IMG/VR virus record: IMGVR_UViG_3300049919_000418
Span: 1 to 64,000 of that record
Strand: one strand, 5' to 3'
DNA: 64,000 bases
Source of the DNA: a virus
Part shown: positions 1 through 64,000 of the stretch, piece by piece
Position numbering within the stretch: the stretch's first letter is position 1
Layout: the number at the start of each line of letters is the position of its first letter
The notes under the pieces: model-generated
What the model was told of the DNA's origin: nothing
The model's input: only the letters and a program-made list of their open reading frames with translations
Databases searched by the model: none
Position numbers and translations under genes: made by a program

Positions 1-342
1 ATTCCAAAGGGTCGCCCAAAAACAGGGAAACCGCCTTTCACTTGGGAATATTCTGCAATTGATGCCCTTAATTACGATAAAATGGGAGAAGTCCGCTGGT
101 CTTATTTGGATGATACCCTTTACGCTATTGAGAGATACAATGGCACAGGCTACTTGCGTTTTCATATAAATACACCTACCCCTTATTTGTGGGCGGGGTC
201 ATCTATCGAGAGGCCCGGAAAATACGTGGCAGACAATAAGTGGAGTTCAACCGCTCGGAGTAGCCAAATAGGTGTCGCCGCCATATTAAAAATTATGGAG
301 GAACGGGGCGTTGCAAACACGTCTTCACTCAAAAGAAAGTAA
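1..342 (+). CDS. Endolysin-like protein, C-terminal part (5' end outside window)
   Basis: The frame is open from base 1 and stops at 340-342, giving 113 visible residues; the true start lies left of the window. Visible motifs are TWEYSAIDAL, then AIERYNGTGYLRF, SPYLW-like PYLWAGSS, and GKYVADNKW. This series (ERYNG-GY, PYLW-G, GKYVAD) is what I recall from a family of phage lysozyme-type peptidoglycan hydrolases, so the likely role is cell-wall degradation at lysis. The N-terminal catalytic region cannot be checked because it is cut off. The next gene is a membrane protein, which fits a lysis cassette. The family call is from memory of motifs; the partial state is seen directly. Confidence 0.6.
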   Translation: MPKGRPKTGKPPFTWEYSAIDALNYDKMGEVRWSYLDDTLYAIERYNGTGYLRFHINTPTPYLWAGSSIERPGKYVADNKWSSTARSSQIGVAAILKIMEERGVANTSSLKRK

Positions 343-390
343 ATTCTTTTTTACCGAAAAAAAGTAAAAAATATTGTAATTATTTGCTCC

Positions 391-401
391 TTAAAGTGTA
401 A
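391..401 (+). promoter_or_regulatory. GTGTAA late-promoter-like motif (copy 1)
   Basis: TTAAAGTGTAA lies in the 68-base AT-rich gap after the endolysin. Its GTGTAA core ends 9 bases before the ATG at 411. It belongs to a set of nine similar sites upstream of + strand genes. Function as a promoter is inferred from recurrence and position. Confidence 0.5.
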
Positions 402-410
402 CCTTGGTAT

Positions 411-1157
411 ATGATTATGATGTTGGCTGATATAATAAGCGGTTTAAAAAAAATCACAGAAGATTACAAATTCCTTCCGGAGGCCGCTGGAATAATTGGC
501 TTGCTTTTGTTGGTTTTTAAAAGGGGGAGAAGGTGGATTATGGGCTTTATAAAGGGTTTATATACTTGGATTGTATTTCCATTTAAAAGTCAAGACGTTC
601 GAACGGAAATTTTGTCAGAAATATCCGGCATAAAAACCGAACTTCAAAAAAATACCAAAATATCTGAGGAAACAGCAAAGGAGGTCGCCAGCCTTAAATC
701 TTTGGTTGGCCACAATGGCGGCGGCGGACTGCTTGACATGGTGGGCGAGCTTATTGGTTGGCGCTCAAGCGAGTTTTGGCTTCGAGCGCAAGTTGGGTTT
801 CTATGTGATGGGGAAGGAAGAAACATTGATGTAACGCATGCGTATAGTATTTTGCTGGGGCTTTCAAGCAAAGCGGACCTTACGGGGATTAGCTGGAAAA
901 GCTACACAGACAGAGATCGGTCCACAAGTTATTTAAATGAATTTAAAGACGCCGCATCAAGACGGGAAACCTTTCGCGGGAAAATAGAACTTTTCGACAT
1001 CAACGCAATTTCCAGAGGCTTCTGGATTATTGTTGCTCACCCTATCTCAGCGGAAAAGGCCAAGGCTGTTCGCTATGTAGGTTTCGCTTACCCCGCAGAC
1101 GACGTGTCTAGGGCTATAGCTAAAGCATATAATTGGCCACTTGTAGTGCCGATTTAA
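411..1157 (+). CDS. Membrane-anchored protein with PAS-like domain, next to endolysin
   Basis: 248 residues. A hydrophobic segment at about 22-36 and a second at about 42-58 suggest membrane anchoring. A polar, probably helical linker follows (about 60-100), then a glycine run (HNGGGG). Residues about 123-213 look like a PAS fold: FLCDGEGRNIDVTHAY, ILLGLSSKADLTGISW and a beta-rich GFWIIVAHPI end. Similar membrane-PAS proteins occur, as I recall, in uncultured marine phages with no proven role. Because it follows the endolysin it could act in lysis timing or as a holin-like or sensory protein, but that is inference. Start is uncertain between ATG 411, 417 and 420. Confidence 0.55.
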   Translation: MIMMLADIISGLKKITEDYKFLPEAAGIIGLLLLVFKRGRRWIMGFIKGLYTWIVFPFKSQDVRTEILSEISGIKTELQKNTKISEETAKEVASLKSLVGHNGGGGLLDMVGELIGWRSSEFWLRAQVGFLCDGEGRNIDVTHAYSILLGLSSKADLTGISWKSYTDRDRSTSYLNEFKDAASRRETFRGKIELFDINAISRGFWIIVAHPISAEKAKAVRYVGFAYPADDVSRAIAKAYNWPLVVPI

Positions 1158-1165
1158 GTCATCTT

Positions 1166-1951
1166 ATGGCAACAAAGAAAACACCAAAATACGCTTCCAT
1201 TAACGAAGTATCTAACCTTAACCCAAAAACAAATAAAAGATCTGCGGCGCGGCGTCCCGACACCTCACCCTATGTCTGCTCCAACAAAAAGCAGGGATTG
1301 AGCTTTAACATCGATTGTAAAATCCCTTGGACAGAAAAGCAATTGGACTTTTTTGATTTGGTCGCGGATAAAGAATGTAAGGTTATCTTTATAAGCGGGC
1401 CTGCTGGCGTTTCTAAAACTTTAATATCTGTCTATACGTCTTTACTCCTTTTAAAAGAGAAAAAGGTTTCGGAAATTGTTTATGTCAGGACGGCAATTGA
1501 AAGCGCAAGCAAATCCTTGGGCGCACTACCCGGAACTCTTGATGAAAAACTATCTGTTTACATCGAACCAATATTGGACAAACTTGAAGAAATTATCGGC
1601 AAGGAGAACTCCAAAAACCTGTTAGAGCGTGGACTTGTAACTGCCCGACCGATCAACTACCTTCGTGGCTGCCAGTTTTCGAGTAAGGCTATAATTTTTG
1701 ATGAAGCTCAAAACTCTACAATGTCCGAAATGACCACATTCCTAACTCGTATTGGGGAATTCAGCAAGATTTTTATCTGCGGCGATCCTTCTCAGGCAGA
1801 TATAAGAGACAGTTCTTTCGAAAAGACCCTTAGACTCTTCGATAATATTGAAGCGGAGGACAACGGAATCTTTATTTTTGAATTCGATGAGGAAGATATC
1901 CTTCGCTCTGAGATTCTCAAGTTTATCGTAAAAAGACTGAAACAGGCGTAA
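1166..1951 (+). CDS. phoH: PhoH-like ATPase
   Basis: 261 residues from ATG 1166; an in-frame ATG at 1133 lies inside the preceding gene and is less likely. The Walker A loop is GPAGVSKT (about 78-86), a variant of the usual GPAGTGKT with V-S in place of T-G. Walker B is IIFDEAQN (about 176-183), followed by ICGDPSQAD, the family's sensor-like motif. PhoH proteins are P-loop ATPases often found in marine phages; their phage role is unsettled, with RNA metabolism proposed for relatives with RNA-binding domains. The N-terminal 50 residues are basic and low in predicted fold. A strong terminator follows directly, so the gene ends its transcription unit. Confidence 0.9.
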   Translation: MATKKTPKYASINEVSNLNPKTNKRSAARRPDTSPYVCSNKKQGLSFNIDCKIPWTEKQLDFFDLVADKECKVIFISGPAGVSKTLISVYTSLLLLKEKKVSEIVYVRTAIESASKSLGALPGTLDEKLSVYIEPILDKLEEIIGKENSKNLLERGLVTARPINYLRGCQFSSKAIIFDEAQNSTMSEMTTFLTRIGEFSKIFICGDPSQADIRDSSFEKTLRLFDNIEAEDNGIFIFEFDEEDILRSEILKFIVKRLKQA

Positions 1952-1972
1952 ACCATTAAAAATCAATAGAGG

Positions 1973-2005
1973 GGGCGGGCTTTTTCCGAAAGCCCGCCCT
2001 TTTTT
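1973..2005 (+). terminator. Rho-independent terminator after phoH-like gene
   Basis: GGGCGGGCTTT (1973-1983) pairs perfectly with AAAGCCCGCCC (1989-1999) around a five-base loop, followed by six T residues. The 11-bp GC-rich stem plus T-run is a textbook intrinsic terminator. Confidence 0.93.
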
Positions 2006-2051
2006 GCATTTTTTTAAAATAAATCAGGAATAACCTCTCACAATCGGGTAT

Positions 2052-2062
2052 ATTAAGTGTAG
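2052..2062 (+). promoter_or_regulatory. GTGTAA-type promoter motif, GTGTAG variant (copy 2)
   Basis: ATTAAGTGTAG lies between the terminator at 1973-2005 and the ATG at 2093, 30 bases before the start. Coming straight after a terminator it is in the right place to restart transcription for the sigma-like/terminase block. The last base differs from the other copies. Confidence 0.5.
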
Positions 2063-2092
2063 GATAACAGTTAGGGACACAAACAAAACAAT

Positions 2093-2542
2093 ATGAAATA
2101 CATTTCTTTGCAAAAATACGACCAAGAGTTTTCTGGTCAAGGCGTTAAATATCGACTTTTCTACAACCCAAATGATACGGTTGCCATCTTCGAGCCGGGT
2201 TTTGACGACGACATTTGGCCTTACATTATGGAAAAGGGGTTTGCTCTTAAAGAGTCTGGATTTATCATGAACGCTGAAAATGCGGCAATCATTCGCGAAT
2301 TCATTGCGCAGCAAAAAGGAGAAAAAGAAGTTTTAGAGAACATCAAGGTTGATTCCTTTGTTACTCCCAATCTTATAGATCCGCATCCTTATGGTTTGGC
2401 CAAGGTGGCAACTCCTCAACTTGGCCAAGATAAGTTGGAGAATTGGATTTTTGAGTTGGAGTCAAAACCAACCGTTGCGAAACTTGCGGTTATCCTTAAA
2501 GAGATTCTACAAGAGTTTGAAACATCCCGTAGCCAAAGATAA
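2093..2542 (+). CDS. Conserved-looking phage protein of unknown function
   Basis: 149 residues, soluble, no membrane segment, no motif I recognise. The N-terminal half is aromatic and acidic (FEPGFDDDIWPYIMEKG), the C-terminal half helical. It is the first gene after a terminator and promoter-like motif. Its stop shares one base with the start of the next gene (TAATG), so the block 2093-8271 is probably one operon leading to the terminase. No function can be assigned. Confidence 0.7.
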   Translation: MKYISLQKYDQEFSGQGVKYRLFYNPNDTVAIFEPGFDDDIWPYIMEKGFALKESGFIMNAENAAIIREFIAQQKGEKEVLENIKVDSFVTPNLIDPHPYGLAKVATPQLGQDKLENWIFELESKPTVAKLAVILKEILQEFETSRSQR

Positions 2543-2835
2543 TGAAGATTTTTTGCATGTCATGCGGACGAGGTTCGGAATATATTGGCGAGCACAATAA
2601 ACCCGACGCCTGTGTTTGTGGCGAGGATTTTAATAACCCGACCTTGGAAGCTTCACCCTCAACTTCAAAAGCGACCACCCCCCATCAAAAACGAAATACA
2701 CCACGGGGAAGTGATGTGAAATCCTTTGTTATTGAAGGAAAAAAATTCGATATTATGGCCTTGGCCAAGTCATTAACGCCTGAATTTGTCGTGGGATATG
2801 CACCCGACACTCAAGAAGAATCCTTAAAAGAGTAA
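2542..2835 (+). CDS. Small protein with N-terminal zinc-ribbon-like cysteines
   Basis: 97 residues. The N-terminus has MKIFCMSCGRGSEYIG followed by CVCGEDF, giving a C-x2-C and C-x-C arrangement typical of a small zinc ribbon. A serine/threonine/proline-rich linker follows, then a short helical tail (FDIMALAKSLTPEFVVGYA). It may bind nucleic acid or a protein partner, but nothing decides which. It overlaps the previous gene by one base and is followed after one base by the sigma-like gene. Confidence 0.65.
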   Translation: MKIFCMSCGRGSEYIGEHNKPDACVCGEDFNNPTLEASPSTSKATTPHQKRNTPRGSDVKSFVIEGKKFDIMALAKSLTPEFVVGYAPDTQEESLKE

Positions 2836-2836
2836 T

Positions 2837-3523
2837 ATGTTACATAGCTTCGAAGATAAGATAGACGCGGTTAATCATGAAATTGCCAAAAGAAGGGGGA
2901 AGTGGAGGTTAAACGCCCTATCTTATATCGACTATGATGATATCTCTCAAATTTTAAGAATCCACATTCATGAAAAGTGGGCGCTTTGGGATCAGGCTCG
3001 TCCGTTGGAACAATGGTTGAATAGGGTTATTACCTATCAACTTATTAATTTGGTTCGAAACCATTACGGAAGAGTCGCGCCGCCTTGTAATGGTTGCTCT
3101 CATAACATATCAAACGACTTTTGCTCGTTTACTCCAAGCGGTTCCAAGTGTGACGAATGCCCGCTTTATAAGAAATGGCAATCAAAGGCGCAAACAGGAT
3201 ACAATTTAAAGCTCGCCGCTTCCATTGATTCCGAGGATTTCGTTGAACCGAAATCATCCTCTACTGATTTTTCGGACCATATCGATTACGATTCCTCTTC
3301 TCAAAAGCTTCATGATTCAATGCGGAAAATACTTCCAGCGTCCCAATATAAAATTTATGATCTTTTGATTGTTCAAAATCTGTCAGACAAAGAGGTCGCC
3401 CTAGAGCTTAAGTTGCGTTCATCGGAACGTGGGCGCTGTCCGGGCTACAAACACCTTAATGATATGCGTAACAAATTCTATGAGCTCGCCAAAAAAGTAA
3501 TTCAAAACAAAGACATACTATGA
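2837..3523 (+). CDS. Sigma-factor-like protein with zinc-binding insert (candidate late sigma)
   Basis: 228 residues. Residues about 33-79 (YDDISQILRIHIHEKW, then RPLEQWLNRVITYQLINLVRN) match the pattern of sigma-70 region 2: an acidic DD start, a W-rich helix and a basic helix ending in LVRNHYGR. A cysteine-rich insert follows (C84, C87, C96, C105, C108). Residues about 168-222 form a helical C-terminal part with QYKIYDLLIVQNLSDKEVALELKL, like a region 4 helix-turn-helix. Family knowledge: phage sigma-like factors redirect host RNA polymerase to late genes. Inference: it may recognise the repeated GTGTAA motif upstream of virion genes. The cysteine insert is unusual. It could instead be another DNA-binding protein. 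Confidence 0.55.
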   Translation: MLHSFEDKIDAVNHEIAKRRGKWRLNALSYIDYDDISQILRIHIHEKWALWDQARPLEQWLNRVITYQLINLVRNHYGRVAPPCNGCSHNISNDFCSFTPSGSKCDECPLYKKWQSKAQTGYNLKLAASIDSEDFVEPKSSSTDFSDHIDYDSSSQKLHDSMRKILPASQYKIYDLLIVQNLSDKEVALELKLRSSERGRCPGYKHLNDMRNKFYELAKKVIQNKDIL

Positions 3524-4611
3524 ATAAAGGTGATCTAGGATATGTGCAAGCGGTTATTGATCAACGTCAATATAACCTAACTTTTGCCCAGCAAGCGTTT
3601 ATACAGAAAAACGCAGACAAGTTTTCTCTCGTCGAACTCATGCAAAAAACTTTCAAGGAGCCATCTTTGAATGAAAGAAGTGTTGAGTATGACGAAATTC
3701 GTAAGTATGTCGCAAAGGTTAAGCGGGGAACAGCTATTGTTTCATTTACGGAAGATCAAATAGCATTTATTGAGGGCAATTCCTCAACAATGAAGCCATT
3801 CGAGCTCGCAAAAAACATCTTCCCCAATCGCGCGGATTTAAAACCTCTTTCCGCCGAACCGCAGATTATCAGTGAGTATCTAAAATCTATCGGGCTTTTA
3901 GGTTCTGACGGTAAGGATAATGACGATTACAAGCCCCCGAAGGCCGCAGCTTCATTGGTTAGAAAAATTAATCAGGCGGATACTAACGCAAATTTTGACG
4001 CAAACGACCTTACCCCTGCGCAAAAAAAATGTGTTGAGTCTTTGCGATCCTATCTTCAGTCCATTCGCTTTATTGGATACATGAAGATTTTTGAAGAGGC
4101 GGATATGAAAGATATGTTCGAAGAAGAGTTTGTTAAAGGCACATACGATAAACACGATTTAAACTCCGAAGAGCTTAACATGTATATCAACCTTTGCGCC
4201 GAATACGTTAACATTCACCAAGTCCACAGAAACAAGGTTATCATTGAAAACAAAATTAATAACGCTCTTGTTGGCGATGGGGACGATGATTCAAAAAAAC
4301 TCTACATGACTTGGGTGGATCTTTTGCAGCGTCGCGAAGACGATCTTCATAAAAGCAAGAAACGCGCCGAAGACCTTCAGGTTAAATTGAGTTCCACGCG
4401 TTCAGTTAGGCTTAAAAGCATTGCTGATGCAAACGAATCCTTAAGTAAGTTTGTTGAAGAGTGGAAGAGTGAGGAGGGCCGCAAGAGAATGTTGAAAATC
4501 GCTGAGGCTCAAAACCAATTGGTTAAAAATGAATTGGGCCGCCTTGAAAATTTTGAGGAATACATCGCAAATATTCGCGGTGTAGGTCAGCAAGAAATTC
4601 TTAGAAATTAA
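3520..4611 (+). CDS. DNA-packaging-region protein, possible small terminase role
   Basis: 363 residues, starting on a 4-base overlap (ATGA) with the sigma-like gene. Two N-terminal segments look like repeats of one another: LTFAQQAFIQKNADKFSLVEL (about 20-40) and VSFTEDQIAFIEGNSSTMKPFEL (about 74-96), each followed by a helix and an EI-Y-L element; they could be paired helical DNA-binding domains. The C-terminal third is coiled-coil rich (KKRAEDLQVKL onward). Position two genes upstream of the large terminase and the domain layout fit a small-terminase-like or packaging accessory protein, but no sequence motif proves it. Confidence 0.5.
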   Translation: MNKGDLGYVQAVIDQRQYNLTFAQQAFIQKNADKFSLVELMQKTFKEPSLNERSVEYDEIRKYVAKVKRGTAIVSFTEDQIAFIEGNSSTMKPFELAKNIFPNRADLKPLSAEPQIISEYLKSIGLLGSDGKDNDDYKPPKAAASLVRKINQADTNANFDANDLTPAQKKCVESLRSYLQSIRFIGYMKIFEEADMKDMFEEEFVKGTYDKHDLNSEELNMYINLCAEYVNIHQVHRNKVIIENKINNALVGDGDDDSKKLYMTWVDLLQRREDDLHKSKKRAEDLQVKLSSTRSVRLKSIADANESLSKFVEEWKSEEGRKRMLKIAEAQNQLVKNELGRLENFEEYIANIRGVGQQEILRN

Positions 4612-4616
4612 CTCCC

Positions 4617-5561
4617 ATGGATTTTACATGCAAAATATGCGGCCTAGGGTTCAATTCCTATCGGAGCCTACACAATCATTTGGCCAAGGTTGAGAATACG
4701 GCTCAAAAGGAATATTATGAAAAATACTTCCCGAAGTTTGACCTTTTCAACGGAAACCCGATTCCCTTTTCAAGGGTTGAAGATTATTCCACTCGACTTT
4801 TCATAGATAAGCGGTCTGAGTTCGCCTATCTTAGGCGCAATGGGCTACAGGCGGTTTCTGGAGACGTTTTAATGAAGCAGTTGGCCGACTGCTCCGCAAA
4901 ATCAAGAGGAAGGCTTCCAACATACTGTGAGTGGAGGTCTTCAAAAAACCTACGCTACGATTTCATGGACAAGGAGGGTTTTTTCCTTGAGTTTGTTGAG
5001 CGGGCGCGGGCGAATGGTATTAATTCTAATTTTGATTATTCCGCTCGTTGGTTGCAGTTTGAATCCAAAGAATGCGAAATTCTTGTTGATACCCGGGAGC
5101 AACAACCCCTTTTTGATTGTGAAAAAACTACAATTAATGTTGGGGACTACACACTAAGTAAAGAAAACTACAACGGAGTTCATGTTGACCGTAAATCCAA
5201 AGCGGACTTTATCGGAACCTTTACAAAGGGGTTGGATAGGTTTAGAAAAGAGTGCGAAAAAGCACGGGCTATGGATATAACTATTGTAGTCTTAATAGAG
5301 GAAACATATCAAAAATGCTTCACTTATCTTCCTTTAAAATTTACAAAACAAAAAGTTACAGGTGAGAGTGCGTTTCATGGGTTGCGTAAAATTTCCCGCG
5401 AATTCCCGGAGGTTCAATTTTTGTTTGTTGATGGGAGGGAAGAGGCAAAAGAATATATTAAAATGCTTTTAAATAATAAAAACATAATCGAATCGGTAGA
5501 TCTTCAGTTCATGTATGAGCTTGGGGAGCTTGATATTAAAATTGTGGAGGACTCATTATAA
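4617..5561 (+). CDS. Zinc-finger plus ERCC4-type nuclease-like protein
   Basis: 314 residues. The N-terminus has a zinc-finger-like FTCKICGLGFNSYRSLHNHL (C5, C8, H19, H21) followed by KEYYEKYF, a combination seen in phage DNA-binding proteins. Residues about 154-200 carry the ERCC4/XPF-type nuclease signature: ILVDTREQQPL (D158, E161), NVGDYTL (G-D-Y at 176-178) and VHVDRKSKADF (D191, R192, K193, D197). ERCC4 nucleases cut branched or flap DNA with the GD-x-ERK-x3-D motif; here D stands in place of E. It ends two bases before the large terminase start, so it may process DNA for packaging or resolve branches ahead of the motor. Role is inferred. Confidence 0.75.
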   Translation: MDFTCKICGLGFNSYRSLHNHLAKVENTAQKEYYEKYFPKFDLFNGNPIPFSRVEDYSTRLFIDKRSEFAYLRRNGLQAVSGDVLMKQLADCSAKSRGRLPTYCEWRSSKNLRYDFMDKEGFFLEFVERARANGINSNFDYSARWLQFESKECEILVDTREQQPLFDCEKTTINVGDYTLSKENYNGVHVDRKSKADFIGTFTKGLDRFRKECEKARAMDITIVVLIEETYQKCFTYLPLKFTKQKVTGESAFHGLRKISREFPEVQFLFVDGREEAKEYIKMLLNNKNIIESVDLQFMYELGELDIKIVEDSL

Positions 5562-5562
5562 T

Positions 5563-8271
5563 ATGGCTTGGCAGGAGGGTTACCATACTTTAAAAGATCC
5601 GTTCCTTACGGATACCAATAAAAAATTAGGATTAATTGAGGGGGAAATCAGTTCAAGAGACGCTCAGGTTTCTTTTGCAAAATTTTGCTGTGCAAATCCA
5701 GCTTTTGCAGCCAACCTTTTGATGGGCGTAGATATCTATCCGTTTCAAGATATTATGCTTCGAGCAATGAATAGCCGCGATTATTTTCTCGGTGTCGCAG
5801 GTCGAGGACTCGGGAAAACGACTATCGCGGCGATATTTGTTCCTCTTTATGCTATTTTTAACCCCGGAGTGACAATCGGGATTACCAGCTCAACTTTCCG
5901 TCAAGCAAGATCGATATTTTCTAAAATTGAAAGCATGGCATACTCTGAGGGGGGTAAATATCTTAGGCAGTGCTTGGTTGGCAAACCTAGCCATAGAAGC
6001 GATGCGTGGGAAATGCAAATTGGACAATCCAAGATTGTTGCAATTCCGCTTGGCTGTTTTGGCGCGAATAGTCGTGTTAGATCTGACCGGGGCCTTGTTA
6101 AAATTGAAGATTACGCAAAGGACGAACCCAATAGTTGGGAGAACTCCCCGCTATCTGTGGACACTTTAAAGTCTCGCTCTAGGGCTTCTCACGTTTTGAA
6201 CGCAGGAAAACAAAAGTGTTACGAAGTTATTACTAAAAAAGGCTTTAAGGTAACGGCTGGAGAAAACCATGAATTTTTAGCTTATAATGGGGAAGAATTT
6301 GTTTGGAAAATTTGCTCTCAGCTTAACTTTCAAGATAGAATTCTGCTTAGTAAGCAAAGGTATGAATGCTCGCAGCCTGAATACAATTTAGGGTATGATC
6401 TTGGATATAAATACGGTTCGGAGCAATTTTTCTCTTCAGTTCAAGAGGAGCGTATTTTCAGTTGCACCAAAGAGTTCGGAAAGGGCTTTCTATCTGGCCT
6501 TTTTGAAACAGGGGTAAAGTCTTTTAAGAGGGCGAGCGGCGATCAAGTTTGGACTCTTAAATTGGCTAACGAGGAAATTGCGTTGAACATTCAACAGTAT
6601 TTACTGTGCTTTGGCATCGTTTCTTCAAGAATAAGCAATTCAATTAAATTAAATTATAAAAATATCCGCGTCTTTGGTAAGGAAATTGGGGATGGTAAAA
6701 GCCATTTCTTTGAAAAACATGCCAAAAAAATCAAAGTTAGAGAAAGTGTAATTGCCGCCGCACCAAAAAGGAGGGTCAAGCATGGGTTCGGAAAAGACTT
6801 TTTTATTGATTGCGTTAGAAATGTTACTCCACTGGGTGAAAGGCAGACCTATGATCTGCGCGTTCCTGTAGAAAATAACTATATCGTAAATGGATTTTGT
6901 AGTCATAATTCAGGCGATAAAATTCGGGGATATCGTTTTAATTTATTGGTTATTGACGAACTTTTGCTTTTATCCGAAAAGGTCATCAATGAAGTTCTAC
7001 TTCCCTTCATGGCTATTCAGATTGATCCGCGTGAACGCCAAAAGGTTCGCGAGGCGGAAATCGAACTTATTGAGGCTGGGCTTATGAAGCCGGAAGACAG
7101 GACGATATTTCCGAATAATAAACTTATTGGGCTTACCTCCGCAAGTTATGAATTTGAATATCTTTATGAAATGTATAAAGACTATTCTGAGAAAATCAAC
7201 GATCAATCGGCCAAGAACGTTTCTCACGCTATCATGCAAATGAGTTGTGAAATGGCTCCGGTCGGCCTTTATGACGAAAGCAACGTTGAAAACGCCCGCA
7301 AAAGTTACTCCCGCGCTCAGTTCGACCGAGAATATATGGCCAAATTTACTGGCGACAGTTCGGGGTTCTACTCTGCAAAGAAGCTGTATGAAATAAGCCT
7401 TAAAAAGGGTGAAAGCCCAACAGTTAAAATTAAAGGGGACGGCGCGAAGAATTATTTGCTAGCTATTGACCCGAACTATGACGCGTCCGAAACGTCTGAC
7501 GATTTCGCAATGACAATTTTTGAGGTAGATGAGGACAACCAACATGGATATATGGTTCATGGTTATGCTGTCGCGTCTTGCTCCCTCTCTGAGCGAATGG
7601 ACTACGTTCGATATATTTTTGATAATTTTAACATTGTTTATATGATTGTCGATAAAGCGGGTGGAGCTAAATTTGTGAAGGATATTAATGATCTTGGGGT
7701 TTTACCGTTTGCTTTGGACTTTTTTGACGCTGAATTTGAAGTATTCGATGAGGAAGAAATGTTTAAGGCTCGCCAATCTTATAACAATGGGGGCAAAGTA
7801 AAGCGTATTGTTCATTCTCAGTATTTCAGCGCTCAGTGGATTAGAACGGCTAACGAAAGCCTTTCTGGCGCAATTGACGGCAAAAGAATTTGGTTTGCCG
7901 CGCCTACGGAAGCTGAGGGAGTTAATTTTGATGACATCCCTATCCAAAAACTCAAGTTCAACGAAACTGAGATTTACGGAAACAAAAAGGAAGATCTTGA
8001 AACCAAGCGAATCGACTTTATTGATAATCAGAGTTTGGTTATTAGTAAAACAAAAAATCAGTGCGCCCTTATTGAGGCTACAACAGGGGCAACCGGAACC
8101 CAAAGGTTTGACCTTCCGTCCAACCTTCAGAAACAGACGGGTCCAACAAAAACACGTAAAGACTCTTATTCCGCACTTGTTTTGGCTAACTGGGGATTAA
8201 TTTGTTACTTTGCCCTGCTTAAGACTCCTGAGAAGAAAAAAAACATGTTTAAGGCTAGATTTTTAGCTTAA
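5563..8271 (+). CDS. terL: Terminase large subunit, interrupted by an intein
   Basis: 902 residues as translated from ATG 5563; an in-frame ATG at 5515 lies inside the upstream gene. After removal of the 285-residue intein the packaging motor would be 617 residues, a normal size. Walker A is GRGLGKTT (about 80-87). The intein begins at C165, just after AIPLG, and the host protein resumes at SGDKIRGYRFNLLVIDE with the Walker B strand. The C-terminal half carries nuclease-like acidic motifs (LLAIDPNYDASETSDD; MIVDKAGG; RKDSYSALVLAN). The protein translocates DNA into the prohead and cuts concatemers. The Walker B region reads IDELLLL. Confidence 0.93.
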   Translation: MAWQEGYHTLKDPFLTDTNKKLGLIEGEISSRDAQVSFAKFCCANPAFAANLLMGVDIYPFQDIMLRAMNSRDYFLGVAGRGLGKTTIAAIFVPLYAIFNPGVTIGITSSTFRQARSIFSKIESMAYSEGGKYLRQCLVGKPSHRSDAWEMQIGQSKIVAIPLGCFGANSRVRSDRGLVKIEDYAKDEPNSWENSPLSVDTLKSRSRASHVLNAGKQKCYEVITKKGFKVTAGENHEFLAYNGEEFVWKICSQLNFQDRILLSKQRYECSQPEYNLGYDLGYKYGSEQFFSSVQEERIFSCTKEFGKGFLSGLFETGVKSFKRASGDQVWTLKLANEEIALNIQQYLLCFGIVSSRISNSIKLNYKNIRVFGKEIGDGKSHFFEKHAKKIKVRESVIAAAPKRRVKHGFGKDFFIDCVRNVTPLGERQTYDLRVPVENNYIVNGFCSHNSGDKIRGYRFNLLVIDELLLLSEKVINEVLLPFMAIQIDPRERQKVREAEIELIEAGLMKPEDRTIFPNNKLIGLTSASYEFEYLYEMYKDYSEKINDQSAKNVSHAIMQMSCEMAPVGLYDESNVENARKSYSRAQFDREYMAKFTGDSSGFYSAKKLYEISLKKGESPTVKIKGDGAKNYLLAIDPNYDASETSDDFAMTIFEVDEDNQHGYMVHGYAVASCSLSERMDYVRYIFDNFNIVYMIVDKAGGAKFVKDINDLGVLPFALDFFDAEFEVFDEEEMFKARQSYNNGGKVKRIVHSQYFSAQWIRTANESLSGAIDGKRIWFAAPTEAEGVNFDDIPIQKLKFNETEIYGNKKEDLETKRIDFIDNQSLVISKTKNQCALIEATTGATGTQRFDLPSNLQKQTGPTKTRKDSYSALVLANWGLICYFALLKTPEKKKNMFKARFLA
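6055..6909 (+). other. In-frame intein in the terminase, with decayed LAGLIDADG endonuclease
   Basis: 285 residues, starting at Cys (TGT at 6055) and ending FCSHN at 6909, followed by extein Ser (TCA at 6910). Splicing blocks are visible: N-terminal CFGANSRVRS, block-B-like VTAGENHEFL (about 66-75), block-F-like TYDLRVPVENNYIVNG (about 265-280), and terminal His-Asn. The middle (about 110-220) aligns by eye to a LAGLIDADG endonuclease: NLGYDLGYKYG and GFLSGLFETG. The second lacks the usual D-A-D-G acidic pair and the first has no acidic residue at its end, so cutting activity is probably lost. The intein splits the ATPase between its Walker motifs, so virion DNA packaging should depend on splicing. 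Confidence 0.92.
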
Positions 8272-8279
8272 TAAGAAAT

Positions 8280-8290
8280 TATTGGTGTAA
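8280..8290 (+). promoter_or_regulatory. GTGTAA late-promoter-like motif (copy 3)
   Basis: TATTGGTGTAA in the 29-base gap between terminase and portal. The core ends 10 bases before ATG 8301. Confidence 0.5.
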
Positions 8291-8300
8291 CTAAGTATAT

Positions 8301-10130
8301 ATGGAAATAATTAAGGAGGAAAATTTAATTAAGAAGAGCTTTAATTCGCCTAAAATGGTTGCCGACGCTTCCTTGTTCGGGATGGCGTCCTCAAGAGCGA
8401 AAAACAAGGCCGCTGGAGCAGCGGCGTCTTCTGATATTAGCGGACTGCTTTGCAATATAAGCAGCGGTGTAAGCCCCTTCGCTTATCAAAATGGCGATGT
8501 TAATGTTCGTGACGCGATTCTTCTTTGCCAAAAAGCGTATTGGAATGTTTCTATTTTTAAGTTATCTATTGATATTATGTCGGAGTTCTCCAACTCTCCC
8601 ATTCACTTTGTTGGCAAAAATAAGGCTTCTGTTCGATTCTTCGAGGATTGGTATGAGAAAATTGGGGGGTGGAATCTTGGGGACCAGTTCTTCCGCGAAC
8701 TTTTCAGAAGCAGTAATGTTATCCTTTATAAGGTTGAAGGCGAACTAAAAGATCTTAAAAATAAGCCATTGGCGAAAGTTCCTATTCGCTACATTGTCTT
8801 GAACCCTGCCGATATTGCTTGCGAATCATCTGCCAATTTCCTTCACGGATCATACAAAAAGATTTTAAATGATTACGAAGTTCAAGTTTTAAAAAATTCA
8901 ACCGATCCAAAAAACTTGGCTCTCAAAAAGAGCTTACCAAAGCAAGTTCAAGATGATATTTCAAAAGGCGTATCAACTGCCATACCGCTTAAACCGGACG
9001 AAATCATCACCGCTTTTTTTAAAAAACAAGACTACGAGCCAATGGCAGTGCCGATGTATTTTTCAGTTCTTTTTGATATTAATTTAAAATTAGAATTCAA
9101 AAAGGCGGAACAATTAATTTCCCGCGCTTGTGAGTATATGATTCTCCTTATCACGGTTGGAGATAAGGACAACGGTGTTGATGATGAGCTTGTTGAATCT
9201 ATTGAAACTCTTTTCAAGACAGAAAGTGTCGGACGGGTGCTAGTTTCCGACTATACGACTAAGATGGATTTCATTATTCCGGATCTTGCCAAAATTCTTG
9301 GCCCAACAAAGTATGAAGCGGTTAACGCGGATATTTCCAACGGACTAATGAACATTTTCTTCGGGGAACAAAAATATGCTGACTCCATGCTTAAAATGAA
9401 GGTTTTCCTTGAGAGGCTTAAAGAGTCGCGCAAAGTTTATTTAAATTCATTTTTGATTCCTGAAATGCAGAGGATCTCGAAAACACTAGGCTTCCGTGAG
9501 TGCCCAACCCCTGTTTTCGAGGACGTTGATCTTAAAGACGAGGTTGAATACATGAAACTTTATAACCGTTTGGCGGAACTTGGCTTCCTAACGAACGAAG
9601 AAACCATTACGGCCTATAAAACCCATGTTCTGCCAGAACAATATGATAGCATTGTTTCTCAGGAGAACTTTAAAACCAATAAGAAGAAGGGCCTTTACGA
9701 ACCTGTTGGAAAAAAAGACGCGCTAGCTAAACCCGCTGGAAGACCAACGGGAACGCCCCAAAAGCAAAAGAAAAAGAAGGTTACCCCTGTTGGAAGCGGA
9801 AGCGACAATACAAAAACCTACTCGGTCACCAAGCTAAAAGATGTTATTTATAAGGCGGACGAATTAATTGACTCCGTTATGGATTCCTATAAAACAAAAT
9901 TCAATATTTCCCGCGCAAGCAAAAAACATAAAGATATCGCCCGCAATACCGCGTTTGCAATTATTCAAAATGAAAAAATGGAGGATTGGACGAGATCGAT
10001 TGAAGCGTATATTGAAAACCCAATGAAGCAAGGCCCGATTGGCGAACTTGTCGTTGAGGAGGCTAGCAGCCATAGCCTTGATTTTCGCTCTGCAAGCTTA
10101 TTGTTTCACACGCTCGATGAATTGGTGTAA
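8301..10130 (+). CDS. Portal protein
   Basis: 609 residues. It lies directly after the large terminase and before the prohead protease, the standard place of the portal. The protein is helical and beta mixed, without membrane segments. It has a typical portal-like centre, including VPIRYIVLNPADIACES, FFKKQDYEPMAVPMYFSVLFDINLKLEFKKAEQ and long helices (FLERLKESRKVYLNSFLIPEMQRI). Family knowledge: twelve copies form the head-tail channel, the DNA entry point and the terminase dock. A lysine-rich linker (about residues 475-500) separates a C-terminal helical domain of about 100 residues. Identification rests mainly on position, size and overall pattern. Confidence 0.8.
   Translation: MEIIKEENLIKKSFNSPKMVADASLFGMASSRAKNKAAGAAASSDISGLLCNISSGVSPFAYQNGDVNVRDAILLCQKAYWNVSIFKLSIDIMSEFSNSPIHFVGKNKASVRFFEDWYEKIGGWNLGDQFFRELFRSSNVILYKVEGELKDLKNKPLAKVPIRYIVLNPADIACESSANFLHGSYKKILNDYEVQVLKNSTDPKNLALKKSLPKQVQDDISKGVSTAIPLKPDEIITAFFKKQDYEPMAVPMYFSVLFDINLKLEFKKAEQLISRACEYMILLITVGDKDNGVDDELVESIETLFKTESVGRVLVSDYTTKMDFIIPDLAKILGPTKYEAVNADISNGLMNIFFGEQKYADSMLKMKVFLERLKESRKVYLNSFLIPEMQRISKTLGFRECPTPVFEDVDLKDEVEYMKLYNRLAELGFLTNEETITAYKTHVLPEQYDSIVSQENFKTNKKKGLYEPVGKKDALAKPAGRPTGTPQKQKKKKVTPVGSGSDNTKTYSVTKLKDVIYKADELIDSVMDSYKTKFNISRASKKHKDIARNTAFAIIQNEKMEDWTRSIEAYIENPMKQGPIGELVVEEASSHSLDFRSASLLFHTLDELV
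10120..10130 (+). promoter_or_regulatory. GTGTAA late-promoter-like motif (copy 4), overlapping portal stop
   Basis: AATTGGTGTAA includes the last codons and stop of the portal gene (GTG TAA). The core ends 11 bases before ATG 10142, almost the same spacing as copies 1, 3 and 5. Confidence 0.42.
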
Positions 10131-10141
10131 TAATTAATTAT

Positions 10142-11653
10142 ATGAAGTTTAAATATAAAACTAAATTTGAATCAACCGCCAAATATAATTTTGGAAAATG
10201 GAAGGAAGCCAAGGCAAGCACAGAAGTTTTTGCGCCATTGGACGATTTGAGGTCTTTGCTTCCTGACGACGAAAAAATTAGCGACAACCCAGACCTTCTT
10301 TACACCAGCTTCAACGCTGCCGTTGCGAATTTAATTAACGCTAACGACCATGGCATGACAACTGAAACCGCTCTTGCTGTTTCCAAATATTTTGTTGATC
10401 GCCACATGAATATCGAGCACTGCCGTTATGATGTTATTGGGCACATTATTAGTCAAGGGTTCAGCTCTTTTGGCGACAATAAAATGCTCAAGGAGTCCGA
10501 ATTGATTGGCTCGCAAGAACCCTTTAATATTTGCCTAGGCTCGGTTGTGTATAAAATTGTTCGCGAGTATATGGCCGAAGTTATCGAAGAGTCTGGCGAT
10601 AAGGATAGCCCGTATTACGGATGCGTTAGCACCTCATGGGAAATCGGATTTAACGAATTTGATATTGCTTTAGGTAGTAAACGATTGGCTGACGCGGAAA
10701 TTATTTCGGACCCCAAACGAGTCGCTGAACTCACTCAATATTTAAAAATGGAGGGGGGGACAGGATTTATGCCAAATGGAACGCCTGTTTATTGCATTAT
10801 TAAGGGAGACGCCCGCCCGCTTGGCTGCGCGTTTACCGGCAATCCGGCTGCGCCAGTAAAGGGCGTATTTGTTCCGACTTCAACCGAGAACGAGGAAGAC
10901 CCTAAAAATCCCGATAGAGAACATTGCTGTTCAACAGACCCCAAAGTTCCCGAAATTTTACCCGAAAAGGAAGAAAAGGCCTCTTTGGAGGGTGAAAATG
11001 ATAATAATTTATTAAATAACATTGAAATTAATTCACAAACTACTAAAAATACTGTAAATAAGAATATGAAATTGACATCCACAGAAGATATCACTCCTGA
11101 GTTCATGAAGCAAGCGGACGCGTCCGTTGTTAGAGACTTCATTTCGGTTGAGCTTGAAAAAACAAGCAAGACCTTCTCCGAGCAAGTCGCAGCAGCAGAA
11201 AAAGACAAGGCGGCTGTTGAAGCAACCCTTGAAGCAACTAATAAAACTCTTTCCGAAGTTCAAACCAAGCTTGATGAACTCAACAAGCAGGTTGAAGCAA
11301 AAGTTAAGCAAGAAGCATTCAACTCCCGCATGGACGAAGTTTCTTCTACGTATGAATTGAATGACGCACAACGCGCAGCAGTTGCTTCCCAAATCAAAGA
11401 ACTTGACTCCGATGGTTATACCGCTTGGAAGTCCAACGCAGAACTCTTCATGGCGAAAAAAGTTGTTGCTTCCGCAAAGGAAGAAACAGTTGTTGTTGAA
11501 GACGAAAAAGAAAAAGAAGCTGCCGCAGCACTTAAAAATGCAACTGCTTCTGAAACCCCAGCACTTACAAACAGCACTTCCCCGGAATCGGGCAGCGAAA
11601 TCTCCAAGCTTATTGGAAGCCTCGCAGGTGCGATCTCAATCAACAAACAATAA
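10142..11653 (+). CDS. Prohead protease fused to scaffolding region, with probable internal start
   Basis: 503 residues. The N-terminal ~240 residues look like a capsid maturation protease: FVDRHMNIEHCRYDVIGHI supplies a candidate catalytic His, and YYGCVSTSWEIGF a candidate Ser region. A Pro/Glu-rich linker follows (about 255-305). The rest is a long coiled coil (AAAEKDKAAVEATLEATNKTL and on) with an alanine/serine-rich tail, typical of a scaffold that is digested during maturation. An in-frame ATG at 11066 (residue 309), after an A-rich stretch like that before other genes here, would give a separate 195-residue scaffold. The decoration and capsid genes follow. Protease residues are assigned by eye. 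Confidence 0.75.
   Translation: MKFKYKTKFESTAKYNFGKWKEAKASTEVFAPLDDLRSLLPDDEKISDNPDLLYTSFNAAVANLINANDHGMTTETALAVSKYFVDRHMNIEHCRYDVIGHIISQGFSSFGDNKMLKESELIGSQEPFNICLGSVVYKIVREYMAEVIEESGDKDSPYYGCVSTSWEIGFNEFDIALGSKRLADAEIISDPKRVAELTQYLKMEGGTGFMPNGTPVYCIIKGDARPLGCAFTGNPAAPVKGVFVPTSTENEEDPKNPDREHCCSTDPKVPEILPEKEEKASLEGENDNNLLNNIEINSQTTKNTVNKNMKLTSTEDITPEFMKQADASVVRDFISVELEKTSKTFSEQVAAAEKDKAAVEATLEATNKTLSEVQTKLDELNKQVEAKVKQEAFNSRMDEVSSTYELNDAQRAAVASQIKELDSDGYTAWKSNAELFMAKKVVASAKEETVVVEDEKEKEAAAALKNATASETPALTNSTSPESGSEISKLIGSLAGAISINKQ
11066..11653 (+). CDS. Probable scaffolding protein from in-frame internal start
   Basis: ATG 11066 is in frame with the protease gene and begins MKLTSTEDITPEF. The upstream bases (CTGTAAATAAGAAT) resemble the A/T-rich, Shine-Dalgarno-free leaders before 11675 and 12298. 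The product, 195 residues, is almost all coiled coil plus a Gly/Ala/Ser tail. Nested scaffold genes inside protease genes are established in lambda-like phages (lambda C and Nu3). Here the internal start is an inference. Confidence 0.4.
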   Translation: MKLTSTEDITPEFMKQADASVVRDFISVELEKTSKTFSEQVAAAEKDKAAVEATLEATNKTLSEVQTKLDELNKQVEAKVKQEAFNSRMDEVSSTYELNDAQRAAVASQIKELDSDGYTAWKSNAELFMAKKVVASAKEETVVVEDEKEKEAAAALKNATASETPALTNSTSPESGSEISKLIGSLAGAISINKQ

Positions 11654-11674
11654 TCTTTTAATAAATAAAAAACT

Positions 11675-12259
11675 ATGGATATTACATCAAAGCCAAATTT
11701 GAAGCCTTACCGCAACTACAACGAGCACGACGTTATCGATCTTTTCGCTCACGTTGACGGTGTTGCTAACAAAGGTTCTCTTGTCGGAATCACCACTGCA
11801 AATGGAAATACTAACGTTTGGAATGGTGCTGGCACCCCTCCGACCCCTCATGTTGCAGTTTATGGGCAAATCGCAGGTGTTCCAACCCGTGCATATGCAG
11901 CTCGCCACCACGTTACTTGGAAGGTAAAGAACACCTCCAGCGGTGAAGTTCCACTTGGAATTCTTCTTTTCGACGTTCGTGAAAACAACCCTTTCGGTGA
12001 AAAGCTTATTTTCCGCCCTCGTCACGAACGATACGAAAACGACATTATCGTTTCCGGTGAAGCGGCACTTGTTGTTACCCGTGGTATTTTCTCTGTCAAT
12101 GGTTTTGTCGGAACTCCCGGCCCAAACTCTGGTGCGGTTCCCTCCACGACTTCCGGTCAAGTGTTGGTTACAAATAACGTAACTGGTGTCGCAAACGTTG
12201 GTAAGTTCCTTACCTCCGCAGACCCAGACGGTTATGCACTTTTCAAACTTGAACTGTAA
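11675..12259 (+). CDS. Probable head decoration or stabilisation protein
   Basis: 194 residues between the scaffold and the capsid gene, where decoration proteins usually lie. The sequence is beta-rich and glycine/asparagine-rich, with no cysteines or membrane segments; motifs such as TWKVKNTSSGEVPLGILLFD and ENDIIVSGEAALVVTRG suggest a beta sandwich. Its codon use is heavily biased to frequent codons like the neighbouring capsid gene, consistent with high expression. The leader (TTTAATAAATAAAAAACT) has no Shine-Dalgarno sequence. The assignment is by position and composition. Confidence 0.6.
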   Translation: MDITSKPNLKPYRNYNEHDVIDLFAHVDGVANKGSLVGITTANGNTNVWNGAGTPPTPHVAVYGQIAGVPTRAYAARHHVTWKVKNTSSGEVPLGILLFDVRENNPFGEKLIFRPRHERYENDIIVSGEAALVVTRGIFSVNGFVGTPGPNSGAVPSTTSGQVLVTNNVTGVANVGKFLTSADPDGYALFKLEL

Positions 12260-12297
12260 TCAATAACCCCCAAACTTCTAAAGAATAACAAATTATT

Positions 12298-13416
12298 ATG
12301 ATTAAATTAAATATCAGTAAAGACTCAGAGAAAGTCAAGGATTTGACTAAGCTCATGGTTCTTGCCTCAAAGGATGGGGAATCCGGTCGCCAAGCACGCG
12401 AAGCTATTGCAGCTTTCGCAGGTCCGGTGATTACTCAAGTTCTCCAACAATTCGCAACCCACCGCGCTTTCTATACTCAGTATAGCTACAACTTCGGTGA
12501 AGTTCCAACCATTCCACTTGACAACTTCACAGGAAACTCTGAAGGACTCATTAGCATCTGGAGTTGCTCAACTCCGGGCGGTCTTGCCACTAACCACATC
12601 TCCGGTGGTGATGAGTTTAGAATGACCACATTCCCATACGACACGGCACTTAGTATGCTTAAGCGTAACGCGGAACAAGGTCGTTTCGAACTTCTTGTCT
12701 CTGGTCTTGAGCGTATGGCGCAAGAGCTCATGATTAAGGAAGCGTATCAAGCTTGGAGCACAATGCTTCTTTCCCTTGGTGCTGCAAGAACTAACGGCTC
12801 CCCGCACCTTATCTCCGCAACCACACCTAACGTTTTCCAACTTGACGACGTGAACCGCTTGAAAACGAAAGTTTCTCGCCTTCGCAACTCTTGGTTGGGC
12901 GGAACTCCGACCCAAAAGGTTGGACAAGGATTCACTCACTTAGTTATTTCCCCGGAAATCGCAGAGCAAATCCGTGGTATGGCTTACAATCCACAAAACG
13001 TTCGTGCTGGTTCATTCACCACAAGTGGTGCAACAGCGATTCCTCTTCCGGATCAAATCCGCATGAGCATCTTCAACGAATCCGGTCTGCTTAGCATTCC
13101 GGGTGTTGCCAACTTCGTTCAATTGAATGAGTTTGGTGTTGGACAAGCTTACAACGCGCTGTTTGACAATGGTTATACAGCAGGTGGCGGCGAACCAGCC
13201 TTCGCAAGCGCAACTGACGAGCTTATCCTTGCGGTTGACCTTAGCCTTGACGCAGGTGTTCAAATGACCGCAAGTGATTCGGAACGCAGCTCGCAACTTA
13301 AGGTTGAAGAGGACGATCAGTTCACGAAAAGAAGCGGTCGATTCGGCTACTTCGCAAGTCTTGAGACGGGGTACTCGTGGCTTGATTCAAAAACTTTGTC
13401 AGGAATTATCGTATAA
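12298..13416 (+). CDS. Major capsid protein
   Basis: 372 residues, following the protease/scaffold and decoration genes and followed by a strong terminator. A helical N-terminal arm (about 1-55) precedes the body. The body has long helix ERMAQELMIKEAYQAWSTMLLSL, the loop FTHLVISPEIAEQIRGMAYN and a beta-rich C-terminus, an arrangement compatible with the HK97 fold. Family knowledge: the scaffold-coupled protein forms the icosahedral shell and is trimmed by the prohead protease. Codons are strongly biased (repeated CTT, GTT, GCA, AAC), like other high-expression genes here. I could not compare it with known capsids, so the fold is inferred. Confidence 0.82.
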   Translation: MIKLNISKDSEKVKDLTKLMVLASKDGESGRQAREAIAAFAGPVITQVLQQFATHRAFYTQYSYNFGEVPTIPLDNFTGNSEGLISIWSCSTPGGLATNHISGGDEFRMTTFPYDTALSMLKRNAEQGRFELLVSGLERMAQELMIKEAYQAWSTMLLSLGAARTNGSPHLISATTPNVFQLDDVNRLKTKVSRLRNSWLGGTPTQKVGQGFTHLVISPEIAEQIRGMAYNPQNVRAGSFTTSGATAIPLPDQIRMSIFNESGLLSIPGVANFVQLNEFGVGQAYNALFDNGYTAGGGEPAFASATDELILAVDLSLDAGVQMTASDSERSSQLKVEEDDQFTKRSGRFGYFASLETGYSWLDSKTLSGIIV

Positions 13417-13438
13417 CTCGATAGTAACTAACGAGTTA
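13414..13438 (+). other. Hairpin at end of capsid gene
   Basis: TAACTCG (13414-13420) can pair with CGAGTTA (13432-13438), overlapping the capsid stop codon. It lies just ahead of the stronger terminator at 13447 and may protect the mRNA end or assist termination. Confidence 0.4.
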
Positions 13439-13446
13439 CAACAATT

Positions 13447-13475
13447 GAAAGGGTTAGAAATAACCCTTTCTTTTT
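13447..13475 (+). terminator. Rho-independent terminator after major capsid gene
   Basis: GAAAGGGTTA (13447-13456) pairs perfectly with TAACCCTTTC (13461-13470) around a GAAA tetraloop, followed by five T residues. It should limit read-through from the capsid unit into the homing endonuclease. Confidence 0.9.
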
Positions 13476-13509
13476 AACTATTAAGGAAACAAGATACGGT
13501 CTATTTGAT

Positions 13510-14397
13510 ATGAAATATAATTGGTCAACAGAGGAAGAAAATATAATTAAAAACAAATATAAAACTTTGCGGCGCGGAGTTAAAGAGTTGTTGCCGTTGC
13601 TACCGGGAAGAAGCGAACGGGCGATTATCTTGAAAGCTAAAAAAATGGGAATTCGGAGAGATACGTGTGGAATGCGATTTTTATACGATTTTGACTTTTG
13701 GAAAATTTACAATCCAGTTAATTGTTATTGGGCAGGAATGGTTGCGGCAGATGGCTGCATTTATCAAAATAAAAATTTAGATAGCTATACGTTTTCTTTT
13801 GGGCTACAGGAAAAATACCAAATTGAGAAATTTGTAGAAGATACAAAAAGCGAGTATGCCATTCATAATAAACCCGTTCGTGAGAATGAAGCGCCAATGT
13901 ATTATGCTCGATATACAGCTTCAAAGGAGTGGCAGAGCGATTTAAAAAATAACTTCAATATCGCGCCGCGAAAAAGTTGGAATATGCCCGCCCCAACACA
14001 AATTCCAAAAGATTTGTTTAAATACTTTTTAATTGGTTTCATAGATGGCGACGGACACATTGCAATTAATAAACGAAAAGGCTCGGGTTCCTCTTGTTTT
14101 GTTTTTAAAATAGCTTTGGCTACAAGAGAAGTATTGGATTACATTAAAGAATGGGCTGACGTAGAATACCCTTCACCAACGAAAAGAAGCGTTAGGAATT
14201 ATTGCTGTGAAGACAAAATTTATTATCACTTTACAATAGGTGGGCTTGCCGCATGCAAAATGTATCTTAGTCTTCGGCAACTTATCCCTGAGAAGCATCT
14301 TTCCCGTAAATGGGATGTGCCAGAATACGTCGATTACTGCGAAAAACGTGTCAAGGCTTCACAAGACAAGCAAAAAAGTGTAACGCATATTATATGA
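13510..14397 (+). CDS. LAGLIDADG homing endonuclease, free-standing
   Basis: 295 residues. An N-terminal SANT/Myb-like helical region (about 5-48, with WSTEEENIIKNKY and GRSERAIILKAKKMGI) is followed by two LAGLIDADG motifs: YWAGMVAADGCI (about 73-84) and FLIGFIDGDGHI (about 173-184). Both end in an acidic residue, so unlike the terminase intein this enzyme looks intact. Family knowledge: such enzymes cut a target in a phage lacking the gene and are copied in by repair. It sits between capsid and connector genes, after a terminator, with lower-GC codon use than its neighbours, and its stop overlaps the next ATG. It is not inside an intron or intein that I can detect. Confidence 0.9.
   Translation: MKYNWSTEEENIIKNKYKTLRRGVKELLPLLPGRSERAIILKAKKMGIRRDTCGMRFLYDFDFWKIYNPVNCYWAGMVAADGCIYQNKNLDSYTFSFGLQEKYQIEKFVEDTKSEYAIHNKPVRENEAPMYYARYTASKEWQSDLKNNFNIAPRKSWNMPAPTQIPKDLFKYFLIGFIDGDGHIAINKRKGSGSSCFVFKIALATREVLDYIKEWADVEYPSPTKRSVRNYCCEDKIYYHFTIGGLAACKMYLSLRQLIPEKHLSRKWDVPEYVDYCEKRVKASQDKQKSVTHII
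14373..14383 (+). promoter_or_regulatory. GTGTAA late-promoter-like motif (copy 5), inside 3' end of homing endonuclease
   Basis: AAAAAGTGTAA lies in the last codons of the endonuclease, with the core ending 10 bases before ATG 14394 of the connector gene. The 11-mer is identical to copy 8 upstream of the tape measure gene. Confidence 0.5.
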
Positions 14398-14711
14398 AAC
14401 AAAATGTATTTAAATACGTAACAGACGGAACAAGCGCAAAAGATGCTTCATCCGTTGATCAAATGTTTGGCATCCGAAAGGTTTTAAACCTTCCCTATCA
14501 AACCTCGGCTCAGTTAGAATCCGCCCTAAAAGGAATGAATCTTGCTGACATTCAGAAATTAGCCGTAACCTTTGGAATCAAACCGGCCTCCCATCGCCCT
14601 CAACTTGTTCGAGCCTGTATCGACCAATTTAATAGGCTTACAAAAACATACGGCGCGGCCAAGGAACAGACTTCCGAGGTTTTGCCAACATTTGACCCTT
14701 CAAAGTTTTAA
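14394..14711 (+). CDS. Small head-region protein, possible head-tail connector component
   Basis: 105 residues from ATG 14394. An upstream in-frame start at 14310 would lie deep in the homing endonuclease and is rejected; 14394 overlaps the endonuclease stop (ATGA) and sits 10 bases after a promoter-like motif. The protein has a helical SAP-like middle (LADIQKLAVTFGIKPASHRPQLVRACIDQF, described here by its ends), which in SAP domains binds DNA. Position after the capsid gene suggests a head-completion or connector role. Neither is proven. Confidence 0.6.
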   Translation: MKQNVFKYVTDGTSAKDASSVDQMFGIRKVLNLPYQTSAQLESALKGMNLADIQKLAVTFGIKPASHRPQLVRACIDQFNRLTKTYGAAKEQTSEVLPTFDPSKF

Positions 14712-14725
14712 TTCATTAAATTAAA

Positions 14726-15253
14726 ATGGATTATATAACTCCAGAGCAACAATCAGATTGGGCGGCGGAACTATTGGAATCCGTTGGCGATTCTTCGTCT
14801 TCAATTAGCTCGGTTGTGCAATGGCTTCGCACCAACTTAGGGGAGTTGAATGCAAGATTGTCCACATCTTTTACTCTATCCGAGGATAATAATATTGAGC
14901 CAGCCCTAAACGACATTCAGGCGGGCATTTATAATGAATTGTTTATTTGTTTTTGGCTGAAGAAAAAGGCCCGAACAACCCTTGGCGCGATGGAATACGA
15001 TTGGGTAGAAATGCAGGGTGAGGATCAGGGCAGCATTAAGCGCGTCAGCCATACTGCTAAAGCTGCCGCGTATCAAAGCATGGCAAAGGACTGCGATTCC
15101 TCCATCAAAGAGCTTGTAAAGGTTTACAGGGGCGGAAATTTCGCCCGCCCTCGACAATTAACGTTCAACAATCGCCGCTCAACCCCAATGAATATCCATT
15201 GTGCTTGCTTCTCGTGGTCTGATTTAAATCCGGTAGGAAGATACCTTCACTAA
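14726..15253 (+). CDS. Probable head-tail connector/adaptor protein
   Basis: 175 residues. The N-terminal half is helical (DYITPEQQSDWAAELLESVGD, then VVQWLRTNLGELNARL). The middle resembles helical adaptor proteins that dock on the portal, with FICFWLKKKARTTLGAMEYDWVEM and a long helix AAAYQSMAKDCDSSIKELVKVYRGG. It lies in the usual connector position between capsid and tail genes. The next gene starts on a one-base overlap with its stop, so the four connector/completion genes are likely co-translated. Assignment is by position and secondary-structure pattern. Confidence 0.5.
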   Translation: MDYITPEQQSDWAAELLESVGDSSSSISSVVQWLRTNLGELNARLSTSFTLSEDNNIEPALNDIQAGIYNELFICFWLKKKARTTLGAMEYDWVEMQGEDQGSIKRVSHTAKAAAYQSMAKDCDSSIKELVKVYRGGNFARPRQLTFNNRRSTPMNIHCACFSWSDLNPVGRYLH

Positions 15254-15696
15254 TGGGAAGCCTTCAAGAAGAGTGCAACGCCGCAATGACTTTGGTGTTC
15301 GATCAGTTCGCACGCGAAGACCTTGTTACTTTTTACAAAAGCGCGGCTGAAGAAATTGTTTTTTCTGACCCTAATTGGAATGCGGATTTTGGAGACGCCT
15401 ACTCTCTGAATATAGTAAAAACGGCACAAAAAAGAGACATCAAATGCCGAATTTTCTACTTCAAAGACAGCGAGGTTTTGAAGTCCCTTGACGGTGACGA
15501 AAACATTAGCCTTAAGTTGGCGTATCCCATTGCAAAGGTTCGCATTCAAATCAAAAAAGATGACTTCGGGTGGCTAAAGGACGCGAAGGCATTTTACGTT
15601 CTTGGGGATAAGTTCGTCAAGGAATCTGACTGGCGAGGAATTGGCATGCTTGCCCAAATTGATCGATATGAAATTATATTAAGAAAGAATCAATAA
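15253..15696 (+). CDS. Probable tail or head completion protein
   Basis: 147 residues beginning on the last base of the previous stop (TAATG). It is mixed alpha/beta with the core VTFYKSAAEEIVFSDPNWNAD and FVKESDWRGIGMLAQIDRYEIILRK. The shape (a helix-poor protein with YEIILR at the end) is like small stopper or completion proteins of siphoviruses. I recognise no family. Its place between connector and tail genes is the only functional clue. Confidence 0.5.
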   Translation: MGSLQEECNAAMTLVFDQFAREDLVTFYKSAAEEIVFSDPNWNADFGDAYSLNIVKTAQKRDIKCRIFYFKDSEVLKSLDGDENISLKLAYPIAKVRIQIKKDDFGWLKDAKAFYVLGDKFVKESDWRGIGMLAQIDRYEIILRKNQ

Positions 15697-15718
15697 TATA
15701 AATATAAATGAAGAAATC

Positions 15719-16258
15719 ATGATGCGAATTCTAACTCGCCGAGTTGCGCCGATTCTTCGTGAAATTCTTGAAGAGCGATTTGAAAGTGCCAAAGCCGAAC
15801 TTTTGGATGCCGTTAGAAGTCATCCGATTAGCGTAGATATAATGTCTCACGCGCCGTCTTCCAGACTAAATTCCTCCCGTGGAACGCTATTCGGATTTCT
15901 TGGGTTTAATAGCGGCGATGATCCCGTGGGGGTTCTTGTAGATTTTTTGGATACGAACATAACCTTTAGGCCGAATAGTTCAACAAGCGGAAAGCTTTTT
16001 TCCTCGTCTGTTTTTTACCCAGATAAAAAAAGTTTCAATACCAAAGAATTCGAACTTGAATGGACCGACCAAGGGTGGCCGATTATGATTGAAGAAGGTA
16101 TTTCCGGTCTTCCCTATTATTTGAATAAGGAAAATTCAAAGGGCCGATCAAGCGAGGGTATTCAAGTTAATGGCAATGAAATTCGATCAACAGATTGGGC
16201 CGGATATTTATACCTTACCCCTTTAATCGCCGATTTTAGAAAAAATCTTTTATTATGA
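15719..16258 (+). CDS. Probable tail completion protein (HK97 gp10-like position)
   Basis: 179 residues from ATG 15719, or from the adjacent ATG 15722. An upstream ATG at 15709 hits a stop after three codons. The N-terminus is a basic helix (RILTRRVAPILREILEERFESAKAEL), followed by a beta-rich part with WTDQGWPIMIEEGISGLPYYL. A helix-then-beta layout in this position is typical of neck/tail-completion proteins that close the head-tail joint. Its last four bases overlap the next start (ATGA). The call rests on context. Confidence 0.48.
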   Translation: MMRILTRRVAPILREILEERFESAKAELLDAVRSHPISVDIMSHAPSSRLNSSRGTLFGFLGFNSGDDPVGVLVDFLDTNITFRPNSSTSGKLFSSSVFYPDKKSFNTKEFELEWTDQGWPIMIEEGISGLPYYLNKENSKGRSSEGIQVNGNEIRSTDWAGYLYLTPLIADFRKNLLL

Positions 16259-17094
16259 CACAAGTTTTTGATCAGTTAGTAGTATCCTCTTTTAAGGAGT
16301 ATCTTGACCATAGGATTGCTTTCAAGCTTCAAGCTTGGGAAAATATTGCCGCGCCATTGTTCCTTGACCAAGGAGACGATAGGTTAGTCGGTTATAAAAA
16401 AATAGGTATGGGGCCTAAGCAATGGCTTTACGACTCTTCTATCGTCGGCGCAACAATTGCTGACCCGGCTCAATTTTCCCATGTTGATTGGAAGGCCGCT
16501 AAAACTGATTTTAGAAACTCTAGGTTTATTGTTCCTGCGAGCGTAACGGCTACGCTACCAACATCCGCGACTCTAGCTGTGAAACATTTTAATTCTTATG
16601 TTACATCAAAAGATGATGAAGAATTATATCAAAATACTATTTTTGAATTCGAGCCTGAAATGAGGGTTCAAACGTCTTCCACAAAAGCGGACTCCTACCA
16701 TTCTCCCTGTTATTTCATCAAATCTGCCTTTACGGATAATGAGGGCTTTTCGTTGGGAGGGCTAGATAAAACTGTCTTTAAAATGAAAGTAACTTGTTTT
16801 TGTAAAACTGAAACTGAACTTCTTAGTTTGGGGTCTGTTTTTCGTGATTTAAAAAATACCACAATGGTTCTTTTAAGTTCGACTCCATTGAACGAATTTA
16901 ATGATTTAAAGGCTCGCCCGTGGAATTTTACAACCGCTGTTGGCGCTTCCGTTTCGGCTGGAAACCCTACCATTCACATTGACTCAGCAACATTTAACCC
17001 AATCAAAAGCGACAACATTAACTCAAAGTTAAAAAATGTTTATGTTGGGCTCGCCAATTTTACTATTTTTGTTGTAAGGAGCCCTAGACAGTAA
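16255..17094 (+). CDS. Tail terminator-like or minor tail protein
   Basis: 279 residues, beta-rich, with no transmembrane segment. The segment FNSYVTSKDDEELYQNTIFE followed by a conserved-looking YFIKSAFTDNEGFSLGGLDKTVFKMKV hints at a tail-end oligomer, and it sits just before the tail tube gene, the usual place of a tail terminator. I recognise no specific family. It ends a tightly overlapping run of genes that began at 14394, before a promoter-like motif. Confidence 0.42.
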   Translation: MTQVFDQLVVSSFKEYLDHRIAFKLQAWENIAAPLFLDQGDDRLVGYKKIGMGPKQWLYDSSIVGATIADPAQFSHVDWKAAKTDFRNSRFIVPASVTATLPTSATLAVKHFNSYVTSKDDEELYQNTIFEFEPEMRVQTSSTKADSYHSPCYFIKSAFTDNEGFSLGGLDKTVFKMKVTCFCKTETELLSLGSVFRDLKNTTMVLLSSTPLNEFNDLKARPWNFTTAVGASVSAGNPTIHIDSATFNPIKSDNINSKLKNVYVGLANFTIFVVRSPRQ

Positions 17095-17130
17095 ATATAT
17101 TTTTTTAATTTAAAATACACAAAAGGGTTC

Positions 17131-17141
17131 TTTTGGTGTAA
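17131..17141 (+). promoter_or_regulatory. GTGTAA late-promoter-like motif (copy 6), upstream of tail tube
   Basis: TTTTGGTGTAA in the 69-base AT-rich gap before the tail tube gene. The core ends 22 bases before ATG 17164. A 16-base stretch here (17129-17144) recurs exactly on the - strand at 63267-63282. Confidence 0.58.
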
Positions 17142-17163
17142 TATAACATATACCTAAAACTTT

Positions 17164-18288
17164 ATGCCTAGACTTAGAACAATTTATAACAACGAAGCAC
17201 TTCTTGTTGGACCTTCTCCAGCTACGGGCGCACACACCACTTCAAACATTAAGAAGATTCACCGTGTTCAATCGGTTGGCAATTCTATTGAATATGCGCT
17301 TGAAAATATCAATGAACTTGGTAAAATGGCGGCTATTGACAGAATCAACTCCGATGGTTCCGACAGCAAACTTGACTTTTCTTACTATGTTACCGACTTC
17401 GAAAATGAAGCCAACCTTGGATTTACAATCTCCTCAACTACATCCGCTATCGGATCTATTGCGGATAGAACTCAGGACGACAAAAACTACTTCCGCGCCG
17501 TTGCTGGAGAAGGACTTGACGCTAACGGACTAGGCCCTGCGTCTGTCGCCGTTTTGGCCGTTGGTAATGGATTTATTGCTAGTTACGGTATCGAAGCTGC
17601 CGTTGGCAGTTTCCCTATGGCGACTCTAAGTGTTCAGGGACTAAACACCGCTTCTTATAGCACGGGAAGCGCCCAAAGGATTCCTGCGGTTGATCCTAGC
17701 ACAGCCCAAAAGGCTGTTGGCAACTTCACTCTTCCAACCATTCCGTTTTCTAGCGGACTTAAGCCAAGCGTTATTAGACCCGGCGATGTTAAGGTAACAT
17801 TCAGCAACGCAGGAGCAGGTCTTTTCCAAACGCTTGATACCAACCTAATTGTTCAAAAGGCTAGTTTCAACTTTGACTTTAACCTTGAAGCAATTAACAA
17901 ACTTGGCGCTCGCATGTCCATTTCCCGTGAAGTTCAATATCCAGTTGATATCGACATCAGCATTGAGGCCCTCATGGGTGACCTTACTGCGGCAACCGGC
18001 ATGGTTGACTTTATGTGTTCCGAACCTACAACGGACATCACATTTGACTTCTACAAGTCTGCTTGTGGAGTTGACGGTCCAACCGCAGTTGCTTCTGATA
18101 TCTTCGCTAAGTTCATCATCAAAAATGCTAAACTTACCTCTCAGGATCTTTCCGGATCTATTGGGCCAAGCAGCACGGTCACTATGAAATTCTTGTCCCA
18201 AATCGGCGCATCCAATGATACGGCAAACGGACTTTTCTTCAGTGGCGTTACTGGTTATTCGGGTGCCTCTACGCTGAAGTCTCTGTAA
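17164..18288 (+). CDS. Major tail tube protein
   Basis: 374 residues, beta-rich, with no cysteine-rich or membrane regions. It has its own promoter-like motif upstream and a strong terminator downstream, as expected for an abundant virion protein, and strongly biased codons. The core VQKASFNFDFNLEAINKLGARMSISREVQYPVDIDISIEA (quoted only by its ends, about 229-268) fits a tube-protein beta barrel with a helical hairpin. Copies would stack to form the tail's DNA channel. No sheath gene is adjacent, which supports a non-contractile tail. The call is from position, expression signals and pattern. Confidence 0.72.
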   Translation: MPRLRTIYNNEALLVGPSPATGAHTTSNIKKIHRVQSVGNSIEYALENINELGKMAAIDRINSDGSDSKLDFSYYVTDFENEANLGFTISSTTSAIGSIADRTQDDKNYFRAVAGEGLDANGLGPASVAVLAVGNGFIASYGIEAAVGSFPMATLSVQGLNTASYSTGSAQRIPAVDPSTAQKAVGNFTLPTIPFSSGLKPSVIRPGDVKVTFSNAGAGLFQTLDTNLIVQKASFNFDFNLEAINKLGARMSISREVQYPVDIDISIEALMGDLTAATGMVDFMCSEPTTDITFDFYKSACGVDGPTAVASDIFAKFIIKNAKLTSQDLSGSIGPSSTVTMKFLSQIGASNDTANGLFFSGVTGYSGASTLKSL

Positions 18289-18313
18289 ATACAAACAATA
18301 TAATTAAAATACT

Positions 18314-18340
18314 AAAGCCCCGGACCTCCGGGGCTTTTTT
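18314..18340 (+). terminator. Rho-independent terminator after tail tube gene
   Basis: AAAGCCCCGG (18314-18323) pairs with CCGGGGCTTT (18328-18337) around an ACCT loop, and the T-run continues to 18340. Confidence 0.93.
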
Positions 18341-18389
18341 ATTGGGTGGGCGCGGCGATATTTAATTATTTTTTGTTCACTTTTATTTT

Positions 18390-18400
18390 TTAATGTGTAA
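18390..18400 (+). promoter_or_regulatory. GTGTAA late-promoter-like motif (copy 7), upstream of tail chaperones
   Basis: TTAATGTGTAA lies between the tail tube terminator and ATG 18430, with 29 bases after the core. It is the only promoter candidate that could drive the chaperone genes after that terminator. Confidence 0.58.
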
Positions 18401-18429
18401 CGTTAGTTAGGTTTAAGGTTTAAAACGTT

Positions 18430-18696
18430 ATGGAATACAAAGAAATTATCAGGCATTCTGCAAGGACGAAGCTAATTGAGCTTGCCAAATCATTTCTTGA
18501 TATTGTTGACGAATTAAAAAAAGAGGACATCTCAAAAGTGGACAAAATGCTTGCCATAGCCGAAGAAAACGGGCTTGGAGAGCAAACTAAACATTTGCGA
18601 CCCTTTCTATTTCTAATAGATGACAGTAAAAAGGAGATAATTAGGAAAAGAGTTTTAGATCTTACCAATGAATTGATTAGAGAATTGGAAAATTAA
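18430..18696 (+). CDS. Small helical protein at tail-chaperone position
   Basis: 88 residues, charged and almost entirely helical (ELAKSFLDIVDELKKEDISKVDKMLAIAEENG). It is the first gene between tail tube and tape measure. Genes in this slot are usually tail assembly chaperones that bind the tape measure protein, but this one is short and I see no family motif. It ends 14 bases before the next ATG, which is preceded by AAGGA-type bases that could serve as a ribosome site. Confidence 0.55.
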   Translation: MEYKEIIRHSARTKLIELAKSFLDIVDELKKEDISKVDKMLAIAEENGLGEQTKHLRPFLFLIDDSKKEIIRKRVLDLTNELIRELEN

Positions 18697-18710
18697 GGAA
18701 TAAGGAAAAT

Positions 18711-19394
18711 ATGCGAATTTTATATAAATTTACCCACAGATTAAAAGACGGAAAAGAAGCTATTTTGGCGCTTAGGAAACCAACTCGCTTGGAGCTTGAT
18801 GACAGTGACATGATGTTCTCAAAGTTTCAATCTGAATGCATTCAACGCGGCATTCTTACGAAGGAAATGCTTGTCAAAACAATTAAAAACTTTGGCGGCG
18901 TTTTGTCAAATAAGGAGGAAAAAGAATACTCCAAGATCTTTGGTAGCTTTGTTGAGGCGAAGCAAAAGCTTGATAAGGCTAAAAACAAAAAAGAGCGCGA
19001 AACCCTTCAAAAGGAAATCGACCTTTACTATAGCTCTTTACGGGATATCGAAATGGAACATGAACACCTTTTTGATCGCACTGCGGACGTTATCGCTCGG
19101 AATAAGACCATTATGCACCTTGCGCTGTTGATTGGAATGATTGACAAAAAAACCGACGAAAACGACGATCCCGTTTGGGAGCCGCTTTTCAAGGGTGATG
19201 AGTTCGAAGAGAGGTATGCTGATTTTTCCAACAAAGAGGAGGAAAATCCTGACGATACCAATAATATGCTTTCCCGCATAAGTCTTTTTACTACTTTTTG
19301 GTATTATGGCGACAAATCCATCAACGAGGAAAATTTCAAAGAATACGACGAGTTGACACGGGCGGATTTTTATGATCTTATCGCGCCTGAATGA
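18711..19394 (+). CDS. Probable tail assembly chaperone
   Basis: 227 residues, highly charged and helical. The N-terminus is beta-like (RILYKFTHRLKDGKEAILALRKPTRLELDD), like chaperones that bind tape measure proteins, followed by coiled coil KQKLDKAKNKKERETLQKEIDL. A weak ribosome site (AAGGA, about seven bases before ATG) is present. It overlaps the next gene by four bases (ATGA), so the two are likely co-translated. I find no slippery site linking it with 18430-18696, so the lambda G/GT style of frameshift is not evident. Confidence 0.5.
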   Translation: MRILYKFTHRLKDGKEAILALRKPTRLELDDSDMMFSKFQSECIQRGILTKEMLVKTIKNFGGVLSNKEEKEYSKIFGSFVEAKQKLDKAKNKKERETLQKEIDLYYSSLRDIEMEHEHLFDRTADVIARNKTIMHLALLIGMIDKKTDENDDPVWEPLFKGDEFEERYADFSNKEEENPDDTNNMLSRISLFTTFWYYGDKSINEENFKEYDELTRADFYDLIAPE

Positions 19395-20299
19395 ACCTAG
19401 GCTTGCTTAACGAGGTTAGGCTTGGCCGAACAAAATCTTCGAAGGGTTGGATAAGGCATCCGACCATAACAGACGAATCGTTTCTTCAGGAGCTTGATGA
19501 AAAGTTTCTCAAACTAGCTGTCAAAAGAAAAATACCTCTCGAAAGGGAGGCTCTTGCTGCCGCGAACAAAGCGGGAACTTGGACGGACGCGAACCAAAGG
19601 GATTTGGATTCTAGCGAAGCTTATTTAGCCAGACTTCAAGAAAGCTATGAGAAAATTATTGAGGCCCAAAAGAAATCAATTCTTGAAGCCCTTAATGAAG
19701 CGTCCATAAAGGTTAGAAACCTCCGCGACAAAAAAGATAAAGCTATCGGGAAAACGGCGGAAGACCGCGCCTCAAAGCTATCTATAGAGCGATATATTTT
19801 AAGTTTATTTTATCGTGATGAAAAATTATTAATCAGGTCTTGGGATGACGAGGGGGCTGAAATGTTAGAGCAATCCGCCGTTGACGCCGCCTTTAAAGAA
19901 TTTATGCTTTATCGCGCTAAAATTGGAGACGATAACCTGCGCGAACTGGCATGCTCAACTTTTTGCCAAAATCTTTACGCCGTTTCGGGCAATGGGTTTT
20001 ATTTTTATGGCCGGAGCATAGTGGACCTTACCTGCCTGCAACAAAGGTTTTTGCTTTTGATGGAGAATTATAAAAATATTATTTCAAATATAAGCGGCAA
20101 GGTTTCCAGTAAAACGTTGTCGGATTGGCGCGAACTTGATAAGTGGGCCGCTTCATCCGAAAACGGTCGCGAACAACTTGAAAAGGATTGGGGCTCGCCG
20201 CAGGGAACAGGAGCCCTTTCCAGAGAAAGCATCATGAAAGCCTCTATGCTTGAGAATCCAGAGGCAAGCGCGAAAGCTGTTCAAAAGTTGGTAAATTAA
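19391..20299 (+). CDS. Second tail-assembly protein before tape measure
   Basis: 302 residues starting on a 4-base overlap with the previous gene. It is helical and charged with an N-terminal coiled coil (YLARLQESYEKIIEAQKKSILEAL by its ends, about 77-100) and a compact Cys-containing middle (LACSTFCQNLYAVSGNGFYFYG). The C-terminus (GSPQGTGALSRESIMKASML) is flexible. Position immediately before the tape measure gene suggests tail assembly. It might be a second chaperone or a peripheral structural protein. No family was recognised. Confidence 0.5.
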   Translation: MNLGLLNEVRLGRTKSSKGWIRHPTITDESFLQELDEKFLKLAVKRKIPLEREALAAANKAGTWTDANQRDLDSSEAYLARLQESYEKIIEAQKKSILEALNEASIKVRNLRDKKDKAIGKTAEDRASKLSIERYILSLFYRDEKLLIRSWDDEGAEMLEQSAVDAAFKEFMLYRAKIGDDNLRELACSTFCQNLYAVSGNGFYFYGRSIVDLTCLQQRFLLLMENYKNIISNISGKVSSKTLSDWRELDKWAASSENGREQLEKDWGSPQGTGALSRESIMKASMLENPEASAKAVQKLVN

Positions 20300-20322
20300 T
20301 ATTTTTTTAATTTAATAGGATA

Positions 20323-20333
20323 AAAAAGTGTAA
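20323..20333 (+). promoter_or_regulatory. GTGTAA late-promoter-like motif (copy 8), upstream of tape measure
   Basis: AAAAAGTGTAA in the 69-base gap; the core ends 35 bases before ATG 20369. The 11-mer is identical to copy 5. Confidence 0.58.
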
Positions 20334-20368
20334 TACACAGTAGGCAAAGGTTTTGCAAGGTAAGGTGT

Positions 20369-23300
20369 ATGTCAGAAACAGTTAAATTTCCATTAGATTT
20401 CGATTCGTCCCCGGCCTACGCCTCGGTTAACCGTTTGGCCAGCTATACCCAAAAGAAACTTGGGTCGATTAATGTTGGCGGCGGCACTGGATTCGCGAAA
20501 GCAAACCGTGAAGCTCGGGCGTTCAGCCAAACCCTTGAATTCGCGAACGACCGTATGGTTGCGTTTGCGGCAACCACATCCATTGTTTATGGAGTTGGCA
20601 AAGCGTTTTTATCCCTTTATCAGAACGCGTTAAAGGCCGAGCAGGCGTTGGCTAACATTCAGGTTAACGTCAAGGTTACCAACCAAGAAATGACCACATT
20701 AACGTCCGACCTTTTCAAGGCCGCGAACGCTACCGGAAATTCCTTTTACGTTGCGGCGGAAGCGGCAGCGGAATTTGGGCGTCAAGGTCTTAAAGTGGCG
20801 GATATTGCAAAAGCTACTTCTTCCGCGCTTGTTTTGACTCAGATTTCGGGCATGGATGTTGCGTCAAGTGTTAAAACTCTAACTGCGGCAATCAACACCT
20901 TCGGTAAAGACGCCATCGGCTACGAAGGTCTTGTCAATAAGATGGCCGCAGCCGACACCAACTTTGCGGTTAGCTCCAAAGACATTGCTGAAGCGATCAG
21001 TCGTGTTGGTTCCACCGCGAAAGACGCGGGCGTTAACCTTGACCAACTTATTGCGGCTGTTACCTCCGTTCAGCAAACAACGGCCCGTGGCGGACCTGCT
21101 ATCGGTAACGCCTTCAAAACCATTTTCACCAAGCTTCAAAGCGATGAAACTGCGGCGGCGCTTGAGAATGTTGGTATCGCGACAAAAGATTCTGAGGGGA
21201 ACTTTTTGAACGCAATTGACGTATTAAAAGATCTTGCACAGGGCTATGACAATCTAACCGATTCCCAACAAGCAAACGTTTCCAAAAAAATTGGTGGCGT
21301 TTACCAAATCAACATCGTTAAAGCCTTAATTGGTGATCTCGCCAAATCTACAAGTGCATACGGTCAAGCGCTTGGCATTGTTGGGAGGGCGCAAAACGAA
21401 GCGTTCATTAAAAGTGAATTTTTGGGCCGTACCTCTCTAAATAAAATTAATGAGGCTAAAAACGGATTCGTTCAGCTTGGCGCGGCAATTGGAAAACTTG
21501 GGGTAAACTCCTCTGTTGGGGATTTGGCATCCCAATTTGCCGATTTAACATCAAGCATTGGTGAAGCTTTAAACAAAGACCCAGAAACGGCAAGCGCTGG
21601 AGAAAAAATCGGACAGTCGGTTGTTAAAGGGGTTATCAACGCAATTAGCGGACCCGGACTAGCACTGCTCGCGGTTGGACTGGCCAAGCTTTCCACCTCT
21701 ATTTTTGGTCGCTTCACCAAAGACATTGGCGGAACCCTTTTGGGCAAAGGCCCCGAAAAAACCGTTTCAAAAATGGGGGGGATTATTGAGGAAAATAAAC
21801 AGCGCATTATTTCCATTCAAAACGAAAGGGTTTACAATGCTTCTTTGCTGCAAGGAAACACTGCTCTTCAACAAAGGCTTGCGCTGGTAGCTAAAATAGC
21901 TTCCTCTTCCATGGCTCAAGCTGCCGCTCCAATCATGGGAACCAACTCTGGAACAAGAATCGTTCCTAGAAAGGCGTTTGCGGGGGGTATGATCCCTGCG
22001 GTTAACCGTGAGGCCCGCGACATCAACAAAGGCGTTGGCGGGGCCGGTATGGGGGCAAAGCCTGCCATTAAGAAGATCCGCATGAGTCAGGGCGGAAGGC
22101 CCGAGAATGTTGTTGTCAATAGCCACGAAGTTATTGTTCGGGATTACCTTGGAACTGGCGCGGACGCCGTATTTAACAAAAACATGATCGCCCAAGCTGG
22201 CGGCATGGACAAGGTCAAAGAACTTGGAAAAATTGAAAAGGTTTCTGGAAGCGTAAACACCTTCGCAAGTGGTTTAAAGCCTAAAATTAATGCTTATAAG
22301 TCTGGCGGCGGAAGAGCATGGACAACAGAAAACGGGTCTTTCTTAAAAGTTTACAACCAAAAAGATAAAATTGATGTTGATTTAATTACAAGCGCCAAAA
22401 AGGGCGACGGGCGATTACTCTTTAATAGACTTCTTGACGTATCGAAGCGAATGAAAAAACCTATTCATTCGCAAACCTTGTTGAGTCAGAGAGCGGACTG
22501 GGGAAAAATGTCGGGCAAGAAAACAAATTTTGATAAATTAAAAGTTCTTTACCCACAATTAGCTTGGCGCGACCAAAAGGGAGTAAAAAATGAAATGATG
22601 TTCGGAGTTAGAGAAAAGGGCGGTCTTGACTCTGCTTGGCATAAGGACACCTCGTTAAGAACTGTTAAAAAGTATGTAAACAAACTTTCCCCTGACGAGT
22701 TCTCAAGAAAAAACTTTAACTTTTTAAATTTAAAAACAAGGAATAACTTTGCAGGCGGATACACTCCAAAGTCCGCTTCTTCCCGCATGCTCTCTGGACG
22801 CAACGGTTTCCAATCCGAATGGATCAAAAGCAAAGCTAAACAAAGCGGCCTACCTCTTTCCAAAAACGGTTTCCCTCAAAACCCGGAAGACGCACTAAAA
22901 ATGGCCGACTCTTTCCGGGGTCTTTACCCACACAGCCAAGGTATGTTTGGCTTCGCTGGCGGATTTGTGCCTAATTTTGCGCGAGGAAGAAAGAAAAAGA
23001 GGGGGGAAAAGAATAGCGGGGGCGCTTTTAACGATGGTTCCGTTTCCCCCGAATGGGCGGCGCGATACGGCAAGTGGAACGATATTAACGACCCAACTAC
23101 TTCTAAAAGAAAACAGGATCAAGATGCGCTTGCCAAAAAGCAATTAAAAGAGGAAAGAAACGCTCAAATCAGGGCGAATTATGCCGAAAAACAGGAATCC
23201 AAAAGGCTTGAAGCGGAAAAAAATGAGCCGGAACCAAGGCCAACCTCTTTTTACTTTCCTGCCTCCCCTAAACTGCCCGGATATAGTAATTTTAGTCGTT

Positions 23301-26300
23301 ACTACCCTGAAAGAGGCAATGGTAATCCTTTCCCGGAAAAATCTAATAAAAAACAAATAGAAATAAACGCCGCTTCAGTTAGGTCTAGCGGCGCACAGTA
23401 TATTGACTCTATAGATAACCCTGTCCCTTCCCCATCAGAGGCCATTAGGTCAAGGATGCAAAGTCAATTTGACGTTGGCGGAAACCTTCGTGTTCGTCCA
23501 AATATTTCCACTGATTATGTTTCAAGAGATAAATTCCCAAACCTATCGGTTTCCCCTTACCTTGCAACTGGCGGAATCCCGGCGATCAATGCTTCCGAAC
23601 AAAGAAAAAGGGAAGCTAGGCTTAGAGGCAGGGAGGCTAATCACGCTGGATGGCAGCGCAATGAAAAAGCGGCTGAACTTTGGGAATTAAGGAAAAACAA
23701 AAGATCTTTACGCGGCCTTAAGGGGGGGCGAGGAAACTCTTCCCAACCGGGCGCTATGTCTAACGAGATTTTCGATGAAAACGGTGCCTCCGTTTCGCAA
23801 ATGACCCAAGAGCAAAAAAACGCAGACAGTCATAATATTTTTGCCGAATTAATAGCTAAAAACCCATCTGCCAGTAAAAAAGAGGTGGAGGCTTTCGCGG
23901 GCGAAGCTATGTCAAAGGGCGGCGGTGTTATTGATAAAAAAAGAACTAGGGAGATGGTTCGCGAGACTCGCGGAAATAGAAATCAGAAAACCTTAATGAG
24001 AACTGCTATAACAGGCGGTGCCCTATCTTTTGCAGGATCTGTTGTTGGCGACTCTATGGGCGAGGGCGGACAAAAAGCAGGTAACGCTATTTCGACGGTA
24101 ACAAGCGCGGCAACTTTTGGGTCAACTTTTGGCCCTTGGGGAACAGCTATTGGAGTTGCGGTTGGAGCCACCGCAGCTTACTCGACTTATCTCAAGGAGG
24201 CTCTAATCCCATTAGGCGACATGAGCAAACACCTTTCGGAGCTTGATATTGAAGCAGAAAAGGCAAAAGGTAATTTAAGCGAATATCTTGGCGCAAAGGA
24301 GCGCGGGGACGCGCTTTCCAAAGACCCGAACGCTTCCAAAGAAGAAATAAAAGCTTCCAACAGAAAGCAAGCTGTCGCTATTGCAGATATGCCAGAAGAA
24401 CTTCGCAGCAAAATTCTTTCCGCGAACGCAATTGGCGGAGACAAGGGGAAGTCCGATATGTCTGATGCGATCAGCCAGTTTGAACAAAAAACTCAAGGCA
24501 AATTAAATTCTGAAACCGCTCTTGCTAGCGTTACGAGTAATGCAGATAAAAATAATACCGCCCTCGGTTCTTTTTGGAGGGACTTGACTCGTCGTAAGGG
24601 CGACGATGGCGGCAAAATACAACTTGACGATGAAGAACTCAACAAATCACTCGTTAGCTTTACGCAAAATTATGACTTTAAAGCCCTCAAAGAAAAGGCA
24701 GATGGGGGCGGGCCGGGAAACTCTCTGGCAAAAGCCGCGCTTGGGTTTTCAAAACAAGGGGACTTTAACGGATTTTTAAAAGCCAATAAGGGTCTTGGTA
24801 TTGTAAGTGATAAAATAATTGACGATGCGCTTGTCACAACAACGAACGTATCACTCTCTCAATTAACGAACGCTTTCAAAAGAGCGACACAGAACGAAGA
24901 AAAGGTTGCAAAAATTCAAGAAGAAATCGCTAATCGAGCCGAAAAAACCAAGGCGGCTTTTGAAGATTTTAAAAAATACGAAAAATCTTTTGGCAGAAAA
25001 AACGCTCTTGAAGGAACGGTTTCTTCTAATTCGAACTCATTAATGAATGCCCGCTTGGGTATAGTTGCGAATCAGCCCGGGACTTCAGATAGCGTCAAAA
25101 ACGCTTTGGCCTATTCTCAAGAAATGGGCGATCTTGGCCAACAAGAAGAAAAATCCAAACGTGACCTATCTGCCTCCCTACTCAAAATTGTAGGGGAAAC
25201 ATATACCGATAAGGGTCGCGGCGCTTTAAATAAAGCGGGAGGCGAGAATTTTGTTAGTAATTTCTTAAAAAGCGGGCTTGATTCGGGCAATGCGGATCAA
25301 ATGCTTGCGAGCCTTCTAAAAGTTGCTGAAAACTCAGAAGATATTAGCGGCGAGTCAAAAATAGAACTTGAAACTTTAAATAATGAGTATAAGGCCCAGT
25401 CTCTCGAAATTATGACCAACCGTCAAATTGCGCTTGAGCAACTCAAAGCTGTTCAAGAAATTAGTCGCAAGCAAAAATTTGACCAACTTATTGAATCTCT
25501 TCAATCCAAAGATCCAATGCAGGCGGCGTTTGATAGTCTTGATTTCGCCGATTTGAAAAATAGCGTTTTAAAGCCGGATTCAAAAACCGTTAAAAAGGAG
25601 CAAGATATTCGCACCGAAGCGATTCGTAATAGAAATAGCGACCCATTAGTTAACTTAATTGGAGATAGAGTTACTAAGGCTCAGAATTTAATTAAGCTTG
25701 ATGAGGAGAAGAAGAAAAACGGCGAACAAGGATTGAATGTTACCGATGTCGCAAAAACCAAAAGAGATATTATCAATGGTAATTTTGTAATGCAAAACGA
25801 TTTTGAGTCAAAAGGAAATATTGCGGCAAGCAAATCTCTTGAAGCTAAGAGGGCCTTAAAGGAAAGTAATTTTGAAATTGCCTCTGGTGGAGGAATTCAA
25901 GCCAGTATGCAGAAGGGAATTAACGTTTTGCTTGCAGCGGCAAGTAATCTCGACAGCCCAAGATTTAAAGAGGACAGGGCTCGTTTGATTGATCAAGCAG
26001 ATAGCATTCGCGGCAGAATGCAGCCCCTTACTGGCCAAAGCGGAAAATATAGCGAAGCTCAGTTGAAAATTGACTCTGAAATAAATAAAACACGAGATAG
26101 CACTTCAATTACCGGCGCGGCGAAAGAAGACGCGATTAAGCGTTTATTGGAAACCAAAAGACTTTTGAGTTTTGGCGACGAAAAGGGTGCTCTTGCTGTG
26201 GCCAGCCCGACGAACGGTCGAGCATACTCGGATACACAAAAAATTATTGAAGAAAGGTTAGCTAATCGCCCCAAGCAGAAGCATGCTGCCGCCTTCCAAA

Positions 26301-27520
26301 CTCCGGAATACGCAAAGCAAGTTAGCGAAGAAAATAAGCGAAATTCTCAAGACGAAGAAATTTATCAAAAAGCTTTGGTTAAATTAAAAGCGGGCGATGG
26401 CGCGGGCGCGGCGATTGATTTGGCGTCACTGAATAAAAGAGATAGCGAAGTTAATACCCAGTTAGGGTTAGACCAAGAAGGCTCCCGCTCCCAAGCCGAA
26501 CCCTTTAAGGAGTTCCTTCAAGGAATGAAGGAAATTCGTGATTTAATTACCGGGGGAAAATCGCCTGACGCGGCAATAAATGACGGGTTAACAAAGAGCT
26601 CTCAAGATGCGGCGGGGATAACAGATACAAAACCATTAAATCCTACAGAGGGTTTAGTGGCGCAGTCGAATAAACTTTTAACTACTGCCACTTCGAACCT
26701 TGGCGTTGATATAAGGAACCTTAGTGCAATGATGCAAAAAGAGGCGGCGGTGGCCGGGTTTAGCTCAAAAGCCGATACTTACGCTGGAATAGAATCATCT
26801 TTGAATTCTGAGCTTGGGGCTTTGAAAGCAAAATACGGAGATGGGCAGCCGACCACAGAACAATTAAGTTCGGCTAGAACAAATTCCAGCAATGTTGGAT
26901 TCAAACAAAGCTTAGATGTTTTAGGGAATGGTCAAACGACAGCGGTTGCCACCCCTGCGGGTTCAGTTAGTTATTATTCAGGTGGGGACACAAGACTTAG
27001 GAGTTTTGGTGATAGAGCGAAAGCTATTGTTGAAACGGGCCAAATAGACCCGTATAAAAGAACTAACACAAAAGAAGATTATGATTATATTAAGGGCGAA
27101 CTCGAATACGCTAAAACAAAAGCGCCCGAAGGATCGGCTCAGAGAAAAGTTCTTGATAAATTCGAGAAGGAAAACTTAAATGTTTACGGAAGGGGCGCGG
27201 GACTTGAAAAACAAGCCCCTTCAGTTGAAGATGGAAACAGAATGCAGGAAATTGTTGATTCTTTAAAGGTTCTTGCCGACGCTATTTCTGAAAACGCCAG
27301 CGCGAGCAAAACCGAGCGGGAAAAAGCGGTGAAGCTAGAAAGTAAACCAACAGAAGTAAATGTTAATGGAAACCATGTTGTTGAAGTGGTTACGAAAAAT
27401 TCTGGGTTAACAAACGCAGACGGCGTTTTAATTGCAAATCTCGTTAAGTCCATACTTGAAGCAAAGGAAAAAAATCCAAACGCCGTGGCGGCTGGATTTA
27501 CCCCCAACCTTAAAGGATGA
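20369..27520 (+). CDS. Tail tape measure protein
   Basis: 2,383 residues, the longest gene here. Residues about 60-400 are the helical tape-measure core (NDRMVAFAATTSIVYGVGKAF; ALANIQVNVKVTNQEM; QTTARGGPAIGNAFKTIFTKL). Hydrophobic stretches occur near 420-445 and 1210-1275 (GSVVGDSMG; TFGPWGTAIGVAVGATAAY). Six copies of a short A-x-G-x-x-P motif occur, five between 21977 and 23590 and one at the C-terminus (27485-27511). Between two of them lies a globular insert (about residues 640-790) with a GNAT-like stretch (KGDGRLLFNRLLDVSKRMKKPI by its ends). The protein sets tail length and is ejected with DNA; at about 1.5 angstroms per residue it implies a tail of very roughly 350 nm. Confidence 0.93.
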   Translation: MSETVKFPLDFDSSPAYASVNRLASYTQKKLGSINVGGGTGFAKANREARAFSQTLEFANDRMVAFAATTSIVYGVGKAFLSLYQNALKAEQALANIQVNVKVTNQEMTTLTSDLFKAANATGNSFYVAAEAAAEFGRQGLKVADIAKATSSALVLTQISGMDVASSVKTLTAAINTFGKDAIGYEGLVNKMAAADTNFAVSSKDIAEAISRVGSTAKDAGVNLDQLIAAVTSVQQTTARGGPAIGNAFKTIFTKLQSDETAAALENVGIATKDSEGNFLNAIDVLKDLAQGYDNLTDSQQANVSKKIGGVYQINIVKALIGDLAKSTSAYGQALGIVGRAQNEAFIKSEFLGRTSLNKINEAKNGFVQLGAAIGKLGVNSSVGDLASQFADLTSSIGEALNKDPETASAGEKIGQSVVKGVINAISGPGLALLAVGLAKLSTSIFGRFTKDIGGTLLGKGPEKTVSKMGGIIEENKQRIISIQNERVYNASLLQGNTALQQRLALVAKIASSSMAQAAAPIMGTNSGTRIVPRKAFAGGMIPAVNREARDINKGVGGAGMGAKPAIKKIRMSQGGRPENVVVNSHEVIVRDYLGTGADAVFNKNMIAQAGGMDKVKELGKIEKVSGSVNTFASGLKPKINAYKSGGGRAWTTENGSFLKVYNQKDKIDVDLITSAKKGDGRLLFNRLLDVSKRMKKPIHSQTLLSQRADWGKMSGKKTNFDKLKVLYPQLAWRDQKGVKNEMMFGVREKGGLDSAWHKDTSLRTVKKYVNKLSPDEFSRKNFNFLNLKTRNNFAGGYTPKSASSRMLSGRNGFQSEWIKSKAKQSGLPLSKNGFPQNPEDALKMADSFRGLYPHSQGMFGFAGGFVPNFARGRKKKRGEKNSGGAFNDGSVSPEWAARYGKWNDINDPTTSKRKQDQDALAKKQLKEERNAQIRANYAEKQESKRLEAEKNEPEPRPTSFYFPASPKLPGYSNFSRYYPERGNGNPFPEKSNKKQIEINAASVRSSGAQYIDSIDNPVPSPSEAIRSRMQSQFDVGGNLRVRPNISTDYVSRDKFPNLSVSPYLATGGIPAINASEQRKREARLRGREANHAGWQRNEKAAELWELRKNKRSLRGLKGGRGNSSQPGAMSNEIFDENGASVSQMTQEQKNADSHNIFAELIAKNPSASKKEVEAFAGEAMSKGGGVIDKKRTREMVRETRGNRNQKTLMRTAITGGALSFAGSVVGDSMGEGGQKAGNAISTVTSAATFGSTFGPWGTAIGVAVGATAAYSTYLKEALIPLGDMSKHLSELDIEAEKAKGNLSEYLGAKERGDALSKDPNASKEEIKASNRKQAVAIADMPEELRSKILSANAIGGDKGKSDMSDAISQFEQKTQGKLNSETALASVTSNADKNNTALGSFWRDLTRRKGDDGGKIQLDDEELNKSLVSFTQNYDFKALKEKADGGGPGNSLAKAALGFSKQGDFNGFLKANKGLGIVSDKIIDDALVTTTNVSLSQLTNAFKRATQNEEKVAKIQEEIANRAEKTKAAFEDFKKYEKSFGRKNALEGTVSSNSNSLMNARLGIVANQPGTSDSVKNALAYSQEMGDLGQQEEKSKRDLSASLLKIVGETYTDKGRGALNKAGGENFVSNFLKSGLDSGNADQMLASLLKVAENSEDISGESKIELETLNNEYKAQSLEIMTNRQIALEQLKAVQEISRKQKFDQLIESLQSKDPMQAAFDSLDFADLKNSVLKPDSKTVKKEQDIRTEAIRNRNSDPLVNLIGDRVTKAQNLIKLDEEKKKNGEQGLNVTDVAKTKRDIINGNFVMQNDFESKGNIAASKSLEAKRALKESNFEIASGGGIQASMQKGINVLLAAASNLDSPRFKEDRARLIDQADSIRGRMQPLTGQSGKYSEAQLKIDSEINKTRDSTSITGAAKEDAIKRLLETKRLLSFGDEKGALAVASPTNGRAYSDTQKIIEERLANRPKQKHAAAFQTPEYAKQVSEENKRNSQDEEIYQKALVKLKAGDGAGAAIDLASLNKRDSEVNTQLGLDQEGSRSQAEPFKEFLQGMKEIRDLITGGKSPDAAINDGLTKSSQDAAGITDTKPLNPTEGLVAQSNKLLTTATSNLGVDIRNLSAMMQKEAAVAGFSSKADTYAGIESSLNSELGALKAKYGDGQPTTEQLSSARTNSSNVGFKQSLDVLGNGQTTAVATPAGSVSYYSGGDTRLRSFGDRAKAIVETGQIDPYKRTNTKEDYDYIKGELEYAKTKAPEGSAQRKVLDKFEKENLNVYGRGAGLEKQAPSVEDGNRMQEIVDSLKVLADAISENASASKTEREKAVKLESKPTEVNVNGNHVVEVVTKNSGLTNADGVLIANLVKSILEAKEKNPNAVAAGFTPNLKG

Positions 27521-29427
27521 TAATTTTCAATGAAGCGCAAACCCTTGGATATTCCACCAAATTTAACTATCTTGGGAATGCATTTAATTATAATAATAGT
27601 TCAACTATTAGCATTAAAGGGCGGCTACAAAGCGACCGGGTTTTTGACGGCTCCCCCAACACTTTTTTTGGGCTCGCATATGTAAGTGAAGGTGGGGAAA
27701 TTTACTACAATGGCTCCCCTCTTCTTTACAATGGAACAGGTTTAACCTATAACGGGCTCGAAAACCAATGGACCCCACTTTACGGATCGCCAACCATATC
27801 AAGCGGGCTATCTCCAGAAATGTCGGGCAATCTTTATTTCGAAGGTGGCTACACTTATATAAATATTCAGGATACTGGAAATATTTTATCCGGTCTCTCT
27901 TCGGGATCAAATATCTATTCTCCGCTTTATGACATTTGGGACGAAATGTATGCAATTAAAGAGCGTTTCGCAGATTTCCAAGAAATATTTATGAATGGTG
28001 CCTCTATTGGCTCGGGCCGCGTCACTAAAATAACGTTTCCAGAATCAAAAGATCCGAGAGTTTCTAAATATGAAGCTGAGATTGAACTATATAGAACGGG
28101 AAATCTTTATAATTTAGTTGGGCCAAACTACTCAAACGTGGTTATAGATAACGATTTTTGTAAATATACCTCGAACTTCAATGGAAGTTTTGACCTTAAA
28201 ACGGATCGCGACGGGGTAATTTCATATGACCGCTCCTTTGGTTTTAATTGTATTGACCCTAATTTATCCAGCGGGCTTTACCTACAAAAGGTCAAAAACT
28301 TCGCATCGGGAATTATTTATAATGACCCCGCTTTTGAAGTTGCTTTCAAACCATACCCAAGCTTTTACCAAAATGAAGGATCAAGACTTTTTTCCGAGAG
28401 TTACGATACCCTTCAAGGATCATATAACTTCTCTGAGAAATTCCAAGGCCCAACTTCGGGGTGGAATTACAGATGGAATAACAACATGTCCGTTAATTTC
28501 GAAAACGAGGGGTTCTCCACCGTTTCCGAAAGGGGAACCATTATAGGCGTTAGAAAAAACACTTTGGACTCCGCATATGCGGGCATGGAATTCGCAGAAG
28601 AAACAGCGATTCAAAGAGCATCCAGTTTTTTCGCCGCTTACTCCTCTTCATCTGGGGATTGCCTTAGCGGATTGTTTCTTAAAACAAGGAACAAAATCAT
28701 TAATGAAGCTGAGGGAACGATTGAATATTCTTTTGACTATTCCAGTGATCCCCTCTCAAACGGCGCTTTTACCGTCCAACGTGATCTTCAATTCTCAAGA
28801 TCTGATGACGGGAGCTCAACAATTTCGGAGCGGGGGTCTGTTCGTAATTCAAACGGCGCTACAAGCCCTTTGAAGTTAACGGCAGCGGTTAATTATTTTA
28901 ATTCTAATATTTCTGGAGGAATTAACGGTAGAATTTTTGATACTTACTACTCTCAAGCTTCTGGTTGCGGATGTTCGGGCGCGGCTGCAAGCGGCGACCT
29001 AAGAAGAGCAGGAATAGAACATTCATACTCCGATTATAACGGACTGTTTGGATACTCCTATGTCTTTCGCGATCAATGCACAAGTTTGACAAACGGAGCC
29101 TTCTTCGTTTCAAACGAAAAAAACACAACAAAATCCGTTCACAATTTCTTTCTTGGTATAACGCCATATGACGGTGAAATAGCCCAAAGACAAAATACAA
29201 GCAGTTTAACAAGCGAAAAACAAACAATTTCCGTCCTTTGCAACACAACGGGCAAAATAATTGATGACTATCTTGCGGCGGCAAAAACAAAAATCTCAGT
29301 TCCGGATTCAAATACATACTTTATGGAGTCGGCGGAGTATTCTTTTGAACCCGATAACTCTAAATTTGTTTTGAGCTTGGGCTACAACTACACTGGAAAC
29401 AAAGTTTACAGCGATTACAATGTTTAA
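27517..29427 (+). CDS. Distal tail protein A
   Basis: 636 residues, overlapping the tape measure stop by four bases (ATGA). The protein is beta-rich and Ser/Asn/Gly/Tyr-rich. The N-terminus (TLGYSTKFNYLGNAFNYNNS) is followed by a long run of antiparallel-looking segments with EIELYRTGNLYNLVG and a cluster GCGCSG near residue 487. A similar beta pattern, including a DxDG/S-SxSxS motif, recurs in the next gene, suggesting the two are paralogues. Position right after the tape measure is that of distal tail proteins that start the tail tip. Function beyond structure is inferred. Confidence 0.55.
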   Translation: MIIFNEAQTLGYSTKFNYLGNAFNYNNSSTISIKGRLQSDRVFDGSPNTFFGLAYVSEGGEIYYNGSPLLYNGTGLTYNGLENQWTPLYGSPTISSGLSPEMSGNLYFEGGYTYINIQDTGNILSGLSSGSNIYSPLYDIWDEMYAIKERFADFQEIFMNGASIGSGRVTKITFPESKDPRVSKYEAEIELYRTGNLYNLVGPNYSNVVIDNDFCKYTSNFNGSFDLKTDRDGVISYDRSFGFNCIDPNLSSGLYLQKVKNFASGIIYNDPAFEVAFKPYPSFYQNEGSRLFSESYDTLQGSYNFSEKFQGPTSGWNYRWNNNMSVNFENEGFSTVSERGTIIGVRKNTLDSAYAGMEFAEETAIQRASSFFAAYSSSSGDCLSGLFLKTRNKIINEAEGTIEYSFDYSSDPLSNGAFTVQRDLQFSRSDDGSSTISERGSVRNSNGATSPLKLTAAVNYFNSNISGGINGRIFDTYYSQASGCGCSGAAASGDLRRAGIEHSYSDYNGLFGYSYVFRDQCTSLTNGAFFVSNEKNTTKSVHNFFLGITPYDGEIAQRQNTSSLTSEKQTISVLCNTTGKIIDDYLAAAKTKISVPDSNTYFMESAEYSFEPDNSKFVLSLGYNYTGNKVYSDYNV

Positions 29428-31048
29428 GATTCTTTATGATAATCAGAACCCGTTTGAGGGTATAGCTCCGACTCCGTTGGTGTCAAGAACAATTACGCCT
29501 CTATATTATTCCAAAAGACACGGCGACGTTGACTCGTTTACCCTTCGCGGAACAATCACTGGGGCTCATTGCCCCGATGGTAACGAATTTTCTGGGTTTT
29601 GGGCTAAAAGCAACCAATTGATTGATCGTTTCTCCAAGCCGTTTAGAAGTTTCAAAATCATTGAAGAGGCGGTTTCGAACTCCAGAACTCTTTATTCTAA
29701 CGGATTTGCAATTATAAGAAGCATTGATTTTGAAGATAGCGTATATGCGGGAATACTTCCGTTCACGGTTTCCCTTGACGTTTTTAGAGAGGGGTCTTTC
29801 GCAAGCTATGGGGTGGTTGATCCATCGCAAAAAATTTCCTTCGATCAGGGGCAAAATGGTGATGTTACTATTTCAAAATCAACAAGCGCGAATGGATTCA
29901 ATACTAATTTTAGCGCTTTGGAAAACGCAAAAGCGTTCGTTCAAAATATAACGGGAATCGGTTCCGTTATCGCCCCCTCATTCGTTTCATCCGTGGGGAT
30001 GAATAGCGCGATTTTAGTAGGGCTCCAAGAGAAAATAAATAGATTTACCGGCTCCTATCAGGTTGACGAAAGCTGGGTTTACAACAACTACGGCAACAAC
30101 CTTAGTCATAGTATTTACGAGAAAGCGGTTACCATTGACTCTGGAGAGGACGGCTTTAGGGTCGCCATTAATGGCAAGCTACAGGGAGCGATAAACTCGT
30201 CATTTAACGATTTGCGGGCGAACTTTGATTTAATAGATCTTTACGGAGAAGCGGACGAGGTTTACTCTAAGTATTCGCCGGGCGAACTTTTTGTAAAACC
30301 AGTCAGTCGTCAAATTACTGAAAACACTCAAGATAAGTCAATTACGTTTTCGGTGGCTTACCTTGATAAATTTCAAGAAGACCCGTATTTAATCGATTCT
30401 ATTTCTGTTAATTGGGAATCAGAGACAAATAAAACGTGCGCCCAAGCTTCCGTTGAAATAAGATCAACTGATCCATGCCCTCAATCTCGTTGGACGAAAG
30501 TTAAAAATTACTCAGACTCTTTTTCAATTTCCGCTTGGATGAAAACTCGTTTGGCAAATTTAGGATATACTTTAATTTTTCCGAATAGGGCAACAACATT
30601 TTCTTCGTCATTTAACGAACAGGATGGCTCAATTTCACATTCTGCAACTCTTTGCGACAAAAAAATTACTATTCCGGCCCATTTTGATGATTTCAGTTAT
30701 ACGGCTTCAATAACGCCCGCGATGCCCACCTTTGTGCCCTTCCAAGGTCTTGACTCCGGGGGAGATTTTACCGTTCAAATGCTTGGCGGATTGAAGAGAA
30801 AAACCCTTACAATTAGCGGAACAGGCACAATTTCGTCGTGTTCAACCCTTGATCAGGCGAAAGCGAGCCTGCGCGAACATATAAATAATTTAAAATCTTT
30901 GTATTTAACTGGATACGATACGTTTCTATCTCAAGATAACGTTCAAACGGGAGACGGGAGCTCAAGAAACAGGCTGTCGTTTTCATTTTCATGGAATCAG
31001 ATTTCAACAACTGTTTTTAGCGATGCAGAATTGCGTTCCTCACTGTAA
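29420..31048 (+). CDS. Distal tail protein B, probable paralogue of A
   Basis: 542 residues starting eight bases before the previous stop. It is beta-rich. The N-terminus (MFKILYDNQNPFEGIAPTP...RTITPLYYSKRHGDVDSFTLRGTITG) resembles distal tail or minor tail subunits that bind the tube end. The C-terminal half carries repeated SITFSVAYLDKF and SFSFSWNQI patterns like those of the upstream gene. It ends before a promoter-like motif. Precise role is unknown. Confidence 0.5.
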   Translation: MFKILYDNQNPFEGIAPTPLVSRTITPLYYSKRHGDVDSFTLRGTITGAHCPDGNEFSGFWAKSNQLIDRFSKPFRSFKIIEEAVSNSRTLYSNGFAIIRSIDFEDSVYAGILPFTVSLDVFREGSFASYGVVDPSQKISFDQGQNGDVTISKSTSANGFNTNFSALENAKAFVQNITGIGSVIAPSFVSSVGMNSAILVGLQEKINRFTGSYQVDESWVYNNYGNNLSHSIYEKAVTIDSGEDGFRVAINGKLQGAINSSFNDLRANFDLIDLYGEADEVYSKYSPGELFVKPVSRQITENTQDKSITFSVAYLDKFQEDPYLIDSISVNWESETNKTCAQASVEIRSTDPCPQSRWTKVKNYSDSFSISAWMKTRLANLGYTLIFPNRATTFSSSFNEQDGSISHSATLCDKKITIPAHFDDFSYTASITPAMPTFVPFQGLDSGGDFTVQMLGGLKRKTLTISGTGTISSCSTLDQAKASLREHINNLKSLYLTGYDTFLSQDNVQTGDGSSRNRLSFSFSWNQISTTVFSDAELRSSL

Positions 31049-31053
31049 AGCCT

Positions 31054-31064
31054 TTTAAGTGTAA
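31054..31064 (+). promoter_or_regulatory. GTGTAA late-promoter-like motif (copy 9), upstream of tail-tip genes
   Basis: TTTAAGTGTAA six bases after a stop codon; the core ends 27 bases before ATG 31092. A GGTAAGGA-like ribosome site (about 31079-31086) precedes that ATG. Confidence 0.58.
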
Positions 31065-31091
31065 TTCCCGAAAGGAAGGGTAAGGATCTGA

Positions 31092-32216
31092 ATGAGTTTT
31101 CTCACGAAATACATGGAATACGGTTTGTCTAGCGCGGATTTAAGCGCTTGGCATATATTCAATGACGCTCAAGATTCCGGCCCGAATAATCACGATATCT
31201 CTTATGTCTCGGGCTCATCTCTTTTTGCTTCCGGGCGCGGCGCGTTTAACGGGCATTACATTGCCTTGGCGGGGGTTAACGCCGATTCTATTTCTGTTAT
31301 TTTTGATTTTCAGAAGATCAACCAAACAAGCCCGTGTCTGATTCTTTCAAACAACAACAACTCGGGTTTCGGGTTTTTTCTTGGTTGCACTCAGAATGGA
31401 GACTTTTTCCTTTACGTGAACTCCTCACAGGGCAAGATTATCAGATTTTTTGAATCAGTTAGAACGGCAAATCGCGCCATTCTTATTTTTTCCCGCTCGG
31501 GTAATTATTTTTCCCTATCCTCTTACTCACCTTTAACAAACTCGTTCGAAAGCCAAACAATAACAATTCAAGAGGCTGTTACTCTTCCCTCCTCGGATAT
31601 TAAATTCGGAAACAACACCGCATATTCCCCTCCTGAGTTTCCTAACGCTGCGTTTAACATCTATGAAATGGCGGTTGTTAGCAATGGATTTCCAAGTTTT
31701 ATTTTGCTCGACCTTTGTAAGGAAATTTACACCTCGGCATCTTCCCCAAGAAACGATTTTTTGTTTAAATTTGTCTCCGTTAAAGAAAAGTCAGATTCTC
31801 TCGGGCTAAATGTTATCACCAATAATACAGGCGCAGATACATCTATTCTCCTCCCTTACGTCGAAGCTGTAAGTGGGTTCTCGTATTTCCCTGAAACGGG
31901 GTTGCAGGCAGCCCGATTCTATCGAAACGGAATAAGAGAGGTTCCAACCATTTTCGATTCTTACGTTAGGTTTCCAGCCCAATCAAGCCTTGACATGGTT
32001 ACTTTCGACAATTTTGACTTATCTGTTAGTGTCTCCGGGGTTGGTTCGACATTTTCGGGCCACACAAACGGACTTTTCCCTCGCGACAAGGCTGTTTTAT
32101 TAATAAGCCCTTCAAGCAGAAGGTATTCGGGAAATTTTGTAACCCTTGACTCTGGAAATCTCTGTTATTCCAAAAATATCGTTTTTCCAAAAAAATCTAA
32201 TCTCATAACTATTTAA
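31092..32216 (+). CDS. Tail-tip protein with lectin-like (concanavalin-type) fold
   Basis: 374 residues from an ATG with a plausible AAGG ribosome site. Residues about 30-215 show the alternating beta pattern of LamG/concanavalin-like domains: GAFNGHYIALAGVNADSISVIFDF, then SGFGFFLGCTQNGDFFLYVNSS, RAILIFSRSGNYFSLSSY and FNIYEMAVVSNGF at the end, each quoted as short pieces. Such domains often bind sugars. The C-terminal part is beta-rich and unassigned. Family knowledge links them to glycan contact; use in host recognition is inference. The next gene starts on its stop codon's last base. Confidence 0.5.
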   Translation: MSFLTKYMEYGLSSADLSAWHIFNDAQDSGPNNHDISYVSGSSLFASGRGAFNGHYIALAGVNADSISVIFDFQKINQTSPCLILSNNNNSGFGFFLGCTQNGDFFLYVNSSQGKIIRFFESVRTANRAILIFSRSGNYFSLSSYSPLTNSFESQTITIQEAVTLPSSDIKFGNNTAYSPPEFPNAAFNIYEMAVVSNGFPSFILLDLCKEIYTSASSPRNDFLFKFVSVKEKSDSLGLNVITNNTGADTSILLPYVEAVSGFSYFPETGLQAARFYRNGIREVPTIFDSYVRFPAQSSLDMVTFDNFDLSVSVSGVGSTFSGHTNGLFPRDKAVLLISPSSRRYSGNFVTLDSGNLCYSKNIVFPKKSNLITI

Positions 32217-34723
32217 TGTCTGTCAAATCCATTGATACCGTTGTAATCCCCGGATTTCAAAATTACTCGCTTTACTCTTTTCAATACGCTCCCGGCCTTT
32301 CTGGCGGATATGGAAGTGTTGACGCGGAGTTTTTGAGTCGTGACGGACTTTATAATACCGCTTCACTTGATTCGTCTTTAAATCAACATTCATTTTTTAA
32401 CATAAAAATAACAACGGGCAACGGCGCGTCCAATTCGCTTGGCTTCTTTACCATTGCGGAGTATGAGACTTCAAAAACCGGACAATTCAAGGTTTTGAAG
32501 GTTAAATTCGTGGATAAGTCTGTTGAGCTTGATCGATACTTGGTGTGTCTTCGTGGAAAAGTGGGATACGACAATACCGCTCTTTTAAAACTAAGCTCTG
32601 ACGAACGCGCAACCATTTCCGGGGCGGTGCAATCTTCTGGTCGTCTTATTTGGATTGGTGAAAGTGATGAAAACTGCAAAGAGGCTATTTTGAATTCTTC
32701 CAAACAAGATCCTTGCGATCCTTGCGATAGTAGTTCACCAAAAAACGCCATTAATTGCGCTGAATTCTATTTAAAAACAAAAAGAACTTATAGCTACACA
32801 CTCACGGATTTGTTGCAGAAACTCAGCTCTAGTTCCATGGGTATTTCCTTCACAACGTCGTTGAAATACAACGATCTTAAATTTGATTACTTTGGAACGG
32901 TTCGCGAGGTTTTAAACAACATATGCTCTGAAATCGGACTCTCATTCTACTATGATGCCGCAACAGGCGTTGTTAAAATTGTCGACGTTAGATACGGCAT
33001 CAACATTAATGTTAAAAACATATACGACACAAACGTTAAACACAAGATTCTTGAAGAAAGTATTAAGAAGTCACGACAAGGCTCTAAGGATTATTTTGGC
33101 GTATCATCTTTTCAACGAGAGGGCGAAGAAAGAAGCTATGCTTGTGAGCTTAAGATTTGTAAAAAACTGAAGTTAATGCCATTGGTTATTGACGATCTAA
33201 TGACTACTGCGGCGCACTTTGCAACCGATCCAATTATTTCCTCGAATCTTTTTGATAGGCTCGAATTCTATAGCACCTTAACTGGCCGTGTTAGTCGTGA
33301 GTTTCGCGATATGTTTTTATGGTATCAAGAGTATAAATTTAATAAACCTTCCGACGTTGAAGCGAAAAAGAATGAAAAACTTACAGCACTCAACGGTATG
33401 AAAATTAAAAAAGTTTTCCACGATGAAGCGGCTGACACTGAAGATAGACATATTTATAGAATTCTATCCCGTATAGAAACATCTAAGAATTTCGATTCCG
33501 TCGAAGAGAATGTTATAAAAGAAAAACCATATTATTTCTTGGCGGAAATTGACGAGATTGAAGATGAGAAAATTCATAATTTAGAGGAATCACTTTGCAA
33601 TTCTTTCTTTGGTCAATATTGGATTCGCAAGTATAAACAACATTGGACCAGTCTTAGTTATAACACGATGTCTCCCGATGGAAACATTCAATATTACGAT
33701 TTCAAAAACCCAATAAACCTTCCTTTCGCGGATATTATAACTGAAGCGGGCGGAAATCTAGCAAACAGCGCAATTTTCAATAGGGTTGATAACGATTCGT
33801 TTTACTTCATGTCTCGTCCCGCGATGTATTCTCCCGCCTCGCTAAGTGACGGAATTAAAGCTAATATCAAAAAAAGTATCGACAAATACTCTTACTCGGA
33901 AATATCCATCCCAAATGATCTTAAAAATAAATTTGCCGAAGCGAGTTTCGGCCTGCCAGAATACGATCCGAAAAGATACAAAGTATATTGTGTCGGATCG
34001 GAAATGGGAGCCGGAACAGGGGTATCCTTATCTATCAGTTCTGCGAAACATCCAGAAGAATTACCGAATGTAATAATTCCAATTAACGCATGTGAAAAAT
34101 ACACGAGCTACGGATTGGAAAGCGCTAATTCAAAAAAGTTCAACGTTCAATTTAAAGACGCCGCGTTTTCGATAACTATGCCTGTTCAATCTGATTCTGG
34201 CAGCAATCACGCCGGATATATCGCGTTAATTCAAAGATCTGGCGATGACAAGGAGGTCGCTATTCCAAAATATGAAGCCTATTCCTCTGGAGCTGTGCCG
34301 TCCGTTAATTCGGCAAGCCTTGGAATTCAATTGAATTCATATGATGCTTCCGCGAACGATCTTGACCTTTTGGTAGGAAGTAGTAGTCCTACGGTTTGCC
34401 AATTAAGCCCATCTAAAATAGCCGCGCTTATCAATAAATTCACCGCGTTGTTAAATTATTCTGTTAGAAACTCCGAAGAGAGAACCTACAAACTTGAAGG
34501 CGTTCCTTACAATATGTATAACCCCCTTGACGGATTAACATCATTTTCTATGATTATAGGCTCTTCCGGTCTTACCACCTCGCTTAATTTCAGCAACACA
34601 TTCGCATTTAAACTAACCCCCGATCTTTTGCTTAAAAAACTGAAGTATCTAAGGCTTCAACAATTCGGCATACCGAAAGGTAAACTGATTGACGATTCGG
34701 GCGGAAACGTCCCTTCAATCTAA
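32216..34723 (+). CDS. Tail hub protein (gp27/tail-associated-like)
   Basis: 835 residues. Residues about 205-275 carry SYTLTDLLQKLSSSSMGISF, then FGTVREVLNNICSEIGLSFYYDAATGVVKIVDVRYG by its ends, a pattern of hub proteins whose first domain binds the tube and the second recruits the tail tip. A Cys-rich loop DPCDPCD (about 163-169) may bind metal. The middle is charged and helical (DEIEDEKIHNLEESLCNSFFGQYWIRKYKQHW) and the C-terminus beta-rich. It overlaps neighbours by one base each side, showing a tail-tip operon from 31092. The hub would organise the fibres encoded downstream. Confidence 0.6.
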   Translation: MSVKSIDTVVIPGFQNYSLYSFQYAPGLSGGYGSVDAEFLSRDGLYNTASLDSSLNQHSFFNIKITTGNGASNSLGFFTIAEYETSKTGQFKVLKVKFVDKSVELDRYLVCLRGKVGYDNTALLKLSSDERATISGAVQSSGRLIWIGESDENCKEAILNSSKQDPCDPCDSSSPKNAINCAEFYLKTKRTYSYTLTDLLQKLSSSSMGISFTTSLKYNDLKFDYFGTVREVLNNICSEIGLSFYYDAATGVVKIVDVRYGININVKNIYDTNVKHKILEESIKKSRQGSKDYFGVSSFQREGEERSYACELKICKKLKLMPLVIDDLMTTAAHFATDPIISSNLFDRLEFYSTLTGRVSREFRDMFLWYQEYKFNKPSDVEAKKNEKLTALNGMKIKKVFHDEAADTEDRHIYRILSRIETSKNFDSVEENVIKEKPYYFLAEIDEIEDEKIHNLEESLCNSFFGQYWIRKYKQHWTSLSYNTMSPDGNIQYYDFKNPINLPFADIITEAGGNLANSAIFNRVDNDSFYFMSRPAMYSPASLSDGIKANIKKSIDKYSYSEISIPNDLKNKFAEASFGLPEYDPKRYKVYCVGSEMGAGTGVSLSISSAKHPEELPNVIIPINACEKYTSYGLESANSKKFNVQFKDAAFSITMPVQSDSGSNHAGYIALIQRSGDDKEVAIPKYEAYSSGAVPSVNSASLGIQLNSYDASANDLDLLVGSSSPTVCQLSPSKIAALINKFTALLNYSVRNSEERTYKLEGVPYNMYNPLDGLTSFSMIIGSSGLTTSLNFSNTFAFKLTPDLLLKKLKYLRLQQFGIPKGKLIDDSGGNVPSI

Positions 34724-36054
34724 TGAGCTATTTAAGAACATTTTACAATCAAAACGGCGACTTCGAAGCTAATTTAAGCTTCGTTGGCGATACCGCTTAT
34801 ACCAGAAGTTCATTCGGACTTTCTGGAACGGGCGGCGCTGTTCTTTTTGATGTTTCTGGCGGATTTGTTAGAGTCAATGGAACTCTTTGCGCTAGCCTCA
34901 ACGAAGATCGTTCCGCGTTCTTTTCCGTGTGCGGAAACGGCGGAAACGTGACTGTGTGGCAAAATGAGAGGCCGCTGATTCACCTTTTTCCCTCTGGATT
35001 TACTTTTAATAGTATTTTTTGTAATTCGCCAACCGGAAGCTTGTTTGCTGAGTCGCTTGCGGGTCGTCAGCCTTCAATTGGCCACTCCTTCTCTGGCTGG
35101 AACAACACTTTAAAAAGCGGCAACATTTTCATCAAAAACAATGGAGCCTACTCTTTGGGAATAAGCGGCCTTTCCTTGGCGGACATCCCACTTGATTTGT
35201 ATTTTACTCCAACCTCTATCGCTCCAAACGCGTCTGGATACTTCCCAATTGCATACAGAAGCAATTCACCGTTTTCCGGGACCGGCATATTCAACGTAAC
35301 AACCAATGCGGGGTCATATCAATTTACAGAGTATTTTGATTGCCAACCAATCAATACATACGGATCTATTTCCGTATCATTCGCAAACGACTTTATTCGT
35401 CCAACTGGTCAATCTCAATTTTCGATTCGAAACGAGGGGATTCAAGACGCGATGGTGAATTTATTTTTGGACTATTCAAGCGGAACGCTTAAGGATATCT
35501 CTACTGGCTATGCTCGATACCCAACTGGAGTAGGAACGGGCACAGGATACTTCAATTACGCCTCTGGCGGCTTCTTTAGGCCAATTCCGGGTTCTGGTCG
35601 CTTCTCGTATTTTAGCGCGGTTACAGGGGGGGCTACGGGCCTTACATACGGTTATACGGGCAACTTCACTGGCATTGGCGGGAGACTTGGAGCAACTGGC
35701 GTTCAAGTTAAAAGCGGAAGTTACTTCGTATCGTTAACGGGCGTCGTTTCGGGCAATAATTATTTCAACATTCCAATGGATGTTGATGTATATGAAGGGC
35801 AGGGCTCTATTTTTGATCTTTGGAATATTATTTATTACGATACAGAACGTGGGGCTGAAAACTTTACAACTTTATCGCGCAAAAATTCAAGCGGCTTTGG
35901 TGTAACTGGAGTTACTTACAGAGTTCCCGTTGGCGGAACCACAAGCGGCGTGGTTTATTTTGCCAACAACTACGCAAAAGACATTTTCCAAAATCTGATT
36001 TTCCGCGTAACCGACAACTCAAGTATTAACACGAACCTGTATATTAATTCATGA
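34723..36054 (+). CDS. Tail fibre or tip structural protein, Gly/Ser/Thr-rich
   Basis: 443 residues, beta-rich with many short G-S-G and G-T-G repeats (GVGTGTGYFNYASGG; GGATGLTYGYTGNFTGIGGRLG by their ends). The pattern is typical of intertwined fibre or spike shafts and immunoglobulin-like domains such as ANASGYFPIAYRSNSPFSG. No membrane or enzymatic motif is visible. It starts on the last base of the hub stop (TAATG) and overlaps the next gene by four bases. It is probably part of the tail tip; direct receptor binding is not shown by sequence. Confidence 0.55.
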   Translation: MSYLRTFYNQNGDFEANLSFVGDTAYTRSSFGLSGTGGAVLFDVSGGFVRVNGTLCASLNEDRSAFFSVCGNGGNVTVWQNERPLIHLFPSGFTFNSIFCNSPTGSLFAESLAGRQPSIGHSFSGWNNTLKSGNIFIKNNGAYSLGISGLSLADIPLDLYFTPTSIAPNASGYFPIAYRSNSPFSGTGIFNVTTNAGSYQFTEYFDCQPINTYGSISVSFANDFIRPTGQSQFSIRNEGIQDAMVNLFLDYSSGTLKDISTGYARYPTGVGTGTGYFNYASGGFFRPIPGSGRFSYFSAVTGGATGLTYGYTGNFTGIGGRLGATGVQVKSGSYFVSLTGVVSGNNYFNIPMDVDVYEGQGSIFDLWNIIYYDTERGAENFTTLSRKNSSGFGVTGVTYRVPVGGTTSGVVYFANNYAKDIFQNLIFRVTDNSSINTNLYINS

Positions 36055-36923
36055 GCAATTTAAAAGCGACTCCAAAAAACTACGGACCTTCATCAAGAAA
36101 TTTCGATAACGATTTTTCTTTTCCCCCTTTTGAAGTTATTGATTTGGGAAACAAAAAGGTGGGAATTAACTTTGGAACCATGGTTGGTTATACTTTTACA
36201 GGGGATGTTTTGCCCCAAAAACTTTTGGGAAAAAAAATTGAAGAATCGAAACTTCTAACTGTTAAAGCAGGCGATTTTGTTTGCATCGTAAAGTCAGGTT
36301 CAAACGCAATGATTGAGGTGAAAACAGGGAACGAAGCGGAGGGGGAATTTGTTTTTAAACTTGCTGAAATAAAATCCGTGAAAGGGGAGGGGCAAACCGC
36401 TTATTTAGAAATAGATCAAATTTGGACGGGAAACATCGACGGCGGGGGGGGGGTTACGTCGTCCCACCCCTTTAAACTAACAACCTCTATGGTTAGTGAT
36501 ACCGCTCACTATACGATTGGAAAAGGGACAATTATAGACGGAACGAACGGAGCGGCACTTGACCTAGACGGAGTTATCGAAACGGCGTTTCCAGCAACAA
36601 CAGAGGGCTACGTTGTTATAGAGGCTACCGTTACTCCTGCCACTTTAGCTATAGGATCATGGGCGTCAAGAATCGCAGACGCCGAAGAGGCGTCGAAAGA
36701 GGTAGTTTTAACTGGCGACCCTCCCCAACAAACGCAAATTCGTTTTTGCATCGGAAAAATTACTTTAAGTGGCGATCCAGAAGAAGTTGCGCCCGAAGAC
36801 CCTCCTTTAACTGCAACAGCTTGGCAGGGGTGGATGTCCTCCGTGCGCGTGGTCCACGGCATCCTTAATGGGGTGGAAGTGCTGGTCCTCGAAGCAGCTC
36901 CGACCCATCCGTCCGTCATCTAA
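36051..36923 (+). CDS. Tail-tip protein with G10 tract near its middle
   Basis: 290 residues starting on an ATGA overlap. Residues about 1-125 are a globular beta domain (KVGINFGTMVGYTFTGDVLP). Codons at 36444-36453 hold ten consecutive G residues encoding a Gly run (NIDGGGGV), which could slip during replication and switch the C-terminal domain off. The second domain (about 140-290) is beta-rich, and its last ~30 codons are much more GC-rich than the first 240. It may be an attachment module or fibre tip. No family motif was recognised. The GC shift suggests that the 3' end was acquired with the downstream gene. Confidence 0.5.
   Translation: MSNLKATPKNYGPSSRNFDNDFSFPPFEVIDLGNKKVGINFGTMVGYTFTGDVLPQKLLGKKIEESKLLTVKAGDFVCIVKSGSNAMIEVKTGNEAEGEFVFKLAEIKSVKGEGQTAYLEIDQIWTGNIDGGGGVTSSHPFKLTTSMVSDTAHYTIGKGTIIDGTNGAALDLDGVIETAFPATTEGYVVIEATVTPATLAIGSWASRIADAEEASKEVVLTGDPPQQTQIRFCIGKITLSGDPEEVAPEDPPLTATAWQGWMSSVRVVHGILNGVEVLVLEAAPTHPSVI
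36444..36453 (+). repeat. Poly-G (G10) tract within tail-tip gene
   Basis: Ten G residues in frame as GGG GGG GGG G. Loss or gain of one base would shift the reading frame after residue about 135. Runs of this length are known contingency loci in bacteria. They are also prone to sequencing or assembly errors. Confidence 0.85.
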
Positions 36924-36927
36924 TATC

Positions 36928-37707
36928 ATGGGCAAGCGTATCTCCTCACATTCCCGGCTGAGATTCGATTTCCCGGTTGGACGCGGAAAAACGAACGACG
37001 CCTCCGCGATGGACAAAACCGGCTGGGCAGGACCATTTACCCGCGCCCAGCTCGTCGAATTATTCTGGCGGGCGGAGGAGATCAAAATCACAGCAAGCGG
37101 CGACTACGAATACGTGTTTTCCGAGGTGGAAGGGGCGGAGCCTTTAACCGGCACGCTGTCACTCGACGTGACTCTGGTGCGCGTGCATAGCGTCTCTGGC
37201 GTCACCTCTCCCGGCGACGAGCTCGACGTTTTCCGGAGCCTCATGACATCCAACTACGGACAATATGAGGCCGAGTGGGTCGGCTCCGGTGCTAGTGGGG
37301 TCGGCTCGATGTATGTCCGCCTCGGCTCAGACGGACTGCTCAAAGACGCAGCAGGCTATTGGCTGGCACCAGTCGGTGGCTACGCGCAGGCCTCGTGCGG
37401 GGCCATCATCTCCGAGACGCTGGAGTGGGAGGCAGGTGGAGACGAGGAAACAGGGACGTGGGATGCCGGGTCGGCCATCGTGGATCTGAGGGTAATCCTA
37501 TCCACCACCGAGGCGGGCACCATCGCGGCGACGATCAACCTCGGTGGCGGTGCGGTCGCTTTCCCCTTGCAAACGAGCTGCGACGGTGGATCTGTCAGCG
37601 CTGCCACCATCGCGGTCACCAAATGGTTCGAGTATGCCACCAGCACCGGGGCCGCTGCGTGGAATGCCTCCACCGGCGCGCCTGTGAACGGCGGGCCGGG
37701 AGCGTAA
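36928..37707 (+). CDS. GC-rich tail-end protein of unknown function, probably recently acquired
   Basis: 259 residues from ATG 36928, four bases after the previous stop. An in-frame ATG at 36868 would overlap the upstream gene. It has beta-rich repeats (SGDYEYVFSEVEGAEPLTG; GSGASGVGSMYVRLGSDGL) and Gly/Ala/Thr-rich ends, as in fibre or tail-associated proteins. Two 60-base lines counted here are 63% and 65% GC against 40% in a line from the upstream fibre gene, with codons ending mainly in C/G. This suggests acquisition from a GC-rich donor, or a gene tracking a different host. It is the last + strand gene before the convergent terminator. Confidence 0.6.
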   Translation: MGKRISSHSRLRFDFPVGRGKTNDASAMDKTGWAGPFTRAQLVELFWRAEEIKITASGDYEYVFSEVEGAEPLTGTLSLDVTLVRVHSVSGVTSPGDELDVFRSLMTSNYGQYEAEWVGSGASGVGSMYVRLGSDGLLKDAAGYWLAPVGGYAQASCGAIISETLEWEAGGDEETGTWDAGSAIVDLRVILSTTEAGTIAATINLGGGAVAFPLQTSCDGGSVSAATIAVTKWFEYATSTGAAAWNASTGAPVNGGPGA

Positions 37708-37710
37708 AAA

Positions 37711-37746
37711 AGGCGGCACCAATAAATGATGCCGCCCTTATTTTTA
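37711..37746 (+). terminator. Terminator hairpin between convergent transcription units
   Basis: AGGCGGCA (37711-37718) pairs with TGCCGCC (37730-37736) around an 11-base loop; T-rich bases follow on the + strand and A-rich bases precede the stem, so it can work in both directions. It sits between the end of the virion genes and the end of the replication operon. Confidence 0.75.
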
Positions 37747-37765
37747 TTCCTCCCCTTTCCTGAGA

Positions 37766-38599
37766 CTATTCAGCTTTTTTGGTGATAATACTATCTATAA
37801 TCAAAAAGCATTGCTCCGCAGGAACGTCGTTAAAGTCGTTCCAATCGGAATCAAACCCTTCCCACTTTTTCTTGCGAAGGTTCTCCTTTAAATCAGAGAA
37901 GGTTTTTGACCTGCCCGACACAAGAGCGCGTAGGCTTTCTTGAGGGGTTGTTGTCCCCTCTTCACTCAAAATAGAAACAGTTTGAGCGGGCGGCGCTTGA
38001 ACCTCCTCCGCACCAAGCACATTGATATTGAATGCCGCTTTAACAGCTCGGATAAACGAACGGTTTTCCGCCATGCTTTCAAGATACATGTTGAACGGAT
38101 AGCTTGTGTTTTCGGATGTGGCGTTCGCGATTCCAGAAGCCTGAATTTCGGGAAAAAAGATTTCCTCGCCGCTTTCGGTCTTGAAAATTACCTCGTCAAG
38201 ATTCAGATAGCAAATCGAAGTAACATGCTTTGCCTTATCGGCCCCGGTCATGTCATATTTGATTGACTTGATTCCCCTAAGAGCGGCCAAATGCTTGAAC
38301 CCACCAAGTTTAATGATAAGGTTTTCCTCTCCGCATTTTTCCTTCAACTCCTCTTTGTTAGAATCGGTTACTCCGTTAGGGTCGATACCGTTGGTTGTCA
38401 ACCAGTTGCTAGAGATATCAACAAACTTTGCGGGAATAAGCTCTTTCCAGTCAAAGATTTCGGTGGCTTTTGTAATAACCTTTGTAATCGTCCGAGCGGA
38501 GGGCTTCAATTCGGCGGCAGTTTCACAAATAAGCTTTGCAGCTTTTGCGCGAATCTTTTTTTCTTTTACCGCAGGCGCGGCCAATTCTTGTGTTTCCAT
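37766..38599 (-). CDS. Possible single-strand annealing or recombination protein
   Basis: 277 residues. A helical basic N-terminus (KEKKIRAKAAKLICETAAEL) is followed by a globular beta/alpha part with LGGFKHLAALRGIKSIKYDM. The segment YLESMAENRSFIRAVKAAFNINVLG resembles the helix found in Rad52/Erf-like annealing proteins (as in AETRAFNRAIRRALG). The C-terminus is charged and flexible. It is the last gene of the - strand operon, which also has RecA, SSB, RecB-type nuclease and primase genes, so a recombination role would fit. The match is by eye and short, so this is a hypothesis. No zinc or ATPase motif is visible. Confidence 0.42.
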   Translation of the reverse strand: METQELAAPAVKEKKIRAKAAKLICETAAELKPSARTITKVITKATEIFDWKELIPAKFVDISSNWLTTNGIDPNGVTDSNKEELKEKCGEENLIIKLGGFKHLAALRGIKSIKYDMTGADKAKHVTSICYLNLDEVIFKTESGEEIFFPEIQASGIANATSENTSYPFNMYLESMAENRSFIRAVKAAFNINVLGAEEVQAPPAQTVSILSEEGTTTPQESLRALVSGRSKTFSDLKENLRKKKWEGFDSDWNDFNDVPAEQCFLIIDSIITKKAE

Positions 38600-38603
38600 A
38601 TTT

Positions 38604-39698
38604 TTAATTAAAGTAATAAAGCATATCTGCTTCGATTAGAAATTCATCGTCCTCCGCGCCATCCAAAATAAAGTTTCCTTTGTCGGCGGTTGAAGGCAAA
38701 TTTCTTCTCCAGTGATACGTGCTTAAAAACAATCCGTCTCGACTGAATAAAATTCTTTTAGATCTGATTCGTGTGTCATAATTCAAATTTAGTAATTTGT
38801 CAACATTATTTTTCGACCAATTTTTAACAACCTTGACTTCATAATCAAATAAATTGTATTTAATTTTTTCATTATTAGCTTCGCGAGTGAGAAGCTTGAC
38901 TTTGATTCCCAACGATTCGGTCCTAACGATATCTTCCGGTTTGGTTTCCTCCGTAACAAACAGATTGATTCCTGAAACACCAACCAAAAATGAAGCTATT
39001 GGCAGCGGCGGTAAAGTGTTCGAAATCACAATCGGTTGAAGTCCAAGCGAAACAGCGGCCAAAACGAACTCCCAATTCTCAACAAGGTCGCATCGAATGC
39101 CAATCAAGGTGTCTGGAGACACGTTTGGCGGCGATTCCAACGGAAAGTCTGGAATCATTTCCAACAACTTGACCCCGTAAGACGGGCCGATTAACTTTGT
39201 TTCTGTTTCTATCTGTTGGTCTATTCCCAATCTTTCGAAAATTTCAACCGCCATTAATTCGGGTCTGTCAAGATTCTCAATGGAGCCTGAGTATTCCTTT
39301 GCAAATAAATCCTCTTTCTTTCCGGTTTCCAAAAATGAGTAATTCAGCCATTCATTATTTTGGCAGAGAGTCAATGACCAATCTTGCCCTGAAAAATGAA
39401 ACAAGCTTTTCTTAATTAAATATGCCGCCGAACGGATATTTAACCCATTGATATTTTGGCAGTTCTCATACCTTGATTTATCCGCGCACGAAAAGCACAC
39501 CACGCCGATGTTTTGCCCATATAGAATAGGACAAATAAGCTCTATTACGTCCGCCCAGTATCGATAGGAGTTATCAACGCAAATGGTGATATATCTATCG
39601 AAATTCAAAGGAAGGTAGTTCCAATGAATCGGATCAAACTTGGCGTCCGGATTTCCGTAAATCGAATACCTTAACGTATCGTTTTTATTTATTTTCAA
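38604..39698 (-). CDS. Glycan-associated protein of unknown activity (GT9-like pattern)
   Basis: 364 residues, starting 13 bases inside the upstream glycosyltransferase gene. The segment IGVVCFSCADKSRYENCQNI followed by INGLNIRSAAYLIKKSLFHFSGQDWSLTLC resembles the C-terminal half of GT9-type sugar transferases (stack-and-transfer pattern with a late I-G-D-like block), though the nucleotide-binding residues are not clear. The second half repeats a Rossmann-like pattern (FVLAAVSLGLQPIVISNTLPPLPI). Neighbours are glycosyltransferases. It may be a transferase, a sugar-sensing partner or a non-catalytic member. Confidence 0.4.
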   Translation of the reverse strand: MKINKNDTLRYSIYGNPDAKFDPIHWNYLPLNFDRYITICVDNSYRYWADVIELICPILYGQNIGVVCFSCADKSRYENCQNINGLNIRSAAYLIKKSLFHFSGQDWSLTLCQNNEWLNYSFLETGKKEDLFAKEYSGSIENLDRPELMAVEIFERLGIDQQIETETKLIGPSYGVKLLEMIPDFPLESPPNVSPDTLIGIRCDLVENWEFVLAAVSLGLQPIVISNTLPPLPIASFLVGVSGINLFVTEETKPEDIVRTESLGIKVKLLTREANNEKIKYNLFDYEVKVVKNWSKNNVDKLLNLNYDTRIRSKRILFSRDGLFLSTYHWRRNLPSTADKGNFILDGAEDDEFLIEADMLYYFN

Positions 39699-41547
39699 TT
39701 TCTTCGATCTGGTTTCCGTTTTTGAAGTAGATTTTCTTAAACCTTGGTTTGCCCGACTCAGTTTTCACATTTTTCAGCCAGTCAATATTTGCCGTGTTGT
39801 TGTTTTTTGGAATCAGGGTGAACTTCCCATATTGGGAAAAGATGTTTCCGTCCGATTCTGTTCCGGCCAAAAATACATTAGCCTCTTCCCGGGAAAGCTT
39901 TGAGAAGAATTTTGAAACGATTAGTTTTTCCTCTAGCTCTGCGGGGCAAATCAAACAAACGTTATCTGTTTCCTCCTCGACCTTAAAGAAGTTACTGGCC
40001 GCGTTTGCTTTCTTCGAATCATTGTGAATTTTAGCTTTGGAAAGAGCGTCGTTATGAATCTCTATCCGAGGGTGGCCCCTCTGAATGTGGGTCACTATTT
40101 TTTGAACAGTTTCATTTTTGCTAGACTCTTTATATCCAAAAATGTTTTTAATTAAATCAATCGCCCACTCTTCAGGGTCTTCAACGGTATCATTAAACGG
40201 ATAGTTCTCGTTTTGCTCGTTTTTGCCCAAAATATAATCGTGGGTTGCTGGCGGGGAGGTATCAAGCCATCTTTCGATCCGCTTACAAATCAAATTAAGG
40301 TCAAATTCTTTAAGCGCCCAATCGCGGCCTTCTTGTGATACTTCGGATAGGGTTTTTGGGCTTATCCAGTCTTTGAATCCCCGCATAACATCCGCTACCC
40401 CCTGAGCATAGGGTTGCGATTTAATGAACTGACTTCCCATTTCTCGGTATGTCGAAAACGGAAGCCTTGTAACAAATGGTTGTTCGCAGAATTCCTCCCC
40501 ACAAGAATAGTTGACCGTGGCGATTGGTGTTCCAGCAAGCAAGCTTTCAACCAAGGGCATTTCCAATCCGCCCGAAGTAATCGGGTGAATATAAAAATCC
40601 ATTAAATTGTAAACCTCGTTCATTTCCTTTTCGGAAAGTCCGAACGCGCCATGAGGAGTAATGCAGGAATGCGGTGCGTGACAAAAACGACAAGCCGTTT
40701 GTTCGCCTTCAAATGGGCGCACATCGTATTTTTTGCAATTTGTGCAAATGTGGCTCGTTAGAATATCATCATTATTGAGATCGAATTCCTTGATAAATTT
40801 TGGAATATCCCAGCCCTCACTCCAACAAGTGTGAAGCAGTAGTTTTGAAGTATCGTTTGGACTGTTTTCTTTGAAAATTTTGAATCCCTCTAATAGTGTT
40901 CCAATTAATTTGCGCCCTTGATTTCGGAAAACAAACCCAAAGATAAGATTATCATTAATTTTGAATTTTTTCTTCAATTCCATTTTGTTATCCAAGGGGT
41001 AGAAGTCAGATACGTCAAATGCGCCATGAAGGGTTTCAACATGATCGAAGCCGATACGCTTCATTTCATTCTCTGCGAACTTGCTCCAAACCCAAAAATC
41101 TTTAACCTTGTGTCCGTGCTCAATCGCCATTTCAAAAATAGGAAGACTATCAAGCGTGATCCACAGCGCACAATTGATTTTGTTCCACCATGGCTTGTCA
41201 TAAACATCCACAAAGGCCCAAATATCATTGACCCCCAAAAAGAAATCCGGTTTCTCTCGCCTAATAACCTCGTCAAGGTAAAAACTACCGTATCGTGAGG
41301 TTGCTTCAAACATTGGGTTTGCCTCCAATTCCTTCCGAATAAAAGGGTCTTCTGGAATCGCGCCGTATGCCTTCCAAGGCACAGATTTCAGCCTTTTGTC
41401 CTCGAAGTGATAGGGCGCACAAGCGAACTCAACGATTTCATACTTGCCCGTGTTATACAGGTAGCGCAAAACGGCTTTAGCATTTCTGCCAAAGCCCGTC
41501 TTCGTGCGGCTGAAATCGCTGTTGAAAAGTAATTTTTTCTTAGGCAA
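39685..41547 (-). CDS. Large GT4-type glycosyltransferase with zinc-ribbon insert
   Basis: 620 residues from a TTG start at 41547 (MPKKKLLFNSDFSRTKTGFGRN), which overlaps the upstream stop (TTGCCTAA) by eight bases. An extension to 41658 would run deep into the upstream gene. The GT-B layout is visible: a first half with SRTKTGFGRN and a middle FGFVFRNQGRKLIGTLLEGF, then MDFYIHPITSGGLEMPLVESLLAGTPI (by its ends), the GT4 donor-site E-x7-E pattern. A four-Cys knuckle (CTNCKKYD...ACRFC) lies in the middle. The C-terminal ~160 residues are an extra domain. Substrate is unknown. Confidence 0.75.
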   Translation of the reverse strand: MPKKKLLFNSDFSRTKTGFGRNAKAVLRYLYNTGKYEIVEFACAPYHFEDKRLKSVPWKAYGAIPEDPFIRKELEANPMFEATSRYGSFYLDEVIRREKPDFFLGVNDIWAFVDVYDKPWWNKINCALWITLDSLPIFEMAIEHGHKVKDFWVWSKFAENEMKRIGFDHVETLHGAFDVSDFYPLDNKMELKKKFKINDNLIFGFVFRNQGRKLIGTLLEGFKIFKENSPNDTSKLLLHTCWSEGWDIPKFIKEFDLNNDDILTSHICTNCKKYDVRPFEGEQTACRFCHAPHSCITPHGAFGLSEKEMNEVYNLMDFYIHPITSGGLEMPLVESLLAGTPIATVNYSCGEEFCEQPFVTRLPFSTYREMGSQFIKSQPYAQGVADVMRGFKDWISPKTLSEVSQEGRDWALKEFDLNLICKRIERWLDTSPPATHDYILGKNEQNENYPFNDTVEDPEEWAIDLIKNIFGYKESSKNETVQKIVTHIQRGHPRIEIHNDALSKAKIHNDSKKANAASNFFKVEEETDNVCLICPAELEEKLIVSKFFSKLSREEANVFLAGTESDGNIFSQYGKFTLIPKNNNTANIDWLKNVKTESGKPRFKKIYFKNGNQIEEIENK

Positions 41548-42028
41548 TTTTTGTTTCAGGTAGGTTTTGAAGAAGCTTCTTTTCCTCCGTGTGTTCCGCA
41601 GTGAAAATGCGGTGAAGCGCAAATCTAATCCATTCACCCAAAAGATGCGCCTCAGCAAAAGTCAAGGGAACCGACGCTTTTTTCTCGCCCTTTGTTGCAG
41701 ACAGGGAAATCCCCGCAACAATGTCAGTATCTTTTTTATTGTAAGTTCCAAAGCTGATTTGACTCGTAATCGTTCCCGTGTTATGGAAAAACTTAGCCGA
41801 ACCACGTTTGCTTTGACAAACGATTAGCATTTCCGCAACTTCTGTTGGCGTAAACTTAAGATTGAGCTTCTTTTCTTTTGTGGAATCGAAACTGCCTGTT
41901 TTGCTGGCTTCATCCCAACCTTTTTGCTTGATGATTTCGACATAAATCCCCTTGCTTTTACCGGAAGAGGTTACAGAAAACGAGCATGCACTTCCTGTGC
42001 CGCGTGGATTTGGTTTGTAGAGCTTCAT
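41540..42028 (-). CDS. PC4/Whirly-like ssDNA-binding protein (possible)
   Basis: 162 residues. The N-terminus (MKLYKPNPRGTGSACSFSVTS) leads into YVEIIKQKGWDEASKTGSF and TEVAEMLIVCQ. This looks like the compact four-strand-plus-helix fold of PC4-type nucleic-acid-binding proteins, and similar proteins are, as I recall, common in marine phages. It ends before the glycosyltransferase and has its own sigma-70-like promoter. Proposed role: binding single-stranded DNA or acting in transcription. The domain call is from pattern, not comparison. Confidence 0.5.
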   Translation of the reverse strand: MKLYKPNPRGTGSACSFSVTSSGKSKGIYVEIIKQKGWDEASKTGSFDSTKEKKLNLKFTPTEVAEMLIVCQSKRGSAKFFHNTGTITSQISFGTYNKKDTDIVAGISLSATKGEKKASVPLTFAEAHLLGEWIRFALHRIFTAEHTEEKKLLQNLPETKIA

Positions 42029-42040
42029 AATTTGTTGGTT

Positions 42041-42069
42041 TATTTAATCTATTTTTGAGCGAAAGTCAA
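42041..42069 (-). promoter_or_regulatory. Sigma-70-type promoter, TTGACT-17-TAAATA
   Basis: On the - strand, TTGACT (42069-42064) and TAAATA (42046-42041) are separated by 17 bases, within a 47-base intergenic gap. Transcription would start near 42034, about six bases before ATG 42028, so the message would be almost leaderless. It would be read by host RNA polymerase. Confidence 0.65.
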
Positions 42070-42075
42070 GAAAAA

Positions 42076-43236
42076 TTATTTAATATCTGCCAATTTGAGA
42101 TAGATTTTTTGAGTTTGGATAGACACGCTATTTAACCAAATAATTTCCTCCGTTTTCTCGCCCATGATGAAAACAACGTCGCCCACATCGGGGTCAGGAA
42201 ACTTCGCTGCAAAATTATCGTATTTCTCACCAACAATCATCGCGTCGAAATGTCCCGTTTCATCTTGAACAACAAGCTTCAAATACTTGTTTCCGCGCCC
42301 GCTAACGCCTTTCTTGACTTCAGCAACCTCAAATACGCCCTCAATCTTTTGCTTCCCGTAGAGATTTTTGATTTGTTGGATATTTTTGATCGATGGGCGT
42401 TCGCTGACGAAAACACTTTTCAGGTTTGACGAATAGGAGAATCCGAGAATTTTCTTTTCGTAGTAATATGAAGCAAGTCGGGCGTTCTTTTTATTTTGGA
42501 AATAGATTTCTTTGTATTTCTCACAATGCTTGCGAATTGTCTCAAGCCTTGTTTTCGCCGCGATCTTTTTGCCCGCATCATTTACCCATGAATGAATGTT
42601 CTTCACCATAAGTAAAAGGTTATATTCATAATCCTGTCCGCGTTCAAGACAGAAAACTTTTTCCTTGTCGGTTAATTTACCCCATACTTGAGCTTCAAAA
42701 ACAAGGGTTTCCCGGTCTGGAGAAACGTTGCTTAACATTCCCGATTGGATCATGGCGCAAACAACACCAACGTTCAACTTGCAGTTTTCGGCAGCGCTGA
42801 AAACCTCAAACTTGTTCGTCTTTGGAGAAACCAAAAAGGATTTCATCGCAGAAAGTGATTTTTCACTCACACCCTTGATACTTGAGAACCCATAGCGAAT
42901 GTTGTCGCCTTCGATTGTAAAGTTTTCCTTACTATTGATTAGATCGGGCGGCAGCAACTTGATGTTGAAGAACGCTAGCTCTTGTTGGATACGAGCAACG
43001 TGGTCTTGACTGTCCGCCTTATTTTCAGCCATTCTAAGGCACTCAGTATAAAAGTGTTGTGGATACTTATATTTCAAATAAAGGGTTAGGGCCGAAAGGT
43101 GAGAATAGGCTGCGGCGTGAGAGTTAGAAACAACGATTCCGTTGGCATAAAAGTTATGATCCTTACTGTCTATTTCCAAGTCGTAGCTTTCCTTGTCCTC
43201 AATTTCTTTAAATGTAATAATTTTTATCTTTTTCAT
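42076..43236 (-). CDS. dnaE: DNA polymerase III alpha, C-terminal piece, preceded by C-half of split intein
   Basis: 386 residues from ATG 43236, overlapping the upstream TGA by one base (TGATG). A TTG further upstream (43251) is less likely. The first 38 residues are an intein C-half: MKKIKIITFKEIEDKESYDL (block F) to NGIVVSN (block G), then extein Ser in SHAAAYSHLSALTLYLKYKYP. This last segment is the conserved polymerase motif after FNK. The remaining 348 residues include helical thumb/tail parts and an OB-like domain (YLKLVVQDETGHFDAMIVG). It is the second of three polymerase-coding parts. Without trans-splicing or interaction with 43236-45557 the polymerase would be incomplete. Confidence 0.9.
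   Translation of the reverse strand: MKKIKIITFKEIEDKESYDLEIDSKDHNFYANGIVVSNSHAAAYSHLSALTLYLKYKYPQHFYTECLRMAENKADSQDHVARIQQELAFFNIKLLPPDLINSKENFTIEGDNIRYGFSSIKGVSEKSLSAMKSFLVSPKTNKFEVFSAAENCKLNVGVVCAMIQSGMLSNVSPDRETLVFEAQVWGKLTDKEKVFCLERGQDYEYNLLLMVKNIHSWVNDAGKKIAAKTRLETIRKHCEKYKEIYFQNKKNARLASYYYEKKILGFSYSSNLKSVFVSERPSIKNIQQIKNLYGKQKIEGVFEVAEVKKGVSGRGNKYLKLVVQDETGHFDAMIVGEKYDNFAAKFPDPDVGDVVFIMGEKTEEIIWLNSVSIQTQKIYLKLADIK
43123..43236 (-). other. Split intein, C-terminal half (IntC, 38 residues)
   Basis: MKKIKIITFK to NGIVVSN, with the terminal Asn directly before the extein Ser (codon 43122-43120). Length and position of the start methionine match known split DnaE IntC peptides such as that of Nostoc punctiforme (about 36 residues, also starting M-I-K-I). 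Penultimate residue is Ser, not the usual His, as in NpuDnaE, which ends ASN. Confidence 0.88.
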
Positions 43237-45557
43237 CAAATATGTTTCCAAGATTTGCGCTTACAAATAGACCAAGCATTATCATAGGTTATTCCGTGGC
43301 TAAGTGATATGTTTTTGATTCGTTCGCCAGATAAAAATTTTCTTCTAATTTCTATTACGTCCGAGTCCGCTAGCTTTGCCATGTTGTGTTTTGCGCCCCT
43401 TAAAACGGGTAGAGCGTTATTGTATTTATTTAAACCCGTGGAAAATGCATGTCGATTATTGTCCCTCACGCTAATCCATTCTAAATTTTCTACACAGTTG
43501 TTAGTTTTGTTTCCGTCTTTATGATTTACTGATGACAATTTTTTAACATTAGGCAGAAATGCTTCTGCAACAAGCCTATGGACAAAAAATCTTTTTCTTC
43601 CGTGTGTCGTGGTCTGCAACATGACTTTGTGATATCCGTCCTTTTCCAATTCAGGCTTCATTATTGACCCCCCATAGATTCTCAGTCCAACCCTCCCCCG
43701 TCTGGGGAGACTCTTGATGGTTCCCTTATTTGATATTTCATAATAATTTTTATACCCCATAACAGGCTTGAAAACCTCAAGGTTTTCGCAAATTACTTCT
43801 AAATCCTTTTCAACAATAAGCTTTATTGGTAGCATACCCTCGTCTGTTAGAAATTTATGCTCCATAGAACACTTTATTGTTCTTCCGTCCTCAAAAGTGA
43901 ATTCAAAAAGCTTGGATTCACTTCTCATTACATCAATCGCCTCTACCCAAACATGGCGCGAGTCTTCGACACTAAACCCTTTTACCCTCTCACCTATTGA
44001 AACGTCCCTAATTGGCTTATTTCCATTCGGGGTCTCGACTTCAGTTTCCGGCGAAAGGCATTTATTAAAGGAGTAGTTAGCCGACTCGTTTAGCAAGTCC
44101 CAAAAAAACTTCGCTAGCTCTTTTGGCATTTGTCTTTTCTCTGCCGCCGAAAAAATCTTAGCTTCCCACTCTTTTACTTTTTCAACCTGTTTTTTACCAA
44201 TGATTTTTCTTAAAACTTCCGCCTCATCAAGAGAGAAGCCAAAGACTTCTGAGCATATTTTCATCGTAGTCTCCTGATATATAGGAACTCCGTGGGTTTT
44301 TCCCAGTAGTTCGCGCATTTTTGCGTTGCCCCAATAGTCATTATATTCGTTTTTAATGTAATCATCCACGTATGCTAGGCTTCCGGGCCTTGCTAAAGAA
44401 ACCACTGCACTAAGCTCCTCCCAATTCTGAGGCTTTACTTTTTTAAATACCCTGTAGTTAGCATCCGCACCAATTTGGAACAATCCGTATGGCAAGTCGC
44501 CCTCTTCTGAAAGTTGATAGATTTCAGGGTTGTTGGGGTCAAAATTATCAAAACTAATTCCAAGACTTTTCTCAATTCTTGAAACAAGTGTTACGCCGTG
44601 AAGCCCAAGCAAGTCCAGCTTGATGGTTTCCTTCTGCGCGTAACTCATATCAAACGAGCAAACAACTTCGCCGTTTAGATCGAGTTCGCACGGAAGATAT
44701 TGGTCAAAATCATAATATCCGATAAGATACGCAGAAGCGTGACTGCCCTTTTGGCGCATCATGTCTTCAACAACCTTGGCGCACTCTATGATTTCAGGGT
44801 TCTCTTCCGCGAACTGCGCGAAAACCTCGCTCGCCTCGATACTATCAACAATGGAAAGCGGCTGGCCGTATTTGACCGGAATTGTTTTTGTTAAAACGTT
44901 CAGTTCGTCTTCTGTAAAGCCACCATGAATTTTACAAACGTCCTTAATGGCCGCTCGTGTTGCCAACGTAGAAATGGTTGGAAGCTTGCAGAATTTGCCG
45001 CTGTATTTATTTTTTAAGTAATTAATTACTTCTTCGCGTCGATCTGTGCAAATGTCAAGGTCAACGTCTGGAGCCATGTCGCCGTCAATGTATCTAACAC
45101 CATCAATGATTTGACTTTTCGCCCGCGTGCGAGATACAAACCGCTCAAAGATAAGGTCATTCTGAATTGGATCAATTCCTGTCACCCCAATGAGATACAA
45201 GATTAATGAACCCGCCGCGCTTCCACGGCCTTTTCCGACTGGAATATCATTTTCGTGGCAAAAGTTAATAACGTCCCAAATTAGAATAAAATAATCTGAA
45301 AAGCCAATCTCACTAACGATTTCATACTCGTATTTTAAACGAGTCATATACTCTTTTTTCCCAGTTAAGCCTTTTGACTTAATTCCGTTACGGCACAGAA
45401 TTTTAAGGAACTCTTCGTTGTCGGTGGACTCATCAATACCTAATTTCGCGTAATAGTGATGCGGAATGATAATTTTTGGCAACCTAACGCCTTTAACGTC
45501 GAAAGTTACGTCTTGAAAATCATCGAAAAATGAATCCTTAATTAAGGTCGAGGGCAT
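43236..45557 (-). CDS. dnaE: DNA polymerase III alpha, N-terminal/catalytic piece, fused to intein N-half and HNH endonuclease
   Basis: 773 residues. Residues 1-499 are polymerase: PVGKGRGSAAGSLILYLIG, the catalytic-type APDVDLDICTDRR (about 162-174), RQKGSHASAYLIG, LARPGSLAY and GVPIYQETTMKI. They end ESANYSFNK, which in intact polymerases is followed by SHAAAYS. Residues 500-593 are the intein N-half (CLSPETEVETPNG; GRTIKCSMEHKFL). Residues about 594-773 are a NUMOD4/HNH endonuclease (YYEISNKGTIKSL; VHRLVAEAFLP; VNHKDGNKTNN; ENLEWIS) with an HTH tail (LADSDVIEIRRKFLSGERIK). The PHP domain is missing from this chain and is encoded separately at 46735-47469. The ORF stops at TGA inside the next start. 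Confidence 0.92.
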   Translation of the reverse strand: MPSTLIKDSFFDDFQDVTFDVKGVRLPKIIIPHHYYAKLGIDESTDNEEFLKILCRNGIKSKGLTGKKEYMTRLKYEYEIVSEIGFSDYFILIWDVINFCHENDIPVGKGRGSAAGSLILYLIGVTGIDPIQNDLIFERFVSRTRAKSQIIDGVRYIDGDMAPDVDLDICTDRREEVINYLKNKYSGKFCKLPTISTLATRAAIKDVCKIHGGFTEDELNVLTKTIPVKYGQPLSIVDSIEASEVFAQFAEENPEIIECAKVVEDMMRQKGSHASAYLIGYYDFDQYLPCELDLNGEVVCSFDMSYAQKETIKLDLLGLHGVTLVSRIEKSLGISFDNFDPNNPEIYQLSEEGDLPYGLFQIGADANYRVFKKVKPQNWEELSAVVSLARPGSLAYVDDYIKNEYNDYWGNAKMRELLGKTHGVPIYQETTMKICSEVFGFSLDEAEVLRKIIGKKQVEKVKEWEAKIFSAAEKRQMPKELAKFFWDLLNESANYSFNKCLSPETEVETPNGNKPIRDVSIGERVKGFSVEDSRHVWVEAIDVMRSESKLFEFTFEDGRTIKCSMEHKFLTDEGMLPIKLIVEKDLEVICENLEVFKPVMGYKNYYEISNKGTIKSLPRRGRVGLRIYGGSIMKPELEKDGYHKVMLQTTTHGRKRFFVHRLVAEAFLPNVKKLSSVNHKDGNKTNNCVENLEWISVRDNNRHAFSTGLNKYNNALPVLRGAKHNMAKLADSDVIEIRRKFLSGERIKNISLSHGITYDNAWSICKRKSWKHI
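43239..44060 (-). other. Split intein N-half (IntN) with in-frame HNH homing endonuclease
   Basis: IntN runs from Cys500 (TGC, 44060-44058) to about residue 593 near 43779. The block-A start is CLSPETEVET, and a block-B-like IKCSMEHKFLTDEG follows. The endonuclease from about 43778 to 43239 carries NUMOD4-like and HNH-like motifs (H679 and N-rich KDGNKTNN). The stop follows immediately; no C-terminal intein blocks are present in this chain. Motif reading is by eye. Confidence 0.88.
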
Positions 45558-46149
45558 ATTTTAATTTATTAAAAAGTTTTAAATTTAATTCAATGTCATA
45601 AAGCGCGTTATGCGTTTTTGTCTCGTCAACCTCAATATCGTTTCTTTTACAACAGGCCGCAAGGCTTCCCTTAAATGATTTATCGAATTTTGCGAGGTGT
45701 TTATACTGCCAAGCTAGCCACTCGTATTTATCTTTTGGCGGTGGCGACTCATAATGTTGAGCGCGGGCAATGCAAAGCGTATCGTAAAATCGGTAAACAA
45801 TTTTCTTAAAATCTAACTTACGGCCCGCATACTTATATAATGTGGCAAGCATAAAAATGTCAAATCCAAGAATATTATGGCCAATTAAACGATTATTTTC
45901 ATTCATCAAATAAGGCTCAATATCGTCAATAACATCATTCGCGGGAATTTTAATTTGATTATATTTGTCTATATTAAATCCGGTAATTCGGGCCGCGTCC
46001 TTGCCAACATTCAAATCATGGATATCGATGTGGTGATTGACGCTTTTTTTAATTTTGCCGTTTTCCTCAAAAATAAAGGCTAACTGCCAAGGTCTTGATA
46101 GGCCAAGCGAAAGCGACTCTGTTTCAGTGTCTAGGACTAAGTTATTCAT
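45538..46149 (-). CDS. DnaQ-like 3'-5' exonuclease (DEDD family)
   Basis: 203 residues. Exo motifs are visible: LVLDTETESLSLG (D7, E9), LIGHNILGFDIFML (the second acidic residue) and THNALYDIELNLKLF (the third, HNALYD). DEDDh enzymes proofread for DNA polymerases. It begins two bases after the ClpP-like gene and overlaps the polymerase piece downstream by 20 bases. A separate proofreading exonuclease beside the DNA polymerase III alpha pieces is expected in bacteria and consistent with a phage-encoded holoenzyme core. Other roles, such as RNase activity, remain possible. Confidence 0.88.
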   Translation of the reverse strand: MNNLVLDTETESLSLGLSRPWQLAFIFEENGKIKKSVNHHIDIHDLNVGKDAARITGFNIDKYNQIKIPANDVIDDIEPYLMNENNRLIGHNILGFDIFMLATLYKYAGRKLDFKKIVYRFYDTLCIARAQHYESPPPKDKYEWLAWQYKHLAKFDKSFKGSLAACCKRNDIEVDETKTHNALYDIELNLKLFNKLKYALDLN

Positions 46150-46151
46150 AG

Positions 46152-46751
46152 TTATAAAAGCTTGAATTTTTGATCTAGGAAAATCTCAAAAGACGGAGAT
46201 TTAACTTTATCGATTAAGCCAACCTTTACCGCGTTAGACGGAGAATAGTATAAGTCGGCGTTGCCATTTTGTTTCAATTCTTCTTTAAAAAACCCTTTTG
46301 AATTTCCAGAAAGCTTGTCAAGGATCGAGAATAATTTTTCGTTTAACTCAACAATATTGTCCATATCGTTAAGCATTTCACTGCTTTTGCCAAAGGTTCC
46401 TGCTGACATTTCATGAACTAAAACCGAACTGTTTTTTGAGGCAAATCGAAATCCCGGTGTTCCAGCGGCAAGAAGAACTGAACCGCATGAAAATGCTTTT
46501 GTGTTGGTGAAGGTGCAAATATTTTTATTTGACCTTTGGATAACGTCAAGCATGCCGAGAAGCGAGTAAACACAGCCTCCCGGAGAATCGATTTGTATCG
46601 GAATTATTTCTTGGCCAGAAGATTCGGCGTATATAAAATCTTTAGTGAATTCTTCAAGACTAATTTCGCTAAACTTTCTAACCAAAATTATTTTCGGATG
46701 CTTTTCAAGCGGGTCTGACTTTATATTAAAGTGTTTATTTAGAGTTAACAT
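46152..46751 (-). CDS. ClpP-like serine protease within the polymerase operon
   Basis: 199 residues. The ClpP/crotonase pattern is visible: PIQIDSPGGCVYSLLGMLDVI, catalytic-Ser block KAFSCGSVLLAAGTP, His block FASKNSSVLVHEMS and Asp-region YYSPSNAVKVGLIDKV. The nucleophile block reads A-F-S-C-G, versus A-A-S-M-G in typical ClpP. ClpP family proteins in phages usually mature capsids, but here the head protease is elsewhere and this gene lies between the PHP piece and the DnaQ exonuclease of the DNA polymerase. It may degrade host proteins or regulators. It overlaps the PHP gene by 17 bases. Confidence 0.87.
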   Translation of the reverse strand: MLTLNKHFNIKSDPLEKHPKIILVRKFSEISLEEFTKDFIYAESSGQEIIPIQIDSPGGCVYSLLGMLDVIQRSNKNICTFTNTKAFSCGSVLLAAGTPGFRFASKNSSVLVHEMSAGTFGKSSEMLNDMDNIVELNEKLFSILDKLSGNSKGFFKEELKQNGNADLYYSPSNAVKVGLIDKVKSPSFEIFLDQKFKLL

Positions 46752-47469
46752 GATTTAAGTAGCTTTCGAAGCTAAATTCCTTACTGTGACAATGATCAAA
46801 CATTGGATTTTCTAAACTTCTGTTTTTCCCTTTGTTCGAAAAATTCAAACAGCATCGGTAGGTTAACCAAGTTTTAAAGTCGGCGTTTTTTTCGTAAAAA
46901 ATACTTTTAACCAATGTTTTGTTATCTGGAATCTTCGAGGCAACAAGATCGTCAAATGGAAGTCCGTTGTCTTCGTGGAAAAATGTATGCTCAACGTTTC
47001 CAAATTCAGGCAGGCAAAAGGTTTCATACATTGTGTTGCGAAACAGGTAGCTATCGTAAAACGGGATTGCCAGTTTTAAGTTTTCTGTCCAATGCTTTTC
47101 CATAACCTCCGCTGTAATAAAACCGCCGAAATCAATGTTTGATACATTGTGGATCTTAATTAAATCTTTGTAGCCTTGTGTATTTTTTACAAAGACAACA
47201 ACCCTGTGCCAATTGTTTGCATTGTCAGGATTATTCTCGTGAACGAATCGATAGTTAAGCCCGAAACGCGGCGAAAGGCCAAGGGGAACCAAATTTTGAA
47301 ACAGTTCCGCAACTCCCGTCATTTTGGTATCAACCACAACCGGGCTTTGGATTTCGTTGTCGAGACAAATCGTAGCGATACTTTGCTTGTGATTTTTCAG
47401 AGCCTTTTCGGGCTTTTCAAATGTTAACAAACTTTTTCCACTGTATTGTGAATAGAAAATCGGGGTCAT
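46735..47469 (-). CDS. PHP-domain-like piece of DNA polymerase III alpha
   Basis: 244 residues. FYSQYSGKSLLTFEKPEKAL, MTGVAELFQNLVPLGLSPRFGLNYRFV and WHRVVVFVKNTQGYKDLIKI match, in order, the N-terminal PHP region of DNA polymerase III alpha (H-x-H-S-E-Y-S; G-V-x-E-F-Y-x-A-x-x-x-G-I-K-P-I-I-G; V-L-L-A-K-N-x-x-G-Y-x-N-L). The metal-binding His residues of the H-x-H start and of TDHG are absent (FYSQYS; DTKMTGV), so it is probably structural. The polymerase chain at 43236-45557 starts after this region, so PHP is supplied as a separate protein. Assignment is by pattern order. Confidence 0.7.
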   Translation of the reverse strand: MTPIFYSQYSGKSLLTFEKPEKALKNHKQSIATICLDNEIQSPVVVDTKMTGVAELFQNLVPLGLSPRFGLNYRFVHENNPDNANNWHRVVVFVKNTQGYKDLIKIHNVSNIDFGGFITAEVMEKHWTENLKLAIPFYDSYLFRNTMYETFCLPEFGNVEHTFFHEDNGLPFDDLVASKIPDNKTLVKSIFYEKNADFKTWLTYRCCLNFSNKGKNRSLENPMFDHCHSKEFSFESYLNHVNSK

Positions 47470-47472
47470 TAT

Positions 47473-47670
47473 TTATTGTTTTTCTTTTTTTCCAAAACAC
47501 CCTTTTTGGCCGTAACTGCCCGTGTGTTTTCCTGATTTGCGGCGCGGCTCAGGTTCCTTTATGTGTTCATCCGGCCAATTCACTTCAAGCATGGTGTCAG
47601 TGCCGCAGGTTCCCACATCGTTATAAGTAACTGTTGTTAAAGTTGATGGGGTGTGTGATGTAGCAAACAT
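47473..47670 (-). CDS. Small basic protein, unknown
   Basis: 65 residues. The N-terminus is Thr-rich; the C-terminus is basic and Pro/Gly/Lys-rich (PEPRRKSGKHTGSYGQKG) with three Cys residues. It begins on the last base region of the upstream nuclease gene and ends three bases before the PHP-like gene, fitting the operon's packing. It could be a small regulator, but its coding status rests on position and frame alone. Confidence 0.42.
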   Translation of the reverse strand: MFATSHTPSTLTTVTYNDVGTCGTDTMLEVNWPDEHIKEPEPRRKSGKHTGSYGQKGCFGKKEKQ

Positions 47671-48638
47671 TATTTAAATTTATTCCAAGCGGGACACCCA
47701 GCGAAGTATTTCTGCACGATAGTATCGCCTTCGCTCATTTTGTCAAGCGAATCCTTTTCTTTTTTGGATGTATATTTAATTTTTCCTTCCGATGATTTAA
47801 CCTCCCAATAAAGAAACGGTCGCTTGAAGCTACAGACCCAAGCGGGGCTTCCATCTTTTTTTAAATCGCCGGGCTCTTTTCCGCATAAAAAATAATTTTC
47901 ATTGTTTTTCGCAAAATTGGAACAAGCTTTTTTATTGTTAAAATTTGTTAAATATTTGTAAATCTCTGCAAGATAATATTCAAACCCCCTTAATGTTTTT
48001 TCGCTATATTGAAAACTTTGAATTGGGCCTTTTGGGCTTCTTTTAGTGATTGGGAATTTCAAAAAGATAAAATTAACAAAGAAATTCTTATAGCCCCCTT
48101 CTTTCCACATGGCGAGGGCATACATAAGACCCTGAATATTCATTTCAAGGTCTTTCCCTGAGAACTTCATTTTGGAGGTTTTATAATCGTCAATACGGAC
48201 GTTCTGTCCGCAATGAGAGAGCGCATTTTTATCAATAAATCCGAGCACCCGGTATTCGGGGCTTGCATTCTCAATACAAAATTTCATTTCCGGCTCACGA
48301 AGCTTCCAACCCTCACAAAGAAAATCGCTCGCAAGCCCAACCTTAATGAAATTTTCCATCAAGGACATGTCTTCCTCATTTTCGATCCCAACAGTTTTAG
48401 CGTTTTTCAAAACCAGTCGGTGAATGTTTGGACAGCCCGCAAATCCTGTTTTTTGAAATTTTTCTATTAAATAATGTCGCCTTGGGTTTTGTATGCACTC
48501 CAAAACTAAGTGAACTATGGTTCCCCGCTTGCTGCCGGAATTTCCTTCGTCCATAGACCTAAAGCCTAAATTGTAGGTGCAATGATAACTCCAACTACAG
48601 GTTTTAAACGTTTTTATTCTGCTCGCGCTTAGGAACAT
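47670..48638 (-). CDS. RecB/Cas4-type PD-(D/E)XK nuclease
   Basis: 322 residues. Motifs run in order: LSASRIKTFKTCSWSYHCTYN (N-terminal with Cys), RGTIVHLVLE (the helix after the first conserved region), VLGFIDKNAL and VRIDDYKTSK (D...D-Y-K, the catalytic D-x-K pair), then MNIQGLMYALAM (Q-x3-Y). This is the signature of RecB-like/Cas4-like nucleases. Cys residues near both ends could hold an iron-sulfur cluster. A phage enzyme of this type processes DNA ends during replication or recombination. The gene sits between the phosphoesterase and polymerase genes. Confidence 0.85.
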   Translation of the reverse strand: MFLSASRIKTFKTCSWSYHCTYNLGFRSMDEGNSGSKRGTIVHLVLECIQNPRRHYLIEKFQKTGFAGCPNIHRLVLKNAKTVGIENEEDMSLMENFIKVGLASDFLCEGWKLREPEMKFCIENASPEYRVLGFIDKNALSHCGQNVRIDDYKTSKMKFSGKDLEMNIQGLMYALAMWKEGGYKNFFVNFIFLKFPITKRSPKGPIQSFQYSEKTLRGFEYYLAEIYKYLTNFNNKKACSNFAKNNENYFLCGKEPGDLKKDGSPAWVCSFKRPFLYWEVKSSEGKIKYTSKKEKDSLDKMSEGDTIVQKYFAGCPAWNKFK

Positions 48639-48639
48639 A

Positions 48640-48933
48640 TCAACAACTTGGAGTTCCGGTATTTTCGTTGCTAAAAAATGCTCCCTCGGTTTTAAACGAA
48701 TACATATCTAATTTATCCAAACCTTCATTGTAGGGGGCGGGATTTACCTGTGAACAATATCTTCTGGGCTCTAGCTTTGTAATTGTTGGCAATGGCTCAC
48801 GAGTTGGAGTAACTTTGTTAAAAACCAAATCAAGGTGATCCTTAATTACTTTAACTTGAGTTTCATTTAAAACTGTAGCTCCAGAAATTTCAAAATATCC
48901 ATTAATCCAATATGCGAACTGTTCTGAATTCAT
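48640..48933 (-). CDS. Small conserved phage protein of unknown function
   Basis: 97 residues. The N-terminal half (MNSEQFAYWINGYFEISGATVLNE by its ends, then QVKVIKDHLDLVFNKV) matches a pattern I recall from many tailed-phage hypothetical proteins of this type; no function is known to me. The C-terminal half is flexible. It overlaps the upstream phosphoesterase gene by four bases (ATGA) and ends one base before the RecB-type nuclease gene. Confidence 0.6.
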   Translation of the reverse strand: MNSEQFAYWINGYFEISGATVLNETQVKVIKDHLDLVFNKVTPTREPLPTITKLEPRRYCSQVNPAPYNEGLDKLDMYSFKTEGAFFSNENTGTPSC

Positions 48934-50186
48934 AGTGAGTCAATATAATAATGGTTAACGGATTTGAGTCCGGTCTTATCGATAATAAGACAATTTTGAC
49001 GGGCACGGGAATGTAAATTAAGGTTATCGGAATATTGGTCGCCCATTGGTAATGCGCCCATCATAATGAATTCAAAATCATTAAATTCGTGATGCTCCCA
49101 ATGGTGCTTGTCGTTTTGGATAAAAATTGCGCTATTGCACTCACTATATATACTGCTTTTCGCCAAGATTAAACTTTGAACATAGCTTTCTCTGGGTTTT
49201 CCGCCGCTTGGAACATCCGCTTTGAATTGGGCACTCGCTCCGTGATCCAAAATAACCATTGTATTGGAAATTTTGAAAACAGCAGTTCTGTTGCTATAGA
49301 CATTAATTTCTATGGTTTTTACCGCCCTAAAATAGCCCTTAAGGGCCATAACAACCGGATAATCGTAACTCCCCCCATGATTTCCCTGAACTGAATGCAC
49401 GACTATTTTTCCAAAAACCTCGTTAAGCTTACCGACAAAGCTATAGAGAATTTCCAATATTGCATCGCATTGGGTGGCCCTATAACAATCAACCTCAAGC
49501 TGAGTCCCCTTCTCTGTCGCCCCTCTAAGACCATGAAATAAGTCACCTCCAAGAATACACACGCACCCCTCAAATCCTACTTTGTCATTTTTAACATCTT
49601 CGACAATTTTACTTAAAAGTTTACCTAGAGCTTCTTTCGCTTTTTCTGTGCTCCATCCGACTTGCCTATATAAGTCTCTTTCGTCGGCAACCAAACCAAT
49701 CTGAAGATCATTTAAAGACACAACAAAATATCGCCCATTTTTATTAATTTGGTTTGCCGCAATTTTTAACGATTCCCTTGGTTTAAAATTATTTAAACTT
49801 TTTTCGAATGGGTTCAATACTCCACTTTGGAAGTTTTGCCAACTTTCTGCATCTTTTTTAATTTTTTCAATATAAAAGTCTTGTGCTTTTTCAAGTGCTG
49901 CCGCTTTGCGCTCAACGATAACACGCGCAAGATCATCTTCACTCAATTCCAAAACTTCCTCGTCGGACACTGGAACGGAATCCCTTGTAAACCCAAGTGC
50001 CCTGCGGTAAGACTCAAAGCCTGATTTGCTGAATCCGTATTTTAAACAGATATTTTCGACGCTTGTTTTATTGGCACAATAATCAACAATTAAATTCTTA
50101 TGTAAATCGCGGCCAAGAGAAAGTTTGCTTCCATTTTTCAGCGTTATTGTGTATCCGTTTTCAGTTAGTTCGTATTTTTTTGACAT
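48930..50186 (-). CDS. Calcineurin-like metallophosphoesterase with N-terminal HTH
   Basis: 418 residues from ATG 50186 (MSKKYELTENGY); a longer start at 50228 lies inside the primase gene. An HTH-like segment (SVENICLKYGFSKSGFESYRRALGF by its ends, about residues 42-66) is followed by a linker and the catalytic domain from about residue 155. Metal ligands are FVVSLNDLQIG, ILGGDLFHG, VQGNHGGSYDY, LDHGASAQF and NDKHHWEHH, the usual D-x-H-less first block and GD/GNH core. Such enzymes include SbcD-like nucleases. With an added HTH it may act as a DNA-repair or end-processing nuclease. The first block reads N-D rather than D-x-H. Confidence 0.8.
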   Translation of the reverse strand: MSKKYELTENGYTITLKNGSKLSLGRDLHKNLIVDYCANKTSVENICLKYGFSKSGFESYRRALGFTRDSVPVSDEEVLELSEDDLARVIVERKAAALEKAQDFYIEKIKKDAESWQNFQSGVLNPFEKSLNNFKPRESLKIAANQINKNGRYFVVSLNDLQIGLVADERDLYRQVGWSTEKAKEALGKLLSKIVEDVKNDKVGFEGCVCILGGDLFHGLRGATEKGTQLEVDCYRATQCDAILEILYSFVGKLNEVFGKIVVHSVQGNHGGSYDYPVVMALKGYFRAVKTIEINVYSNRTAVFKISNTMVILDHGASAQFKADVPSGGKPRESYVQSLILAKSSIYSECNSAIFIQNDKHHWEHHEFNDFEFIMMGALPMGDQYSDNLNLHSRARQNCLIIDKTGLKSVNHYYIDSL

Positions 50187-51063
50187 ATTGTTTTCTTTGC
50201 GATTCCTCCATATCCCCCCAATCGCCATTGGGCGGCAGACAGATTTTAATTATATTTTCGTCAATTACCTTAGAAAGTTTCATTTTGATTCCCTCTGCCG
50301 CAAGAGCGCCCCAATTTTTTTCTTTTTCTTTGTCGTTATTTGTGGATACGAATATCCGTTTTAAATTTAATGTTGATAGAATATTTAAAACCTTTGGGGA
50401 AAGATCAATTCCAAACAGCACTATAACATTCTTTACACTAATTTCGTAAAGGGCGAGCGCGTCTCCGACACTTTCCACCAGAAAAACCTCCTGCTCTTCC
50501 TGAGCGTTGTCAAGCGAAGCAAGCGGAAAAATCCACTTTCGCGAATCTCCTAACTTTTTCCATTTAACTCTGCCGCCGATAAGGTCGCGCCCAACAACTC
50601 CAATTACATCGCCCTCTTCATTGCGAATTACAAAGACAAATCTATTGCTTTGTTTTCCAGAAAAACAGACTCCGCATTCAAAATTATTTAATGTTTCCGG
50701 CGAGATTCCGCGCTTCTCGTAAAACGAGAAATGTGGCATCAGGCCCGTAACATACTTCATATCAATCTTCTTGTCAAGCTTTATTTTCGGTTTTTTCTCA
50801 ATTGTGCTAGGCGAATACCCTTCGTTTTTCACCCAATCCTTCGCCTCTTTAATGGAGGTTAAACCGAGGGAGAGTTGAACGAGTTCAAAAAGGTTCCCTT
50901 TAATATTTGCCGCAAAATCGACAAACGAACCGTATTCCTTGGAGATACGAAGCGACGAAGCGTTGGAGCTTTCCCGGTAAACCGGGATCGCTCTCCAGAA
51001 ACTCGCGCTTTCGTTTCTCAGGTCGAAACCTAATTTTGTTAAAAGATCTTCAATATCTGTCAT
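50161..51063 (-). CDS. TOPRIM primase-like protein (DnaG/T7-like), without zinc cysteines
   Basis: 300 residues. The N-terminal region (RESSNASSLRISKEYGSFVDFAANIKGNLFELVQLS, quoted by pieces) corresponds to the DnaG CHC2-like domain but lacks all cysteines. The TOPRIM core is VFLVESVGDALALYE, then FGIDLSP and FVSTNNDKEKEKN. A stretch FVIRNEEGDVIGVVGRDL precedes it. Family knowledge: TOPRIM primases make RNA primers for lagging-strand synthesis. It overlaps the helicase stop by four bases and the phosphoesterase start by 26, so helicase and primase are co-expressed, as expected. Loss of zinc residues may alter template recognition. Confidence 0.82.
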   Translation of the reverse strand: MTDIEDLLTKLGFDLRNESASFWRAIPVYRESSNASSLRISKEYGSFVDFAANIKGNLFELVQLSLGLTSIKEAKDWVKNEGYSPSTIEKKPKIKLDKKIDMKYVTGLMPHFSFYEKRGISPETLNNFECGVCFSGKQSNRFVFVIRNEEGDVIGVVGRDLIGGRVKWKKLGDSRKWIFPLASLDNAQEEQEVFLVESVGDALALYEISVKNVIVLFGIDLSPKVLNILSTLNLKRIFVSTNNDKEKEKNWGALAAEGIKMKLSKVIDENIIKICLPPNGDWGDMEESQRKQYVKKIRTN

Positions 51064-52574
51064 AACGGGTCTTCAATTACCAACGGTTTTTTTCTATCTT
51101 TCCAAGGCTTCCCCTCGTTATCTCCGCCGCTATCGGGTCCACTTTCCGTAATATCAATTTGTTCCTGTCCTTTCGCAACAACGTCCGCATATGTTCCACA
51201 CTCAGTAATATTGAAATTTTTAACTTTTAAATTCAATTTATTAATCGTGTAGGTAATTCCGGCTTTGCCGTTTTCCTTCACATACATTTCATCGTCCCAA
51301 TCCTCGCCTTGGTTTCTCAGCACACAAGGGTAAAGAACGTGAGTTCCAAACTCCTCGCCATCGCGGGCCAATTCTTCTGGAGATTTCTTTTGGAAAAACA
51401 GAATGTTGGAAGCGAACCACTTGATTCGTTGGGAAGATGCTACATCATGAGCGGCGTTTGTTTGAACTGCCGCCAATCCAGATGCTTGAACGCCCTTTTC
51501 AGACATTAGATGCTTGAGCGTGTCGCATTTTTGACCTAACACCTGCCACTCTTGATTGAATCCAGTGATATTTTCTCCCGTGATTTTCATGTAGTCATAA
51601 ATCACAAGACGAAGATCGTCCGGTTCCGTTTCAGTCGCTGCCCAACGACGAACAATTTTACAAACCTTTTCAATCGGCGTGTTAGCAACATAAACGTGCT
51701 TGATATTGCCGGAACGCTTTTTCATAACAGGGAACTTTTGAGTTACCTTGTCCACCATATCGGAATCGTTCTGCCACTTTCCGTTTTTGATGAAAATTTC
51801 GTTAACGTCCGTTAGCGCTGCAATCTTCCGAGTCTTGACGCGTTCTGTTTCAAGCTCAGTATCAAGAATGAGAACTTTGATGGTTTTGCCTTGATTGTAT
51901 CGACAAAACGGAACGTCTGCTAGATAATTCAATATCGTGGACTTACCTGTTTTTGGTGGAGAAGCAATAATGTTGAAGTCTCCGGGAGTTAACGGACCCC
52001 ACCAACGATTCCAAGTTTTAAAAGGGGTCATGATTCCGTCTGCACCTTGTTTTTGGCCAAGGTTTTCCGCGAACTCGTCAAGGTTTTCGTAAAGGTCGAT
52101 TAACTCATATCCATCTTCAACTGAAGTTGTCATGGCTGTTGCTAGACCCTTTTCCGTTGCAGTTATAATATCCCCTACATCACCATTGATTGCCTTGTTG
52201 ATCGAGGCGATTGTATTCTGGCAAGCTTGGATAGAGCTACGTGCGATTTTATATTTATAGCATTCTTTAAAATACGTTTCGGCCATTTCCTTCGTGACAG
52301 CACTTCTGGCGGAAATCGTTCTAATATAATCGGGAAGGTCAACGCCATCCTGCTCTTTCAGGCCAATATTAGAAATGTGGTCAGAAAGAATAATTACGTC
52401 AACGGTTTTCTTGCTTTTGAACTGGAATCTAATCGCACCACAAATTACCCTATGAACGTCGGAATAAAAAAGATCATCCGAAAGATGATCGATATAATCT
52501 GAAATTATTTCAGGGTTCTTAATTAATGTTGCGAGGAATGTTCTTTCTTTGTCTAGCGAATGCGGTAATTTCAA
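51060..52574 (-). CDS. dnaB: Replicative DNA helicase (DnaB family)
   Basis: 504 residues. An N-terminal helical domain (about 1-120) precedes a RecA-type core. Walker A is ASPPKTGKST (about 204-213), and a Walker-B-like LRLVIYDYMKI follows. VLILDTELETERVKTRKIAAL and LAAVQTNAAHD complete the DnaB pattern. The enzyme unwinds the fork and works with the downstream primase, whose start overlaps this stop by four bases. The C-terminal tail is disordered and charged. Normal length for a phage DnaB is about 450-500 residues, so this is complete. Confidence 0.92.
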   Translation of the reverse strand: MKLPHSLDKERTFLATLIKNPEIISDYIDHLSDDLFYSDVHRVICGAIRFQFKSKKTVDVIILSDHISNIGLKEQDGVDLPDYIRTISARSAVTKEMAETYFKECYKYKIARSSIQACQNTIASINKAINGDVGDIITATEKGLATAMTTSVEDGYELIDLYENLDEFAENLGQKQGADGIMTPFKTWNRWWGPLTPGDFNIIASPPKTGKSTILNYLADVPFCRYNQGKTIKVLILDTELETERVKTRKIAALTDVNEIFIKNGKWQNDSDMVDKVTQKFPVMKKRSGNIKHVYVANTPIEKVCKIVRRWAATETEPDDLRLVIYDYMKITGENITGFNQEWQVLGQKCDTLKHLMSEKGVQASGLAAVQTNAAHDVASSQRIKWFASNILFFQKKSPEELARDGEEFGTHVLYPCVLRNQGEDWDDEMYVKENGKAGITYTINKLNLKVKNFNITECGTYADVVAKGQEQIDITESGPDSGGDNEGKPWKDRKKPLVIEDPL

Positions 52575-52930
52575 GGTAATTTCAGTCTGTCTTTTAATGG
52601 AATGGAACTCAAACTCTGTTCGGTTGTTCGAACATATTTGATATCGTTTTTTATCTCAACTTTTTCAGGTTTCTGGAGCTGGAGAAATATTTTTTTTGTT
52701 TTTGCAATCTCTTGTTTCCCGTCCTTGGAATTGAACCAAGCAAGGGATGCTAGGTTGAAACCTAACACTAGAAATTTCCAAAACTCAAGAGGCTCTTGCT
52801 TTAGAAGCGATTTAATCAACTTCATTTCGCGGGGCCAATTAATTGATTCTTTTTTGCAAAACTTCTCAATAAGAAGCTGCATTTCCCTCATTGGCGAAAG
52901 GTCAGGATTCTTCGAACTCTTCTTCTCCAT
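52571..52930 (-). CDS. Helical protein of unknown function next to helicase
   Basis: 119 residues from ATG 52930 (MEKKSSKNPDLSPMREMQ), which overlaps the upstream acidic protein by 29 bases; a start at 53026 would overlap it by 125. The C-terminal stop overlaps the helicase start by four bases. It is charged and helical (EMQLLIEKFCKKESINWPREMKLIKSLLKQ by its ends). It could be a helicase-loader-like or fork accessory protein, given the overlap, but no motif proves it. Confidence 0.48.
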   Translation of the reverse strand: MEKKSSKNPDLSPMREMQLLIEKFCKKESINWPREMKLIKSLLKQEPLEFWKFLVLGFNLASLAWFNSKDGKQEIAKTKKIFLQLQKPEKVEIKNDIKYVRTTEQSLSSIPLKDRLKLP

Positions 52931-53231
52931 CGTCGTCTTCATCGTCATCGTCTTCGATATCACTAAGGTCAAAATCTCCGAAATCGGAGGGAGTTGATAA
53001 CGATCTAACTGCCAATGCGTTATCAATAGTATTTAAAGCTAAAAGAATACTAAGAGCTTTTTTTGCAAGCGCCAGATAGTGAATCTCTGAATCGAAGCAT
53101 AAATCCTCAATAACGTTACCATTCGGTCCAATTCTAAATAATATAAATCCTCCCGCCGAATGCTCTTCTAACTGAGCTTTTACGTTTGGGGGGAGTTCTC
53201 CTGTGTATTCTTGCGGATCTTGTTGCGGCAT
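52902..53231 (-). CDS. Acidic-tailed protein, unknown
   Basis: 109 residues. A compact globular first part (PPNVKAQLEEHSAGGFILFR and DSEIHYLALAKKALSILLAL) is followed by a tail of nearly continuous Asp/Glu from about residue 84 (SDIEDDDDEDDD). An acidic tail of this kind can mimic DNA or bind basic partners such as SSB-interacting or helicase proteins. The tail overlaps the start of the next gene. No family was recognised. Confidence 0.55.
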   Translation of the reverse strand: MPQQDPQEYTGELPPNVKAQLEEHSAGGFILFRIGPNGNVIEDLCFDSEIHYLALAKKALSILLALNTIDNALAVRSLSTPSDFGDFDLSDIEDDDDEDDDGEEEFEES

Positions 53232-53639
53232 TTAAATTAGGTCGTGTTTTTCTAAGAATTCTTTCGTTAATGGTAGATCAGAAGGGTAGATTTCGACTAG
53301 TCTCAATCCATTCAATTCGCACCACCTCCTTTTTTCAACATCCCTCTGCAATTGAGCGTAATAATTGCCCTTATTCCCATTGTGAAAAAATTCATTAAAT
53401 TCGGAGTGCTGCGCCCCTTGAATCTCCAACGCTATCTTACGCGTTAAATTCACAATGTCAAGCGTCATTTTCGTGCCAACCACAGGAAATTCCTCATAAA
53501 TAACGTGAGTGCGCCAAAAAGGTTGCAAAAAAAACTTTACGCCCTCTTGAAATTTGCTTCGGGATTTCTTTTCCCACTTCATTCGATACTTGGAAACGTC
53601 TTTATTCGCCTCGTTTCCGGTTAATTTAATAAATTTCAT
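53232..53639 (-). CDS. PD-(D/E)XK-type endonuclease-like protein (DUF559-like)
   Basis: 135 residues. LDIVNLTRKIALEIQGAQHSEF and QRDVEKRRWCELNGLRLVEIYP are the hallmarks of small PD-(D/E)XK or Vsr/DUF559-like nucleases: D...E-x-Q/D-G-x-Q-H plus R-D-x-x-K-x-x-x-L-x-x-x-G-x-x-V. The core fits a nickase or structure-specific nuclease. It starts on a 4-base overlap (ATGA) with the upstream glycosyltransferase. Role in recombination or repair is inferred. Confidence 0.72.
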   Translation of the reverse strand: MKFIKLTGNEANKDVSKYRMKWEKKSRSKFQEGVKFFLQPFWRTHVIYEEFPVVGTKMTLDIVNLTRKIALEIQGAQHSEFNEFFHNGNKGNYYAQLQRDVEKRRWCELNGLRLVEIYPSDLPLTKEFLEKHDLI

Positions 53640-54409
53640 TTAATCGGCGGTAAATATTTTTTAATTTCTTCGGCGGACATTAATTTAATCTTTTCAAATT
53701 CAATGTTATTTTGAAAAAAATGGGGATTTCCGCCCCCACTATCGCCCCCCCTTGAATGTTCAAAGTGGTAAACGGTTCCATCTTCAAGCCTTCCAACCCT
53801 CAACTCAAGCTTTTCGAATCGGAAAAGCCTTTCTCGGTCTTCGGGGCCGTAAGACACAAACCCCTCGTTTTCCCCTCCGCTCTCCCGATAAACCTTTGTT
53901 GACGCGAAAAAGACATGTCCACAATAGGCATCAGATACATTTTTATGGCCACTACTTTTAATTAATTTTTCTTCAAATTCCTCGTTGAATTCAGTTCGAT
54001 CAAAACTCTCCCAAATCTGAACCTGAGACATTCCCACGGGGTAAGGATAAACTATATCCGCAAACCCAAACGCAATCATTTTCGAACATAGCCCGTAAGA
54101 ATCAACAGGCAAAATAACGTCGATGTCATAATTGGAAACGATTGGTGTTGAGACTTTTGACAGAAGCGTGTTTAAAAATTTTGTTCTGTGGAAATACTTC
54201 GATTCCGAATCTTTAATTATGCTTACGTTCAAGTTTTTTAAATCCCCCAAAAAGTCAAGCTTGGTTTCTCCATCGCACATTTCGTAAATAAATACATTTG
54301 TTTTGAAATGTTTATTAAGATACCCAAGCACTGACTTAGCGTTTAAATATCGATCTTTGGACTCGATTTTAATGGCAGTAATAAATGTTACATTTGCTAG
54401 ATCTTTCAT
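53636..54409 (-). CDS. GT-A glycosyltransferase-like protein
   Basis: 257 residues. It opens LANVTFITAIKIESKDRYLN; SNYDIDVILPV (about 93-103) carries a D-x-D likely to bind the nucleotide-sugar. The second half has DAYCGHVFFASTKVYRESGGENEGFVSYGPEDRERLFRF, quoted in pieces, the G-E-D-x-E/D-R pattern of galactosyltransferase-like C-domains. Adjacent glycosyltransferases in the same operon suggest stepwise glycan assembly. Donor and acceptor are unknown. Confidence 0.72.
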   Translation of the reverse strand: MKDLANVTFITAIKIESKDRYLNAKSVLGYLNKHFKTNVFIYEMCDGETKLDFLGDLKNLNVSIIKDSESKYFHRTKFLNTLLSKVSTPIVSNYDIDVILPVDSYGLCSKMIAFGFADIVYPYPVGMSQVQIWESFDRTEFNEEFEEKLIKSSGHKNVSDAYCGHVFFASTKVYRESGGENEGFVSYGPEDRERLFRFEKLELRVGRLEDGTVYHFEHSRGGDSGGGNPHFFQNNIEFEKIKLMSAEEIKKYLPPIK

Positions 54410-55230
54410 GTATTGTAAATTGCTCCATGTTGGTAGTGAATACCGGAAACTGGCGAGACTTCACCTATTTCAAAAAATAGGTTTACCTGAAGATACCTTA
54501 AAACGTGGTCGCCCCATCTTTTTGAGAAGATTCTTCCAGTTTTATTTATGAGGGTGTAAAATGAGCGGCTTTCCTCGCTTCTCATTGAGGAAACTCGGCA
54601 CATTTCAAAATTCGTGTAGTAAAGTGTTCCATTCTCAATTTCCTTAATGTTGATTTTTGTTTTTATTGACTTACGATCTATCCATTCTGAAACGGTATCG
54701 TTTAAACCCTCGCAAACAGCTTGGTTATCAACCTGAATCGCTGGCGCAATATACGCGTAACTAAGGTTGTTAGAGTTGAACCATTCGAAAATATCGTAAC
54801 CAATCGGGCTAAGGATAAAAGAGTCTGTGTCTAACCTCATGTATGATTCGTAGTCCGAAAGATATTCAAAAATTCCAGAAAAGAAAAAATTACACATATG
54901 TCTATAACCCATGGTGAACCCTTTATGCCAATAAGCTATTGGGCCATTTTGATGAGTAGGGTGCGGATAAAATTCTGGAATTTCATCCAATATATCTTGC
55001 TGGTATGGAGGAAGAACAAATGATACTTTTTTGTAAATTATTCTTTCGCGCTTAAGTATTTTATCTTTGAACGGCTCCAAGTCCTCCTCATGAAAAAGGA
55101 GGATATCAAATTCCGAGCAAAAAGGCGAGACATTTTTTTCCAAAAGATCAAGCGATTTATTTAGGCTTTCTACATCCTCCTGAGTCGCCCTTACCAAATA
55201 AGCTACACAGCTTTTATTTATAACACCCAT
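54406..55230 (-). CDS. Glycosyltransferase resembling GT15-type mannosyltransferases
   Basis: 274 residues. The stretch YWHKGFTMGYRHMCNFFFSG (about 100-119) and SYMRLDTDSFI (about 129-139) resemble the Y-R-x-M-C-R-F-F-x-G and Y-W-R-x-E/D-x-D motifs of GT15 alpha-mannosyltransferases, better known from fungi. The first half is a typical nucleotide-binding GT-A half (CVAYLVRATQEDVESLNKSL). It overlaps its neighbours by 4 and 13 bases. The match is short, so assignment to the GT15 family is tentative, but a GT-A transferase is well supported. Confidence 0.62.
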   Translation of the reverse strand: MGVINKSCVAYLVRATQEDVESLNKSLDLLEKNVSPFCSEFDILLFHEEDLEPFKDKILKRERIIYKKVSFVLPPYQQDILDEIPEFYPHPTHQNGPIAYWHKGFTMGYRHMCNFFFSGIFEYLSDYESYMRLDTDSFILSPIGYDIFEWFNSNNLSYAYIAPAIQVDNQAVCEGLNDTVSEWIDRKSIKTKINIKEIENGTLYYTNFEMCRVSSMRSEESRSFYTLINKTGRIFSKRWGDHVLRYLQVNLFFEIGEVSPVSGIHYQHGAIYNT

Positions 55231-55874
55231 CCTATTTGATAATCTTCGAATATTTTTTTTGCACTCATTTTTTCGATAGCTTCCCTTACAAGATTTCCCT
55301 TTCCTATTGGAGGATCTGTAAAAAACGCATTGTGGTCGTCAACAACAATGATAGATCCCTTTCCAAGAAAGGGTCGCGCTGCATTAAATTCTTTTAAATG
55401 GTGCTCTTGGGACGGACCCGGATTTTCTTTTGTAATATCAAACGAATCCAAATATAACAAATCAATTATTACCCCTCTTGATTCATCGTTTTGACCATAC
55501 CTATAATAATCCGTTTTAATAAATTCAACAGAATCGGAACAAAAAGCTTTCGCCGAGCCTCCCTTAGTAAAAAAGCTATTGGCGTAATCAACATTTTTCT
55601 GATTAATATCAACAGATATTAGTTGCCCATTATTATATTTTAAAAACTCATTAAACAGAAACGAGCTACACCCATCGTCTCCGAAACACATGCTTCCGTG
55701 GTCTTGCCTCATACACCCAGTCTCCAGAATACAATAATGAGCCTCTTCTTTCTCTTCAAGAAGTTGAAATACTTTGAGAAAGCTGTCCGCCCTGTTTCTA
55801 ATTGGATTGGCCGGGTGGCCGGGACGCAACATTAAATCATAATAATCTCTTTTAAATATTTCTGAGAATTTCAT
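55218..55874 (-). CDS. SAM-dependent methyltransferase-like protein (class I)
   Basis: 218 residues from ATG 55874, which forms an ATGA overlap with the upstream stop; a GTG at 55883 is less likely. ILETGCMRQDHGSMCFGDDG is the SAM-binding loop region (with a Cys-rich variant), NGQLISVDINQKNVDYA the second strand with D, and LLYLDSFDI and GSIIVVDDHN the later blocks (V-D-D-H resembles TylF/CmcI-like O-methyltransferases). It probably methylates a sugar or peptide on the glycan, given its neighbours. Substrate cannot be assigned. Confidence 0.68.
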   Translation of the reverse strand: MKFSEIFKRDYYDLMLRPGHPANPIRNRADSFLKVFQLLEEKEEAHYCILETGCMRQDHGSMCFGDDGCSSFLFNEFLKYNNGQLISVDINQKNVDYANSFFTKGGSAKAFCSDSVEFIKTDYYRYGQNDESRGVIIDLLYLDSFDITKENPGPSQEHHLKEFNAARPFLGKGSIIVVDDHNAFFTDPPIGKGNLVREAIEKMSAKKIFEDYQIGWVL

Positions 55875-56455
55875 TTTATCCACACTCCATAACTACAATT
55901 AGCGCCGTGAAAATTTTTCTTAACTGTTCCCCCTACATATCTCTTCACGCAACCCTCCCCGAATTGGGATTCAAGATAATCAAAGGTGATGCAATGGGGG
56001 TGCGCTGCGTCCTTGCCCCCGTGTCCATCGGGCTCAAAAAATCTAATTATCTTACAGTTCTTTTTACATAGATTTATAATTTCAGTAGGATCGATAACAT
56101 GTTCCAACACGTTAAATAACCAAGCTTCGTCCACAGAGGGGAAATTACACGTTTCGGCGGGTTCGTGGATGAATGTTATTTTTTTGTTATAAAGTGGCAA
56201 AGCGTCCTCATAGATAGTCGGTTCTATAATATATGACTCACCATAATTCTCACAGAAATAAAGTCCTGCTACCTTTGCAGGACCAATCTCCACAACAGAT
56301 GAACCTTTTAAGTCTCTGTTTACTCCGGTGTATCGAAAGTAATTTTCATAAGCCTTTTCGTAGTGCTTCGCTGATTCTTCAAATTTTTGCTGATGGAATG
56401 TTCTTTCGCTAATTTGCGCTTCCGCCCATCTATCTTGAGATATTCTATTTATCAT
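55871..56455 (-). CDS. Second methyltransferase-like protein in glycan cluster
   Basis: 194 residues. The SAM-binding loop is SSVVEIGPAKVAGLYFCE (about 51-68), followed by ESYIIEPTIYEDAL and DEAWLFNVLEHVIDPTEII (the N/D-V-L-E-H-V-x-D-P pattern of class I methyltransferases), then KIIRFFEPDGHGGKDAAHPH. The glycine-rich loop is shortened (E-I-G-P-A-K), which may still bind SAM. It overlaps neighbours by 11 bases (upstream) and four bases (downstream). A modification enzyme for the glycan or peptide is likely; activity is unproven. Confidence 0.68.
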   Translation of the reverse strand: MINRISQDRWAEAQISERTFHQQKFEESAKHYEKAYENYFRYTGVNRDLKGSSVVEIGPAKVAGLYFCENYGESYIIEPTIYEDALPLYNKKITFIHEPAETCNFPSVDEAWLFNVLEHVIDPTEIINLCKKNCKIIRFFEPDGHGGKDAAHPHCITFDYLESQFGEGCVKRYVGGTVKKNFHGANCSYGVWIK

Positions 56456-57266
56456 CGATTAGTATTCTATTTTCGTTTTTTGGCGATTGCGAGATCATAT
56501 CTCTGTGTCTATTGTAAAGTGTTCTGGTATTTTTTTGATTGGCTTGTAGCATCCAAGGCTTAGTTTGTCCGCCCTCTCTTGTTCCGCCCCAAGAATCATC
56601 ACAAATAAATTCGATAGGGTAACAACCACATCTAAAACCCGTGGAAGCGCGAACCCTATAACATAAATCGTGATCGTCGCTGTCTTGCGGGCAGAAAGCT
56701 TCGTCAAATCCCCCTGCCTGCTCAAACACATCGCGCCTTATAGCCAACGGCCCACGGTTAACACAATCCCTTACTCCGAAGATATCCCTACTCAAGTTGG
56801 CGCTGTTTGCGTGATCCGTATGAAATAAAATGTCACTCCAACAATCGCTTCTTCCGTTAGGTTCAAATAAGTGGCTTGAGTTGGGATTTGCAATCCAATT
56901 ATGCGCTGTTCTCGCAGTTACAGCGAATATATCATCAAAAGCTTGAAACGGCTTAAGAAGTCTTTTGTCCCACCCTAATTCGTTTACAATCATATCATCT
57001 TGAACAATAACTATATATTCGCCCGTGCTTTCCGAAGCGGCAAGATTATTCGACTTTGTTTCAAACACGTTTGGCGCGGAAAGTTTCTTGATTTTGATGT
57101 CTTTGTTTTGACTTATAAACGTGTCAAGAATTATTTCGGAATTATCGTTACACCCATCCAAAACGCAAATTAATTCATAGTCTTGAACGGTTAGGCGTTT
57201 AATGGCGTCAAGCACCCTTTCCAAAAGGAAACCTTTGTTGTGGATTGTAAGATTAATACTAATCAT
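56445..57266 (-). CDS. GT2 family glycosyltransferase
   Basis: 273 residues. Classic GT2 order: MISINLTIHNKGFLLERVLD, ELICVLDGCNDNSEIIL (first D-x-D region), YIVIVQDDMIVNELGWDK (the D-D-x-I motif), then GPLAIRRDVFEQAGGFDEAFCPQDSDDHDLCYRV by its ends (the E/D-D-x-D-L-C-x-R acceptor block). This is one of the best-supported transferases here. It sits between two transferase-like genes with overlaps of 8 and 11 bases. The sugar donor is unknown. Confidence 0.88.
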   Translation of the reverse strand: MISINLTIHNKGFLLERVLDAIKRLTVQDYELICVLDGCNDNSEIILDTFISQNKDIKIKKLSAPNVFETKSNNLAASESTGEYIVIVQDDMIVNELGWDKRLLKPFQAFDDIFAVTARTAHNWIANPNSSHLFEPNGRSDCWSDILFHTDHANSANLSRDIFGVRDCVNRGPLAIRRDVFEQAGGFDEAFCPQDSDDHDLCYRVRASTGFRCGCYPIEFICDDSWGGTREGGQTKPWMLQANQKNTRTLYNRHRDMISQSPKNENRILIDDK

Positions 57267-57921
57267 TTACGTTGCAAACTACGGATTTTCTTATTTCTTG
57301 GGATATTTTTAGATTTAAACTTATAGCAAGATTGCTTAATATACTTTGATCGTGACGGTGATCAATAAAATCTGGAAAGTTCGGCTTCCCACAAATATTT
57401 GGAATGTCGGTTAAGATATTTTCATCGCAGCAATACGAAAGCCACTCTTTAAATATTCTCTTTGAGTTTTGGTTCGCCCTAAATGCGATTACCCCCGCTT
57501 CAATCTGTATTGAATCCCAATACTTTCTTTCATCACACTCCATCATTTCGAAACAGTCTCTTTTCGTATATTTAGAGGATTTGAATGACCCGGCAGTTAA
57601 ACATATATCACTATCTCTAAGGCACTGGCTCAAAGTTTTTTTGATATCAAAGTTAAAGTCGTCGCCGCAATCCAAATATAGAATTTCATCCCCATCGGTT
57701 GATCTTGTAATTGAGTCAAGAAGAATATAGGGCTTCCAAATCCAATAGCCCGCGCCCCTTTCTTCCTGTGCAATATAAGAATACCTATTATAAAACGAAG
57801 TTTGCTTAAAATACTCCTCTTTATATTCTATTACCTCGCCAAAATACAATCGACCTTTGCTTGCCAACCTCTTCGCTTTTTCTTCAAACTTTTCGTTATA
57901 GTATAAAACTAACTTATGCAT
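57259..57921 (-). CDS. Glycosyltransferase-like protein with conserved GAGYWIWKPY motif
   Basis: 220 residues. RGAGYWIWKPYILLDS (about 55-70) and EILYLDCGDDFNF (about 79-91, D-x-x-D-D) form a GT-A-like core found in bacterial and phage capsule-type transferases. VIAFRANQNSKRIFKEWL and DHRHDQSILSNL (a D-Q-S-I block, typical of polysaccharide transferases) follow. It starts directly at the end of the fucosyltransferase gene (one-base overlap) and overlaps the GT2 gene by eight bases. The acceptor is unknown. Confidence 0.72.
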   Translation of the reverse strand: MHKLVLYYNEKFEEKAKRLASKGRLYFGEVIEYKEEYFKQTSFYNRYSYIAQEERGAGYWIWKPYILLDSITRSTDGDEILYLDCGDDFNFDIKKTLSQCLRDSDICLTAGSFKSSKYTKRDCFEMMECDERKYWDSIQIEAGVIAFRANQNSKRIFKEWLSYCCDENILTDIPNICGKPNFPDFIDHRHDQSILSNLAISLNLKISQEIRKSVVCNVND

Positions 57922-58730
57922 CAGATTAACTTTGTTGCGATTGACAAAACCTCCCTAGGGTTATTTTGTGAATAATCATCCCCGAACCAACGGCGCGGCG
58001 CAATAATTTCCTTTCTTTTATTTTTATTTAAATAAGCGCCCCACCAACTGAAGGTGCTGTTGGCGATGATATTGTGATCGCAAAGTCTCATGCGCTGCAA
58101 ATCTTCGGATTCGCTGAAACCCTCAGAAAATAAAAACTGCGGTCCAACAAAATTTTCCTTACACCATCCGATATCGTCCGAGAAAAACATAAAGTTGCAT
58201 CCGTCGAAATAATTAATCGCGGTATCGTAATATTCGTGAGAGCAAACAGGGTGATTGTTCTGAAGGGCTAGATAGTCGCCACGTCTAACATGAATAGAAA
58301 CTAGCGGTTTGCCCCTCTTGAAGTTTATAAGTTCATGATTGAACTCCAAAATGTCTAACAAATCTTCCCGATATGCATCAAAATACATTGGACTTTGAAA
58401 GTAGCCGTGAAGATTGATATTTCCATGCGCCACGCACTCCGTCATTAGATACGAATCATAAGTAAACGATTGTTCTGATAGTGTTCGAAAATGGCCGCGA
58501 ATAATATTGAGATCAACAAATTCGCCAACCCCTTCGAATATGTCGGGCAGGTTGAACTTGACGGGCCTTTCCAGCCCGTCAGCGCCCGTTTCAAGCCTCT
58601 CAAGCATGTTAGAGAAGGGCAGTGCCACTTCAAGCCCGCAACGCCGTGCAATGCCATACAGGGAGGCAAATTGGAAAAGCTGATTTCCCAATCGTCCGTT
58701 ATATCCGATGCCTGCGTTTGTAATTATCAT
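57921..58730 (-). CDS. GT11-type fucosyltransferase
   Basis: 269 residues. IGYNGRLGNQLFQFASLYG (about 8-26) is the GT11 N-terminal motif, SIHVRRGDYLAL (about 145-156) the nucleotide-binding H-x-R-R-G-D-Y, and IIANSTFSWWGAYLNK (about 221-236) the S-x-F-S-W-W-G motif. GT11 enzymes transfer fucose in alpha-1,2 linkage from GDP-fucose. The operon also contains a GDP-mannose 4,6-dehydratase-like gene (60062-61105) that could feed this donor. The gene overlaps recA-like stop by four bases. The enzyme family call is firm; the acceptor is not. Confidence 0.92.
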   Translation of the reverse strand: MIITNAGIGYNGRLGNQLFQFASLYGIARRCGLEVALPFSNMLERLETGADGLERPVKFNLPDIFEGVGEFVDLNIIRGHFRTLSEQSFTYDSYLMTECVAHGNINLHGYFQSPMYFDAYREDLLDILEFNHELINFKRGKPLVSIHVRRGDYLALQNNHPVCSHEYYDTAINYFDGCNFMFFSDDIGWCKENFVGPQFLFSEGFSESEDLQRMRLCDHNIIANSTFSWWGAYLNKNKRKEIIAPRRWFGDDYSQNNPREVLSIATKLI

Positions 58731-59869
58731 ACAAGATCTTTTGCGGAAATATAATTACTGAGGGTCGATTTCCAGAAATTCAAAATTTCTGGTTGAGATA
58801 TATATTTGTCAAATTTTGCCGCACCATTAACCTTGTCCCGAACATCCTCTATTTTGGCCTCCCGCATTTTTGCAAGTGCATTTTCGGAAAAATAAATCCA
58901 CGCGCCACCCGTTGTTATAAAGCCAAGCATCAACAGCATTTTTTTAATTTCAAGCTCTGTCGCAATGCGTCCATCTTCTCCGTCCGCAGAGTAAAGGACT
59001 GGATACTTTACCAGTAATCTGCTTTTTTCGTTTTCCGTCTTTTCCAATAAAACTCCTACCCAATGCCCGATGACATTTGTTTCGCTAAAATCTAAAATGG
59101 CTTTATCTCCGCTTTTAAGAATAAGTCCCTCTTTATATCTTGGTTTGAATGTCAGAATATAATTGGCGAAATGAATTGCCGCATTTCCGCCGCCGCCGCT
59201 AATTGCCATCTGCTCCTTAATCGCGTATTTGTCTTCGATTTTTGCAATAACCTGAACAATGACAATCATCATATGTCCAAGCTCAGACATAGGAAGGGAA
59301 ACCTTTTTAAATAATAATTTTGTTAAAACGTTAGGTCCGCAAACTTGAACGGCGTCCGTAAAATCCTTGTTTAAATCGGATCTCTTCATCATTCCATCGA
59401 GACTATCGATAATAAACGCATACCGATAATTATCTGGATTAATTTTAATTAAATCGTAAATAAATTGAGCGACAGGTTCGTAAACATTGCATTTTAAAAT
59501 AAAGCATGTCCCCGGAACCCACTCTTTCGGTTCGGTTACGAATTTAATGCCACTCCTTTTTTGCATCTTTTTCGACATTCTACCCTCGGCCTTAACGTAA
59601 AGGGCTTTTGAATTCGGAACTGATTGAAGAAAGTTTTTTACGACTTCAAGGCTTTGGCTCGTTTTTCCAGATTCACTCGCTCCACCGAATCGATGGATTC
59701 CCGGCGTGAAACCTCCGTCCATGGCGAGGTCAAGTTCTATGCTACCGCTAGATACCTTAAACGATACTTCTGGGCAAAAATTATAATGATCGTCCTTGTA
59801 TTCGCTAAGGAATAACTCTAGCGGATTTTTTTTCTCTTTGGGGAACTCTTCTGTTTTTTCTTTTGCCAT
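58727..59869 (-). CDS. RecA/UvsX-like recombinase
   Basis: 380 residues. Walker A is GGASESGKT (about 62-70), and YAFIIDSLDGMM provides the Walker-B region. AISGGGGNAAIHFANYILTFK is the C-terminal loop block of RecA. The protein is of UvsX length and has its own charged ends. It drives strand exchange in phage recombination and replication. It sits in the middle of the glycan genes, sharing four bases with the fucosyltransferase start. SSB and a RecB-type nuclease occur in the same operon, completing the usual partners. Confidence 0.9.
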   Translation of the reverse strand: MAKEKTEEFPKEKKNPLELFLSEYKDDHYNFCPEVSFKVSSGSIELDLAMDGGFTPGIHRFGGASESGKTSQSLEVVKNFLQSVPNSKALYVKAEGRMSKKMQKRSGIKFVTEPKEWVPGTCFILKCNVYEPVAQFIYDLIKINPDNYRYAFIIDSLDGMMKRSDLNKDFTDAVQVCGPNVLTKLLFKKVSLPMSELGHMMIVIVQVIAKIEDKYAIKEQMAISGGGGNAAIHFANYILTFKPRYKEGLILKSGDKAILDFSETNVIGHWVGVLLEKTENEKSRLLVKYPVLYSADGEDGRIATELEIKKMLLMLGFITTGGAWIYFSENALAKMREAKIEDVRDKVNGAAKFDKYISQPEILNFWKSTLSNYISAKDLV

Positions 59870-59873
59870 AATT

Positions 59874-60080
59874 TTAAATATTTCTTTTTTGTTTGTATAA
59901 GTTGCATTCCAAACAGTGTAGCGGTTGAAGGTCTTCTATGTTTCGTCGGAAACAAATGTATCCAAGGTGAAGGGTATTATTTCCGCAGCATCCGAAATCC
60001 CCGATTTCCTCCTGATTCGTGCTTCTAAATTTGCAGGCATCGAACTTTTCTTGCCCGGGAATTAACTCTTCGTCTGGCAT
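59874..60080 (-). CDS. Small cysteine-rich (zinc-knuckle-like) protein
   Basis: 68 residues with seven Cys residues: ACKFRSTNQEEIGDFGCCG, HLGYICFRRNI and LHCLECNLYKQ. The spacing C-x2-C and single Cys residues could form one or two zinc sites. Similar small Cys-rich proteins occur, as I recall, next to phage glycosyltransferases. It overlaps the Gmd-like gene by 19 bases and ends four bases before recA. No function is assigned. Confidence 0.55.
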   Translation of the reverse strand: MPDEELIPGQEKFDACKFRSTNQEEIGDFGCCGNNTLHLGYICFRRNIEDLQPLHCLECNLYKQKRNI

Positions 60081-61105
60081 ATCGCGTGGTCAATCAATTC
60101 TTCAATAATCAAATCAAAATTATACTTTGGATTCCAACCTAACTCAGTGCGAGCCAAGGAACTATTGCCGCAAAGGCTAAACTCTTCTCTCCCTCTAAAA
60201 AATAGAGGATCGATTGTAACCAATGTTCCGTATAAACTTTCTAACGTTTCGCTGCCCTCTCCGAACCATCTTTGCCAAGCGCAATCAATTCCAGCGGTCC
60301 TAAAAGATTTTTCAATGAACTCTCTAACGGAATGGGTTTTGCCAGAGCTGAGAATATAGGATTTTGGTTCTGGCGCGTTGAGGATTTTCCAAATTCCGTC
60401 GGCGAAATCAGATGCGTGACTCCAATCCCTCACACTTTCCAGATTACCAACAGCAATCGGGCGGAATTTCTTTTTTAAATCAATTGCATTTTTAATTTCT
60501 GCAACTCCTGATGCGATTTTTCCGCTCAAAAAAGCGGTTGATCTTCGCGGGCTTTCAGCATTATAAAGGATGGCTTCGGATGCGAACAACTCGTATTTTT
60601 CCCGATAACATCTAATTAATGTTTGCGCCGCGCCCTTTGCAACTCCGTAAGGGTTTCTTGGGTTTGCTGGCGTTGATTCATCTTGAAGATCGCAATGAAC
60701 TTTTCCAAAAATCTCAGAGCTTCCCATTGAAATATAACGACAATAAGGGTGGAGTTGCAAACTTTCTAACTGATGTAAAACCCCATTGAGATTCGCGTCG
60801 ATACTGGAATATGGGGAAACCCAACTATCCTCAACGGAGCCATTTCCGGCAAAATTAATAAAATAATTCGGACTTTCGTTATTGATTAACGAATTCACCG
60901 CTGACTTATCGGTGATATCAAGGCCAACAACCTTAATTCTATCGCCATAATTAGTAATACATTGTTTTAAATTTTTATTGTAATTGGCAAGCCCCGCTCT
61001 TCTAACAGCGGCGACAACTTGAAAATCAGTGTTTTCAAGGATGAATTCGGCCATGTAGCTGCCTAGCTGTCCGCTAGCTCCGGTGATAATTACGTTTTTT
61101 GGCAT
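60062..61105 (-). CDS. GDP-mannose 4,6-dehydratase-like sugar-nucleotide enzyme
   Basis: 347 residues of the extended SDR family. NAD(P)-binding TGASGQLGS (about 8-16), GSSEIFGK (about 128-135) and the catalytic NPYGVAKGAAQ (Y153, K157) are clear. ILYNAESPRRSTAFLSGKI and VGNLESVRDWSHASDFADGIW match the GDP-mannose dehydratase series (N-H-E-S-P-R-R-G; V-G-N-L-D-x-x-R-D-W-G-H-A-K-D-Y). SGKTHSVREFIEKSF matches G-E-T-H-S-V-R-E-F. Gmd makes GDP-4-keto-6-deoxymannose, a precursor of GDP-fucose, whose next enzyme (fucose synthase) is not seen. It likely supplies the GT11 enzyme downstream. Confidence 0.85.
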   Translation of the reverse strand: MPKNVIITGASGQLGSYMAEFILENTDFQVVAAVRRAGLANYNKNLKQCITNYGDRIKVVGLDITDKSAVNSLINNESPNYFINFAGNGSVEDSWVSPYSSIDANLNGVLHQLESLQLHPYCRYISMGSSEIFGKVHCDLQDESTPANPRNPYGVAKGAAQTLIRCYREKYELFASEAILYNAESPRRSTAFLSGKIASGVAEIKNAIDLKKKFRPIAVGNLESVRDWSHASDFADGIWKILNAPEPKSYILSSGKTHSVREFIEKSFRTAGIDCAWQRWFGEGSETLESLYGTLVTIDPLFFRGREEFSLCGNSSLARTELGWNPKYNFDLIIEELIDHAICQTKS

Positions 61106-61296
61106 TAGATTCCGCTGAAAGTCAGAATGATTTTGGCATTATCCAATATCTCATCTTCGAGCTTTTCATTTAATCTTAATGTGATTGCGGCCTTTAATTC
61201 ATCGCATTCTTCCGGCGAAATGAATCGATTCCGAGTGTAATCCAAAATTGCTTCATCAAAAACTTCCGAAAAGAAGTCCCTCGTTATAGTCCTCAT
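61105..61296 (-). CDS. Small helical protein, unknown
   Basis: 63 residues, helical and charged (ISPEECDELKAAITLRLNEKLEDEI), with no recognisable motif. Starts on a 4-base overlap (ATGA) with the upstream gene and ends on the next gene's first base, so it fits the operon packing. It may be a chaperone or regulator of a neighbour. Confidence 0.5.
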   Translation of the reverse strand: MRTITRDFFSEVFDEAILDYTRNRFISPEECDELKAAITLRLNEKLEDEILDNAKIILTFSGI

Positions 61297-61637
61297 TGTT
61301 GTTTTTTTGGTTTGTAAAAATTCTCTTTTGCTTTCTCTGTCTGCGGATCTGGCGCTCCAAGCTTGCTTTCCCTTTGTTGGCTCATTTCTTTGCTAAGGTC
61401 GAAAAGCTCTCCATAGGTTTTGGCATTTTGAGTTTTTCTAACAAAATCCTTTCCTGAGAAAGGGTTTACCTTCACATCGATTGCCATTTGTGGCGCTGAG
61501 TAAACGCGCTTCCACTCGGATTTTCCAAGCTCCGCAATCTCTTCCTCGGAACCAAAATACTCCTTAAGGTCATTCATTTGGAAAAACACATCACGATATT
61601 CCTGAGTTTCGTGGTTTACAAAAACGTAGTACGGCAT
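61293..61637 (-). CDS. FmdB-like small protein without the zinc cysteines
   Basis: 114 residues. MPYYVFVNHETQEYRDVFFQM and VYSAPQMAIDVKVNPF resemble the small phage FmdB-like proteins (M-P-x-Y-x-F, then T-A-P-x-I-V-S). The cysteines of the usual zinc ribbon are absent. The C-terminus is flexible and basic. It ends at the ATGA overlap with 61105-61296 and starts at the end of the glycosyltransferase. The function of this family in phages is unknown to me. Confidence 0.6.
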   Translation of the reverse strand: MPYYVFVNHETQEYRDVFFQMNDLKEYFGSEEEIAELGKSEWKRVYSAPQMAIDVKVNPFSGKDFVRKTQNAKTYGELFDLSKEMSQQRESKLGAPDPQTEKAKENFYKPKKQQ

Positions 61638-62716
61638 TAAATAATATTTTCTAAAATTGTATTGGCGGTTTTTTCAAACGTCCACTCTTTAAGTTTTTCG
61701 CCTTCGAAATTGTTGACTTTTGCCCTTTCAACAGAAAGCAGCATGGCACTAATAAGATCTTTTTCATCGAAATCGAACCATTGACCCTGATTTGTCGTTT
61801 GCCCCTTCGCGAAAAACATTCCGTCCTCCGCGTCAATCATTCCGCTTGGGTTAATTAAAATAGAGTTGCTTTCATTGCAAAAGTCTTTGTGAACGTGGGC
61901 ATTTAATACAATTACTTGTTTTCCAAGGCACATTGATTGAAAAAGGGGAAGGTTGAAACCCTCGCAACCGCTCATGCCTGTAAGATCGATATCGGCTTGA
62001 TTTAAAGTCTTGTTGTAAAGATCGTTCGTTGGGAGAAACGGCAAAATATTAATATTCCAAGGCATCGTCCGGTCTGGCATCGCGTCAAGAATGGCGTTAT
62101 TTTGGGATTCATCCATATGCATATTATGCACCGAACAATCCAATCTAAATCGTGGGTCGCCGCCGAATGTTTTTGCCCATGCCGCAATAACCTTTAATGT
62201 GTGTTTACGTTTTTCGATTTTGCCACGAATGCCAAAGGTGATAACCTCTTCCTTCGGGTCTTTGTCAATTTTGTGAAATGAATTCGAATCGAAAGCCAAT
62301 GGACAGTAAATTACTTCTGTTGAACCCTTCAGATGTGCGTCAAACACATTTTTTGTGTATCGACTCGTTACAAACACCTTATCTAGCTGAGACAATCTTG
62401 AAGCCTCATAAGTGGTAAGCGTGTCTGTTTCGTGGAACGTAAGCAGATTTTGCTTTGAACCAATGGCTTTTTCGGAGCCTCGAATGTGCCAGATTGCAAG
62501 TGACGGCGATTCACGATTGTAATTCTCTTCAGAGAATTTAGAGTTTTTACTAATTCTATTTTTTTCCTCCTCGGAAACGGAAAAACATCCCAAATCGATT
62601 CGATCTTGAACCGGGAAAAGGCAAATATCGTTGTTTTTACTTAATTCCCGATAGATGTTAAAGCTCGTTTGCCCGATGGATGTCGGATTGAACGGCGCGT
62701 CAAAATTAATTATCAT
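61637..62716 (-). CDS. GT4-like glycosyltransferase
   Basis: 359 residues. MIINFDAPFNPTSIGQTSFN, WHIRGSEKAIG, FTSRYTKNVFDAHL-like (FVTSRYTKNVFDAHLKG) and FGIRGKIEKRKHTLKVI outline a GT-B first half and linker. SGCEGFNLPLFQSMCLGKQVI is the GT4 E-G-F-x-L-P-x-x-E/Q-S-M-x-x-G block. Donor binding is therefore likely, with Q in place of the second E. The acceptor is unknown. It is the first glycan gene after SSB, separated by a hairpin at 62723-62754. Confidence 0.82.
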   Translation of the reverse strand: MIINFDAPFNPTSIGQTSFNIYRELSKNNDICLFPVQDRIDLGCFSVSEEEKNRISKNSKFSEENYNRESPSLAIWHIRGSEKAIGSKQNLLTFHETDTLTTYEASRLSQLDKVFVTSRYTKNVFDAHLKGSTEVIYCPLAFDSNSFHKIDKDPKEEVITFGIRGKIEKRKHTLKVIAAWAKTFGGDPRFRLDCSVHNMHMDESQNNAILDAMPDRTMPWNINILPFLPTNDLYNKTLNQADIDLTGMSGCEGFNLPLFQSMCLGKQVIVLNAHVHKDFCNESNSILINPSGMIDAEDGMFFAKGQTTNQGQWFDFDEKDLISAMLLSVERAKVNNFEGEKLKEWTFEKTANTILENII

Positions 62717-62722
62717 TTTATG

Positions 62723-62754
62723 TTCCCCGTTTGTATTTTACAACAAGCGGGGAA
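62723..62754 (-). terminator. Hairpin between SSB and first glycan gene
   Basis: TTCCCCGCTTGT pairs with ACAAACGGGGAA on the - strand around an 8-base loop (12 bp, one G-U). It lacks a strong T-run, so it may be a partial terminator or an RNA-processing/stability element that sets SSB levels apart from the downstream genes. Confidence 0.6.
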
Positions 62755-62762
62755 GGGTTAAA

Positions 62763-63149
62763 TTACCAATCTTCAACCTCGTCAACCGGAGCGGTGCGCT
62801 TGCCGTCTGCTCGCGGTGAGGGCTTAGCCGCCGCCTCGCCAGAGGATGCTGAGCGCGGAGGGAGCTCAACTCGTTCCGCCACAATCACAACCTTTGAACG
62901 CTTTTCGCCCTCCTTTTCCCAAGTTTCTTGGGTCAATCGACCAGAGATAATCGCAAGATCACCTTTTTTACAATATTGCAGGGCAATTTCTGCGGGCTTG
63001 CCCCAAACTGCAACGTCGAAGAAGTGAGCTTCATCCTTTTTAAAGGTGTCAACCGCAATGCGGCCTTCTGCTTTAACACTATCTCCAACTTTTTTTTCGG
63101 TTAGGTCAGAAACCCAACGTCCCGTCATATTCACACTATTTAGACTCAT
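62763..63149 (-). CDS. ssb: Single-stranded DNA-binding protein
   Basis: 128 residues. The OB-fold pattern MSLNSVNMTGRWVSDLTEK, HFFDVAVWGKPAEIALQYCKKGD and LTQETWEKEGEKRSKVVIVAERVEL is that of bacterial SSB. The C-terminus is disordered and ends in an acidic tip (DEVEDW) like the D-D-D-I-P-F tail that docks replication partners. It coats ssDNA for the polymerase, primase and RecA encoded downstream. Upstream sequence inside the neighbouring gene holds a TTGACA element (63212-63207), a possible additional promoter. Confidence 0.93.
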   Translation of the reverse strand: MSLNSVNMTGRWVSDLTEKKVGDSVKAEGRIAVDTFKKDEAHFFDVAVWGKPAEIALQYCKKGDLAIISGRLTQETWEKEGEKRSKVVIVAERVELPPRSASSGEAAAKPSPRADGKRTAPVDEVEDW

Positions 63150-63152
63150 ACT

Positions 63153-63452
63153 TTACTTTGTTTTATTTGGTTTTACCAGCCCGTAGTTTAATCTTTCTAT
63201 CGAAAATGTCAAGACAAAACTTAACATTAAATCAAAAAGATTTCCAAAAAACAGGCTTGGCCCCATATTACACCAAAAGACGAAGCATGCGGCACAAATT
63301 GTTGTTGGATACCTAAAATAATACAAAAAACTGTATTTATTTTCTAATAAAATTAATTTATTAATTAGTCTAACTCGTTGACGCGCAAAAAGCGGCGTCT
63401 GGTTGAAAATAATCCAGAAAAAATACGCCGCGAAATAATATTTTAATTCCAT
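63153..63452 (-). CDS. Small membrane protein with C-x2-C-x2-FW motif
   Basis: 99 residues with hydrophobic stretches at about 5-16 and 66-85 (LFFGNLFDLMLSFVLTFSI) and a PTTICAACFVFWCNMGP motif (about 49-65). Small phage membrane proteins of this style, with C-x2-C near an F-W pair, occur in marine phages; no function is known. It starts ten bases inside the previous gene and ends three bases before SSB. Confidence 0.55.
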   Translation of the reverse strand: MELKYYFAAYFFWIIFNQTPLFARQRVRLINKLILLENKYSFLYYFRYPTTICAACFVFWCNMGPSLFFGNLFDLMLSFVLTFSIERLNYGLVKPNKTK

Positions 63453-63658
63453 TTTGATTTTTTTGCGTATTCCCGGAAGTTTTTAAATATGAAGATCTGA
63501 GTTGTTTTCCAAAACCAAACCTTGAAAAGCGAATTGTGCCACCAAAAGAAAAAGTTTGACCAAAATTCGCCACGGGTAAATTCAATCACCTCGTCATCGG
63601 ACCAAAGACGCTCAGACAATTGGTGGTAGCGCCGGATAAAATCTACTTTATTTAACAT
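63443..63658 (-). CDS. Small aromatic-rich protein, unknown
   Basis: 71 residues, unusually rich in Phe and Trp (EFWSNFFFWWHNSLFKVWFW). It could lie at the membrane surface. It overlaps both neighbouring genes by 7-10 bases, the pattern of real genes in this operon. No family was recognised. Confidence 0.45.
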   Translation of the reverse strand: MLNKVDFIRRYHQLSERLWSDDEVIEFTRGEFWSNFFFWWHNSLFKVWFWKTTQIFIFKNFREYAKKSKWN

Positions 63659-64000
63659 TTTTCATTCCTTTTTCTAACAACATACCCGGCAGCTTTTTCA
63701 TAATCCATTTCTGATATTCTTTCGTAAACGGACGATTTTGAAAACAGGTCATTAAAAAGATCTAACGAAATAGTTTTTCCCAAAATTAAAGGCATTCCGG
63801 CTTCAAGGCTTTGAACCCCACATTTTAGAATTAATTTTACTTTAGCTATGTTCCAAGGAAAAAGCGCCGCCCGCAAACTTTTCGTTAAAATAATTTCGTC
63901 ACTTTCTTGTGCCTTCTTTATTTTCTTTAAAAACGATAAGTCTCTCCTTAATCGACATGCTCCTGAAGCCGTTAATTCCCTCAAAAGACCCCTCTTGTTG
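63652..64000 (-). CDS. Unknown protein, 5' end outside window
   Basis: The frame is open to the right edge, so the true start is probably beyond base 64000; a TTG at 63984 is only a possible start. At least 115 residues are visible. It is basic and helical near the visible start (LSFLKKIKKAQESDEIILTKSLRAALFPW), with no recognisable motif. It overlaps the next gene's start by seven bases. It is the most upstream gene seen of the - strand operon, so the divergent promoter lies outside the window. Confidence 0.5.
   Translation of the reverse strand, partial: NKRGLLRELTASGACRLRRDLSFLKKIKKAQESDEIILTKSLRAALFPWNIAKVKLILKCGVQSLEAGMPLILGKTISLDLFNDLFSKSSVYERISEMDYEKAAGYVVRKRNEKC

Follow-up and report, generated by a model that had tools for sequence, protein, structure and literature searches.

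The cyanobacterial DnaE split inteins, such as those of Npu and Ssp, are inserted at the codon Y|CFN and, to our knowledge, are without an endonuclease. In fractured genes, a conserved gene is broken into two ORFs by the halves of an intein (IntN and IntC), and the endonuclease is reportedly free-standing and often Vsr-like. As at the locus described here, the gene concerned is reportedly a phage replication gene, the intein is split, and an endonuclease is coded between its halves (Dassa et al. 2009, NAR 37:2560). Pseudomonas phage MIJ3 has a split PolB intein with an HNH endonuclease between the halves as its own ORF, orf154 (PMC6892783). The fractured-gene kind itself is known, and the new form here is a phage dnaE in which IntN and HNH are one chain and IntC is separate. 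An IntN-endonuclease fusion with a separate IntC was not reported among the literature matches listed, which is not proof of absence, and we therefore consider this layout a new form of fractured gene.

The locus lies on the minus strand of the window, that is, the whole stretch of 64,000 nucleotides analyzed (IMG/VR virus record IMGVR_UViG_3300049919_000418). ORF1 (45557..43236, 773 aa) encodes residues 1–499 of a phage DNA polymerase III alpha core of the DnaE type, ending SANYSFNK (44061..45557), followed by a 93-residue IntN whose Cys1 is Cys500, with its codon beginning at 44060 (43782..44060), and, in frame with it, a 181-residue NUMOD4/HNH endonuclease ending WKHI (43239..43781). ORF2 (43236..42076, 386 aa) comprises a 38-residue IntC (43123..43236) with its terminus VVSN at 43123, and then, from the +1 Ser onward, the remaining 348 polymerase residues, starting SHAAAYS (42079..43122). 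The polymerase is broken exactly between FNK and SHA by an insert of 938 bp in all. An earlier note on this DNA had proposed this order of parts, from polymerase up to SFNK through IntN, NUMOD4/HNH and a stop to an IntC ORF, and an extein sum of 847 residues; ORFs and profiles bear out the order, and 499 + 348 gives the sum. The same note placed the second start one base later, which is wrong, as the TGA of ORF1 and the ATG of ORF2 share a single base, A at 43236, within TGATG (43234..43238).

Profile searches assigned each part. The polymerase matched DNA_pol3_alpha (5.7e-61) and DNA_pol3_finger (2.7e-29) above curated Pfam cut-offs, with HHH_6 above and an OB-fold (tRNA_anti-codon) below cut-off in its C-terminal part; the N-terminal part was delimited by profiles and by alignment to an intein-free relative (L082). 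The endonuclease part matched NUMOD4 (7.3e-12) and HNH_3 (9.4e-10), and the intein halves matched intein_Nterm (TIGR01445, 4.7e-8) and intein_Cterm (TIGR01443, 2e-6), all above curated cut-offs, while Pfam intein/Hint models matched IntN and IntC below cut-off only. Alignments and profiles place the class 1 Hint features (Cys1, block-B His, C-terminal Asn, and +1 nucleophile) on two chains, the SMEH motif of IntN being what we take to be block B. A Pfam profile search found no PHP domain in ORF1; outside the intein, a separate minus-strand ORF (46735..47469) has a weak PHP match (1.5e-4, under the curated cut-off), and a ClpP-like protease ORF (46152..46751, minus strand) adjoins the polymerase cluster.

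The structure model of a contiguous cousin of the intein, L085 (pLDDT 97.0), is predicted to match gp41-1 (6riz, TMq 0.85) and Npu DnaE (4kl5_A, 0.88), which together appear to be the closest solved relatives of the window and L085 inteins. In the model of the window IntN-HNH chain (pLDDT 80.9, pTM 0.46), the IntN half resembles the native Npu DnaE split intein (4qfq_A) and the HNH half resembles I-HmuI (1u3e), although with a pTM of 0.46 the model does not fix the arrangement of the domains.

Set against described systems, the window dnaE resembles fractured genes in that IntN and IntC divide a conserved gene into two ORFs, but its endonuclease is an HNH enzyme (NUMOD4 and HNH_3 above cut-off, with the I-HmuI fold match) read in the frame of IntN as one chain, rather than a free-standing protein as is reported for the fractured genes of Dassa et al. 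2009. Nor is the locus a conventional full-length intein, in which a single ORF would hold all three of IntN, endonuclease, and IntC: the ORFs are separate and the HNH domain is in ORF1, the complete break that the earlier note had described. Phage MIJ3 shares with the window an intervening HNH and a phage DNA polymerase that carries a split intein, and differs in that the host protein is PolB, not DnaE, and the HNH is in a separate ORF (PMC6892783). With the cyanobacterial inteins, the window shares the host gene family and a break near the same place, but not the insertion codon, which is FNK|SHA rather than Y|CFN, three residues away. The FNK|SHA position, also claimed earlier, agrees with L082, the nearest intein-free relative among the matches listed (60% identical), which reads ANYSFNK-SHSAAYS unbroken; as L082 is contiguous across FNK|SH, the insertion point falls precisely at a codon boundary.

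A single-base shift would join ORF1 and ORF2, and the frame of ORF2 stays open upstream of its ATG to a TTG at 43251, as would be expected if an assembly or sequencing error, or a programmed frameshift, lay across one continuous HNH intein. We regard this as extremely improbable. Contig L001, from a different record (possibly of the same sample), has the same two ORFs and identical bases there, with 1 difference in 10,822 bases. The layout recurs in two distant phage contigs: in L105, an MT-A70-like gene separates IntN-HNH from IntC, and in L265, IntN-HNH stops at a TGA 11 nt upstream of the ATG of a separate IntC. Assembly error is made unlikely by the same bases in L001 together with this recurrence, and sequencing error is disfavored by the same three contigs. 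Moreover, the stop in the window lies where the HNH usually ends, the ATG lies where IntC of the family usually starts, and no slippery heptamer is apparent by eye at the stop. The window locus is a real, unusual variant of a known arrangement in a virus of bacteria. The MT-A70-like methyltransferase gene of L105 (6424..6999), between the fused HNH and IntC, is interrupted by an in-frame TAG, presumably where a Trp codon is expected.

A first survey covered 176 loci with both polymerase parts, 139 of them distinct; 128 were empty and 11 had a gap, at another site in the case of L128. After further searches, profile scans covering the best 80 loci per scan brought the number of inteins classified at the site to 28, including L296 and leaving out L290, in which IntN is present and IntC was not found. 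Since each scan gave 80 loci at most, these counts describe a sample and are not frequencies. The site motif is mostly FN[KRA]|C...SN|SH, with FCK in L276, an initial Ser in L275 and L296, and a +1 Cys in L102. Among the matches listed, 24 of the 28 inteins are split and four are contiguous (L085, L091, L284, and L296). Four of the split inteins have no endonuclease (L030, L263, L270, and L318), one (L070) keeps a remnant of the gene found in L055, two have an antisense gap ORF (GIY-YIG in L106, no Pfam match in L092), and three have HNH fused to IntN (the window, L105, and L265). The other 14 have a same-strand free-standing ORF of 285–348 residues in the gap (L055, L097, L102, L104, L262, L264, L271, L272, L275, L276, L277, L280, L285, and L319), so that free-standing endonucleases between the halves do occur in relatives, for example L055, L097, and L104. 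Five of these 14 ORFs were scanned with Pfam: L055 and L276 matched NUMOD3 above cut-off and DUF559/MTES_1575 below it, L275 and L280 matched LAGLIDADG_3 above cut-off, and L285 matched DUF559/Vsr/MTES_1575, all under cut-off, "Vsr-like" being a label that rests on such weak, below-cut-off matches.

The inteins of the site also differ in state between near relatives. The contiguous L284 and the split L285 differ by a clean, endonuclease-sized insert of 896 bp, flanked by DNA 87% and 82% identical on the two sides; 37 IntC codons agree between the two, and 12 of 93 IntN codons differ. An ATG stands 38 codons upstream of the +1 residue in 20 of the 24 split inteins. Wherever the IntC ATG is clear, at 12 loci (L275 and L276, without a clear one, are not counted), the sense free-standing ORF overlaps it, by 4–61 nt and in seven cases by 37 nt. 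The 3' end of the inserted gene therefore carries the IntC start, and in the window a single base, the one shared within TGATG, serves this purpose. By eye, there is no strong Shine-Dalgarno sequence upstream of the window IntC ATG.

In the fused forms, NUMOD4 begins 1–3 residues past the usual IntN end, and the fusion points of the three elements are nearly identical; in many free-standing relatives, a Met lies a few residues upstream of NUMOD4, and the window HNH end, WKHI, resembles that of free-standing relatives such as L002 (WTHI). YGG occurs within the first 60 residues in all three fused HNHs and in 1 of 71 other rows, and each of the three has its best pairwise score with another of the three, ahead of 152 others. 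No fourth case was found among the best 80 loci of the scan with the three fused proteins. In a polymerase tree of 51 rows (four short ones dropped, empty rows thinned at 72% identity, and L092, L102, L275, L276, and L296 left out), which carries a long-branch warning for L277 with others, the fused cases fall in three places, each with an empty relative as its sister (L082, L208, and L247), and a single clade of the three is rejected (p-AU 0.011). The HNH trees, from which rows under 110–130 residues were left out, neither establish nor reject such a clade: p-AU was 0.444 for two fused rows, 0.574 for the three with the best 40 other rows, where the tree holding them together scored 5.2 log units higher, and 0.513 with the best 60, where the two scores were level and the window HNH formed a pair with a single non-fused row (99/92; its nearest by path is L003). 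An intein tree of 25 rows (without L275, L276, and L296) placed the three fused elements on one side (support 36/0), the intein being too short for resolution, and the three contiguous inteins in it do not form one clade (p-AU 6.7e-7).

With the fused elements apart in the polymerase tree and their HNH clade in this state, it is attractive, though unproven, to suppose that a single fused unit moved horizontally; the same distribution may also stem from separate fusion events, or from old inheritance followed by losses. That every fused case has an empty relative as its neighbor fits homing, and would also fit old inheritance with many losses. A source of the HNH within the same virus was considered and set aside, as the 166-kb record holds two other HNH_3 matches, one of them below cut-off, and by eye neither is closely alike; a DNA search of that record found no second copy of the fused HNH.

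Our preferred reading, which we consider probable, is a fractured phage dnaE with its endonuclease joined to IntN, giving a spliced polymerase and a homing HNH enzyme, the HNH gene having entered an already split intein. Two proteins would be made, Pol(1-499)-IntN-HNH and IntC-Pol(500-847), the latter probably by termination-reinitiation at TGATG. IntN and IntC would associate and splice in trans through Cys1, the C-terminal Asn, and the +1 Ser, yielding the 847-residue polymerase and setting IntN-HNH free. Trans-splicing, the need for which the earlier note had foreseen, is likely, and so is translational coupling. We infer that the enzyme cuts DNA and acts in homing: in co-infected cells it would probably cleave dnaE alleles that lack the intein, and repair of the cut would then copy the entire 938-bp insert, probably spreading it to other viruses. 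As to origin, the likeliest course appears to be that the intein was split first, that a NUMOD4/HNH gene then entered its gap, and that this gene was later joined to IntN. That course predicts the same HNH as a free-standing gene in some gap, and as none was found among the matches listed, this counts against it.

The opposite direction, in which an intein with its HNH in frame was at first contiguous and then broke where HNH meets IntC, so that the endonuclease is ancestral, would leave the present-day function the same. Phage L324 (MT835790) makes it possible: a terminase-like ORF there, a phage terminase by our reading, has IntN and then an in-frame HNH region as in the window, but, read by eye, with IntC in the same ORF (tblastn over 97% of the query, 26% identity). 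The mutual best matches of the three fused HNHs and their almost identical fusion points also speak for this history. None of the four contiguous inteins listed for the dnaE site carries an HNH, for which reason this history is not favored, and the sample is dominated by split forms without endonuclease or with other kinds of ORF; we consider it unlikely. Of the earlier note's intermediate with the endonuclease "still" attached, the attachment stands, and the "still", lent some weight by L324, finds no counterpart at the dnaE site. In named phages, one of 2,735 tblastn-matched records covers at least 80% of IntN-HNH, with IntN, HNH, and IntC in one ORF, and the fused/split layout was not found among those records. 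Decay, with the polymerase dead or working as two unspliced subunits, has precedents among relatives in the endonuclease remnant of L070 and the TAG-interrupted gene of L105; with both ORFs full length and the polymerase halves, Cys1, SMEH, DHNFY, SN, and +1 Ser all present and aligned, it seems to us very unlikely here.

Other inteins were noticed along the way. The same virus has a second, contiguous one in a terminase-like ORF (by eye; window 5515..8271, plus strand), with the C-terminal intein profile above cut-off. In L296, the ORF of the contiguous dnaE-site intein (5627..9577) stays open across a 260-aa ORF that is read in a different frame (7281..8063); synonymous shuffles give 16.6 expected stops, and 0 of 5000 remain open, the nested ORF being endonuclease-like by eye only, with no Pfam support. 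Nested out-of-frame HNH ORFs are clearer in two terminase cases: L053, where the intein, contiguous and lying in an ORF that looks terminase-like by eye (4896..7184), contains an ORF (5212..5808) matching HNH_3 slightly under cut-off (1.3e-4) and the intein frame was open in 0 of 20,000 synonymous shuffles, and, as the weaker of the two, L278 (intein ORF 5708..8017, HNH_3 ORF 7252..7896, 98 of 5000 shuffles open). In Lactobacillus phage CL2 (L411, 506..2590), the annotated terminase stops just upstream of an annotated HNH gene, and the intein match spans both.

More broadly, in a reading that we hold somewhat less likely than not, the dnaE codon can be pictured as a workshop in which inteins may cycle between contiguous and split states, with the endonuclease free-standing, antisense (L106), fused to IntN, or possibly overprinted (L296). 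In the fused form, splicing would release the homing enzyme, and that unit would have settled in three distant polymerase lineages. Natural split inteins with an endonuclease in the N-half chain mean that the break is separable from endonuclease capture, and a natural series at one site, including the L284/L285 pair, makes the origin of split inteins directly testable. The family also supplies new DnaE-type split inteins, with a 38-residue IntC, for protein ligation tests. If the proposed function of the fused form is true, its homing enzyme would be set free by trans-splicing itself.
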